Below are positions 1-38,495 of a stretch of DNA of 38,495 nucleotides, in pieces (within the stretch, counting starts at the first letter, position 1; each line of letters begins with the position of its first letter). The stretch covers positions 1-38,495 of the forward strand of contig CANRDW010000006.1 in the NCBI GenBank assembly GCA_947629505.1, read 5' to 3'. Source of the stretch: an uncultured Clostridia bacterium. Its GTDB lineage: Bacteria; Bacillota; Clostridia; Christensenellales; UBA1242. A program made the translations under genes and the position numbers. The notes beneath the pieces were generated by a model that saw nothing but the letters and a program-made list of their open reading frames with translations, had not been told where the DNA came from and made no database searches.

Positions 1-15
1 CCTATACAATCACTT

Positions 16-58
16 AAAAAGAAAAGTTCACACCCATTTTTAAGTTTAGGGTGCGAAC
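16..58 (-). terminator. Terminator of tRNA-Ser(GCU)
   Basis: Read on the minus strand, GTTCGCACCC and GGGTGTGAAC form a 10-bp stem (one G.U pair) around a 13-nt loop. A T-rich tail follows. It sits 11 nt past the 3' end of the tRNA. Confidence 0.75.
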
Positions 59-68
59 AGTTCCCTTT

Positions 69-159
69 TGGCGGAGAAGGAGGGATTTGGACCCTCGCGC
101 CGGTTTCCCGACCTACTCCCTTAGCAGGGGAGCCTCTTCGACCTCTTGAGTACTTCTCC
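69..159 (-). tRNA. tRNA-Ser (anticodon GCU)
   Basis: The minus strand folds as a 91-nt class II tRNA. The acceptor stem is GGAGAAG/CTTCTCC, followed by the discriminator base G and an encoded CCA. The anticodon stem CTCCC/GGGAG encloses the loop CTGCTAA, giving anticodon GCU, which reads AGC/AGU serine codons. A long variable arm, expected of tRNA-Ser, is present. It has its own promoter (173-202) and terminator (16-58), so it looks like a stand-alone transcription unit. Confidence 0.95.
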
Positions 160-172
160 ATATTGCTTTTTT

Positions 173-202
173 ATCATATCATACAAACGGCCAAAAAGTC
201 AA
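173..202 (-). promoter_or_regulatory. Promoter of tRNA-Ser(GCU)
   Basis: On the minus strand there is a TTGACT -35 (197-202), an 18-bp spacer and a TATGAT -10 (173-178). The -10 box is 13 nt upstream of the mature tRNA 5' end. Confidence 0.6.
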
Positions 203-243
203 CAATTTGCGAAAAAATACTTAAAATTTGATTAAAAAACGAA

Positions 244-271
244 AAAAAAGATGCTTTTAACGCATCTTTTC
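244..271 (-). terminator. Terminator overlapping the stop of the 102-aa gene
   Basis: An AAAGATGC/GCATCTTT stem with an A-rich loop is followed on the minus strand by a T run. The stop codon at 257-259 lies in the loop. Confidence 0.75.
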
Positions 272-565
272 ATTTATTTTGATATTTAAATCGTTAATGT
301 CAAAAAGTCTATAACGCTTGTCACTAAAATTATCTAAACGACACATTCTCATCTTGTTTCTCATGGATTGTTCAATAAAATTTGAAAGTTCACTGTCTTG
401 TTCGTTTGGATCTTTACAAAATTGATAAAGCATTTCTGGATTATTTAAAGTGTATCTAAGATATTCAACTACATTATCAAAACCGAGAGTAATACTTGTT
501 GCTTCTGCTCTTATGAGAAAATCTTTAAGTTTATCTCTTATTTCATAAAGTTTATGAAAAGTCAT
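257..565 (-). CDS. Small hypothetical protein, 102 aa
   Basis: I do not recognise a family. The product is short, soluble and charged, with no signal peptide or transmembrane segment. It is rich in Asn, Asp, Arg and Leu and is probably mostly helical. The gene is real by context: an AAGGAGGG ribosome binding site lies 9 nt before the ATG and a stem-loop terminator overlaps the stop codon. A candidate -10 box lies about 120 nt upstream, so the mRNA could carry a long leader. It stands alone between tRNA-Ser and rubrerythrin, so context gives no functional clue. Confidence 0.75.
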   Translation of the reverse strand: MTFHKLYEIRDKLKDFLIRAEATSITLGFDNVVEYLRYTLNNPEMLYQFCKDPNEQDSELSNFIEQSMRNKMRMCRLDNFSDKRYRLFDINDLNIKINEKMR

Positions 566-682
566 TGTTTTTCCCTCCTTTTAATAAATTTGGAAAGAAA
601 TAACAACCTCTAAACCATTTTAAGGCCTCAGTAAAATTGTTAAGAAAATGCCTTATCTTTCCGTGTCACTTTTCACATGACT

Positions 683-688
683 ATTATA
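683..688 (-). promoter_or_regulatory. Candidate -10 box for the 102-aa gene
   Basis: A perfect TATAAT lies on the minus strand about 120 nt upstream of the 102-aa gene, but no good -35 box is seen at 16-19 nt. The roughly 120-nt leader it implies contains short inverted segments, for example AAGGC near 622 and GCCTT near 650. The rest of the 566-887 intergenic stretch holds only the hairpin at 746-789 and the rubrerythrin terminator. Confidence 0.35.
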
Positions 689-745
689 GTTTAGCACATT
701 TTCAACAAATTTCCAAACGATTTTGCAAAATTTACAAAATTTTTT

Positions 746-789
746 AATTCGACATAAATTATAAATCTTTTTGTAATTTATGTCGAATT
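746..789. repeat. Perfect 16-bp inverted repeat, 12-nt loop
   Basis: Arms at 746-761 and 774-789 are perfectly complementary and centred on TTCGACATAAATTA. A T-rich 12-nt loop separates them. The element lies in the 322-nt gap between the 102-aa gene and rubrerythrin. It could be an extra terminator for the minus-strand rubrerythrin transcript or a protein-binding operator; neither role is shown. Confidence 0.8.
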
Positions 790-853
790 TTGTTCGTAAA
801 AATATTCACTGACGTTAACAAAAAAATAGTTATGTTTAAATAATCAACAAATC

Positions 854-880
854 AAAAAAAACGCCGTTTTGGCGTTTTTT
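854..880 (-). terminator. Rubrerythrin terminator
   Basis: A CGCC/GGCG core stem is extended by A/T pairs and has a 5-nt loop, with A and T runs on either side. It starts 8 nt past the rubrerythrin stop codon. Confidence 0.85.
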
Positions 881-887
881 TATAAGA

Positions 888-1433
888 TTAAAATTCTTCG
901 TTGTAAACTTGGAAATATGATTTTGGATGGTCGCATACAGGGCACTTTTCTGGCGCTTTATCTCCAACAAAGATATGTCCACAGTTTCTGCAAATCCACA
1001 TTTTCTTTTCACTCTTCTTAAACACCTTGCCCTCTCTAACAAGTTGCGCAAGTTGATTATATCTTTCTTCGTGTCTTTTTTCAATTGCTGCCACAGCCTC
1101 AAACTTAAAGGCAATATCATTAAAGCCTTCTTTCTTTGCATCCGCTGCCATCTTCTTGTACATCTTTGTCCATTCACCATGTTCACCTGCTGCAGCATCT
1201 AAAAGATTGGCTTCTGTTTCTGGAACTTCTCCACCATGCAGCAATTTAAACCACATTTTTGCGTGTTCCTTTTCATTGTCAGCAGTTTCTGCAAACACAG
1301 CAGCAATCTGCTCATAGCCGTCTTTCTTTGCCTTTGAAGAATAGTATGTATATTTATTCCTTGCTTGGCTTTCTCCAGCAAATGCCTCCATAAGATTTTT
1401 TTCTGTTTTTGTTCCTTGTAAACTTTTTTTCAT
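888..1433 (-). CDS. rbr: Rubrerythrin (peroxide-reducing diiron protein)
   Basis: A cytoplasmic non-haem iron protein that reduces hydrogen peroxide to water in anaerobes. The N-terminal ferritin-like four-helix domain (about residues 1-135) carries E21 and two ExxH motifs (E54-H57 and E118-H121) that bind the diiron centre. The C-terminal rubredoxin-like domain has two Cys pairs (C148/C151 and C164/C167) for a single FeS4 iron that passes electrons in. At 181 aa it is slightly shorter than the classical form of about 190 aa. A GGAGG site lies 8 nt before the ATG. It has its own promoter and terminator. Its presence fits an anaerobic lifestyle. Confidence 0.95.
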   Translation of the reverse strand: MKKSLQGTKTEKNLMEAFAGESQARNKYTYYSSKAKKDGYEQIAAVFAETADNEKEHAKMWFKLLHGGEVPETEANLLDAAAGEHGEWTKMYKKMAADAKKEGFNDIAFKFEAVAAIEKRHEERYNQLAQLVREGKVFKKSEKKMWICRNCGHIFVGDKAPEKCPVCDHPKSYFQVYNEEF

Positions 1434-1460
1434 ATTATACCTCCATTAAAGTTCATTATT

Positions 1461-1489
1461 ATTATATAATATACAAAAAATATAGTCAA
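1461..1489 (-). promoter_or_regulatory. Promoter of rubrerythrin
   Basis: Minus-strand TTGACT (1484-1489), a 17-bp spacer and TATAAT (1461-1466), with a leader of about 20 nt. No PerR-like operator was recognised. Confidence 0.7.
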
Positions 1490-1547
1490 ATATATGATAA
1501 AAGTTGTTTTTTTATTTTATTTTTGCACTTTTGCACTGTTTTTAATT

Positions 1548-1573
1548 AAAATTGTTTCACGTGAAACAATTTT
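1548..1573. promoter_or_regulatory. parS: parS centromere site 1
   Basis: The core 1553-1568 is TGTTTCACGTGAAACA, identical to the 16-bp parS consensus bound by ParB/Spo0J in Bacillota. The palindrome extends perfectly to 26 bp. It lies just downstream of parB. Confidence 0.95.
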
Positions 1574-1593
1574 GAAGTTTGTATTAGTTAAGA

Positions 1594-1621
1594 AAAGAAT
1601 GTTTCACGTGAAACATTCTTT
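1594..1621. promoter_or_regulatory. parS: parS centromere site 2
   Basis: A second exact TGTTTCACGTGAAACA core (1600-1615) sits inside a 28-bp perfect palindrome, centred 47 bp from the first site. It is 15 nt past the parB stop codon and could also form a hairpin in the parB transcript. Confidence 0.95.
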
Positions 1622-1635
1622 ATAATCTCTTATTT

Positions 1636-2577
1636 CTATTTCTTTCTTTTATTGTAGTTTTGTAAGTCTTGCAGTGTCATTTCCTTTTTATTAACCAATT
1701 CTAGTATCTCTGCAATCCTATCAAGGTCATCTCGGCTGAAGTAATCGATATATATTCTGCCTTTAGTGTCATTTCCCACTGCTGTGACCTTTGTTGCAAA
1801 GGTTTTTTGCATTTGATTTAACAATTCTTTCAATTCAAGGGATTGCTCTTCCTTGATTACAATCTTTTTAGTAGGATTTGTTATGTTTTTAACTGCTTTT
1901 TCAAGTTCACGAACGCTTAAGTTCTTTAGAACAGTTGTTTGAGCAAGTTTAATTTGAAGTTTAGGGTCTTCAAGCACAACCAAACATCTTGCATGTCCTG
2001 CAGAGAGTTGTCCGCTTTCAACCATCTTCAAAACCTCTGGATAGAGCGTCAAAAGACGAAGCGTGTTTGCAATGTTGGAACGGCTTTTACCAATTCTCTC
2101 TGAAACAACTTCTTGGGTGAGTCCATATTCATCCATAAGTTGCTTAATTGCTCTTGCGGCTTCAATAGGATTCAAATCTTCACGCTGCAAGTTTTCAATG
2201 ATGCTGATTTCCTTTATTTGCTTTTCAGTGTAATTCTTGATAACTGCAGGGACTGTTGCAAGCCCACAGATTTTTGCGGCACGCCATCTTCTTTCACCAG
2301 CGATGATGAGATACTTGCCATCAGGCTGCTTATTTAAAACAATTGGCTGCACAATGCCATGAACTTTGATTGATGTAGCAAGTTCGTTTAAAGCATCTTG
2401 GTCGAAGTTCTTTCTCGGCTGATTTGGATTTGGCATAATCTTGTTTATGTCAACTTCCAAAACCCCATTTGAAGCGTTTTCAGTTTTTTGCTTAGTTATG
2501 TTTTTATAACTATCATCTTCATCATATGCACTAAATAAGGCATTTAATCCTTTTCCTAATCCTTTATTTATCATCAT
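1636..2577 (-). CDS. parB: Chromosome-partitioning protein ParB (Spo0J-like)
   Basis: A CTP-dependent DNA clamp that loads at parS and spreads to organise the origin region. The N-terminus carries the short basic peptide common to ParB (GLGKGLNALF, about residues 6-15), which in the family stimulates ParA ATPase. Next comes the ParB/sulfiredoxin-like nucleotide-binding domain with GERRWRA (about residue 95), a helix-turn-helix region (about 150-170), and a C-terminal dimerisation domain. Two in-frame ATGs (2577 and 2574) follow the GGGAGG site. The second has better spacing, so the protein may be 312 rather than 313 aa. It overlaps parA by 14 bp, implying coupled translation. Two parS sites lie immediately downstream. 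Confidence 0.97.
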   Translation of the reverse strand: MMINKGLGKGLNALFSAYDEDDSYKNITKQKTENASNGVLEVDINKIMPNPNQPRKNFDQDALNELATSIKVHGIVQPIVLNKQPDGKYLIIAGERRWRAAKICGLATVPAVIKNYTEKQIKEISIIENLQREDLNPIEAARAIKQLMDEYGLTQEVVSERIGKSRSNIANTLRLLTLYPEVLKMVESGQLSAGHARCLVVLEDPKLQIKLAQTTVLKNLSVRELEKAVKNITNPTKKIVIKEEQSLELKELLNQMQKTFATKVTAVGNDTKGRIYIDYFSRDDLDRIAEILELVNKKEMTLQDLQNYNKRKK

Positions 2578-3391
2578 TTCCTCCCTTAAACTTTATGTTC
2601 CTGACCTTTGAAATTTTGTTGAAAGATGTGCCATTTCTCTTCATGATTTCCTCTGCCAAACTGAGGTAGGCTTCTGCCCCTTTGGATGTTGCATCATAAA
2701 GTGCAACCGGCAATCCGTGGCTTGGCGCTTCTGCAAGACGAATGTTTCTTGGAATGGTTGTCACATACACTTTTGTGTTGAAAAATTTCATGATTTCGTT
2801 GCTGACTTGATTTGTAAGGTTGTAGCGCTTATCTTTCATGGTCATAACAACACCTTCAATATCCAAAGTTGGATTTAGATGATATTTTACAAGCCGAATT
2901 GTGTTCATAAGTTGCGTCAACCCTTCCAAAGCGAAAAATTCGCACTGAATAGGCACAATTATGCTGTCAGATGCCGTCAATGCATTGACTGTGATCAGCC
3001 CAAGTGACGGCGGACAGTCAATCAAAATGAAATCATAACCATCTTTTATGTCGTCCAGAATGCGTTTAATCACCTTTTCGCGCTGTGGAATTTGAATAAG
3101 TTCCACTTCCGCACCTGCCAAATCAACAGTAGATGGAATGATATAGAGATTTTCAATTATTGTTGGCTTAATAACATCTTCAAAAGCGCTTTCCCCATCA
3201 ATAAGATCATAAATCGTTTTGAGGTCTTTTGTCTTGTTGATGCCAACGGCACTTGTAGCATTTCCCTGTGGGTCAACGTCCAAAATAAGCACTTTTTTGC
3301 CCATAAGCGCCATATATGTTGCAACATTTATGCAAGTTGTTGTTTTTCCAACTCCACCTTTTTGATTTGCAAAAGCAATAATCTTTCCCAT
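2564..3391 (-). CDS. parA: Chromosome-partitioning ATPase ParA (Soj-like)
   Basis: A Walker-type ATPase that binds nucleoid DNA as an ATP dimer and works with ParB in origin segregation; in relatives it also modulates DnaA. The deviant Walker A motif KGGVGKTT is at residues 11-18 with its signature lysine, the switch region DVDPQGNAT is near residue 40, and DCPPS is near residue 125. Its 275 aa includes a slightly long C-terminal tail beyond the usual length of about 255. A modest AAGGA site precedes the ATG, with a TATAAT-like -10 about 40 nt upstream. rsmG ends upstream with its own hairpin, so parAB is probably a separate operon. Confidence 0.97.
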   Translation of the reverse strand: MGKIIAFANQKGGVGKTTTCINVATYMALMGKKVLILDVDPQGNATSAVGINKTKDLKTIYDLIDGESAFEDVIKPTIIENLYIIPSTVDLAGAEVELIQIPQREKVIKRILDDIKDGYDFILIDCPPSLGLITVNALTASDSIIVPIQCEFFALEGLTQLMNTIRLVKYHLNPTLDIEGVVMTMKDKRYNLTNQVSNEIMKFFNTKVYVTTIPRNIRLAEAPSHGLPVALYDATSKGAEAYLSLAEEIMKRNGTSFNKISKVRNIKFKGGNDDK

Positions 3392-3474
3392 AACAAATTC
3401 CTTTTAGATTTTTCAAATAAATTATACAATAAATAAGTTAAAAAATAAAGAAAATACGCAAATTTGCAATAAAA

Positions 3475-3504
3475 AAATAGAATTTTTGATAAATTCTATT
3501 TTAT
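3475..3504 (-). terminator. Hairpin at the end of the mnmE-mnmG-rsmG operon
   Basis: A 12-bp AT-rich stem (AAAATAGAATTT and its complement) with a 5-nt loop spans the rsmG stop codon and is followed by T residues on the minus strand. Confidence 0.65.
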
Positions 3505-4194
3505 AGGATTGGTTTTTGGTTTGTTTTGTGGGCGGGGATATTTTGCCGGTGTCGGCGCAATTTTTTCAAAAATAACGATTTTTCTATCAAAATCTTGCTC
3601 TTTTACATGAAAAATTTCGATTTTTTCGATTTTTCCGCCTAAAACTTTGATTGCTTTTTCACTTTCAGAAAGTTCTTCGTCCACTTTTGCAGCCTTGTAA
3701 ACAATTGCCTTTCCGCCAACTTTTACAAGTGGCAAAAGATATTCCAAAAGTGTGTTGAGCGGAGCAACCGCTCTTGCAACTGCAACATCAAAACTTTCGC
3801 GGTTGTCTTTTGCAAAATCTTCGACACGGCTGTGAATGGCATTCGCGTTTTCAAGTTGAAGTTTTTGTGTGACCTCGTTTAGAAAATCCACACGTTTGTT
3901 TAGACTGTCCACCATGCAAATCTCTAAATCTGGGCGCACAATCTTCAAAGGAATTGCCGGAAAGCCTGCGCCACTGCCTACATCAACCAATTTTGAATTT
4001 TTCGGAATAAATTTTTCTGGCAAAACACTGTCCAAAAAATGTTTAAACAAAACATCTTCCTCTTCCGTAATTGCTGTTAAATTTACAACTTTATTTTTCT
4101 CAACAAGCATATGAAAATATAAATCAAATTGATTTTCTTGATTTTTGTCCGTTTTTATGCCATATTTTTCGAAAATTTCGCGTAAATTTTTCAT
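3496..4194 (-). CDS. rsmG: 16S rRNA m7G527 methyltransferase RsmG (GidB)
   Basis: Methylates N7 of G527 in 16S rRNA using S-adenosylmethionine; loss of this enzyme gives low-level streptomycin resistance in many bacteria. The Rossmann fold is visible from the motif LVDVGSGAGFPAIPLKI (about residues 65-81), followed by an acidic VDS loop and a VAVARAVAPL segment typical of the family. Its 232 aa is close to the usual 210-240. The ATG overlaps the mnmG stop as ATGA, so translation is coupled. The last 17 or so residues are Pro/Lys/Asn rich and look disordered. Confidence 0.96.
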   Translation of the reverse strand: MKNLREIFEKYGIKTDKNQENQFDLYFHMLVEKNKVVNLTAITEEEDVLFKHFLDSVLPEKFIPKNSKLVDVGSGAGFPAIPLKIVRPDLEICMVDSLNKRVDFLNEVTQKLQLENANAIHSRVEDFAKDNRESFDVAVARAVAPLNTLLEYLLPLVKVGGKAIVYKAAKVDEELSESEKAIKVLGGKIEKIEIFHVKEQDFDRKIVIFEKIAPTPAKYPRPQNKPKTNPIK

Positions 4195-6053
4195 TTTTTC
4201 CCTTTTTTAACCAAAATTGATAAAATTGAAATGTCTGCAGGGGACACTCCTGAAATTCGAGAAGCTTGTCCCAAATTTAGCGGCTTTATCTGTGTCAACT
4301 TTTCTCTTGCCTCAACGCGAAGCCCTTTGCATGAATTGTAATCAAAATCTTCTGGAATTGATATGTTTTCATTTGCAAGCATCTTGTCCACTTCTTCTTG
4401 CTGCTGTTTCAAATAGCCCTCATATTTAATTTTTGTGTTCACAACTTCCAAAAGGCGTTTGTCGAAGTCTTTGAAAAGATTGAAAGTTTCGTCAATTTTG
4501 AAAATATCAATGTTTGTTCTGCGCATCATATCGTAAAAACGCATATTTTCTTTTGGCAGACTTTCACCATTTTCCTCAAAAAGTTTTTTAACTTTTTCGT
4601 CAGTTTTAACTTTTTCTTTTAAAATCTCCTCAATTTCTGCGATTTTTTTCTTCTTATCAAGAAATTTTTGATATCTCTCGTCTGTGACAAGCCCAACTTT
4701 TCTGCCAATTTCAGTCAGACGCATATCTGCGTTGTCTTGTCTTAAAAGAAGTCTGTATTCCGCACGGCTTGTCATCATGCGATAAGGTTCATTTGTGCCT
4801 TTTGTGACAATGTCATCAATCAAAACTCCAATATAGGCATCACTTCTTTTCAAAACAAGTTGTGGCTTGTTTTTGTTGTAAAGGTTTGCGTTTATGCCGG
4901 CGATTATGCCTTGTGCCGCTGCCTCTTCATAGCCACTTGTCCCGTTGATTTGCCCAGCAAAGAAAAGTCCGTCAATCGTTTTAAGTTCGAGGGTTGGTTT
5001 AAGTTGTGTTGGCTCAATGCAGTCATATTCAATCGCATATGCATCACGCATAATCTCTGCATTTTCCAGCCCAATCACTGATTTGACCATATCTTTTTGA
5101 ATTTCCGCCGGCATGGATGTTGAAAAGCCTTGCAAATACATTTCTTGCGTGTCAAGCGCCTCTGGCTCTAAGAAAAGTTGATGTCTTTCCTTGTCAGCAA
5201 AACGCACAATTTTTGTTTCAATTGACGGGCAATATCTTGGCCCAACGCCTTTGATTTCGCCAGAAATTGCAGGGGCTTTGTCAAGATTTTTTCGAATAAT
5301 CTCGTGCGTGAGCGGGGTGGTGTAGGTCAAATAACAAACTGCTTTGTTCTCAACTTTACCCTCTGTCATATATGAAAAGGACATGATGTCCTCGTCGCCC
5401 GGCTGCAACTCCATTTTGCTGTAATCCACACTGCGGGCGTGCAGGCGAACGGGAGTTCCCGTTTTGAAACGTAAAAGTTTTATGCCAAGTTTTTGCAAAC
5501 TGTTTGAAAGTTGGCTGGCGTTTTTAAAGCCATTTGGCCCAACAGCCTCACGCGATTTTCCAACAATAATTTCACTTTTAAGATAAACTCCTGTGGCAAA
5601 AACAACGCTTTTCGCCTTGTATTTAAGGCCAAGATTTGTAGTTATGATTTTATAACCTTTTTCAATCTCCACCGACACAACTTCGCCTTGACGCACAAAC
5701 AAATTCTTTTCTTTTTCCAGAACTTTTTTCATCTGTTTGTGATATTCATTTTTGTCGGCTTGAACTCTCAAACTTTGAACGGCAGGCCCTTTGCCGCGAT
5801 TTAACATCCTAATTTGAATGGCGGTTTTGTCTGCGTTTATTCCCATTTCGCCGCCAAGCGCATCAACTTCTGCAACAAGTTGACCCTTTGCCGTTCCGCC
5901 GATTGACGGATTGCACGCCAAAAAGGCGATTGCGTCCAAACTTATTGTCAAAAGCAGTGTTTTGTTGTCTGTGCGCGCCAAAGCAAGGGCTGCCTCGCAA
6001 CCCGCATGTCCCGCACCAATAACCACACTGTCAAATTCTTCCATCTTCTCCAT
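4191..6053 (-). CDS. mnmG: tRNA U34 carboxymethylaminomethyl synthase subunit MnmG (GidA)
   Basis: The FAD-dependent partner of MnmE. Together they add the cmnm5 group to wobble uridine 34 of certain tRNAs. The N-terminal dinucleotide-binding motif VVIGAGHAGCEAA (about residues 10-22) and the family motif ACNPSIGG (about 46-53) are clear. The C-terminal helical domain ends with the usual SRISGVSPADISIL-like segment. Full length at 620 aa. It starts 1 nt after the mnmE stop and overlaps rsmG by 4 nt, forming a tight three-gene operon. A second in-frame ATG lies three codons on, but the first is better spaced from an AGGGA site. Confidence 0.97.
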   Translation of the reverse strand: MEKMEEFDSVVIGAGHAGCEAALALARTDNKTLLLTISLDAIAFLACNPSIGGTAKGQLVAEVDALGGEMGINADKTAIQIRMLNRGKGPAVQSLRVQADKNEYHKQMKKVLEKEKNLFVRQGEVVSVEIEKGYKIITTNLGLKYKAKSVVFATGVYLKSEIIVGKSREAVGPNGFKNASQLSNSLQKLGIKLLRFKTGTPVRLHARSVDYSKMELQPGDEDIMSFSYMTEGKVENKAVCYLTYTTPLTHEIIRKNLDKAPAISGEIKGVGPRYCPSIETKIVRFADKERHQLFLEPEALDTQEMYLQGFSTSMPAEIQKDMVKSVIGLENAEIMRDAYAIEYDCIEPTQLKPTLELKTIDGLFFAGQINGTSGYEEAAAQGIIAGINANLYNKNKPQLVLKRSDAYIGVLIDDIVTKGTNEPYRMMTSRAEYRLLLRQDNADMRLTEIGRKVGLVTDERYQKFLDKKKKIAEIEEILKEKVKTDEKVKKLFEENGESLPKENMRFYDMMRRTNIDIFKIDETFNLFKDFDKRLLEVVNTKIKYEGYLKQQQEEVDKMLANENISIPEDFDYNSCKGLRVEAREKLTQIKPLNLGQASRISGVSPADISILSILVKKGKK

Positions 6054-6054
6054 T

Positions 6055-7395
6055 TTATTTCCCTAAACAGAATTTACTGAAAATAAGGTCGATTATATTT
6101 TCATTTTCTGTGTTTCCTGTAATTTTTCCAAGCGTGTTCCACACTTTTTTGATAAGCATTGAAAGAACATCCAAAGATTTGACTTTTTCTTTCAAAATTT
6201 CTTCGATTTGTTTTGCCGCATCCTGCAAAATTTCAAACTGTCTTTCGTTTGTGACAATAAGCGCATTGAAATCAATCTCTTCTTCAATAACATGTTTGAC
6301 AATTTTCTTCTTCAATTCTTCGATATTTTTGTTTTCTAGGGCAGAGATTTGAATTTCTCCGTCTTTTTTTGCAAGTTTTCGTTGTTTGTCCGTTTTGTTG
6401 ATGACATACAAAAAGTTTTTGCCTTTCAAAAGGTTTTCAATCTCTCTGTCCTCAGCGCTTTCAGTTTCGCTGCCGTCCAACACAAAAAGCACAACATCTG
6501 CACTGTTTAAACTTGATTTGCTTCTTTCAATTCCCATGTTTTCCACGACATCTTTGGTCTTGCGAATCCCGGCGGTGTCGATAAGGTTGATTTTTATGCC
6601 GTCATACACAAAACTCTCTTTGATGCTGTCACGCGTTGTGCCTTGAATGTCTGTGACTATCGAACGATTCTCGCCAAGAAGCGCATTCATAACGCTGCTT
6701 TTGCCAACATTCGTTTTTCCAACAAGCGCTACATTTATGCCGTCTTTTAAATATCTTGCACTGTTTGAAATGGTCAAAATTTTGTTTAATTCTTCTTTAA
6801 TTTCGCTCAGTTTGTCCGTGATATTTGTTTTAAGTTGAGTTTCTTCAGTTTCGTCTGGATAATCCATCCCAACTTCAATCTCTGCCAAAAGAGTTGTAAG
6901 TTTTTCTTGCGTGTTTTCAATCTTTTCCGCCAAAACGCCGTTTGTGATTTTAAGAGATGTTTTAAGTTCACCGTCACTTTCTGCGTTTATTTCACCGATG
7001 ATTGCTTCGGCTTTGTCGAGTGTAATTTTTCCATTTAAAAATGCGCGCTTTGAAAATTCTCCCGCTTCTGCAAGCCTTGCGCCAACATTTACGCACGCAC
7101 GCATAATCTTTTCAGCAAGCAAAACTCCGCCGTGCACCTGAAATTCCACAATATCCTCGCCGGTGTAGGAGTAAGGGGCTTGAAAATATGCCATGAGACA
7201 CTCTTCAAACACACTTTTTTCAATCTCGAACTTTCCAAGATAGAGATAACGCGGCAAAATCTCACCGTTTTCAAGTTTTTTGCAATGAAAAAGTTTTTTG
7301 GCAAATTTCAGTGAATTTTTGCCGCTCATTCTCACTATTGCCACCGCACCTTTTCCTAGTGGGGTGGAGATTGAAACGATTGTGTTCTCTTTCAT
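6055..7395 (-). CDS. mnmE: tRNA modification GTPase MnmE (TrmE), predicted leaderless
   Basis: A G-protein that forms the MnmE-MnmG complex for wobble-uridine modification. The N-terminal tetrahydrofolate-binding domain (about 1-118) is followed by a helical domain interrupted by the G domain. G1 is GKTNVGKS, G3 is DTAG and G4 is NKTD. The conserved C-terminal tail reads FCLGK, close to the FCIGK consensus with its required Cys. I choose the ATG at 7395 (MKENTIVSIS), giving 446 aa, because upstream codons do not resemble the family. No ribosome binding site precedes this ATG; a TATAAT box ends 6 nt before it, so the transcript should begin at or next to the start codon. Confidence 0.95.
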   Translation of the reverse strand: MKENTIVSISTPLGKGAVAIVRMSGKNSLKFAKKLFHCKKLENGEILPRYLYLGKFEIEKSVFEECLMAYFQAPYSYTGEDIVEFQVHGGVLLAEKIMRACVNVGARLAEAGEFSKRAFLNGKITLDKAEAIIGEINAESDGELKTSLKITNGVLAEKIENTQEKLTTLLAEIEVGMDYPDETEETQLKTNITDKLSEIKEELNKILTISNSARYLKDGINVALVGKTNVGKSSVMNALLGENRSIVTDIQGTTRDSIKESFVYDGIKINLIDTAGIRKTKDVVENMGIERSKSSLNSADVVLFVLDGSETESAEDREIENLLKGKNFLYVINKTDKQRKLAKKDGEIQISALENKNIEELKKKIVKHVIEEEIDFNALIVTNERQFEILQDAAKQIEEILKEKVKSLDVLSMLIKKVWNTLGKITGNTENENIIDLIFSKFCLGK

Positions 7396-7401
7396 GTGGC
7401 T

Positions 7402-7431
7402 ATTATAACACTTTTTTCTTTCAAAAATCAA
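7402..7431 (-). promoter_or_regulatory. mnmE promoter placed for a leaderless mRNA
   Basis: Minus-strand TTGATT (7426-7431), an 18-bp spacer and a perfect TATAAT (7402-7407), then only 6 nt to the mnmE ATG. No Shine-Dalgarno sequence is present. Confidence 0.65.
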
Positions 7432-7442
7432 TATTTTTGCTA

Positions 7443-7471
7443 TTGACAACTTTTTGTTTTTAATTTATAAT
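7443..7471 (+). promoter_or_regulatory. Perfect consensus promoter, predicted leaderless
   Basis: TTGACA (7443-7448), a 17-bp spacer and TATAAT (7466-7471): both boxes match consensus exactly. The ATG of the next gene begins 6 nt after the -10. It is divergent from the mnmE promoter, with 11 bp between the two -35 boxes. Confidence 0.8.
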
Positions 7472-7477
7472 GCTTAT

Positions 7478-7987
7478 ATGAAAAACGCAATCACAAAAAA
7501 GATGAGAGAGATTGTCAAAAATGGACATATTCCATGCCGCTATAAACAGGCATATTCTTTCTATCATGCCAATCTTGTAAACTGCTTTGAACATGCATGT
7601 TACAATCTCAATGAAAAAGAACTTGCTCAAATTGACGATGTCGATTTTGAATATCGTCCCTTTGCTTTTTTATCTGCGGACTCACCTTATAAAACTTGTG
7701 AAAATTACTTTGATTTTCTTGTGGATACAGGCCTTGACATTTCAAATCGCCTTCATTCAACTTTAAAAAACAATCAGTGGCTTGTTTCACTTTATTTTGC
7801 AAACGATATGAGCGATTTTCATTTTCTGATTAAAGAAAAAACGGGCGTGTGGACTGCAAAAAGAGGCTTTTCTTCACAGGTGGATGTTTTTAAAAAAGAT
7901 GACTATGTTTTGGATCTTGGAGAAACTTATCCTCCTTATTATAAAGAGGACACCTATGTTTTAACAAACAAATATGCTGAAAAATAA
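7478..7987 (+). CDS. Unknown protein, 169 aa, predicted leaderless
   Basis: No family is recognised with confidence. The product is a soluble protein of mixed composition without signal or membrane segments. Residues CFEHACYNL (about 36-44) and a later LYFANDMSDFHFLI segment (about 107-120) faintly recall small papain-like hydrolases with a Cys followed by a distant His, but this is only a suggestion. The ATG at 7478 is chosen because a perfect TTGACA-17-TATAAT promoter ends 6 nt upstream. An in-frame ATG 24 nt earlier would lie inside the promoter. There is no Shine-Dalgarno sequence. It is divergent from mnmE and convergent with jag, and interrupts the usual jag-mnmE adjacency. Confidence 0.8.
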   Translation: MKNAITKKMREIVKNGHIPCRYKQAYSFYHANLVNCFEHACYNLNEKELAQIDDVDFEYRPFAFLSADSPYKTCENYFDFLVDTGLDISNRLHSTLKNNQWLVSLYFANDMSDFHFLIKEKTGVWTAKRGFSSQVDVFKKDDYVLDLGETYPPYYKEDTYVLTNKYAEK

Positions 7988-8010
7988 AAAACACCATTTC
8001 GGTGTTTTTT
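7986..8010. terminator. Bidirectional terminator between the 7478 gene and jag
   Basis: ACACC and GGTGT arms around a 5-nt loop, with an A run on one side and a T run on the other. It serves both converging genes and touches the jag stop codon. Confidence 0.85.
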
Positions 8011-8822
8011 TATTCTTTGTATTCTTTTGGAAAAACAATCAAATAGCGTTTTGGCTCTTCGCCCTTAGAGAGTGTTGTCACACGGTCGTCATCTTGAAGT
8101 GCGGTGTGAATGATTTTGCGTTCGCTTGCGTCCATAGGCTCAAACTTGAAATATCTTCCTGTTTTTGCAACTTTGTTTGCAGTGCGTTTTGCAAGTTCAA
8201 TCAAACTTTCTTTTCTTTTGTCACGATAACCGCCGATGTCCAAAACAAGTCTTTTACCATTCTCTTCACAAGCAACTCCCAAAATATATGAAAGCGCAAA
8301 CAGACATTCGCCGTGATGCCCGATAAGGTCTTTCGCTTGTTCACTTGCAATGTTGTAGTGAATGAATTTTTCGTCCTCTTCTTTTTCAATTGAAAAATCG
8401 GTTATGTTTAAAACTTTAAGCATATCTTCCAAAAATTTTTCAGGCGCAAGTTTTTGTTTTTGGACCTTTTCTTTCTTTGGAGTTTCTTTTTCTTCTTCCT
8501 CTTCTTTGACTTTGTCGCTTATCTCTTCGTCCGCAATGATTTTAACTTTTTTTTCTTTTGCTTTTTCTATTTTTTTGTTTAAAAATTCTTCTGCAAAATC
8601 CTCGTCATTTTTTTCTTCAACAAGTTCTTTTTTCAAACTTTCTTTCTTTTCATATTTTTCTCTTGCGTCCTCTGAGATTGTCACCAAAACTTTTGCTTTT
8701 TTCAAAAATCCGCCTTCGTTTAAAATTTTGATGTCAACATCTTCGCGCGACGCTTTAAGTTCTAAAAGTGCGTTTTGAATGGCTTGTTCGATGTTTTTCC
8801 CTGTTCCTTCTGCTGAATGCAT
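8010..8822 (-). CDS. khpB: RNA-binding protein KhpB (Jag/SpoIIIJ-associated)
   Basis: An RNA-binding protein of the Jag/EloR/KhpB family, which in relatives influences cell elongation and sRNA or mRNA stability. The N-terminal Jag domain (about 1-50) is followed by an unusually long Lys/Glu-rich linker (about 55-130), a KH domain with the loop IGHHGE (about 168-173), and a C-terminal R3H domain. ATG 8822 is chosen over an earlier in-frame start because GGAGG lies 8 nt before it. A TTGACA box with a poor TATATT -10 is visible just upstream. It normally sits in an operon with yidC; here the kinase and DUF898 genes separate them. Confidence 0.93.
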   Translation of the reverse strand: MHSAEGTGKNIEQAIQNALLELKASREDVDIKILNEGGFLKKAKVLVTISEDAREKYEKKESLKKELVEEKNDEDFAEEFLNKKIEKAKEKKVKIIADEEISDKVKEEEEEKETPKKEKVQKQKLAPEKFLEDMLKVLNITDFSIEKEEDEKFIHYNIASEQAKDLIGHHGECLFALSYILGVACEENGKRLVLDIGGYRDKRKESLIELAKRTANKVAKTGRYFKFEPMDASERKIIHTALQDDDRVTTLSKGEEPKRYLIVFPKEYKE

Positions 8823-8889
8823 AACTTTTTCCTCCAATATATACTTTATCACATTTTGTCAAAAACAGCAAGTTTTTTTATCATTTGTT

Positions 8890-8917
8890 TTGAAAAAATA
8901 GGTTTTTATGCTAAAAT
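8890..8917 (+). promoter_or_regulatory. Promoter of the small kinase gene
   Basis: TTGAAA (8890-8895), a 16-bp spacer and TAAAAT (8912-8917) with an extended TGC element just before the -10. Confidence 0.6.
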
Positions 8918-8937
8918 TTAAAAAAATGGAGTGAAAA

Positions 8938-9495
8938 ATGATAATCACAATCACAGGAAAACCTTGCAGTGGCAAAAGCACCATTGCAAACATAATAATT
9001 GAAAAACACCACTTCAAAAGAATTGGAGTGGGGGATATGTTTAAGGCGGAGGCAGAAAGGCGAGGTATGAGCAGTGAAGAATTCAACGCTTTCTGCATAA
9101 AAGATCCATCATATGATTTTTTCATCGACAAAGAAACGGCAAGGCTTGGCAAAGAACTTGAAAATGAAAACATAATTTTCGACAGCCGTCTTGCATGGCA
9201 CTTTGTTCCAAAATCATTCAAAGTTTTTGTGGACGTTTCCGAAGATGAAATGGCAAAAAGACTTGCGCTGTCTGACAGAACGGGCAAAGAAAAAATCACA
9301 GATGTTAAAAAAGCAAAAAAATCACTTATTCACCGCTTCAATTTGGAAAACGAAAGATACAGACAAATCTATGGCACTGACAATCTGAATTTTTCAAACT
9401 ATGATTTGGTGGTTGACACAACGAATATCTCTGCAGAAAAAGCAGCTGAAATTTTGTGGAGTGAATATCAAAAATATTGCAAGAAAAAAGACTGA
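8938..9495 (+). CDS. P-loop (d)CMP kinase-like nucleoside monophosphate kinase
   Basis: A small P-loop kinase resembling the short archaeal-type cytidylate kinase group, which transfers phosphate from ATP to CMP or dCMP. The Walker A motif GKPCSGKST is at residues 7-15. A short helical substrate-binding region follows (GVGDMFKAEAERRGMS, about 32-47), then IIFDSRLAWHF (about 79-89) and an Arg-containing lid (about 114-118). Its 185 aa fits this group. The GGAGTG site is 4 nt before the ATG. It is a single-gene unit on the plus strand with its own promoter and a shared terminator. Specificity for CMP over other nucleotides is inferred from overall look only. Confidence 0.8.
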   Translation: MIITITGKPCSGKSTIANIIIEKHHFKRIGVGDMFKAEAERRGMSSEEFNAFCIKDPSYDFFIDKETARLGKELENENIIFDSRLAWHFVPKSFKVFVDVSEDEMAKRLALSDRTGKEKITDVKKAKKSLIHRFNLENERYRQIYGTDNLNFSNYDLVVDTTNISAEKAAEILWSEYQKYCKKKD

Positions 9496-9512
9496 AAACT
9501 CAGTCTTTTTTT
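9484..9512. terminator. Bidirectional terminator, kinase and DUF898 genes
   Basis: A GACTGA/TCAGTC stem extended by A/T pairs with a tiny loop and flanking A and T runs. It overlaps the kinase stop and lies 8 nt past the DUF898 stop. Confidence 0.85.
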
Positions 9513-9519
9513 AATCCTA

Positions 9520-10596
9520 TTAATCTATAACCGGACGATATCCTCCAATGATGCTGTTCATACTGTTGTAAATTCCAAAGTATGCCACCAAGGCAATGAC
9601 GATGAACACAATTGGCACAATAATCGCACCGACTGCCTGTTTTTGATCACCACTTTTCTTGACAAGTGCAATGATTCCCATAACAATTCCGACAATCATA
9701 AGCACAGGGAAAAAGATTCCAAATGTTGAGAAAAGCATACCTGTTCTTGCGTAGTCAATTTCTTTGACAGGCGCTTCTTCACCTTCTGCAAGTGCATGAG
9801 TGTGGTGAATAACCCACTTTTTCATCTTTACTTTAAACCAGAAAGAGTAAATTCCAAAAGTGATTAATGTCAACAAAAGCCAAACAATCTTTTTGCCCAA
9901 AAGTTGAAGTCCGTTTCCGTCAAAGGTGAGTCTAACACCGTCAATCACTTTGTGTCTTGCAAACCAGCCTTCCATCATGCATTCTGCAAAAGGAATTCCG
10001 ATGATGAGAATTTTCAACAACATAGAAAGCAATCTGTGTCCAAAAAATCCAAGTGCTGTTCCGGTGAAGTAAGAAGAGTTGTCATCTTCGGCAGTTTCAA
10101 ATTTTCCTGCCCTTGTATCAGCAAAATGTGTGTGTTTTGTTTCCCATTTTTCCATTGAAACTGACATACAAAAGATGTAATAAATTCCAAATGTAATCAC
10201 TGACAGGAACAGCCATAACAAGTATTTTCCAAAAAGTTGTAATGCTTTTCCGTCAAACATCAACTGTCTTCCGTTGATATATGTGTGACTTACCTCCCAT
10301 TCTTTGTGCCAACAAAGCATAAAAGGATATAAAAGCCCAAGAGTGAAGATTGAAACAAAATTTGTCAAAAGTTCAATAAAGAAATTTGCAAACGCTCCAC
10401 CTGTAAACTTGCTTTCAGCTTGAGGAGTTTTTGTGGCAGTTTTTACAGTGGTGGTTGCGGAAGTTGTTTTTTCTTCTTTCTTCTCTTCCGTTTTCTCTTC
10501 TGCCTTTTCTTCTACCACTTCAGTTTTTTCTTTTTTCTTTCTTGTCTTTTTTTCTTCAGTCTTTTCTTCTTCTAGCTTTTCATTTTCTTCTTCCAT
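9520..10596 (-). CDS. DUF898/YjgN-like membrane protein with charged N-terminus
   Basis: A multi-pass membrane protein of the DUF898 (YjgN) type; function unknown. The first 60 or so residues are almost pure Glu/Lys/Thr and should be cytoplasmic and disordered. Two homologous units follow, each with a FDGxxLQLxGK segment, a WLxLxxITFGIY membrane helix and a KWxxxHTH end (about residues 105-155 and 220-275), showing internal duplication. Two further C-terminal helices follow. I choose the ATG at 10596 because GGAGGA lies 4 nt upstream. It is a separate unit from yidC, which ends at its own terminator. Its promoter spacer contains a C9 tract, suggesting phase-variable expression. Confidence 0.85.
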   Translation of the reverse strand: MEEENEKLEEEKTEEKKTRKKKEKTEVVEEKAEEKTEEKKEEKTTSATTTVKTATKTPQAESKFTGGAFANFFIELLTNFVSIFTLGLLYPFMLCWHKEWEVSHTYINGRQLMFDGKALQLFGKYLLWLFLSVITFGIYYIFCMSVSMEKWETKHTHFADTRAGKFETAEDDNSSYFTGTALGFFGHRLLSMLLKILIIGIPFAECMMEGWFARHKVIDGVRLTFDGNGLQLLGKKIVWLLLTLITFGIYSFWFKVKMKKWVIHHTHALAEGEEAPVKEIDYARTGMLFSTFGIFFPVLMIVGIVMGIIALVKKSGDQKQAVGAIIVPIVFIVIALVAYFGIYNSMNSIIGGYRPVID

Positions 10597-10616
10597 GTTT
10601 TCCTCCATACATTTTA

Positions 10617-10647
10617 TTTGTAGCATAACGGGGGGGGGAGTTGTCAA
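10617..10647 (-). promoter_or_regulatory. Candidate phase-variable promoter with C9 spacer tract
   Basis: Minus-strand TTGACA (10642-10647) is followed by ACT, nine C residues (10630-10638 as G on the plus strand) and two possible -10 boxes. One is TATGCT at 14-bp spacing; the other is TACAAA with an extended TGC at 19-bp spacing. Loss of two C or gain of three C would give the ideal 17 bp. Confidence 0.6.
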
Positions 10648-10720
10648 GTAATTTAAAGCAATTTACAAATTTTTGTCTTTTTTTATATGAATTTTGTCGA
10701 ATTTTTGTGAACTATCAAAC

Positions 10721-10751
10721 AAAAAACCACCTTAATAGGTGGTCTTTTTTA
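10721..10751 (-). terminator. Terminator of the rpmH-rnpA-yidD-yidC operon
   Basis: ACCACC and GGTGGT arms around a 6-nt loop, with an A run and a T run on either side. It abuts the yidC stop codon. Confidence 0.9.
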
Positions 10752-12047
10752 AAATCCTTTTCTTCGATAGTCAACTTCAACGATGCTTTTATCTTTCTTT
10801 TTGTCCTCAGAAACTTTGTTCCACTTTTTCACAATAAGAGTTGTCAGTGGGGTGAGAAGTAACATCATAAGTTGGCCAACAATGATGTAAATCGCAAACA
10901 AACTTGTATACATGAATGTGAAGATTCCCATGATAAGTGGCATAATCACATACATAAGCCAAGGTTGTTTTTGTGCTGGCGCATTTTTGTTTCTCATCAA
11001 AAAGTTTGAAAGCCAAAGTGAAAGCACAGATGAGATGACTGCAATTATTGTGAGAATGTAATATCCGTTGTGAACATTTGATTGATCTATCTTTGCAACA
11101 ATCGCTGGGAAAATTTTTCCCTCATAGTCGTTTGTTTTTTCTTCTTCTGCTTCTTCAGCGGAGTAGTATTTTGAAAGATAACTTTTCACTTCACTTTCTG
11201 TGAACATTGGACTTGTTGGGCTTTCTGCTTTGTAGATATTTTTAATCCACAAAAATCCCTCTTGTGTGTCCATATAATAATCTTTCACCATCTCTTCGGC
11301 AAGATTTTTTATAACAGTTTGAAATTCTGTCAACTCAACTTCTTTTGCAGTGACTTCTGGCTCTTCTTCAGTTTCTTCTTCAAGTCCGCCATATAAAAGT
11401 GCAAGGTCATAGATTTCTTTGTTTGAAAGTTTTTTATATTCTGCTGTTCTTGTTTCGATTGCACCCGTTTCTTCGTTTGTGCAAGTTATTTTAAGAGATT
11501 TTTCTTCTCCATTTTCAATTTCTATTGAAATTTTTGTGTAGCCGTCATTGTAAAGTTTTTCGATGTTGTTTAAATCTTCTAAATCTTTGTTGTCGTTGAT
11601 TGAAATAACACTTGCGTATATATTTTTCATCTCTTGATATTGATTTGCAATATTATAGTTTGAAACAGCTTGAAGTGAATTCCACAAGGTCAAAAACACA
11701 GTGAATTGCAAAATCATAACGATCAGCATCGGAAGGCATGAGCCCATCATATTAAATTGATATTTCTTGTAAATTTCAGATTGTTTTTGTTGAAGAATCT
11801 TTGGGTCATTGGCATATTTTTTCTTGACCGCTTCAAGTTCGGGATTCATTTTTGTTTGAATAGCAGTGTTTTTTGCCGTCAAACGCTTGTTTATAATATC
11901 CACAAGTGAAAACAACAATCGCACAATCACGGCAAGCAAAATTACGGCAAGAATATAAGTGCCGGTTGCACCTTTAAAGGCATTTAAAATGCTTTCCCAA
12001 AAACCTGTTGGTTGATTTAAAATTACAAGTGTGTTTACAAAAGCCAT
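10749..12047 (-). CDS. yidC: Membrane protein insertase YidC with a large loop insertion
   Basis: Inserts and folds membrane proteins, alone or with Sec. The first core helix (about 28-52) contains the conserved hydrophilic-groove Arg (R43). It is followed by the cytoplasmic helical hairpin with KYANDP (about 53-100), a second helix (about 104-128) and three C-terminal helices (about 328-405). The family signature FLWIKN is at 265-270. Gram-positive YidC is usually 250-290 aa. The excess here is an acidic stretch of roughly 130 residues (about 132-262) between helices 2 and 3, predicted to face outside. No lipobox signal is seen at the N-terminus. GGAG precedes the ATG, and the gene overlaps yidD by 13 bp. 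Confidence 0.95.
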   Translation of the reverse strand: MAFVNTLVILNQPTGFWESILNAFKGATGTYILAVILLAVIVRLLFSLVDIINKRLTAKNTAIQTKMNPELEAVKKKYANDPKILQQKQSEIYKKYQFNMMGSCLPMLIVMILQFTVFLTLWNSLQAVSNYNIANQYQEMKNIYASVISINDNKDLEDLNNIEKLYNDGYTKISIEIENGEEKSLKITCTNEETGAIETRTAEYKKLSNKEIYDLALLYGGLEEETEEEPEVTAKEVELTEFQTVIKNLAEEMVKDYYMDTQEGFLWIKNIYKAESPTSPMFTESEVKSYLSKYYSAEEAEEEKTNDYEGKIFPAIVAKIDQSNVHNGYYILTIIAVISSVLSLWLSNFLMRNKNAPAQKQPWLMYVIMPLIMGIFTFMYTSLFAIYIIVGQLMMLLLTPLTTLIVKKWNKVSEDKKKDKSIVEVDYRRKGF

Positions 12048-12283
12048 AGGTTGTCTCCTTTGATATTGATAGGAACGGGGTCATAGCCGCGTTTTTTTTG
12101 CCAAGGATTGCACCTGAAAAGCCTTTTCATTCCAAGTGCAAAACCTTTGAAAATTCCAAATTTTTTGACAGATTCAATCATATAGTTTGAACAACTTGGA
12201 TAGAAAATGCAGCAATGTGGCAAAAGTGGTGAGATGCAATATTTGAAAAAGTAAACGGGAATCAAAAATATCTTTTTAAACAT
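12035..12283 (-). CDS. yidD: Membrane protein insertion efficiency factor YidD
   Basis: A small protein that aids membrane protein insertion alongside YidC. The family hallmark CCIFYPSCSNYMIESV (about residues 24-39) and the later RCNPW and GYDPVP motifs are intact. Its 82 aa is near the usual 70-85. An N-terminal amphipathic or hydrophobic helix fits membrane association. It overlaps rnpA by 8 bp and yidC by 13 bp, so the block is translationally coupled. Confidence 0.97.
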   Translation of the reverse strand: MFKKIFLIPVYFFKYCISPLLPHCCIFYPSCSNYMIESVKKFGIFKGFALGMKRLFRCNPWQKKRGYDPVPINIKGDNLWLL

Positions 12284-12614
12284 TCAATTTTTTCTCAACT
12301 TTTTCAAAAATTTTTTCTATCTCTTTTTTTAAGTCACAAAATTCAAGATTAGTTGCGTTTTCTTTTGCCAACAAAACATAATTACAAAAAGAAGGAACTT
12401 GAAGATTTCTTACAATTTCTCTCATCCTTCTTTTTAATTTGTTTCTTTTGTTTGCTTTTCCAAGTTTTTTACTGATTGAAAATCCTATTTTATAGCATGA
12501 AAATTTGCTTCTAACCACAAAAAGTGTAAAGTTCTCTGTGTGAACTTTTTCACCTTTTTTGTAGATATAATTAAACTGACTGTTTTTCTTTAATCTGTGA
12601 TCCATAGTCTTCAC
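12276..12614 (-). CDS. rnpA: Ribonuclease P protein component
   Basis: The basic protein subunit of RNase P, which removes 5' leaders from tRNA precursors. The RNR-type motif is seen as [17 protein letters not shown] (about 53-69), and the aromatic N-terminal strand region (YIYKKG) is present. Its 112 aa is typical. The GTG at 12614 overlaps the rpmH stop as GTGA; the ATG three codons later (12605) is an equally good start. No clear ribosome binding site is present, so translation probably depends on coupling to rpmH. Confidence 0.96.
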
Positions 12615-12745
12615 GCTGCGATTTGTTTTCTGCCTCTGTTTCTGCGTCTTTTCAAAACATTTCTTCCGCCCTTAGTTCTCATTCTTTCACGAAAACCGTG
12701 AACTTTTTGTCTTTGGCGTTTTTTAGGTTGATATGTTCTTTTCAT
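12611..12745 (-). CDS. rpmH: Ribosomal protein bL34
   Basis: A 44-residue, Arg/Lys-rich ribosomal protein of the large subunit. It begins [18 protein letters not shown] and ends GRKQIAA, with the usual [11 protein letters not shown] core. The ATG has an AAGGAGA site 6 nt upstream. It heads the rpmH-rnpA-yidD-yidC operon from a good promoter. In most Bacillota rpmH faces away from dnaA; here it follows dnaN on the same strand. Confidence 0.97.
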
Positions 12746-12792
12746 GGTGTCTCCTTTTAAGTAAAATTGCATCTAAATTGGTTTACTTGCCT

Positions 12793-12821
12793 ATTATAAA
12801 GGATTTTAAGCAAAAAGTCAA
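12793..12821 (-). promoter_or_regulatory. rpmH operon promoter
   Basis: Minus-strand TTGACT (12816-12821), a 17-bp spacer and TATAAT (12793-12798), giving a leader of about 40 nt. Confidence 0.75.
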
Positions 12822-12862
12822 CCACAAATGCACTCATTTTTTGTCTTTTTTGCATGTAAAAT

Positions 12863-12892
12863 AAAAAGACAATCTTTTAAAATTGCCTTTTT
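12863..12892 (-). terminator. dnaN terminator
   Basis: An 11-bp stem with one G.U pair (AAAAAGGCAAT with ATTGTCTTTTT on the minus strand) and an 8-nt loop, 17 nt past the dnaN stop. Confidence 0.7.
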
Positions 12893-12908
12893 AAAAATTT
12901 TATAAAAT

Positions 12909-14009
12909 TTAACCAATCATTCTTACAGGCAAAATCAAATACAAAAATTCATCGCCCTCAACAGGCACAATAACACATGGATTTGCAGGCGCATTGAAGC
13001 AAATCTTAACAAATTCGTCTGAATTTGCTCTCAAATTTTCAATAAAATATCTTGCGTTGAAAGCAATCAAAAGTTCTTTACCTGTTGTGTTTACAGGCAC
13101 ATTTTCTTTGACATTTCCAAGTTCTGAATTTGAAGTTATGCAAAGATTTTTCTCTTTCACTTCAAACTTCACACAGTTGCCTTGTCCAACTTTAGAAAGA
13201 AGTGATGCGCGCTCCAACGCATCTTCAAACTGAGCCTTGTTTATAACACAAACTGTTTCATAGTTTGCAGCGATGATTTGTTTGTAATTTACAAAATCAC
13301 CCTCCAAAAGACGAGTTGTGAGTTTTGTGTCACCAAAGTCAACCATAAGCATATTTTTGTCAACATACACGTTGATGATATCATCACTGTCGTCCAAAAG
13401 TCGAGAAATTTCACTTAAACTTTTGGCTGGGATAACAATGCTTGTGACAAGATTTGAAGTGATGTTTTTCTTAACCTTTGCAAGACGATATCCATCAAGT
13501 GCAATGGCATTTAAAACATTTTTGTCGATGTCAAACAAAACACCCTTAAGTATTGGTCTGCTGTCATCAATTGCAACAGAAAATATTGTTTTGTTTATGA
13601 TTGTTTTCAAATCTTTCTTTGAAATTCCAAAAAATTCTGAACTTTCAAGTTTTTTAAAAGATGGATATTCCAAAACATTATAGCAGGCGATTATTGTTTG
13701 GCTGTCGTCATATTTGATTATCATTTGATTTTTTTCGTTGAGTTCAAGTTCCACCATTTCATTTGTGAGTTTTTTAATAAACTCTGTGATAAACTTGCCT
13801 GGAACAACCGCTTCTCCCTCAACTTTGATGTTGGCTTTGATTTTCTTTTCAATTGAAAGTTCTGTATCTGTGGCACTGAGTGTCAAAGTGTCATCTTCTG
13901 CAACGATTTTAATTCCTTCCAAAATAGGATTTGTGATTTTGTTTGAGATTGCCTTACTGACACTTAAAAAGGCATCTGAAAGTTCTATACCATGACAACT
14001 AACAAACAT
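12909..14009 (-). CDS. dnaN: DNA polymerase III beta sliding clamp
   Basis: A ring-shaped processivity clamp of the replicative polymerase. Its 366 aa matches the family, and three repeated clamp folds can be followed by eye (about 1-120, 125-245 and 250-366). The C-terminal LILPVRM segment is the conserved clamp tail. GGAG lies 7 nt before the ATG. Its own promoter lies in the dnaA-dnaN spacer (14033-14060), so it need not depend on dnaA transcription. It shares orientation with dnaA, but both are inverted relative to the usual rpmH/dnaA arrangement. Confidence 0.97.
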   Translation of the reverse strand: MFVSCHGIELSDAFLSVSKAISNKITNPILEGIKIVAEDDTLTLSATDTELSIEKKIKANIKVEGEAVVPGKFITEFIKKLTNEMVELELNEKNQMIIKYDDSQTIIACYNVLEYPSFKKLESSEFFGISKKDLKTIINKTIFSVAIDDSRPILKGVLFDIDKNVLNAIALDGYRLAKVKKNITSNLVTSIVIPAKSLSEISRLLDDSDDIINVYVDKNMLMVDFGDTKLTTRLLEGDFVNYKQIIAANYETVCVINKAQFEDALERASLLSKVGQGNCVKFEVKEKNLCITSNSELGNVKENVPVNTTGKELLIAFNARYFIENLRANSDEFVKICFNAPANPCVIVPVEGDEFLYLILPVRMIG

Positions 14010-14032
14010 ATTTATTTCTCCTTTACATTTCT

Positions 14033-14060
14033 ATTTTAGCACAAAACAAAAATGTTTCAA
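14033..14060 (-). promoter_or_regulatory. dnaN promoter
   Basis: Minus-strand TTGAAA (14055-14060), a 16-bp spacer and TAAAAT (14033-14038) with an extended TGC element. Confidence 0.6.
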
Positions 14061-14084
14061 ACTAAAATCAAAAGATTTATTTTT

Positions 14085-14299
14085 TTATTTTTCACGCGCG
14101 CTTATCGTTTTATATTATTTATATTTATTGTGTAATAATAATTCTAATAATGACTGTGGAAATGTGTATAACTTTTGAAGTTTTCTTTTAAAAATCCATA
14201 TATTGTGTTTTGTGAGTGGATTTTAAAACTAAATATGTCGATTTTTAAATTTTTAATTTTGTGGATAAGTTGGTGGAATAATAATTTAAGTTATACACT
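14085..14299. other. oriC: Candidate replication origin (oriC) in the dnaA-dnaN spacer
   Basis: DnaA boxes are visible in both orientations. TGTGTATAA (14163-14171) and TGTGGATAA (14260-14268) match TTATNCACA exactly on the minus strand. TTATACACT (14291-14299, overlapping the dnaA stop) differs at one base. A weaker TGTGGAAAT overlaps the first. Next to them are a trinucleotide run of TAATAATAAT type (14133-14153), an AT-only stretch (about 14108-14130) and an isolated GC-rich CACGCGCGC (14093-14101). This is comparable to the box/GC/AT-trio unwinding module known from B. subtilis. Confidence 0.75.
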
Positions 14300-15640
14300 T
14301 TTCAACATATTTTTGATTTCATTTACAAGAGTCTGAGTTTTTTTGTTTACTTTCAGTTCTTCAGAAATTTTGTCGCGCGAGTGCATGATTGTTGTGTGAT
14401 CTCTTCCGCCAAAAAGTTTTCCGATGCTTACAAGTGGCAAATCCAAAATTTCACTGATAAGATAGATTGCAATCATTCTTGGCTCGACAATCTCTTTGTT
14501 TTTCTTTTTACCTGTTATGTCTTGATAAGAAGTGTTGAAATAGTCGCACACAACAGTTATGATCTTGTCTGGGGTGAGTTCGTTTTTCATCTCTTCCATA
14601 TTGTTTGAAAAGACATCTTCAACTTCTTCCATGGTTGCAATTTTCTTTCCAGAAAGTGTTGCCAAAAAGTAAACTTCAGAAAGTTTGCCCTCAAGTTCTC
14701 TAACGCTTGTGTCAACATGTTCGGCAATGTAATTTATCACTTCATCTTCAGCATAATATTTTTCCAATTGACTTTTCTTGTGCAAAATTGCAATTCTCGT
14801 TTCAATGTCAGGCTTTTGAATGTCGTGTATAAGGCCACTTGCAAATCTGCTTCTGAGTCTGTCCTCCAAAGTGGAAATTTCTTTTGGTGGTCTGTCCGAG
14901 CAGATGATAACTTGTTTGTTTGCAAGGATAAGTTCATTGAAAGTGTGGAAGAACTCTTCTTGAGTTTCTTTTTTGTTTGAGATAAGTTGAATATCGTCCA
15001 CCATCAAAACATCCAAATTTCTGTATTTTCCGCGAAATTCCATGATTGACTTTGTTTTTGTTGGAGAGTAAAGCGAAGAAATATAGTCATTTGTGAAGTT
15101 CTCAAAAGGCACATACTGAATTTTAAGTTCTGGCGAGTGTTCACGAATATAATTGCCTATTGCGTGCAAAAGGTGAGTTTTTCCAAGCCCAACGCCGCCA
15201 TAAATGAAAAGCGGATTGTATCTCTTTCCTGGATGCTCGGCAACAGTTCTTGCAGCGGCATAGACAAACTGATTGCTTTTGCCGACAACAAAATTGTCGA
15301 AAGTGAATTTATCAACAAACGGATTTTTTTCCGGCTTTGCCGCAACAGTGTTTTCTTCAACCTGATTGTTTTTAAGATATTCAATCTCTTCATTCGGGTC
15401 TAAAACAACAATTTTAAGTGGCTTGTTTGTGATTTCAAAACAGCATTCACTTATCTTGTCGATAAAGTTTCTTAAGATTTGATTTTTTGCTGAAACTGAT
15501 GACGCGGCAATAATAAAATTGTCCTTATCGTCAATTTCAATAGGTTTTATGGTTTTAATCCACAGCATGTATGAAACTGACGACACGCGAAGTTCCAACT
15601 TTTCCAAAACTTGTTGCCAAATTGATGTTATATCTTGCAT
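14291..15640 (-). CDS. dnaA: Replication initiator DnaA
   Basis: An AAA+ ATPase that binds DnaA boxes and opens the origin. The N-terminal interaction domain (about 1-80) and a short variable linker (about 85-108) precede the AAA+ core, which has Walker A GGVGLGKT (148-155), Walker B VLMVDDIQ and sensor segments. The C-terminal DNA-binding domain bears the GGRDHTTIMHS signature. Its 449 aa is typical. A GGAG site lies 6 nt before the ATG. Its promoter overlaps that of divergent recF. No DnaA box is visible in the promoter region, so autoregulation through adjacent boxes is not evident there. Confidence 0.98.
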   Translation of the reverse strand: MQDITSIWQQVLEKLELRVSSVSYMLWIKTIKPIEIDDKDNFIIAASSVSAKNQILRNFIDKISECCFEITNKPLKIVVLDPNEEIEYLKNNQVEENTVAAKPEKNPFVDKFTFDNFVVGKSNQFVYAAARTVAEHPGKRYNPLFIYGGVGLGKTHLLHAIGNYIREHSPELKIQYVPFENFTNDYISSLYSPTKTKSIMEFRGKYRNLDVLMVDDIQLISNKKETQEEFFHTFNELILANKQVIICSDRPPKEISTLEDRLRSRFASGLIHDIQKPDIETRIAILHKKSQLEKYYAEDEVINYIAEHVDTSVRELEGKLSEVYFLATLSGKKIATMEEVEDVFSNNMEEMKNELTPDKIITVVCDYFNTSYQDITGKKKNKEIVEPRMIAIYLISEILDLPLVSIGKLFGGRDHTTIMHSRDKISEELKVNKKTQTLVNEIKNMLKSV

Positions 15641-15674
15641 TTTTATCTCCTGTTTTTAAGATTTTGACAAAAAA

Positions 15675-15703
15675 ATTTTAAAAGATAAAAAATAAATTGT
15701 CAA
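15675..15703 (-). promoter_or_regulatory. dnaA promoter
   Basis: Minus-strand TTGACA (15698-15703), a 17-bp spacer and TAAAAT (15675-15680). The -35 overlaps the recF -35 on the other strand by 5 bp. Confidence 0.7.
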
Positions 15704-15725
15704 GCAATTTTGAAATATTTAAAAT
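15697..15725 (+). promoter_or_regulatory. recF promoter
   Basis: TTGTCA (15697-15702), a 17-bp spacer and TAAAAT (15720-15725). The start codon is only 19 nt beyond the -10 and lacks a ribosome binding site. Confidence 0.55.
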
Positions 15726-15744
15726 ATGTGTTAAACTATAGAAT

Positions 15745-16830
15745 ATGAAGATAGACACGCTCAAAATCAAAAATTTCAGAAACTACAAAAATCTTTCACT
15801 TGCCTTTGATGACAAGGTGAATGTCTTTATCGGCAAAAACGCACAAGGAAAGACAAATCTCTTGGAAAGCATCTTCTATTGCTGCCTTGGAAAGAGTTTT
15901 AAATCTTGCAAAGATAAAGAACTCATCAGGTGGGGTGAAGAAGATTTGTCCGCATCCATTTTGGTGAACAGAAAATTTCGCGATGTGAAAGTTGACATAA
16001 AAATTTCTTCACAAAGAAAAAAGAGTGTTCAAATAAACGGATTGCCTATAAGAAAGATAGGTGATTTGATTGGTGAAGTGAACATAGTTTTCTTTTCGCC
16101 GCAAGAGTTGAAACTTGTCCGCGAAAGCCCGGATGAGCGAAGAAAGTTTATGGACATTGACATCTGTCAAAACAACAAAAGATATTTCTATCAACTTTCG
16201 CGCTATGAAAAAATTCTTCAAAACAGAAACAAACTTTTGAAAAACTCCAAAACAATCGAAACTGTCAAAGAAACGATTGACATTTGGGACAGGGCGCTTG
16301 TGACGGCGGCAAAGTTTATTGCGTTGGAGCGTGCAAAGTTTATCGATCAGATTTTGCCATATGCACAAAAGGCTCACAAATTCATAAGCGGCGGAAAGGA
16401 AGAACTTTCGCTTGTGTATAAATGCGGCTGCAATGTCAACTTGGATGAAAAGTTTGAAGAAAACATGGACAAACTTTTAAAGAAAAATTTGGAAAAGGAC
16501 TATAAACTTGGCTTTACAAGTGTTGGCGTGCATCGTGACGACATCGACATCTTTTTAAACGGAGTTGAAGTGAAAAACTTTGGCTCACAGGGGCAGCAGC
16601 GCACAGTTGGGCTTTCACTTAAACTTGCCGAACTTGAAAATATGAATGAAATAAACGGTGAATATCCAATCTTGCTTTTGGACGATGTTTTCAGCGAACT
16701 TGACAGCGAGCGTCAAAAACGGCTTTTGAAATTTGTTGGCAGAACTCAAACTTTCATCACTTGCACAGATGAGCGAAAAATTGACGGCAAACTGTTTAAA
16801 ATTGTGGATGGACGGGTTGAAAATATGTAA
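15745..16830 (+). CDS. recF: DNA repair and recombination ATPase RecF
   Basis: An SMC-like ATPase that works with RecO and RecR to load RecA on gapped DNA. Walker A GKNAQGKT is at residues 30-37, the ABC-type signature appears as FGSQGQQRTVGLSLKLAEL, and Walker B is LLLDDVFSELD near residue 310. Its 361 aa is full length. No Shine-Dalgarno sequence precedes the ATG at 15745, and the predicted leader is very short. It is divergent from dnaA, whereas in most Bacillota it lies downstream of dnaN on the same strand. gyrB, the usual next gene, is not here. Confidence 0.97.
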   Translation: MKIDTLKIKNFRNYKNLSLAFDDKVNVFIGKNAQGKTNLLESIFYCCLGKSFKSCKDKELIRWGEEDLSASILVNRKFRDVKVDIKISSQRKKSVQINGLPIRKIGDLIGEVNIVFFSPQELKLVRESPDERRKFMDIDICQNNKRYFYQLSRYEKILQNRNKLLKNSKTIETVKETIDIWDRALVTAAKFIALERAKFIDQILPYAQKAHKFISGGKEELSLVYKCGCNVNLDEKFEENMDKLLKKNLEKDYKLGFTSVGVHRDDIDIFLNGVEVKNFGSQGQQRTVGLSLKLAELENMNEINGEYPILLLDDVFSELDSERQKRLLKFVGRTQTFITCTDERKIDGKLFKIVDGRVENM

Positions 16831-16857
16831 AAAAGGCTTTTAATTTGCAAATATTAT

Positions 16858-16887
16858 TTGCATTTGCAAGTTAAAATATATTAAAAT
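16858..16887 (+). promoter_or_regulatory. Possible promoter of the CvpA-like gene
   Basis: TTGCAT (16858-16863), an 18-bp spacer and TAAAAT (16882-16887). It overlaps a small TGCAAAT/ATTTGCA inverted repeat (16846-16862). Confidence 0.45.
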
Positions 16888-16905
16888 GACAAAAAGAGGT
16901 GTGTT

Positions 16906-19833
16906 ATGGAAGTTTATATCACTTGGGGCGCCGTTGGCATTATGGTTTTGTTTTTGCTTATCGGCTTTTTGGCAGGATTTATCAGGGGGCTTAAAAGAGC
17001 GTCACTGCATGTTCTGTTTTGGCTTGTCAGCATTGTTGTGGCTTTCTTTATCACAAAGCCAATCGCCGAACAACTTTTAAAAATAAATGTTCCAAGTGAC
17101 GGTGGCACCGTTGCACTTTCTGTGTTTATTGCAAACATGGTTGCCAAAATGGCAAACATTGACCTTTCAACCTATCCAACCGCAAAAGAATTTATCCAAA
17201 AACTTCCGGTTGCACTTGTCAGCCCAATTTTATTCATAATTTTGGCACTAGTTGTTTACTTCTTGTTTGACATAGTGTATCTTATTGTTGCACGCTGCTG
17301 CTTTGGGAAGAAAAATGTTGAATTTAAAACAAAAAAGCCACGCCGTTGGCTTGGCAGTTTGATTGGAACAATTGAGGCATTTTTGTTTATGATCATCTTG
17401 TCCGCACCAATCACCTCACTGACAAAAATGTATCAAAGCATCGCCACAAGTGAAGTTTCAACTGCCACTGAGGAAGAGCAAACAGACAGTGGGCTTAAAA
17501 CAACAGGCGAAATGATTTCACAGTTTATTCCAAAAGAAGTAAACAGCGCAATCATTTCTTACAACAATTCTGTGATTGGAGTTCTTGCCGGGGCGGGCAA
17601 CTTAGATCAAGCACTTTTTGACGGACTTGCAAATTTCAAATTTAAGGGCGAAAACATCAAAACAAGAAAAGAAATTTTAAATCTTGTTGACATTTACAAT
17701 GACGCAGTTGTGGTTGTGAATGCCGCACAAAGCCAAGACTTTTCAAATGTTCAACTCTCTGGCCTTAAAGAAACAGTTACAAACTTTGTAAACAACGGCC
17801 TTTTCAAAGGGGTTGTTACAAATGTTTTGGAAGAAGTTATCAATAATTTTGATGTTGAAAATTCAAAATTAGACGGCACAATCAAAAGCATTATAAGTGA
17901 CATTAAAACGGCAAAAGATAATGGAGAAATCGAAAGTTTCTACACATTCTTGAAAGACGACATCACCAATGTTTTTGACGCAGTTGACAATCTTTTGAAA
18001 TCAAACCTTATTCAAACAGTCACAAGTCTGCCAGAAGATGCGGGCTTAAAAGACATTTTGGAAATCTTCACAGATGAAGAAACCGTTGAAAATACAAAGA
18101 AAGTTATTGAAGATGTTTTAAAACTCCACACTGTAAACTATGCATTTAAAACTGTTGTTGACCTTGCATCAGAGCAAGTTGAGTCAATGTTTACAGATGT
18201 TGAAATCAAACTCAATTCTACTGTTTCAGACAAACAAACTGCCCTCAACGACCTTGTTGATTCAATCACTTCGCTTTTGTCACTTAAAATAGATTTTGCT
18301 GCAGTTTTCGAAAATGGTGACATTATGGCGGCGCTTGACAACATCTCAGACGAAGATTTTGCCGACACAATTGACACACTTGGCGAAACTTTTGACAAAA
18401 TAAACAATCTTGAAATTTTGGTTGTAGATGACAGCCACACATTTACAAACATTTTGAAATCCCTTGACATTGATTTGCTTGTGGACGAATGCATCGATGC
18501 AAATAAAGACGAAGAAAAAACCTACACAGAATTCTTTGCTTACATCAAAACCCCTGTTGTAGAAGCAAAGAGCCTTGGACTTTTAAGCCTTCTTGGACAA
18601 GACGAATTTAATATCGACCCAATTTTAGATAAACTGCTTGACAAAATTTCAGAAGCACAAGACAACAGTTATATTGCAAGTTTGGTTATGCCGTTTAAGG
18701 ATTTGACAGCAATGAATCTCAATGAACTTGTGTTTGGAAACATTAAAAATGCACTTGGCTCACTTGGCGGAGAAACTGCATTCATCGACCTTTCAGGAGT
18801 TGGTGACGATGCTTGGCAGGCAACATTTGAAGATCTGGAAGGCTTGCTTAAAACTTTGAATGACAAAGACCATTTGATTGAAGGACAGACTTACATCAAA
18901 TATCTTCTCACAGAAAAAGAAGATCCAGATGAAGAAGCATCAAAAATTGAAACTCTTGTTTCAGACATGGACAAAACAGTCAGAGAAAGCCTTGTCACAC
19001 AAGTTTTTGAAAGCGACATCTTCCAGCCACTTGTAAAACAAGTTTTCTCAACCATGGACACAATGATTGGAGGTATGACGGGCGTTACACCAACAACAGA
19101 CATTGAAAGCACTGACAGAAAAGAAGTGTATGAAGCACAAAAAGCACAACTTGCAACGCAAATCAATCAAATTTTGGAAATTGCACTCACTGAGGGCGAC
19201 CTTTCTTTAGAGAAAATCGGTTCGCTTTTGGATATCTTAAAGGAAAATGCAAACAATGGCGGAAAGAAAGATGGCGTGTTCAATGAAATTTTTGCAAACA
19301 TCATCTGGTATTTGACAGGCGAAAATCTCACGGAAAATGAAAGTTACAATGCCACTCCAAACAATGAATTTTATGACAAAGCGAATGCTTACATCAGTGG
19401 CAAAGCCGGCTTCACAAGTTATTATGAAGTTTCAAGTTATGCAGACCTTATGAAAGAGATTGAAAACGCACTTGCTCTTGCACAAGAAATGTCAGACAAA
19501 CTTGGCGCAATAGAACATCCTGGAGATATCTCTCCTGACAACGCAGGAGAATATGCCGGAGCAATTAAAGACGCTGTTGATTCATTCATACAAGACAAGA
19601 CCGTTGAAGAAGTGACGGAAACAGTGAAAGAACTTCAAGAAATGGTGGGCGACAGTGACATCGTTGACACAAGCAAGTTGTCTCCTGAACAAAAAGATGA
19701 GGTTGCCAATGCAATTGAAGATGCGTTTAAAGAAAACGGTGCTGTTCCAGAAGACAAACAAGACCTTGTTGATGCGATTAAAGATTTGCTTGGATTAAAA
19801 ACACAGGCAGAAGAGAGAGAAGATGGAGTTTAA
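16906..19833 (+). CDS. Giant CvpA-like membrane protein, 975 aa
   Basis: The N-terminal region (about 1-185) has four hydrophobic helices and a Gly/Arg-rich FLAGFIRGLKRAS turn, matching the look of the CvpA (colicin V production) family, usually only 160-200 aa long. After it come about 780 soluble, acidic residues, largely helical by composition, rich in Asp, Glu, Thr and Leu. They contain repeated DLVD/SITSLL-like heptad stretches and no recognised catalytic motif. The topology suggests an extracytoplasmic domain anchored by the CvpA-like part. An AGAGGTG site precedes the ATG. Its 3' end overlaps rsmH by 11 bp, so it is co-expressed with the division cluster. An envelope or division role is inference. 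Confidence 0.8.
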   Translation: MEVYITWGAVGIMVLFLLIGFLAGFIRGLKRASLHVLFWLVSIVVAFFITKPIAEQLLKINVPSDGGTVALSVFIANMVAKMANIDLSTYPTAKEFIQKLPVALVSPILFIILALVVYFLFDIVYLIVARCCFGKKNVEFKTKKPRRWLGSLIGTIEAFLFMIILSAPITSLTKMYQSIATSEVSTATEEEQTDSGLKTTGEMISQFIPKEVNSAIISYNNSVIGVLAGAGNLDQALFDGLANFKFKGENIKTRKEILNLVDIYNDAVVVVNAAQSQDFSNVQLSGLKETVTNFVNNGLFKGVVTNVLEEVINNFDVENSKLDGTIKSIISDIKTAKDNGEIESFYTFLKDDITNVFDAVDNLLKSNLIQTVTSLPEDAGLKDILEIFTDEETVENTKKVIEDVLKLHTVNYAFKTVVDLASEQVESMFTDVEIKLNSTVSDKQTALNDLVDSITSLLSLKIDFAAVFENGDIMAALDNISDEDFADTIDTLGETFDKINNLEILVVDDSHTFTNILKSLDIDLLVDECIDANKDEEKTYTEFFAYIKTPVVEAKSLGLLSLLGQDEFNIDPILDKLLDKISEAQDNSYIASLVMPFKDLTAMNLNELVFGNIKNALGSLGGETAFIDLSGVGDDAWQATFEDLEGLLKTLNDKDHLIEGQTYIKYLLTEKEDPDEEASKIETLVSDMDKTVRESLVTQVFESDIFQPLVKQVFSTMDTMIGGMTGVTPTTDIESTDRKEVYEAQKAQLATQINQILEIALTEGDLSLEKIGSLLDILKENANNGGKKDGVFNEIFANIIWYLTGENLTENESYNATPNNEFYDKANAYISGKAGFTSYYEVSSYADLMKEIENALALAQEMSDKLGAIEHPGDISPDNAGEYAGAIKDAVDSFIQDKTVEEVTETVKELQEMVGDSDIVDTSKLSPEQKDEVANAIEDAFKENGAVPEDKQDLVDAIKDLLGLKTQAEEREDGV

Positions 19834-20758
19834 ACACATTCCTGTTATGCTGAAAGAGGTGATAGACACCCTTTGCATAAAGCCAAACGGAATATATGTT
19901 GATTGCACTGTCGGCGGAGGCGGACACTCCTTTGAAATTGCAAAAAAACTCAAAGGTGGCCATTTGTATGCCTTTGACCGTGACAGTGATGCCATTAAAA
20001 AAAGTGGGGAAACACTTTCAAAGTTTAAAAATAATGTCACACTTATCAAAGCCAACTACAAAGATGCGCCAAACATTTTAAAAGAAATGGGAGTCACACA
20101 AATAGACGGCTTTTTGATTGATTTGGGAGTGAGCAGTTATCAAATTGACGAAGGGGAGCGCGGCTTCTCTTTTGTCAACAACGGCACTCTAGACATGCGC
20201 ATGGACAGAGAAGAAAAAACACTCACCGCCAAAGAGATTGTCAACACTTTTTCTCAAAGTGAACTACAAAGAATTTTCAAAGAGTTTGGCGAAGAAGAGT
20301 TTGCAAGCAGCATTGCAAAAAACATAGTCAAAGCAAGGCAAGACAAAGAAATTCAAACAACATTTGAGCTTAAAGAGATAATTGAGGCAAGCATGCCAAA
20401 AAAAGTGGTGTTCTCACGCGGTGGGGCATCGAAAAAGGTGTTTCAGGCGCTGAGAATTTACATAAATGGCGAACTTGACGGGCTGGACAAAGTTTTAGAA
20501 GAACTTGTGGATATGCTAAAAGCGGGCGGACGCGGTTGCGTTCTCACTTTTCACAGCCTTGAAGATAGGATTGTGAAAAATGTTTTTAAACTTGATGCGA
20601 CCGACTGCATTTGTCCGCCAAAGACTCCAATTTGCATCTGCGGACACAAAGCAAAAGTGAAACTTGTTTTCAAAAAGCCGCTTGTGGCAACTGATGAAGA
20701 GCAAAAGATTAACAGCCGCAGCACTTGTGCAAAACTGCGCGCTGTTGAAAAACTTTAA
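19823..20758 (+). CDS. rsmH: 16S rRNA m4C1402 methyltransferase RsmH (MraW)
   Basis: Methylates N4 of C1402 in the ribosomal P site. The HIPVMLKEV start, the SAM-binding YVDCTVGGGGHS (about 25-36), the GFLIDLGVSS segment and the C-terminal FHSLEDRIVK and NSRSTCAKLRAVE motifs are all characteristic. Its 311 aa is normal. It overlaps the CvpA-like gene and lies 30 nt before the FtsL-position gene. The usual upstream partner mraZ is missing. Confidence 0.97.
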   Translation: MEFKHIPVMLKEVIDTLCIKPNGIYVDCTVGGGGHSFEIAKKLKGGHLYAFDRDSDAIKKSGETLSKFKNNVTLIKANYKDAPNILKEMGVTQIDGFLIDLGVSSYQIDEGERGFSFVNNGTLDMRMDREEKTLTAKEIVNTFSQSELQRIFKEFGEEEFASSIAKNIVKARQDKEIQTTFELKEIIEASMPKKVVFSRGGASKKVFQALRIYINGELDGLDKVLEELVDMLKAGGRGCVLTFHSLEDRIVKNVFKLDATDCICPPKTPICICGHKAKVKLVFKKPLVATDEEQKINSRSTCAKLRAVEKL

Positions 20759-20788
20759 CATATTAAAAAAAGGAGGACAGTATAATAT

Positions 20789-21457
20789 ATGGACAGACTT
20801 ATCGCAGAAAAAGAAACAAAAGAAGTTCAAACTGAAAAAGTTGAAGAAATTTCACAAGAAGTTGTGCAAGAAACTGTTTCTGTTGCTCCTCCAAAAAATG
20901 AATATGTGAGTTCTTTTGAGGGGCAGACGATTGCGGACATCAAGCGAGAAGAAGAGAAGAAAAGCGCACAAGAATTTGAAAAAGAGAAAGAAGTTTTAAT
21001 AGAAAAGCAGTTTGAGAAAGTTGAAAAAACAGAAAAAATCGAAGAAAAAGAAAGCGAAAAGCCTGTCAATATCATTGAAAAACCCAACTATGATTTGATT
21101 GAACAGCCAAAAAAAGTTTTAAAACTCAAAAAATCAAAACCGGAAAAAAGTCAGCACAAAAAAAGCAAACTTGCCGGCATACTTTTGGCTTGCACACTTG
21201 GGGCAAGTGCGATTGTTTGCATTGTCAACTGCAATCTAATTGAAAACATGAATTCCAACCTTTTTCAAATTGAAGAGGGCTACAGGCTCAATCTTGGCAA
21301 GTATATGCGCAACATAGCAAAACTTGACGGCACAAAAAAGAGTATGGAATTTTTGGACACCTATCCTGACAAGCAACTTTCTGCCGGCGAACAGGGCGAA
21401 AAAAGCAATTGGTTTGACAGACTTTGTAATTTCATAGCGGGGTTGTTTGGAGGCTGA
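20789..21457 (+). CDS. FtsL-position bitopic membrane protein
   Basis: It lies exactly where ftsL is found, between rsmH and the ftsI-type gene. The first 125 or so residues are highly charged Glu/Lys repeats, likely disordered or coiled. One membrane helix (about 128-147) follows, then about 70 extracellular residues. FtsL normally has a short cytoplasmic tail and an extracellular leucine-zipper coiled coil. Here the tail is much longer and the outer part has weak coiled-coil character, so the assignment rests on position and topology, not motif. AGGAGG lies 12 nt from the ATG, an unusually long spacing. The gene ends 1 nt before the transpeptidase start codon. Confidence 0.75.
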   Translation: MDRLIAEKETKEVQTEKVEEISQEVVQETVSVAPPKNEYVSSFEGQTIADIKREEEKKSAQEFEKEKEVLIEKQFEKVEKTEKIEEKESEKPVNIIEKPNYDLIEQPKKVLKLKKSKPEKSQHKKSKLAGILLACTLGASAIVCIVNCNLIENMNSNLFQIEEGYRLNLGKYMRNIAKLDGTKKSMEFLDTYPDKQLSAGEQGEKSNWFDRLCNFIAGLFGG

Positions 21458-21458
21458 T

Positions 21459-23354
21459 TTGCAAAAGGCTTACACCTTACACTCCTTGCAAAAGCGAATT
21501 AAAGCAGTATTTTTGATTTTAATATTTCTTGTTTGCAGCCTTCTTGTAAGGCTATTTGTCGTTCAGGTGATAAACGGAAAAACTTTGCAAAATCGCGCAA
21601 CAGATCAATGGACACGCGACCTAACACTTTCAGCACCACGCGGAACTTTTTTTGATGCAACAGGCGACAGTTTGGCGGTTTCTTACACCACATACAATGT
21701 TTTTGTGCGCGGAAGAGAAGTGAAAGACGTCACTCGCACCGCCACAATCCTTTCAAATATTTTGGGGCTTGAACTTAACTCCACAATCGACAAAGTTTCA
21801 AGAAAAAATGTCAGCGAAGTGCTTTTGAAAATGCAGGTTGAAGCGGACATTGCAGAGCAAATCTACAAAGAAAAACTAGACGGAGTTTATCTTGCAGAGA
21901 ATGTCGGAAGATATTATGTTTATGGCGACCTTATGACTCAACTTCTTGGCTTTTCGTCTGTGGACAATGTTGGGCAGGCGGGCTTGGAGGCATATTTAAA
22001 TGACTATCTTGTCGGGGATGACGGTTTTTCATATGTGCAAAGTGACCTTCAGGGCAAAGAGATTGGCGGGAGTATAAGATATTATGTCAGCGGAGTTGCC
22101 GGCGACAATGTGACGCTCACTGTAAACAGCAAAATACAAATTCTTTTGGAGCAAGTGCTGACGGCGGCATTTTCAGAGCAAAAAGCCAAAGCCGTCACGG
22201 GAATTGTCATGAATGCAAAGACAAGCGAAGTTTTGGCGATTTCGTCAAAGCCAAGTTTTGACCTCAACACTCCGCCGCGCGACAACTTGAGCGAACTTTT
22301 TGAAAACTCCAAAATGAAAGCGATCACCGACACCTATGAGCCGGGCTCAACTTTCAAAATTCTCACTCTTGCCGCAGCGCTTGAAGAGGGAGTCGTTTCA
22401 CCTTCGGACAGATTTTATTGCCCCGGCTTTCGCATAATTGACGGCCAGCGCATCAAGTGTTGGAAAAGCATAGGTCATGGCAGTCAAACTTTGACGGAGG
22501 CGTTTGCAAACTCTTGCAACTGCTGTTTTATGGATTTGGCACTGCGGCTTGGCGTGGACAGATTTTATGCCTATATGCAAAAATTTGGGCTGGGGCAAAA
22601 GACGGGCATCACGCTTCGCGGGGAAAGCAGCGGCATTTTAATGGACAAAAAACTTGTCAAAACTGTGGATTTGGCAAGAATGGGCTTTGGGCACGCGATT
22701 GCTGTCACTCCGCTTCAACTTTTGTCGATTGTTGCGGGCATAACAAACGGCGGAGTTTGGAAAACTCCAACACTTATTAAAAACATAACTTCAATTTCTG
22801 GAAAAGTGACTTTCACGCCAAAAGTTGAGTCGCGGCAGATTGTTTCCGCTTCCACAAGTCAAACAGTCAACGCACTTTTACAGAAGGCGGAAAATAAACA
22901 GGCGGATTTCACTTTTGTGGAAGGTTACAATGTGGGCGGAAAGACAGGCACGGCGCAGAAATACAGTGAAACGGGAGGGATTGCAAGCGGAAAATATATT
23001 TCAAGTTTCATCGGCACATATCCCGCCGACAATCCGGACTATCTTTTTATGATTATGGTGGACGAGGCAAGCGCCGGGGCATATTATGGCTCAATCGTTG
23101 CCGCCCCATATGGCAAACAATTTTTCAGCGAGTTTTTCAAATTTTATGACATGCCAAAAGATGATGAGAGTGTTGTTTTGGATGACGTCATTATGCCGTC
23201 ACTTTTGGGACACAGTTTGACAGATGCGATTTTGACACTCAATTCACTTGGGCTTTTGTATGAAATTGACGGAAGCGGCGGAATAATAAAACAACAACTT
23301 CCACCGGCGGGCACAATCTTGAAAAAAGGCAGCACGGTGCTTTTGGTGACATAA
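21459..23354 (+). CDS. Class B penicillin-binding protein (FtsI/SpoVD-type transpeptidase)
   Basis: Cross-links peptidoglycan during division or sporulation. An N-terminal membrane helix (about 17-36) is followed by the PBP dimerisation domain (about 45-200) and the transpeptidase domain, with the nucleophile in PGSTFK (S297), the SCN motif (about 350) and KTGT (K495). One PASTA-like domain closes the protein (about 570-631), as in SpoVD and PBP2x-type proteins. I choose TTG at 21459 because GGAGG is 5 nt upstream; an earlier in-frame TTG at 21447 lacks this spacing. It starts 1 nt after the FtsL-like stop. Sequence alone does not settle vegetative FtsI versus SpoVD. Confidence 0.93.
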   Translation: MQKAYTLHSLQKRIKAVFLILIFLVCSLLVRLFVVQVINGKTLQNRATDQWTRDLTLSAPRGTFFDATGDSLAVSYTTYNVFVRGREVKDVTRTATILSNILGLELNSTIDKVSRKNVSEVLLKMQVEADIAEQIYKEKLDGVYLAENVGRYYVYGDLMTQLLGFSSVDNVGQAGLEAYLNDYLVGDDGFSYVQSDLQGKEIGGSIRYYVSGVAGDNVTLTVNSKIQILLEQVLTAAFSEQKAKAVTGIVMNAKTSEVLAISSKPSFDLNTPPRDNLSELFENSKMKAITDTYEPGSTFKILTLAAALEEGVVSPSDRFYCPGFRIIDGQRIKCWKSIGHGSQTLTEAFANSCNCCFMDLALRLGVDRFYAYMQKFGLGQKTGITLRGESSGILMDKKLVKTVDLARMGFGHAIAVTPLQLLSIVAGITNGGVWKTPTLIKNITSISGKVTFTPKVESRQIVSASTSQTVNALLQKAENKQADFTFVEGYNVGGKTGTAQKYSETGGIASGKYISSFIGTYPADNPDYLFMIMVDEASAGAYYGSIVAAPYGKQFFSEFFKFYDMPKDDESVVLDDVIMPSLLGHSLTDAILTLNSLGLLYEIDGSGGIIKQQLPPAGTILKKGSTVLLVT

Positions 23355-23419
23355 AAGGCATAATTTTGTTTCACTTTTTGAATTTTTTGTGATAATATAT
23401 ATGTATAAAAGGAAAAACT

Positions 23420-24148
23420 ATGTGGACATATGTCATTATTGGAGTTGTTGTTGTGCTTGCAGTGCTGCTTTGTGTGGCGCTTGCAATCGCTTCATCCCCG
23501 TTTGAAAACTACAAACAAAAATTTGACAAAGTGAATCAAATGCCAAACTCAATGAGATTAAACACACTTGAATATGTTGATGAAATCAACAAAGCATACT
23601 TTGGCGGCAAACTGCGTGTTGCTCAAACAAGTGAATATGACGACCATTACTCTGGCGGAGTTGTTGCACTTTCATCTCAGACGATGTATTCAAATTCGCT
23701 TGCAAGCCTTGCAATCGTTTCGCACGAACTTGGCCACGCAAGACAAGATGCCACGGGTGACACCTTAAAAAAGCATTTTCGCATGAGAAGAGCGGGCAGA
23801 GTTTGCGGACTTTTCTTTATGCCGCTTCTCATTATTGGCGCAGTTTTAAGCATTTTGGGAGTGTTTAACATTCTGCCAAGTGTGATAACTCTCACAATCG
23901 GGCTTGTGTGTATGGGACTCAGCCTTTTGATATTTCTCTTTGCAATCGTGCTCAAATACAAAGAAATCAAAATTGAAAGGCAGGCATCAGACTACGCTAT
24001 GGACTTTTTGAAAGATGTTTTAAACACAAAAGAACTCAAAGCGTGCAAAGAACTTTTAAACAGCGCCAGACTCACCTATTGGGCAAGTTTAATCCGCACA
24101 ATGCTTTCTTGGACAAGGCTGACTCCAAAAGACACAATGTTTAAATGA
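23420..24148 (+). CDS. Neutral zinc metallopeptidase, YugP type
   Basis: A membrane-anchored metallopeptidase of the zn_peptidase_2 (YugP) family; physiological substrate unknown. An N-terminal membrane helix (about 3-24) is followed by the catalytic domain with HELGH at 102-106, where the two His and the Glu bind zinc and catalyse. Two more helices (about 132-175) separate it from IERQASDYAM (about 191-200), which supplies a possible third ligand. Its 242 aa is close to the family's length. AAAGGAAAAAC precedes the ATG, and an AT-rich promoter-like stretch (TTTCAC, then TGATAAT) lies upstream. A hairpin terminator follows. Confidence 0.9.
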   Translation: MWTYVIIGVVVVLAVLLCVALAIASSPFENYKQKFDKVNQMPNSMRLNTLEYVDEINKAYFGGKLRVAQTSEYDDHYSGGVVALSSQTMYSNSLASLAIVSHELGHARQDATGDTLKKHFRMRRAGRVCGLFFMPLLIIGAVLSILGVFNILPSVITLTIGLVCMGLSLLIFLFAIVLKYKEIKIERQASDYAMDFLKDVLNTKELKACKELLNSARLTYWASLIRTMLSWTRLTPKDTMFK

Positions 24149-24162
24149 AAGGGGCATATTGC

Positions 24163-24189
24163 CAAAAGACGGGTTTTCCGTCTTTTATT
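24163..24189 (+). terminator. Terminator of the zinc peptidase gene
   Basis: AAAAGACGG and CCGTCTTTT form a 9-bp stem with a 4-nt loop and a T-rich tail, 15 nt past the stop codon. Confidence 0.85.
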
Positions 24190-24219
24190 TTTTGCCCTTG
24201 GCATAAAATCAGAAAAAAT

Positions 24220-24284
24220 GTAAAAAAAAAGACGGGATGGCCTGTAAATGTTCAAGAACAAAACAGTTCTGTATCCCTATCTTC
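24220..24284 (-). ncRNA. Candidate small RNA, about 65 nt
   Basis: A minus-strand promoter (24291-24319) predicts a start near 24284. The transcript would contain the hairpin AGAAC-TGTTTT-GTTCT, enclosed by a longer GGGAT (24273-24277) / ATCCC (24234-24238) stem. It ends in nine T residues (24222-24230 as A on the plus strand). No open reading frame with a ribosome binding site is seen in it. It lies antiparallel between the zinc peptidase and the phase-variable lipoprotein gene. The family is not recognised. Confidence 0.5.
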
Positions 24285-24290
24285 AATATT

Positions 24291-24319
24291 ATTATATCTA
24301 CAAAACATAAAAAAGTCAA
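24291..24319 (-). promoter_or_regulatory. Promoter of the candidate small RNA
   Basis: Minus-strand TTGACT (24314-24319), a 17-bp spacer and a perfect TATAAT (24291-24296). No coding gene follows on this strand. Confidence 0.65.
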
Positions 24320-24366
24320 TAGGCAAAAAGCCCGTTTAAAAAATTTTAATTTTTTTTGAAAATCAT

Positions 24367-24395
24367 TTGACAAGGCGGGGGGGGGGATTTATAAT
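24367..24395 (+). promoter_or_regulatory. Perfect promoter with G10 tract in the spacer (phase-variable candidate)
   Basis: TTGACA (24367-24372) and TATAAT (24390-24395) both match consensus exactly. The 17-bp spacer consists of AGGC, ten G residues (24377-24386) and ATT. At G10 the spacing is optimal, so the promoter should be ON. Slippage by one or two bases would weaken it. Confidence 0.75.
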
Positions 24396-24451
24396 GTTGA
24401 TATACATAAAAAATGAAATTATGTATAAGATAAAAGGAGAGGAGAATAAAA

Positions 24452-25348
24452 ATGAAAAAATTATCAAAATTTTTAACGTGCTTGGCAGTTGGGGCTTTTG
24501 CGATTGCTGGTGCAGTCACACTTGGTGCGTGCTGCGGAGAAACACCTAAGGCAGAACTTACAATCAATGATGATGTAAAAACTGCAACAGAAGAGGTTGT
24601 CACATATGTAAAAGACACGCTTTACACAGCTTCTAAATCAGCACTTACAGAAAAAAGTGGATATACAGTTAAGGAATTGGAAGAAAAAGGCTTTGATGGA
24701 GTTAAATATTACACAGAAGTTGCCACACTTAAAAACTTTAATAAAGTTGAAAAATTGAGACTTGGAAACGAAAATTTCACAAAAAATCAAACAGTTGCAT
24801 TTTCAATTGGAAACAGCAAGTTTATAGAAGACAAAGTTTGGTATGTTGATGAGGACGACAAACTTTATGTTGCTGCTCCAATTCTTCAAATAGAACTTAC
24901 TTTTAATGGCGAAATTGAAGTTGAGGGCGTTAAGGCTGAAGTTACACTTTTTGACGATGAAATTGCAACAGACGGAACAATGACTGTTAAAGTTCCAACA
25001 GCTTTTGCAGAGTCAGAGAACACTGCCACACAAGTTGAAGAGAAAAATGAATATGATGTTACAGTAAATGACACAACAAAATGGTTTGGTTATGATTTTG
25101 GTGCAACAGCACAAAAAACTGTTTTGACAAAGAAGAAATCAGCAGAAGACCTTCAGTATGGCGTTTCAAACCTTGACCAAGATGGAGAAGGTTATGTTCT
25201 TGGACAATATATTGGAATTTATAATGACGCTGAAGCAACATTCGAAAGATTTAACAACAAAACATATGAAGTTTCTGTGTTTGATGGAGAAAAAGTTTCT
25301 TCAACAACAATCCATATCACAGCAAAAAATCCAACCCCAGAAGACTAA
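24452..25348 (+). CDS. Secreted lipoprotein of unknown function, probably phase-variable
   Basis: The N-terminus has two Lys, a hydrophobic stretch and a lipobox LGAC ending at Cys27, so it is exported and lipidated on the outer face of the membrane. The mature part (about 270 aa) is acidic, rich in Thr, Val, Glu and Lys, and looks like beta-sandwich repeats. No catalytic motif or family is recognised. The AAGGAGAGGAG site is 7 nt before the ATG. Its promoter has a G10 tract between perfect -35 and -10 boxes. A strong palindromic terminator follows, shared with the convergent DUF1540 gene. Confidence 0.85.
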   Translation: MKKLSKFLTCLAVGAFAIAGAVTLGACCGETPKAELTINDDVKTATEEVVTYVKDTLYTASKSALTEKSGYTVKELEEKGFDGVKYYTEVATLKNFNKVEKLRLGNENFTKNQTVAFSIGNSKFIEDKVWYVDEDDKLYVAAPILQIELTFNGEIEVEGVKAEVTLFDDEIATDGTMTVKVPTAFAESENTATQVEEKNEYDVTVNDTTKWFGYDFGATAQKTVLTKKKSAEDLQYGVSNLDQDGEGYVLGQYIGIYNDAEATFERFNNKTYEVSVFDGEKVSSTTIHITAKNPTPED

Positions 25349-25352
25349 AAAT

Positions 25353-25382
25353 AAAAAAATCCTTGATTTCAAGGATTTTTTA
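25353..25382. terminator. Bidirectional terminator, lipoprotein and DUF1540 genes
   Basis: A near-perfect palindrome (ATCCTTGA / TCAAGGAT plus A/T extensions, 2-nt loop) between converging genes. It touches the DUF1540 stop codon. Confidence 0.9.
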
Positions 25383-25553
25383 TTTTGTCTTGTCAATAAA
25401 ACTTTTGCAAAAGTGCGCTTTTTCGCCGTTTGGCATAGGCTGACCATCGCCCTGTGACACATCAATCACATCTTTGTTGCAGTTGCAGCCACTTTCGTTG
25501 TAAACGCAAGTTTTCACATTGCAGCGCACTCCGCTGTTTAATCCTTCTTGCAT
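25380..25553 (-). CDS. DUF1540 cysteine-rich small protein, 57 aa
   Basis: The sequence shows the DUF1540 pattern: CNVKTCVYNESGCNC in the first half and a terminal HFCKSF. The spaced Cys residues suggest metal binding; function is unknown, although such proteins are common in spore-forming Clostridia and Bacilli. I start at the ATG 25553 because AAGGAGGG lies 6 nt upstream; codons further upstream are not conserved in look. It is a single-gene unit convergent with the lipoprotein gene. Confidence 0.85.
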   Translation of the reverse strand: MQEGLNSGVRCNVKTCVYNESGCNCNKDVIDVSQGDGQPMPNGEKAHFCKSFIDKTK

Positions 25554-25653
25554 AAAAGCCCTCCTTTCATGCATAGGATGTTGCACATTTAAGGTTTTAA
25601 ACATTTTGCATAGAAAAATTTTTAAAATCATATATATATTTTGTTAAAAATTG

Positions 25654-25682
25654 TTGACATTTTATTTTTTTAGGACTAAAAT
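25654..25682 (+). promoter_or_regulatory. Strong promoter of the 77-aa membrane protein
   Basis: TTGACA (25654-25659), a 17-bp spacer and TAAAAT (25677-25682). Confidence 0.75.
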
Positions 25683-25729
25683 TAAAGTGTAACAAAATTA
25701 CAAATTTAATTAAAAGGAGAGGGTTCAAA

Positions 25730-25963
25730 ATGAAGGGTATTGTTAAAGCATTTGATAATTTGCCATTGCTTGTAAAAATCATTCTTGCATTGCCAGTTCT
25801 TGACATCGCATGGGCTATTTATCGTCTTTGCAGATCTCTTGACAAGGGAAGTGTTTTAGGAATCGTTCTTGCAATTTTGATGTTGTTCTTCTGCCCAGCA
25901 ATTTTCTGGCTTGTTGACATCATCACACTTCTTGTTATGGGCAAAGTTATCTGGGTTGACTAA
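25730..25963 (+). CDS. Small two-helix membrane protein, 77 aa
   Basis: Two hydrophobic segments (about 12-32 and 40-70, the second probably one long or two short helices) flank a short basic CRSLDKGS loop. No family is recognised. The AAAGGAGAGG site, a good promoter and a perfect hairpin terminator make it a convincing, well expressed single gene. Its small size and hydrophobic nature could suit a stress-type membrane peptide or a regulator of a larger membrane protein, but nothing in the context singles out a partner. Confidence 0.8.
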   Translation: MKGIVKAFDNLPLLVKIILALPVLDIAWAIYRLCRSLDKGSVLGIVLAILMLFFCPAIFWLVDIITLLVMGKVIWVD

Positions 25964-25971
25964 TCCAAATC

Positions 25972-26011
25972 AAAAAAAATCGCTTAGGAAATTTCCTAAG
26001 CTTTTTTTTAT
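25972..26011 (+). terminator. Terminator of the 77-aa gene
   Basis: A perfect stem GCTTAGGAAA / TTTCCTAAGC flanked by A and T runs. Confidence 0.9.
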
Positions 26012-26086
26012 TATTTTTCGTGAAAGTTGTTTAATTGTTTGCTAAGAATTTTTTATTGTGATAAAATAAAACAAACGGAGGGCATT

Positions 26087-27220
26087 ATGAGTGGAGTTAT
26101 GAAAAAACTTATCACATGCTTAGGAATCTGCTGTTTGACACTTTTTGCGGGTGTTTTTTTGGTGTCTTGTAAAGAACCTGATACATACAGAATTTCACTT
26201 GGACAAGTGGATGAAAACATTATTGTGCAACTTGAAAACATGCCAGACGAAGAAATTTTGCCTGCGGATGCCTCAAATGGCTGGACAGTTGGCAAAGATG
26301 CGCAAATTAGGGTTAAAATTATTGCCACAAAACAGGGTGTTGTCATGGACAACGCTGTTATAAAAATAAACGGCACAGAAAAAGAAGTGGACGACAGAAA
26401 TTACAACATGTTTGACAATGAAAAACTCACATATTGCTGGTTTAATCTTCCAATGGTGCAACTTAAAAGCAACATTCAAATCAGTGTCACAGGCACAGAG
26501 ATGAAAAAATCGACATTTACATTCAATATTGATGAAAATTTTGCACAGGACGAAGAACTCGTTGAAAAACTGCAAAACACTTACATCTGCACAGATGATT
26601 CAGACAACTACACTTCATTCTATCAATTTTTGCAAGGGAGCAAAAAAAGTTACACCAAAGACTTTGACAGCGCAGACACAAACGCAAACACTTACAGATC
26701 TTTCAAAATGCAGTTTAAAGTTCAGGACACAGTGATAAACGATTTGTATGACTTTTCTGCCACAAACATCTTCCAAATTTCCACACAATCTTTCAGCGCT
26801 CCTGCAAGAAGCATCTTTGTGGATGGCGACCATCTTGTTGTCAATCTTGGAGATCTCGGTGGAGAGGATGAATACACAATCAATGTGAATTTCAATGAAC
26901 TTGAACTTGCACAATTCACTTTTGATTATCCTACAGAGCAAGATGAATATGACATTACAATTGACCAAGAAAGTGTATCCTATGGCACAGGCGCAACTCT
27001 TATATTCACAAAAAAAGACAAAGAAAATTATGACTATTCTAATCTTGTTATAAAAATTGGAGATGTTGAACTTGAAATCAAAACGGGAAGTCTTGATGCT
27101 GATGAAATCACATACACAATTCCTGAAAATTTAACGCCAATGCTCGCCGGACTTGGAATGAACGCAAACGGCGTTTACACAATCACGGTTGAGGGCATTG
27201 AGCCGATTGAGGCAGAATAA
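26087..27220 (+). CDS. Second lipoprotein of unknown function, 377 aa
   Basis: The N-terminus MSGVMKKLITC leads into a hydrophobic stretch and a lipobox LVSC (Cys about 29), so it is a lipid-anchored exported protein. The mature region is acidic and beta-rich, with Ig-like repeated segments such as KDTVIND and YDITIDQESVSYGTG near residue 290. No family is recognised. I choose the ATG at 26087 because GGAGGG lies 4 nt upstream; the longer frame would add a poorly matching extension. A weak promoter (TTGGCT, 18 bp, TAAAAT at 26061-26066) precedes it. It resembles the 24452 lipoprotein in style and may share a surface role. Confidence 0.85.
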   Translation: MSGVMKKLITCLGICCLTLFAGVFLVSCKEPDTYRISLGQVDENIIVQLENMPDEEILPADASNGWTVGKDAQIRVKIIATKQGVVMDNAVIKINGTEKEVDDRNYNMFDNEKLTYCWFNLPMVQLKSNIQISVTGTEMKKSTFTFNIDENFAQDEELVEKLQNTYICTDDSDNYTSFYQFLQGSKKSYTKDFDSADTNANTYRSFKMQFKVQDTVINDLYDFSATNIFQISTQSFSAPARSIFVDGDHLVVNLGDLGGEDEYTINVNFNELELAQFTFDYPTEQDEYDITIDQESVSYGTGATLIFTKKDKENYDYSNLVIKIGDVELEIKTGSLDADEITYTIPENLTPMLAGLGMNANGVYTITVEGIEPIEAE

Positions 27221-27248
27221 AAATTTTGACGAAAAATGTTGAAATCGT

Positions 27249-27277
27249 TTGCTTTTAGACGAAATTTGTTCTATTAT
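27249..27277 (+). promoter_or_regulatory. mscL promoter
   Basis: TTGCTT (27249-27254), a 17-bp spacer and TATTAT (27272-27277), about 20 nt before the start codon. Confidence 0.5.
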
Positions 27278-27296
27278 ATACGTAGGAGATGAAAAG

Positions 27297-27908
27297 ATGA
27301 ATAAAGTTAAACAATTTTTTAAAGATTTTAAAGCATTCATAACCCGTGGCAATATCTTGGATCTTGCTGTCGGCGTTATCATAGGCGGGGCGTTCAGCGC
27401 AATTGTCACAGCCTTTACAAACAAGATTATAATGCCACTTGTAAATTGGGCAATCGCCGCAATCACAGGCGGAAAGGGAGTTGAAGGTGCTTACACATTT
27501 TTAAGAAAATTTATTGACCCAGAAACAAGCGAGCTTATCTTAGAAAAAAGTATTTATATCGACTGGGGCGCATTCATAACTGCAATTTTAGACTTTTTGA
27601 TTATTGCATTTGTTTTGTTTGTGATTATCAAAGCGGTTATGGCAGCACAAGGCTTTACAAACAAAGTTAAAGAAGGCATGCCAACAAGAGCCGAAAGAAA
27701 ACAACTTAAAGCCCAAGGCATCAACATGAAAGACTATGAAGAAGTGCGTCATGCAACAGAAGAACTTCGAAAAGCCAACGCTCCAGCACCTGTTCCACCA
27801 AAGCCAACTCAAGAAGAACTTTTGACAGGCATTTTGGAAGAACTCAAAAAACAAAATCAACCTGCAAAAGATGAAAAGCCAAAGAAGACAAAGAAAAACG
27901 AACAGTAA
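27297..27908 (+). CDS. mscL: Large-conductance mechanosensitive channel MscL
   Basis: Opens under membrane tension to release solutes on hypo-osmotic shock. The N-terminal amphipathic helix and TM1 carry the family motif [17 protein letters not shown] (about 17-33). TM2 is about 92-115, and the C-terminal bundle helix reads [13 protein letters not shown] (about 174-186). At 203 aa it is longer than the usual 120-150. The extra length is a longer external loop and a Lys/Glu-rich, Pro-containing stretch before the terminal helix. ATG 27297 is chosen for its GGAG site. Confidence 0.95.
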
Positions 27909-27921
27909 TTGTTCGTTTTTT
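27893..27921 (+). terminator. mscL terminator
   Basis: CGAACA/TGTTCG arms around a 5-nt loop, with A and T runs, spanning the mscL stop codon. Confidence 0.85.
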
Positions 27922-27954
27922 TGTTTAAAGGTGTTTGGCAAGCAAAAGATAATC

Positions 27955-28659
27955 TCAGTTGAGTGTCTTTTTTGTTTCCTGTTTAGAATAATTTTGCTTT
28001 GCTTTGTTATATAATTCGTTTTGTAAAAATTCCTTTGCTGTTCGACTGCTTTCAAAGATTTCAAGAACAAAATTTTTATTATAATTTTCTACAAAATATT
28101 TTGTCAACATAAAATAAGCATAATAAAGATTTTTATTTTGGTCTAAAACATCATCAATTGAAAAATCAAAATTAAGAGTCTTTTCATCGTGCTGTTTGCT
28201 TAAATATGCAGCAATGCCTTCAGTTAGATATTTTTCAGAATAGCCACAATTGTGTTTATTTCTAAACAACCCATTTGCATAATGGACAAATTCATGAAAA
28301 ATAGTTTTTTTGTAATAATCCAAGGCCTCATTAAAAGGAACGTCTTTTAATTTGTGTGAAGTGTTTTTAAAATCATGTAGTGAAAGATAGGTTATTTGAT
28401 TTGTGTTATGATTATAATTTCCAATCAACCATCCATATAAAGGTTGATTTGAAGGAAGATTGTGTAATTTTCTATAATATTCATCATATTCTTTTTTTGT
28501 TGGGATGATTTTAATTAAAACCTTGGTTTTGGGCTTTTCAACCTCAAAAAAGTCCAATGCGATCTGAGCGTTCTGTTTAATATAATTTGACAATTCGTCA
28601 ATTAAATCTTCATCGCATTTTTCATATTCGAAAATCGCATAATCATTATCTTTAATCAT
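27955..28659 (-). CDS. Zincin-like metallopeptidase, 234 aa
   Basis: Contains HEFVH (residues 122-126) followed 21 residues after the second His by LTEGIAAYL (Glu147). This is the HExxH...E arrangement of gluzincin peptidases, where both His and the distal Glu bind zinc. No signal peptide or membrane helix is present, so it is probably cytoplasmic. I start at the ATG 28659, after an AGGA site. The open frame continues upstream only because it reads through the tRNA-Ser gene. It lies 21 nt downstream of that tRNA with no terminator between, so both may share one transcript. Substrate unknown. Confidence 0.8.
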   Translation of the reverse strand: MIKDNDYAIFEYEKCDEDLIDELSNYIKQNAQIALDFFEVEKPKTKVLIKIIPTKKEYDEYYRKLHNLPSNQPLYGWLIGNYNHNTNQITYLSLHDFKNTSHKLKDVPFNEALDYYKKTIFHEFVHYANGLFRNKHNCGYSEKYLTEGIAAYLSKQHDEKTLNFDFSIDDVLDQNKNLYYAYFMLTKYFVENYNKNFVLEIFESSRTAKEFLQNELYNKAKQNYSKQETKKTLN

Positions 28660-28680
28660 TTTAACACTTCCTAAAAAGTT

Positions 28681-28771
28681 TGGCGGAGACGGTGGGATTC
28701 GGACCCACGTGCCGATTTCTCGACAACCGCATTTCGAGTGCGGCTCGGTGCGACCACTTCGATACGTCTCC
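28681..28771 (-). tRNA. tRNA-Ser (anticodon CGA)
   Basis: A 91-nt class II tRNA on the minus strand. The acceptor stem is GGAGACG/CGTCTCC with G discriminator and encoded CCA. The anticodon stem CCGCA/TGCGG encloses CTCGAAA, giving anticodon CGA for UCG codons, and a long variable arm is present. It has a promoter upstream. No terminator separates it from the zincin gene 21 nt downstream. Confidence 0.95.
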
Positions 28772-28780
28772 ATGCAAGTT

Positions 28781-28810
28781 ATTTTATCACATCCGCCGTC
28801 ACTTTGTAAA
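28781..28810 (-). promoter_or_regulatory. Promoter of tRNA-Ser(CGA)
   Basis: Minus-strand TTTACA (28805-28810), an 18-bp spacer and TAAAAT (28781-28786), ending 9 nt before the tRNA 5' end. Confidence 0.6.
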
Positions 28811-28847
28811 CATAAAAATTGCCAATTTTTTGAAAAATTTTTCTATC

Positions 28848-28880
28848 AAAAAAAGCAAACCTAAAAAGGTCTGCCTTTTT
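28848..28880 (-). terminator. Terminator of the MerR-type gene
   Basis: On the minus strand GCAGACCT pairs with AGGTTTGC (one G.U) around a T4 loop. An A run precedes and a T run follows. It abuts the stop codon. Confidence 0.8.
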
Positions 28881-29893
28881 TATAATTTTTTAAACACATA
28901 ACAGCAATTTATGTCGCCATTGAAAGTGTAATCACCAGATTTCCAATCCAAAATCATATAGGTTTGCCCGCCGATAGCTTTGATTTTGTAATCCATAACT
29001 TGTTTTTGATATTGATTGACAACCTTTCCTTTTGTCCATTTCAATTTGGATAAAGTTTGCCTAGTGTCAAAATACACAATGCCGTTTGGATTGAATGTCA
29101 TTGATTTCATAAACAAATCAGTTTTGGCATCGTCTTTAGGCGAATAATTTTTCTTATCTTGCACGTCAATAAGGTCAACCGCTTCCCAAAAGCCAAGAGC
29201 CTTTTTGTCCAAAATGAATGGAATTTCCACATCGTCCACAATGGATATTTCGTCCACCGTATACTCTTTGCTGTCAACTTTTTCAAAAACAAGCGTGCAT
29301 CTTTTTCTTCCACCCAAAATCAAATCAAGAAAAAGTTTATTACCTTCAATCGAATAAGGCATAACATCCCCTTCGAAATGCAAAATTTCGCCCTTTGTCC
29401 AGCGGTCGAAAATCCAATAACCCTGTCCGTTTGGAAGAAAATAAAGGTTTTTGTAATCTGGCTTTTTGTCAACAGAGAACTTTCCTTTCAAAAAATCCTC
29501 CTTTGAATTTGTGGTTGCTGCATATTTCCATTTGCCAAGCGCGTCTTTGTCATTAACAAAACTTTTCATAAATTTCTCTCCTTTTTGTTTGTTTAAGAAA
29601 GAAAGCATTGCACGATTATCTCTTAAATGGCGTATTTGTGACTCAATTTCCAATAATTTGTCATTGATTGAATTTTCATTAAACTCGCGAATTTCTTTAA
29701 TTGAAAACCCGATTTCGCGAAGAAATTTGACGCGAAAAATTTGAATCAAACTTTCGTCATCATAAAACCTATAACCCGTGTAAATGTCGACCTTTACCGG
29801 CTTTATAAGTTTTTCTTCTTCATAAAATCTGAGTGTTTTGATTGAAATTTCACAAAGTTTAGCCACTTGTCCAATCTTGTATAATTCGTTCAT
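28880..29893 (-). CDS. MerR-family transcriptional regulator with duplicated ligand domain
   Basis: The N-terminal winged helix-turn-helix of MerR type spans about residues 1-72 (IGQVAKLCEISIKTLRFYEE, then GYRFYDDESL) and leads to a coiled-coil dimerisation helix (about 73-105). The rest consists of two related, probably calycin-like units (about 118-220 and 232-337). Each starts with ALGxWx and contains NGxGYW/NGIVYF and WTKGx motifs, pointing to an internal duplication that may bind a small ligand. The AAGGAGGAAGG site precedes the chosen ATG. Its own promoter has the 19-bp spacer typical of MerR-controlled promoters, suggesting autoregulation. The ligand is unknown. Confidence 0.88.
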   Translation of the reverse strand: MNELYKIGQVAKLCEISIKTLRFYEEEKLIKPVKVDIYTGYRFYDDESLIQIFRVKFLREIGFSIKEIREFNENSINDKLLEIESQIRHLRDNRAMLSFLNKQKGEKFMKSFVNDKDALGKWKYAATTNSKEDFLKGKFSVDKKPDYKNLYFLPNGQGYWIFDRWTKGEILHFEGDVMPYSIEGNKLFLDLILGGRKRCTLVFEKVDSKEYTVDEISIVDDVEIPFILDKKALGFWEAVDLIDVQDKKNYSPKDDAKTDLFMKSMTFNPNGIVYFDTRQTLSKLKWTKGKVVNQYQKQVMDYKIKAIGGQTYMILDWKSGDYTFNGDINCCYVFKKL

Positions 29894-29912
29894 TTCCTTC
29901 CTCCTTGGCCAC

Positions 29913-29943
29913 ATTATAACACTACAGTAAAATGGAGAGTCAA
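29913..29943 (-). promoter_or_regulatory. MerR-type promoter with 19-bp spacer
   Basis: Minus-strand TTGACT (29938-29943), a 19-bp spacer and TATAAT (29913-29918). The overlong spacer is the hallmark of promoters that MerR proteins realign by twisting DNA. I see only a weak dyad (ACT...AGT) in it. Confidence 0.65.
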
Positions 29944-30078
29944 TAGTTTTTTTAAAAAATTTTTAAAAGTTTTTGTTTTTCCCTATTTTAAAGGCGTGTG
30001 GCGATTTGCAAAGACTCAAAAAGCTTGTTTAACAAAAATATTTTAGCAAAATTTTATTAAAAATTCAATAGTTTTAAC

Positions 30079-30124
30079 ATTTTTCAAAAAAATGCAGGTT
30101 TGGTTTGCCAAGTTTTTGAAAAAT
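30079..30124. repeat. Perfect 12-bp inverted repeat upstream of the MoxR operon
   Basis: ATTTTTCAAAAA (30079-30090) and its exact complement (30113-30124) enclose a smaller hairpin TTGG-TTTG-CCAA. It lies 27 bp upstream of the operon -35 box. The rest of the gap 29944-30150 is AT-rich with nothing else recognised. Confidence 0.7.
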
Positions 30125-30150
30125 ATAAACACCTAAAACAAAAATTTTGC

Positions 30151-30179
30151 TTGCTTTTGGGCGGGTGTAATAGTATAAT
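30151..30179 (+). promoter_or_regulatory. Promoter of the MoxR-VWA operon
   Basis: TTGCTT (30151-30156), a 17-bp spacer and TATAAT (30174-30179). The leader to the ATG is about 35 nt. Confidence 0.65.
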
Positions 30180-30221
30180 AAAAACATAACATAATTAAAC
30201 TATATTTTGGGGAGAAGAGAA

Positions 30222-31292
30222 ATGGTAAACGAAGAAGATATAAAAATGTTTAGCGAAATGATGAAAAACATTTTTGCACAGGTAAAACATGATATTGTTG
30301 GACAACATGAAGTTATTGAAGGCACGATTATTGCTATGGTTGCTGGTGGGAATGTGCTTTTAGAGGGTGTTCCGGGTGTAGGGAAAACAAGGCTTGTTCG
30401 CTCACTTGCAAGAGTTTTTGACTTGCCTTTTTCACGCATTCAATTCACACCTGATTTAATGCCAGCAGACGTGACAGGCACAAACATAATCTCCCCAGAT
30501 GAAAATGGAAATTCGGTTTTTAAATTCAAGCGCGGCCCAATTTTTTCAAATATCATTTTGGCGGATGAAATCAATCGTGCAACGCCAAAAACCCAATCTG
30601 CACTTTTGGAGGCAATGCAAGAGCATAAAGTGACAGTGATGGGAGTGTCAAGGCAACTTTCTGAGCCGTTTTTTGTGCTTGCAACACAAAATCCAATTGA
30701 GCAGGATGGAACTTATCCATTGCCTGAGGCACAACTTGACAGATTTATGTTTAAACTTATCGTCACAAATCCCGAGCCAGAAGAATTGAAATCAATCATA
30801 ACTATGACGCAAAAAACGATGGAGGAGACCGCTGAAAAGGCTTGTTCTGGCGAGAAGCTGTTGCAAATGCGCAAAACAGCAAATGAAATTCTTGTGGCAG
30901 ATTCAGTGCTTGACTACACAATCAAACTTTGTGCAGCAACTCAGCCAGACAGCAAATATGCATCTGAAACTGCAAAAAAATATCTTCGTTTTGGCGTTAG
31001 TCCGCGTGCAGGTCAGGCACTTATCTCTTCGGCAAAAGTGTTGGCACTGTTAAACGGCAGATTCAATGTGGCTTACAGCGATATAAACAAGCTTGCATAT
31101 CCTGTGCTTCGTCACAGAATCAAACTTAATTTTGAAGCCATCTCTTCTCGCATAACACCTGATGAAATTATCACAATGATATTAAACGAACTTGCTGGCA
31201 AAAAGGGTGAAAAGATTGAGCAGGAAGATGTTGCAAAAGTTTCCGCAAATGTGCAAAATAAAAAGAGGGGAATATTTAAGAAAAATAAATGA
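30222..31292 (+). CDS. MoxR-family AAA+ ATPase
   Basis: A chaperone-like AAA+ ATPase; MoxR proteins act with VWA-domain proteins to assemble or activate metal enzymes or envelope complexes. Walker A GVPGVGKT is at 49-56, Walker B is LADEINRATPKTQ (about 111-123), and sensor 1 lies in ATQNP (about 150). The C-terminal lid domain is present. At 356 aa it is slightly longer than the usual 310-340; the last 25 or so residues are Lys-rich. ATG 30222 follows GGGGAGAAG. Its stop overlaps the DUF58 start as ATGA. Confidence 0.95.
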   Translation: MVNEEDIKMFSEMMKNIFAQVKHDIVGQHEVIEGTIIAMVAGGNVLLEGVPGVGKTRLVRSLARVFDLPFSRIQFTPDLMPADVTGTNIISPDENGNSVFKFKRGPIFSNIILADEINRATPKTQSALLEAMQEHKVTVMGVSRQLSEPFFVLATQNPIEQDGTYPLPEAQLDRFMFKLIVTNPEPEELKSIITMTQKTMEETAEKACSGEKLLQMRKTANEILVADSVLDYTIKLCAATQPDSKYASETAKKYLRFGVSPRAGQALISSAKVLALLNGRFNVAYSDINKLAYPVLRHRIKLNFEAISSRITPDEIITMILNELAGKKGEKIEQEDVAKVSANVQNKKRGIFKKNK

Positions 31293-32182
31293 AAGGGATT
31301 TATTTCACAGACGACTTTTTTGATCGTTTAGAACGCCTCGCGCTAAATTTCCCTACCACACTTACGGGATATTTTGGAGGCAAACACAGAATAAATAAAT
31401 ATGGGCAGACTGTTGAGTTCGCAGATTTTCGTCAATATCAACCCGGCGATGATATTCGCCGAATAGATTGGAATCTTTATGCGCGACTTGGCAAATATTT
31501 TTTAAAACTTTACACAGATGAAAGACAAATGCACATCCGAATTTACATAGATTGTTCTGCATCGGTTGGTTTTTATTCAGACAAGTCACAGTATGCTTTA
31601 GCACTTGCCGTGGCTTTTGGATATATGGCGGTGCGCAACAACGACAAAGTGTCTTTCCATTTTCTTAAAGATGGCAAACAGTCCGACCCGTTTGGACTTA
31701 TTGTTGGCAAAAATTCTTTCTTTAGCGCGGTTGGAAAAATGGAAGATATCGTCTTTTCAGGGGCGACAGACTTTAGTGCAATATCAAAAATTGCTGATAT
31801 GGGTTCTAATGATGGGCTTTCAGTTTTGATTTCAGATTTTCTTACAGACAACAGTTGGCAAAAAGCGGTTGATTACTTTCTTTTCAAAAAGCAACAGGTG
31901 TTGGTGTGTCAAGTGCTTGGAAAAGAAGAACTTTCACCTTCATACAGCGGCAAGTTTGACCTTGTGGACTGTGAGGGAATTGGAAAAGGTGACACGCGAA
32001 ATGTTCAACTTTCAATCACGCGTGCTATGATTGAGGAATATAAAAAAGAACTTAAAAAATATAAAGAAGAAATCAAAAAATTTTGCATAGCATGCAATGC
32101 TGCGTTCTTGTCAGTTGGAACAGATGTCCCGGTTGATAAAATAATCTATCGTGAACTTATGAATCTTGAATTAGTTAGATAA
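31289..32182 (+). CDS. DUF58 protein (VWA-like fold)
   Basis: The DUF58 signature EFADFRQYQPGDDIRRIDWN (about 45-64) is followed by a VWA-like core with the metal-site-like DCSASV (about 89-94). DUF58 proteins regularly accompany MoxR ATPases and are thought to be their clients or adaptors. No membrane helix is seen. Its 297 aa is typical. It overlaps moxR by 4 nt and ends 12 nt before the next gene. Confidence 0.93.
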   Translation: MKGIYFTDDFFDRLERLALNFPTTLTGYFGGKHRINKYGQTVEFADFRQYQPGDDIRRIDWNLYARLGKYFLKLYTDERQMHIRIYIDCSASVGFYSDKSQYALALAVAFGYMAVRNNDKVSFHFLKDGKQSDPFGLIVGKNSFFSAVGKMEDIVFSGATDFSAISKIADMGSNDGLSVLISDFLTDNSWQKAVDYFLFKKQQVLVCQVLGKEELSPSYSGKFDLVDCEGIGKGDTRNVQLSITRAMIEEYKKELKKYKEEIKKFCIACNAAFLSVGTDVPVDKIIYRELMNLELVR

Positions 32183-32194
32183 AAGGAGGGAAAT

Positions 32195-33259
32195 GTGGAA
32201 AAGTTGTTTGAAAAATATCGCAAACGATTGAATGTTTTTGCAATTTTTAAGTCTATCTTGCTTGCTCTTGCCATTGCATTCATCGTTATGGGCATAACAT
32301 CAAGCGCAACTTGGATTGCCAAAGCATCAATTACAACAACTTTATCGTTGGTGTGTGGGTTTGGTGGCTTGACCTTTTTTGTCGCAATTTTTCCACTATA
32401 TTTTAAACAATTTCGTCCAACAACTGAAGAGGTGGCAAAGAAACTTGATGCACTTGGATTTGATGAACGTTACATAACCATGTATGAATGCCAAGACAAA
32501 ACTTCTTATATGGCAAAACTTCAAAGGGAGGATGCAAAGAAAAGCCTCTCAAATGTGTCAGCAAAACGTTTGAAGTTTTCCGTTGCGATTCCGTTGATAA
32601 TTATGCTTGCATTGAGCGTTGTTTTTGCGGCTGGAACAACAACAGGGACAATTCTGTCTGCCTCAAATTTTTCAGCATCAATCGAAGATGACGACAAACC
32701 TCCCGAGGACAAAAAAGAATATTTCACCGTGACTTACAAAGTTTTTGAAGAGGGAACGGGTACAATAGAGGGTGATCTTGTCCAAACAGTTGAAAAAGGG
32801 CATTATACAACTTCGGTGACGGCTGTTTCTGCGTCAGGTTACAGATTTTCAGGTTGGGTTGATGAAGAAAAAAACTTTTTAGCCAATCAAAACAACCCAC
32901 GTGCTGAAGTCAACGTGCAAGAAAACATGACTATTTTTGCGCTGTTTGAAGAAAAAAGTAATTCTGATGATGACGATAACGAAATCGGAGATGGAGAAGG
33001 AAGCGGCGACAAAGATCCAGAACTTGGTGGTGGCGGAGAAGAAAAGCCTGAACCCGGAGAAAGTCAAGGTGGCGGCGGGGAAGGAACTCCTGGCGGCGGA
33101 GAGGGTCAAGGTCGTGAAAACAATAAGGTCATTGACGGGACAGTTGATTACAAAGACAACTTTGATCGTGAGAAATTTGAAAAAGAACTTTTGGACAAAG
33201 ATTTTCCAGATGACCTGAAAGATCTTTTGGGTGATTATTATGGCACTTTAAAACCATAA
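32195..33259 (+). CDS. Membrane protein with an InlB-type repeat and Gly/Glu-rich linker
   Basis: The N-terminal part has two membrane helices (about 18-38 and 48-68), a cytoplasmic helical segment (about 75-125) and a third helix (about 129-149). The outer part has a beta-rich module (about 176-253: TVTYKVFEEGTGTI, YRFSGW, ALFEE) like the divergent InlB B-repeats of surface proteins, then a long Gly/Glu/Pro-rich linker and a charged C-terminus. The N-terminal half faintly recalls DUF4175 proteins, which also neighbour MoxR genes. Start is GTG with GGAGGG nearby; an ATG 2 nt earlier is out of frame. Function unknown; probably a partner in the MoxR/VWA complex. Confidence 0.8.
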   Translation: MEKLFEKYRKRLNVFAIFKSILLALAIAFIVMGITSSATWIAKASITTTLSLVCGFGGLTFFVAIFPLYFKQFRPTTEEVAKKLDALGFDERYITMYECQDKTSYMAKLQREDAKKSLSNVSAKRLKFSVAIPLIIMLALSVVFAAGTTTGTILSASNFSASIEDDDKPPEDKKEYFTVTYKVFEEGTGTIEGDLVQTVEKGHYTTSVTAVSASGYRFSGWVDEEKNFLANQNNPRAEVNVQENMTIFALFEEKSNSDDDDNEIGDGEGSGDKDPELGGGGEEKPEPGESQGGGGEGTPGGGEGQGRENNKVIDGTVDYKDNFDREKFEKELLDKDFPDDLKDLLGDYYGTLKP

Positions 33260-33280
33260 AAATTTACAAGGGAGGCAATT

Positions 33281-35251
33281 TTGATATTACGCTGGCTTTT
33301 ACCTATTGGGTTTGTTGGGCTTTTAGCAATAGCAGTACTTTTGGCAATCTATTTGTTAAGGCCTCAATATAGGGAAAAACGCATTTCCGCAACTGTTGTT
33401 TGGAAACGCGTTGTTTCACGCACAAAAAAACAGCGTCTTATGCTTACAAATGTGTTTATTTTTTTGGTTCAAGCATTGGTTTTGGTAATCATCGCAGTTG
33501 GCTTTGCCGAGCCAAGACTTTATTCAAAAACGCAAATTTCTCCTGACAGCGAATATGTTGTAATTTTAGATTCTTCTGCAAGCATGCGTGCAAAATCATC
33601 TGCAAGTGGGGACACTCGCTTTGAACGGGCAGTTGGCATGGCGACAGACAAAATTAAAGAATATTTTTCAGAAACTGAAAGTGGCGCAGTTTCAGTGATA
33701 ATTGCAGACAGCAATCCGTCATATCTCTTTTCAAATTTAAAAAAGGATGATGAAAGTGAAATTTACTCTCGACTTGATAAGGCGGAGTGTTCTTTGGAAG
33801 AAGGCAACCTTGAAGATGCCATAACGCTTGCTGGCAAACATTTAGAAGAAAATCCATATGCAAAAATTTTCTTTTACACTGACACCCAATTTGACAATCT
33901 TGGCACGGCTGTTGAAGTGATAAATATATGCGACAAAGAGTCCGAACAAAATATTGCAATTCTAGGTTGCACAGTGGGAATAATCGACAATCAATATGCT
34001 TTTGAAATTGTGCTTGGTGCTTATGGAAATGTAACGCGCAGATGTGATGTTGCTGTTGACATCACCGGCGCAGACAATGGGAATGGCAAACAAGATTTTC
34101 ATCTTGAAGTTCCTGTAAATTTTGCGGTGAATGAAAACAATCAATCTCTTGAGCAAATTCAGCGTGTGACAGTGATGGCAACAAATGAAAATTATGGCGG
34201 ACAGCCTGATTGGTTTTTTGATGTTTATGAAGAAACAAAGATTTCAATTTCAAACCTTAATGACTCCATTCCAGACGATGACCAATTTTATGTATATGGA
34301 GGAATGCGAGATACAATCAAAGTTGAATATTGGAGCACCGATGCCAACAGTTTTTGGCAGTTGGGGTTCAACAATCTTGCTGTTAACATGAACAAATCGC
34401 GAGATATAGCATTTAAAGAGATTTATCAAGATCAGGGTATGGTTGCGGAAAATCATGGATTTGATTTTTATATATTTGAACACTCCGTGCCAGATGAAGT
34501 GTTGCAAGAGGGGCTGCCAACTGACGGGATTATATTGCTTGCAGACCCAGACAGCACGATAAATGATGCAAATATTGGACTTTCTTTTAATCAAACAGTG
34601 AAGATTCCTTCCACCGCTTGTGTCAGTGGTGAATATCATCAACTTATTCAATATATGGAGCCGAGCAAAATACATTTAACTCAATACTCTAAGATAACAG
34701 TGGAAGATGACTCCTTCAAGCCTTTGATTTTTATCGATGACAATCCGGTGTTACTTGTGAAAAACACGCCTTCATCTAAGATGATTGTGCTGCCTTTTAG
34801 TATAAATATGTCTGATTTTTATGGAGATCAGTTTCAAATTTTTCTTTACAATCTTGTCAACTATTTTATGCCAACAACACTTGATAAATTTGATTTTAAT
34901 CTTGGCGAAAAAGTGCAATTTAATTGTAAGGGTGAGTCAATTGAAGTTGAACATAACGAGAAGGTGCAAAACTTTGTTGAATTTCCAGCAGAACTAACTT
35001 TTGACGATATTGGGACTTACACTTTCACCACCACTTTTGGACTTAACAAAGAAGATGAAGTTCGACGAGCATATGTTCATGTTTCCACTGCGGAAAGCAA
35101 TTTGTTTGAAACATCAGATTTTCGCATAAATCTAAACGCAAAAGAACTTGACGGAGAAAGTCAAGGCAGAGATTTCTTTATTTGGTTTGCTGTGTTGTCA
35201 CTTATTCTTATGGTGATTGAGTGGTATTTACAGTTTAAATACATTTTATAA
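33281..35251 (+). CDS. BatA-like VWA membrane protein, 656 aa
   Basis: The N-terminus matches aerotolerance-type BatA membrane regions: helix (about 5-26), basic loop, second helix (about 55-76). A VWA domain begins near residue 90 with the metal-site motif DSSASM (97-102). The remainder is a large beta-rich extracytoplasmic region ending in a C-terminal membrane helix (about 633-650). Such proteins are docking partners of MoxR ATPases. Start is TTG with GGGAGG 5-6 nt upstream; 21 nt separates it from the preceding stop. Its outer region contains no recognised enzyme motif. Confidence 0.9.
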   Translation: MILRWLLPIGFVGLLAIAVLLAIYLLRPQYREKRISATVVWKRVVSRTKKQRLMLTNVFIFLVQALVLVIIAVGFAEPRLYSKTQISPDSEYVVILDSSASMRAKSSASGDTRFERAVGMATDKIKEYFSETESGAVSVIIADSNPSYLFSNLKKDDESEIYSRLDKAECSLEEGNLEDAITLAGKHLEENPYAKIFFYTDTQFDNLGTAVEVINICDKESEQNIAILGCTVGIIDNQYAFEIVLGAYGNVTRRCDVAVDITGADNGNGKQDFHLEVPVNFAVNENNQSLEQIQRVTVMATNENYGGQPDWFFDVYEETKISISNLNDSIPDDDQFYVYGGMRDTIKVEYWSTDANSFWQLGFNNLAVNMNKSRDIAFKEIYQDQGMVAENHGFDFYIFEHSVPDEVLQEGLPTDGIILLADPDSTINDANIGLSFNQTVKIPSTACVSGEYHQLIQYMEPSKIHLTQYSKITVEDDSFKPLIFIDDNPVLLVKNTPSSKMIVLPFSINMSDFYGDQFQIFLYNLVNYFMPTTLDKFDFNLGEKVQFNCKGESIEVEHNEKVQNFVEFPAELTFDDIGTYTFTTTFGLNKEDEVRRAYVHVSTAESNLFETSDFRINLNAKELDGESQGRDFFIWFAVLSLILMVIEWYLQFKYIL

Positions 35252-35265
35252 AAGGAGGGGCAAAA

Positions 35266-38181
35266 ATGAATAATGCAACTATTGTTTTTTCTACAAGTCC
35301 GTGGCTGCTGCTACTGATTATTCCAATGATGGCATTGATTTTTGCCCTCGTTTTTGTCAGAAAAAAGAAAAGTTCTCGAGTGAGTGCCAATTTAATTCTT
35401 TCATCCTTACTTCAATGTGCAGCAGCCGTTTGTTTTATATTTTCAATTGCGGGAGTTGGAATAAAATATGAAGAAGAAAACTCTCCCAAAGAGGCTGTTG
35501 TGCTTGTAGATACAAGTTTTAGTGCATCAACTCAACAAGACAACATGAATGATTTTGTGAAAGATGTTTTAACTCAGAGTGTCGGAAAGTGTAAAGTTGC
35601 GGTTGTGTTGTTTAGTGAAAGTCAACAAATCGCAATAAACATGACACAGTTTAAAAGTGCAAGTGAAGTTCAAACGGCTTATCAAAAATATTTAAGCACT
35701 TTGGCAGCAACATCAAGTGGCGGAGCAACAGACATCGGTGCTGCTTTGAAATTTGTTTGGAGCGCGGAAGGCGCAGACAATCTTATTTCCGACCCAGCGC
35801 GTGCAAGAATTGTCATTTTAAGTGACGGCCTTGAGACGGACGGCGATGCTTTGAGTGCAATGAAAACCCTTGCTCGCAACGGGGCTCAGATTGAAACATC
35901 TTTTTATGCGGATAATTATATTGCAGACTCTTCAATTTTAGAAGTGAGTTTTCCTCAAAGAAATATCTACACAAATGACAAATTTAATTTTAATGTTGAG
36001 ATTAAAAGTGTTCATAATACATCTGCAGTTGTGTTGCTGACTGACAAAGACCAAGAAGGAAAAATAAAAGAAACAAGTTTTGACATCACTCTGAAATCTG
36101 GCACACACAAAATTGCCCTGCCATATTCTTTTGAAAGTGAAGAATTTCACGAACTTACTTTCAAACTGATTATGAAAGAAGATCTTGAAGAAAAAAACAA
36201 CATTTTTTGCTCTTACTTTGAGGTTGCAAAGAAAAACAAAATTCTCATTCTTGAAAAATATCAGGACGAATCTTCAGAACTCAATAAAATGCTTTCAGAG
36301 GTTTCAGAAAAAAACAATATAGAAATTGAAATAAAAGAAATTGCCGATGTTCAAGCCTTTAAAGCCAAAGACTTTGCAAAATATAGCGAAGTGATATTAT
36401 ACAATGGTGCTGCCAACGATATGCAACAAGAATTTCAAGAAGAACTCGAATCTTATGTCAATGATTTGGGTGGAGGACTGTTTACCATAGGCGGTTTCGA
36501 AAAAGATGAGCAGGGAAATATTCAAATGATTCCAAAAGAAAGCGATCCAACAACAGAGGTTCCTTCATTGCATAGTTACAAAGAAAAAGATTTGTATGGG
36601 TCTGTACTTGCAGATCTGCTTCCTGTGAGAGTGGAAGCATTTAAACCAGCAGTGGCAGTTGTGTTTGTGTTTGACGTGTCAAACTCAATGGCTGGTTCGG
36701 CAAATAGTGCGCTGCACTCAGCAGCCGAAGATGCAAGATATATCATCGACCATGTGCTTGAACCAAAAGATTATCTTGGGATTGTGACCTTACAGACGAG
36801 TTATACTCAAACAGACCCACTCAGCCCACTGACGAAAAAGGACGAATTGAAAGAAACCATAACTGAACTTGAAGATTTCTATGACTATTACGCCTGCACG
36901 CAATATGCCACAGCGCTGAAACACGCAACGCAAGTTCTTGCAAACGTTCCACAGGGAGTTGCACGAAAACACGTTATTCTTTTCTCTGATGGCGCCCCTG
37001 GCGACTCGCTTGATGAATATGGCAAAGTGGTGGCAGACGCACACACCTTGCAAGATATATCTTTCACAATTGTCACATATTATTACACTTGCCGCTATAT
37101 TGACGGCGTGCCATATTATTTCAATCACGCATATGACTTTCCGGGCTATGAGATCAAAATTGACAGAATGCAAACGCTTGCGGGCTATGGCGGCGGAAGT
37201 TTTGTGCTTACTACAAGAGACAAATCTTTGCATTCCGTTGCGCCATACTTTAGGCAAGACCTTAAACTTGACCAACTTGAAGATATATGCTATGAAGATT
37301 TCAAGCCACAAAAGGGCGAAGAGTCAGACATACTTGGCGACATCACGGGACTGCAACTTAGGGAACTGACGCTGAATGGATATTTTTCAAGCAGACCAAA
37401 ACTTGACAGTGGCATAAGTGTTCCACTGCTTGCAAACGGCTCCCCTCTTTATGCGGAGTGGAAATATGGAAAAGGGAAGGTTGGAAGTTTACTTATCGAC
37501 TTGGAAGGGAAGTGGTCAAAAGATCTATTGATTACAAATACAGGTCAGACAATAGTGCAAAATATTCTATTTTCTCTTTTGATGAATGTGCAACAGCCGG
37601 AAAACAACACATTTGAGGCTTCTCTTTCAGAAAATAATTTGCATACACAAGTCAATGTATTCAATTTATTACAAGAGGAAGACGCATCAACAAAAATAGT
37701 CGCGCTTGTTCAAAGCCCTTTACAGACCCAAAAATATGATCTTGGAGTGCTTGAGAATGGCAGTCGTTTTGTGTTTGAAAACTATGAAAGTGGAGTTTAC
37801 ACTATATACATCATGAAAGTCAGCGCCGATTATGATTTTATGCAAAGCACAATAAACACACCAAGTGATCTGCCGCAAAATGTTCTTCATGAATTGATCA
37901 CTTTGCATAGAGCATTTTCATATTCCAATGAATATGATGGAAGACGAGATGCTTACACCACCGGCAAGGATTTGCTTGCTGCAATATCAACAAGAGAGGT
38001 GGGGGAAGATGAAGAATACAGCAAATTCATCTATGATGCAGACAAATTGTTTGCGTCGAGTGGCAAAATCACAAATATATATGACCTTCGCCAAATTTTG
38101 CTGATTGCAGCAATGGTGCTTTATATTTCGGGCATCGTCCTTCGCCTGTTTAAAATTAAAAAAATAAAGCGAGAAACATAA
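35266..38181 (+). CDS. Membrane protein with two VWA domains and a GATase-like middle, 971 aa
   Basis: Two N-terminal helices (about 11-31 and 42-64) are followed by VWA domain 1 with DTSFS (82-86) and LSDG, then a beta-rich linker. A class I glutamine-amidotransferase-like fold (about 320-410) retains GGGLFTIGG but no catalytic Cys is evident, so it is probably inactive. VWA domain 2 has DVSNSM (about 470) and FSDG. A final helix (about 945-962) has a basic tail. Related long proteins occur beside MoxR clusters. AAGGAGGGG precedes the ATG. It is the last gene of the operon, and only a weak hairpin follows. Confidence 0.88.
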   Translation: MNNATIVFSTSPWLLLLIIPMMALIFALVFVRKKKSSRVSANLILSSLLQCAAAVCFIFSIAGVGIKYEEENSPKEAVVLVDTSFSASTQQDNMNDFVKDVLTQSVGKCKVAVVLFSESQQIAINMTQFKSASEVQTAYQKYLSTLAATSSGGATDIGAALKFVWSAEGADNLISDPARARIVILSDGLETDGDALSAMKTLARNGAQIETSFYADNYIADSSILEVSFPQRNIYTNDKFNFNVEIKSVHNTSAVVLLTDKDQEGKIKETSFDITLKSGTHKIALPYSFESEEFHELTFKLIMKEDLEEKNNIFCSYFEVAKKNKILILEKYQDESSELNKMLSEVSEKNNIEIEIKEIADVQAFKAKDFAKYSEVILYNGAANDMQQEFQEELESYVNDLGGGLFTIGGFEKDEQGNIQMIPKESDPTTEVPSLHSYKEKDLYGSVLADLLPVRVEAFKPAVAVVFVFDVSNSMAGSANSALHSAAEDARYIIDHVLEPKDYLGIVTLQTSYTQTDPLSPLTKKDELKETITELEDFYDYYACTQYATALKHATQVLANVPQGVARKHVILFSDGAPGDSLDEYGKVVADAHTLQDISFTIVTYYYTCRYIDGVPYYFNHAYDFPGYEIKIDRMQTLAGYGGGSFVLTTRDKSLHSVAPYFRQDLKLDQLEDICYEDFKPQKGEESDILGDITGLQLRELTLNGYFSSRPKLDSGISVPLLANGSPLYAEWKYGKGKVGSLLIDLEGKWSKDLLITNTGQTIVQNILFSLLMNVQQPENNTFEASLSENNLHTQVNVFNLLQEEDASTKIVALVQSPLQTQKYDLGVLENGSRFVFENYESGVYTIYIMKVSADYDFMQSTINTPSDLPQNVLHELITLHRAFSYSNEYDGRRDAYTTGKDLLAAISTREVGEDEEYSKFIYDADKLFASSGKITNIYDLRQILLIAAMVLYISGIVLRLFKIKKIKRET

Positions 38182-38213
38182 CGTTTTTTAGAAAAATATT
38201 TTAAAAAAACAAC

Positions 38214-38303
38214 CCAAAACAGGCTGTTTTTCTCTGGCGGAGGCTTAGGGATTCGCTTAGTTCTGCCGGCAAGATTTCTTGCTGAAAGGCAGAACGCCGA
38301 CCA
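38214..38303. repeat. Direct repeat copy 1 (about 90 bp)
   Basis: Nearly identical to 38405-38495; one T is missing from a T run. It begins with CCAAAACAGGCTG and a T run, then CTCTGGCGGAGGC. It includes TTCTGCC / GGCAGAA (38261-38267 and 38288-38294) enclosing GCAAG-ATTT-CTTGC. Confidence 0.9.
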
Positions 38304-38391
38304 TAATACTTACACGCTTTTGGTCGCAGCCCAGGGCTGGGGTTCGGCAAAACGGAGTTTTGCGAAAGACAAAGTCTTTCAATCCCTAAGC
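38243..38391. repeat. Hairpin-packed palindromic element
   Basis: The ends form an 11-bp inverted repeat: GCTTAGGGATT (38243-38253) and AATCCCTAAGC (38381-38391). Inside are at least five more hairpins, including CAGCCC-A-GGGCTG (38327-38339), GACCA/TGGTC (38299-38325), GCAAAAC-GGA-GTTTTGC (38347-38363) and GAAAGAC-AAA-GTCTTTC (38364-38380). No coding potential with a ribosome binding site is seen. It resembles a non-autonomous palindromic repeat or a structured RNA. Confidence 0.75.
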
Positions 38392-38395
38392 AACA

Positions 38396-38424
38396 AAAAA
38401 ACAGCCAAAACAGGCTGTTTTTTC
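38396..38424. terminator. Terminator-like hairpin between repeat units
   Basis: AACAGCC and GGCTGTT arms with a 6-nt loop, an A run before and a T run after. The equivalent at 38206-38232 has a mismatch (AACAACC). It may end transcription of the VWA operon. Confidence 0.6.
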
Positions 38425-38495
38425 TCTGGCGGAGGCTTAGGGATTCGCTTAGTTCTGCCGGCAAGATTTCTTGCTGAAAGGCAGAACGCCGACCA
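38405..38495. repeat. Direct repeat copy 2, cut by the window end
   Basis: The same sequence as 38214-38303, spaced about 191 bp from it. It stops at the last base of the window, so the full unit and the number of further copies cannot be seen. Confidence 0.9.

Follow-up and report, generated by a model that had tools for sequence, protein, structure and literature searches.

RESULTS

A run of ten G lies in the spacer of a consensus promoter

The window analysed here, a stretch of 38,495 nucleotides, is one contig of the genome of an uncultured Clostridia bacterium (G000; 991,195 bases in 43 contigs, 85.81% complete). Its plus strand carries a promoter with a homopolymeric spacer in front of a lipoprotein-like gene, and its minus strand carries a second promoter with such a run. 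The features are listed below.

24367..24372, plus strand: -35 hexamer TTGACA, exact match to the consensus
24373..24389, plus strand: spacer of 17 bp, AGGC followed by G10 and ATT
24377..24386, plus strand: run of G10 at which slippage is proposed; the sister genome G147 has G8 here
24390..24395, plus strand: -10 hexamer TATAAT, exact match to the consensus
24402..24426, plus strand: predicted leader hairpin of 8 bp, z -6.4
24452..25348, plus strand: lipoprotein-like ORF P0001, 298 aa, without a Pfam or NCBIfam match
25354..25381, plus strand: terminator-like hairpin 3' of the lipoprotein-like ORF
10617..10647, minus strand: second tract promoter, with TTGACA, C9 and the best -10 candidate TACAAA at a spacer of 19
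9520..10596, minus strand: membrane protein DUF898, 358 aa, behind the second tract promoter

The initial annotation had described exact TTGACA and TATAAT hexamers held apart by a 17-bp spacer with ten G, and this was confirmed on the sequence. In the focal promoter, near-consensus -35 and -10 elements therefore flank a homopolymeric run, which is the arrangement of the porA/tp0126 type. Promoters of the form TTGACA-N15-19-TATAAT occurred three times in the window, compared with a mean of 0.11 and a largest count of 1 in dinucleotide-preserving shuffles, and runs of eight G were absent from the shuffles of the window (mean 0.00). The only other G/C run of at least 8 in the window was the C9 of the second tract promoter (10630-10638, minus strand), which also follows TTGACA.

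Transcription from the focal promoter would start near 24402. The leader hairpin at 24402-24426 lies between the promoter and the start codon, its pairing bases are kept in G147, and no Rfam element was detected in 24100-24600 at the gathering threshold. The ORF begins with a hydrophobic N-terminal stretch that ends in LGAC, which we take to be a lipobox and hence call the product lipoprotein-like. Searches of P0001 against Pfam (E 0.01) and NCBIfam (E 0.1) returned no family match, and the structure model of the protein was poor (mean pLDDT 37.8, from three sequences). Given another terminator-like hairpin at 24164-24186 in addition to that at 25354-25381, the gene is probably transcribed alone. 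An invertible promoter was ruled out, as near-perfect flanking inverted repeats were not found at the focal promoter; the best flanking pair (24345-24365 and 24398-24418) was 21 nt long, 81% complementary and A/T-run-like.

Similar runs recur in promoters and ORFs of the genome

Searching both strands of G000 for G8 yielded 54 overlapping matches. These represent 27 distinct runs, whose lengths as taken from the draft assembly were 8 (6 runs), 9 (15 runs) and 10 (6 runs). Fourteen of them lay in a promoter spacer directly 3' of an exact TTGACA, with the -10 boxes picked by a relaxed rule; read on the promoter strand, 12 of these tract promoters had C and 2 had G. The second tract promoter of the window (10617-10647) is among the 14. 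Another 12 runs were inside ORFs, where the assembled length kept the reading frame in 3 and broke it in 9, and a single run (L005) was assigned to neither class. The genomes G147, G149 and G152 contained 24, 29 and 21 runs, respectively, with 13 promoter-class runs in each, and TTGACA was exact at 49 of the 53 promoter-class sites of the four genomes. Many runs were thus found in both promoters and ORFs of one genome, and homologs differed in whether their ORF run was in frame, as in a contingency-locus repertoire (phasome).

Among the coding runs, a family of large exported proteins carried a G8-10 run where the signal-peptide region ends, at L006, L015, L028, L039, L040 and L041 in G000, at L240, L268, L272, L275 and L276 in G149, and at L255 and L256 in G152. 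Two of the 13 members in these three genomes were in frame, a share that does not fall significantly short of one third (p 0.14), and no bias toward the OFF state is therefore claimed. At a separate coding site, the run of L007 (G10, 896-905) and that of L271 in G149 (G8) occupied the same position and were out of frame in both; the gene has what we take to be a cysteine-hydrolase-like look.

A surface protein had been considered a fitting target for such a switch, and the product of the focal gene is indeed lipoprotein-like. By a crude rule, however, 28 of the 53 tract-promoter sites in the four genomes preceded a gene whose product has a segment that is hydrophobic or lipoprotein-like (8 lipoprotein-like, 17 with an N-terminal hydrophobic segment and 3 with another hydrophobic stretch), whereas the products at 24 sites lacked one and at 1 site no ORF was found; two C14 sites of G149 gave the same ORF, and 1 of the 53 assignments may accordingly be wrong. 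The targets are therefore not surface proteins alone. Searches of 10 of the 14 tract-promoter proteins of G000 against Pfam gave WG repeats, DUF898 and an ABC ATPase as matches above the cut-off. The paralogous ABC-transporter ATPase genes at L017 and L035 of G000 each had their own C9 promoter, with spacers of 18 and 19.

The runs also shared a flanking base. Counted on the C strand, with homologous runs entering more than once, the base 3' of the C run was G at 43 of the 53 runs in promoters and at 34 of the 48 remaining ones, compared with 11 of 91 C5-6 runs at the same loci. Being common to promoter and ORF runs, this flank points at the DNA itself and not at promoter function.

Few tract promoters have a 17-bp spacer

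Spacer lengths were compared among TTGACA-N13-21-TATAAT sites from G000, G131, G142, G147, G149 and G152, of which 275 of 281 were used (43 of 49 from G152); sites of G148 and G150 were left out of this comparison. These 275 exact-hexamer promoters comprised 32 whose run was 7 or longer, 2 with an interrupted C-rich spacer and 241 ordinary ones. A spacer of 17 was found in 1 of the 32 run promoters, namely the focal one, and in 140 of the 241 run-free promoters (p 5e-10). A spacer of 15, in turn, occurred in 11 of the 32 and 1 of the 241 (p 1e-10), and 21 of the 32 run promoters had a spacer of 15-16. Because of the relatedness of the genomes and the presence of copies among the promoters, these p values overstate the independence of the sites. 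With relaxed hexamers, the spacers of the 53 tract promoters in the four genomes spanned 14 to 20, with 17 in 4, 15 in 14, 16 in 17 and 19 in 10. A 17-bp spacer is thus uncommon among tract promoters, and the focal one is an exception. This distribution could mean that promoters in the common state are weak or OFF, or else that the presence of a run moves the optimal spacer length.

Run length varies between homologous loci

The focal gene has its nearest ortholog in G147 (70% identical), where the promoter was kept in a region that aligns nearly indel-free with that of G000. The G147 promoter had G8 and a spacer of 18, compared with G10 and 17 in G000, and three border bases differed, so that at the focal locus run length differed in one pair of related genomes. 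A match in G131 was 29% identical and lacked a tract promoter, and a match to the focal gene was absent in 6 of the 9 genomes searched.

Homologous runs whose flanks were 75% identical or more formed 20 pairs, and run length differed in 8 of them; because the run sets were defined by a length of at least 8, shorter alleles were unseen, and because C9 is the commonest length, little can be read from two C9 runs that agree. Runs of 8 and 10 were present in the paralogs L006 and L040, whose flanks were 95-96% identical, and the orthologs L026 and L261 had a run of 9 in frame and of 11 out of frame, respectively. In two of the 8 differing pairs, L042/L043 and L019/L067, run length differed at the same spacer, the change being by substitution at the run edge. 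Between G000 and G147, the spacer was the same in four promoter pairs (L010/L196, L019/L193, L021/L168 and L038/L192) and differed by one base in two, and no net spacer change was seen in the four promoter pairs whose flanks were 95% identical or more. MutS and MutL domains were detected in all 10 genomes searched, which ruled out loss of mismatch repair.

Distribution of the layout within the class and in distant phyla

The pattern TTGACA-N1-5-C8 was present in 11 of 147 family genomes, including G000, and in 3 of 8 members of the genus in the sample. The reversed control pattern was absent from all 147 family genomes and, in a separate check, from 9 of 9 genomes; together with the shuffles, this control ruled out a chance origin of the layout. 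Of 391 class genomes, 3 had a stricter layout with TATAAT; all three belong to this same genus, and among the 383 genomes outside it 0 had the layout. In the species genome collection, at least 113 stretches matched the pattern, and the 80 titles listed included 34 of Clostridia bacterium, 11 of Mucispirillum and several others from distant phyla. The genomes G147, G149 and G152 compared above are among those matched. Mucispirillum belongs to a different phylum. Its stretches among the matches listed had C9 and a spacer of 15 in 11 of 11 cases (L062, L064, L070, L071, L074, L082, L089, L098, L102, L126 and L128), often with A as the base after the run, and they are possibly a convergent case. 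Spread by viruses was ruled out, with 1 viral contig carrying the strict C pattern, and a megablast search of the focal locus matched no phage record.

DISCUSSION

A proposed transcriptional contingency locus and its alternatives

We consider it likely that the focal promoter is a transcriptional contingency locus that undergoes phase variation by slippage in its spacer. The G10 run would be prone to one-base gains and losses during replication, the altered distance between -35 and -10 would alter promoter strength, and expression of the lipoprotein would consequently be reversibly high or low among sister cells. The assembled length gives the 17-bp spacer and is thus predicted to be ON. As one of 14 tract promoters, next to 12 in-ORF runs, the focal promoter would be part of a phase-variable repertoire acting on both transcription and translation. 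Because the same layout is found at many promoters and coding sequences of G000, slips in copying probably turn a group of genes on and off in this organism. The switch proposed in the initial annotation is favoured by this genome-wide repertoire, by the G10 run facing G8 in the sister ortholog and by the out-of-frame runs in ORFs; length-dependent expression and slippage within the population are the steps that we infer.

The tract promoters could instead be a fixed class, with the C/G-rich spacer serving as a stable regulator site or a basal-strength element that changes too slowly to switch. This would fit the uniform C9 and spacer of 15 at several G149 and G152 loci and in all 11 Mucispirillum stretches among the matches listed, the interrupted runs that hold a spacer of 15 or 16 (two C3TC5 sites and one C7TC3 site), the shared flank base and the unchanged net spacer of the four close pairs. 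We nevertheless regard it as unlikely, since spacers from 14 to 20 are ill-suited to one fixed architecture, the ORF runs have the same length mode and flank where a promoter regulator plays no role, and run length differs at the focal ortholog. Slow drift, whereby run length changes between strains and tunes expression at a pace too slow for within-host switching, is quite unlikely in our judgment. It has a precedent in Cutibacterium acnes (PMC4746626) and agrees with the equal lengths in close pairs and the intact MutS/MutL; these repair genes, the stable opc length in a mutS-intact strain (PMC3447861), the clade-bound variation of C. acnes and the unchanged spacers of the four close pairs do count against a fast switch. 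However, the runs of L006 and L040 differ by two bases despite their nearly identical flanks, and with 9 of 12 ORF runs of G000 out of frame, irreversible changes would mean loss of function.

That the run reflects an error of assembly or sequencing, or that the hexamers match by chance, appears exceedingly improbable. The assembly is a draft in 43 contigs, and deposited homopolymer lengths can be wrong (PMC9187656), yet tract promoters numbered 14 in G000 and 13 apiece in the assemblies of G147, G149 and G152, nearly all with an exact TTGACA, whereas the reversed pattern was absent and the shuffles were run-free. An artefact is thus refuted for the layout, and the count of ten could be off by one.

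Returning to a slippage switch, a broader version of it is possible, although we rather doubt it. In a lineage of small-genome Clostridia-type bacteria, a genome-wide set of about 13-14 tract promoters would have C9 as its common state, with a spacer 1-2 bp shorter or 1-3 bp longer than the working 17 bp. Most of them would be OFF or weak by default, and one or two slips would turn a minority of cells ON; the flank shared by promoter and ORF runs, a C run followed by G, would hint at something acting on the sequence, for example a factor that binds there or one that biases slippage.

Relation to known systems

Slippage switches are best known from pathogens, e.g., Neisseria and Treponema. In Treponema pallidum, tp0126 has poly-G in the spacer and is optimally transcribed at a -35/-10 distance of 17, and the tprL runs range from 7 to 11, mostly 9 (PMC7864442). 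The focal promoter shares the homopolymeric G in the spacer, and 9 is also the modal length in G000. tp0126, however, encodes a spirochaete outer-membrane protein and its length effect was measured, whereas that of the focal promoter is predicted; a genome-wide off-17 state is not reported in the account of tp0126 excerpted from PMC7864442. In Neisseria meningitidis, porA likewise has poly-G between -10 and -35, and shortening its 17-bp spacing lowers expression (PMC7864442); in that excerpt it is a single Gram-negative porin gene. The initial annotation had cited porA and opc together as spacer-run layouts, which holds for porA; the poly-C of opc encompasses the -35 box (PMC7864442), and opc is therefore not strictly a spacer case. 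For opc, a change from 11 to 12 C has been described, and 89 colonies of the mutS-intact parent were without a length change (PMC3447861).

The same annotation knew of no standard example in Clostridia, and Gram-positive precedents do exist outside that class. In C. acnes, the spacer of PPA1880 is 18, 20 or 23 between strains by a G or C run (PMC3224659), HPT_37 has 5 or 7 C, and run variation tracks clades, suggesting slow accumulation (PMC4746626). These cases resemble the focal one in being Gram-positive with a G/C run in a promoter spacer, and differ in being actinobacterial and clade-bound. In Bifidobacterium breve, also a gut Gram-positive outside Clostridia, slippage was measured at G runs of pilin genes, where it switches the frame and not a promoter; the authors also mention other runs in promoter spacers (PMC9187656).

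As the slippage mechanism itself is already known, the new parts, as far as the literature searched shows, are the lineage, the scale, the off-17 state and the shared flank. No report of such a regulon-scale layout in uncultured Clostridia-type genomes of about 1 Mb was found in the literature searched, and it is the occurrence of the layout at this scale in such genomes that gives the finding its significance. If the off-17 state is true, run length and flank would provide a simple rule for predicting which genes are ON in a metagenome.
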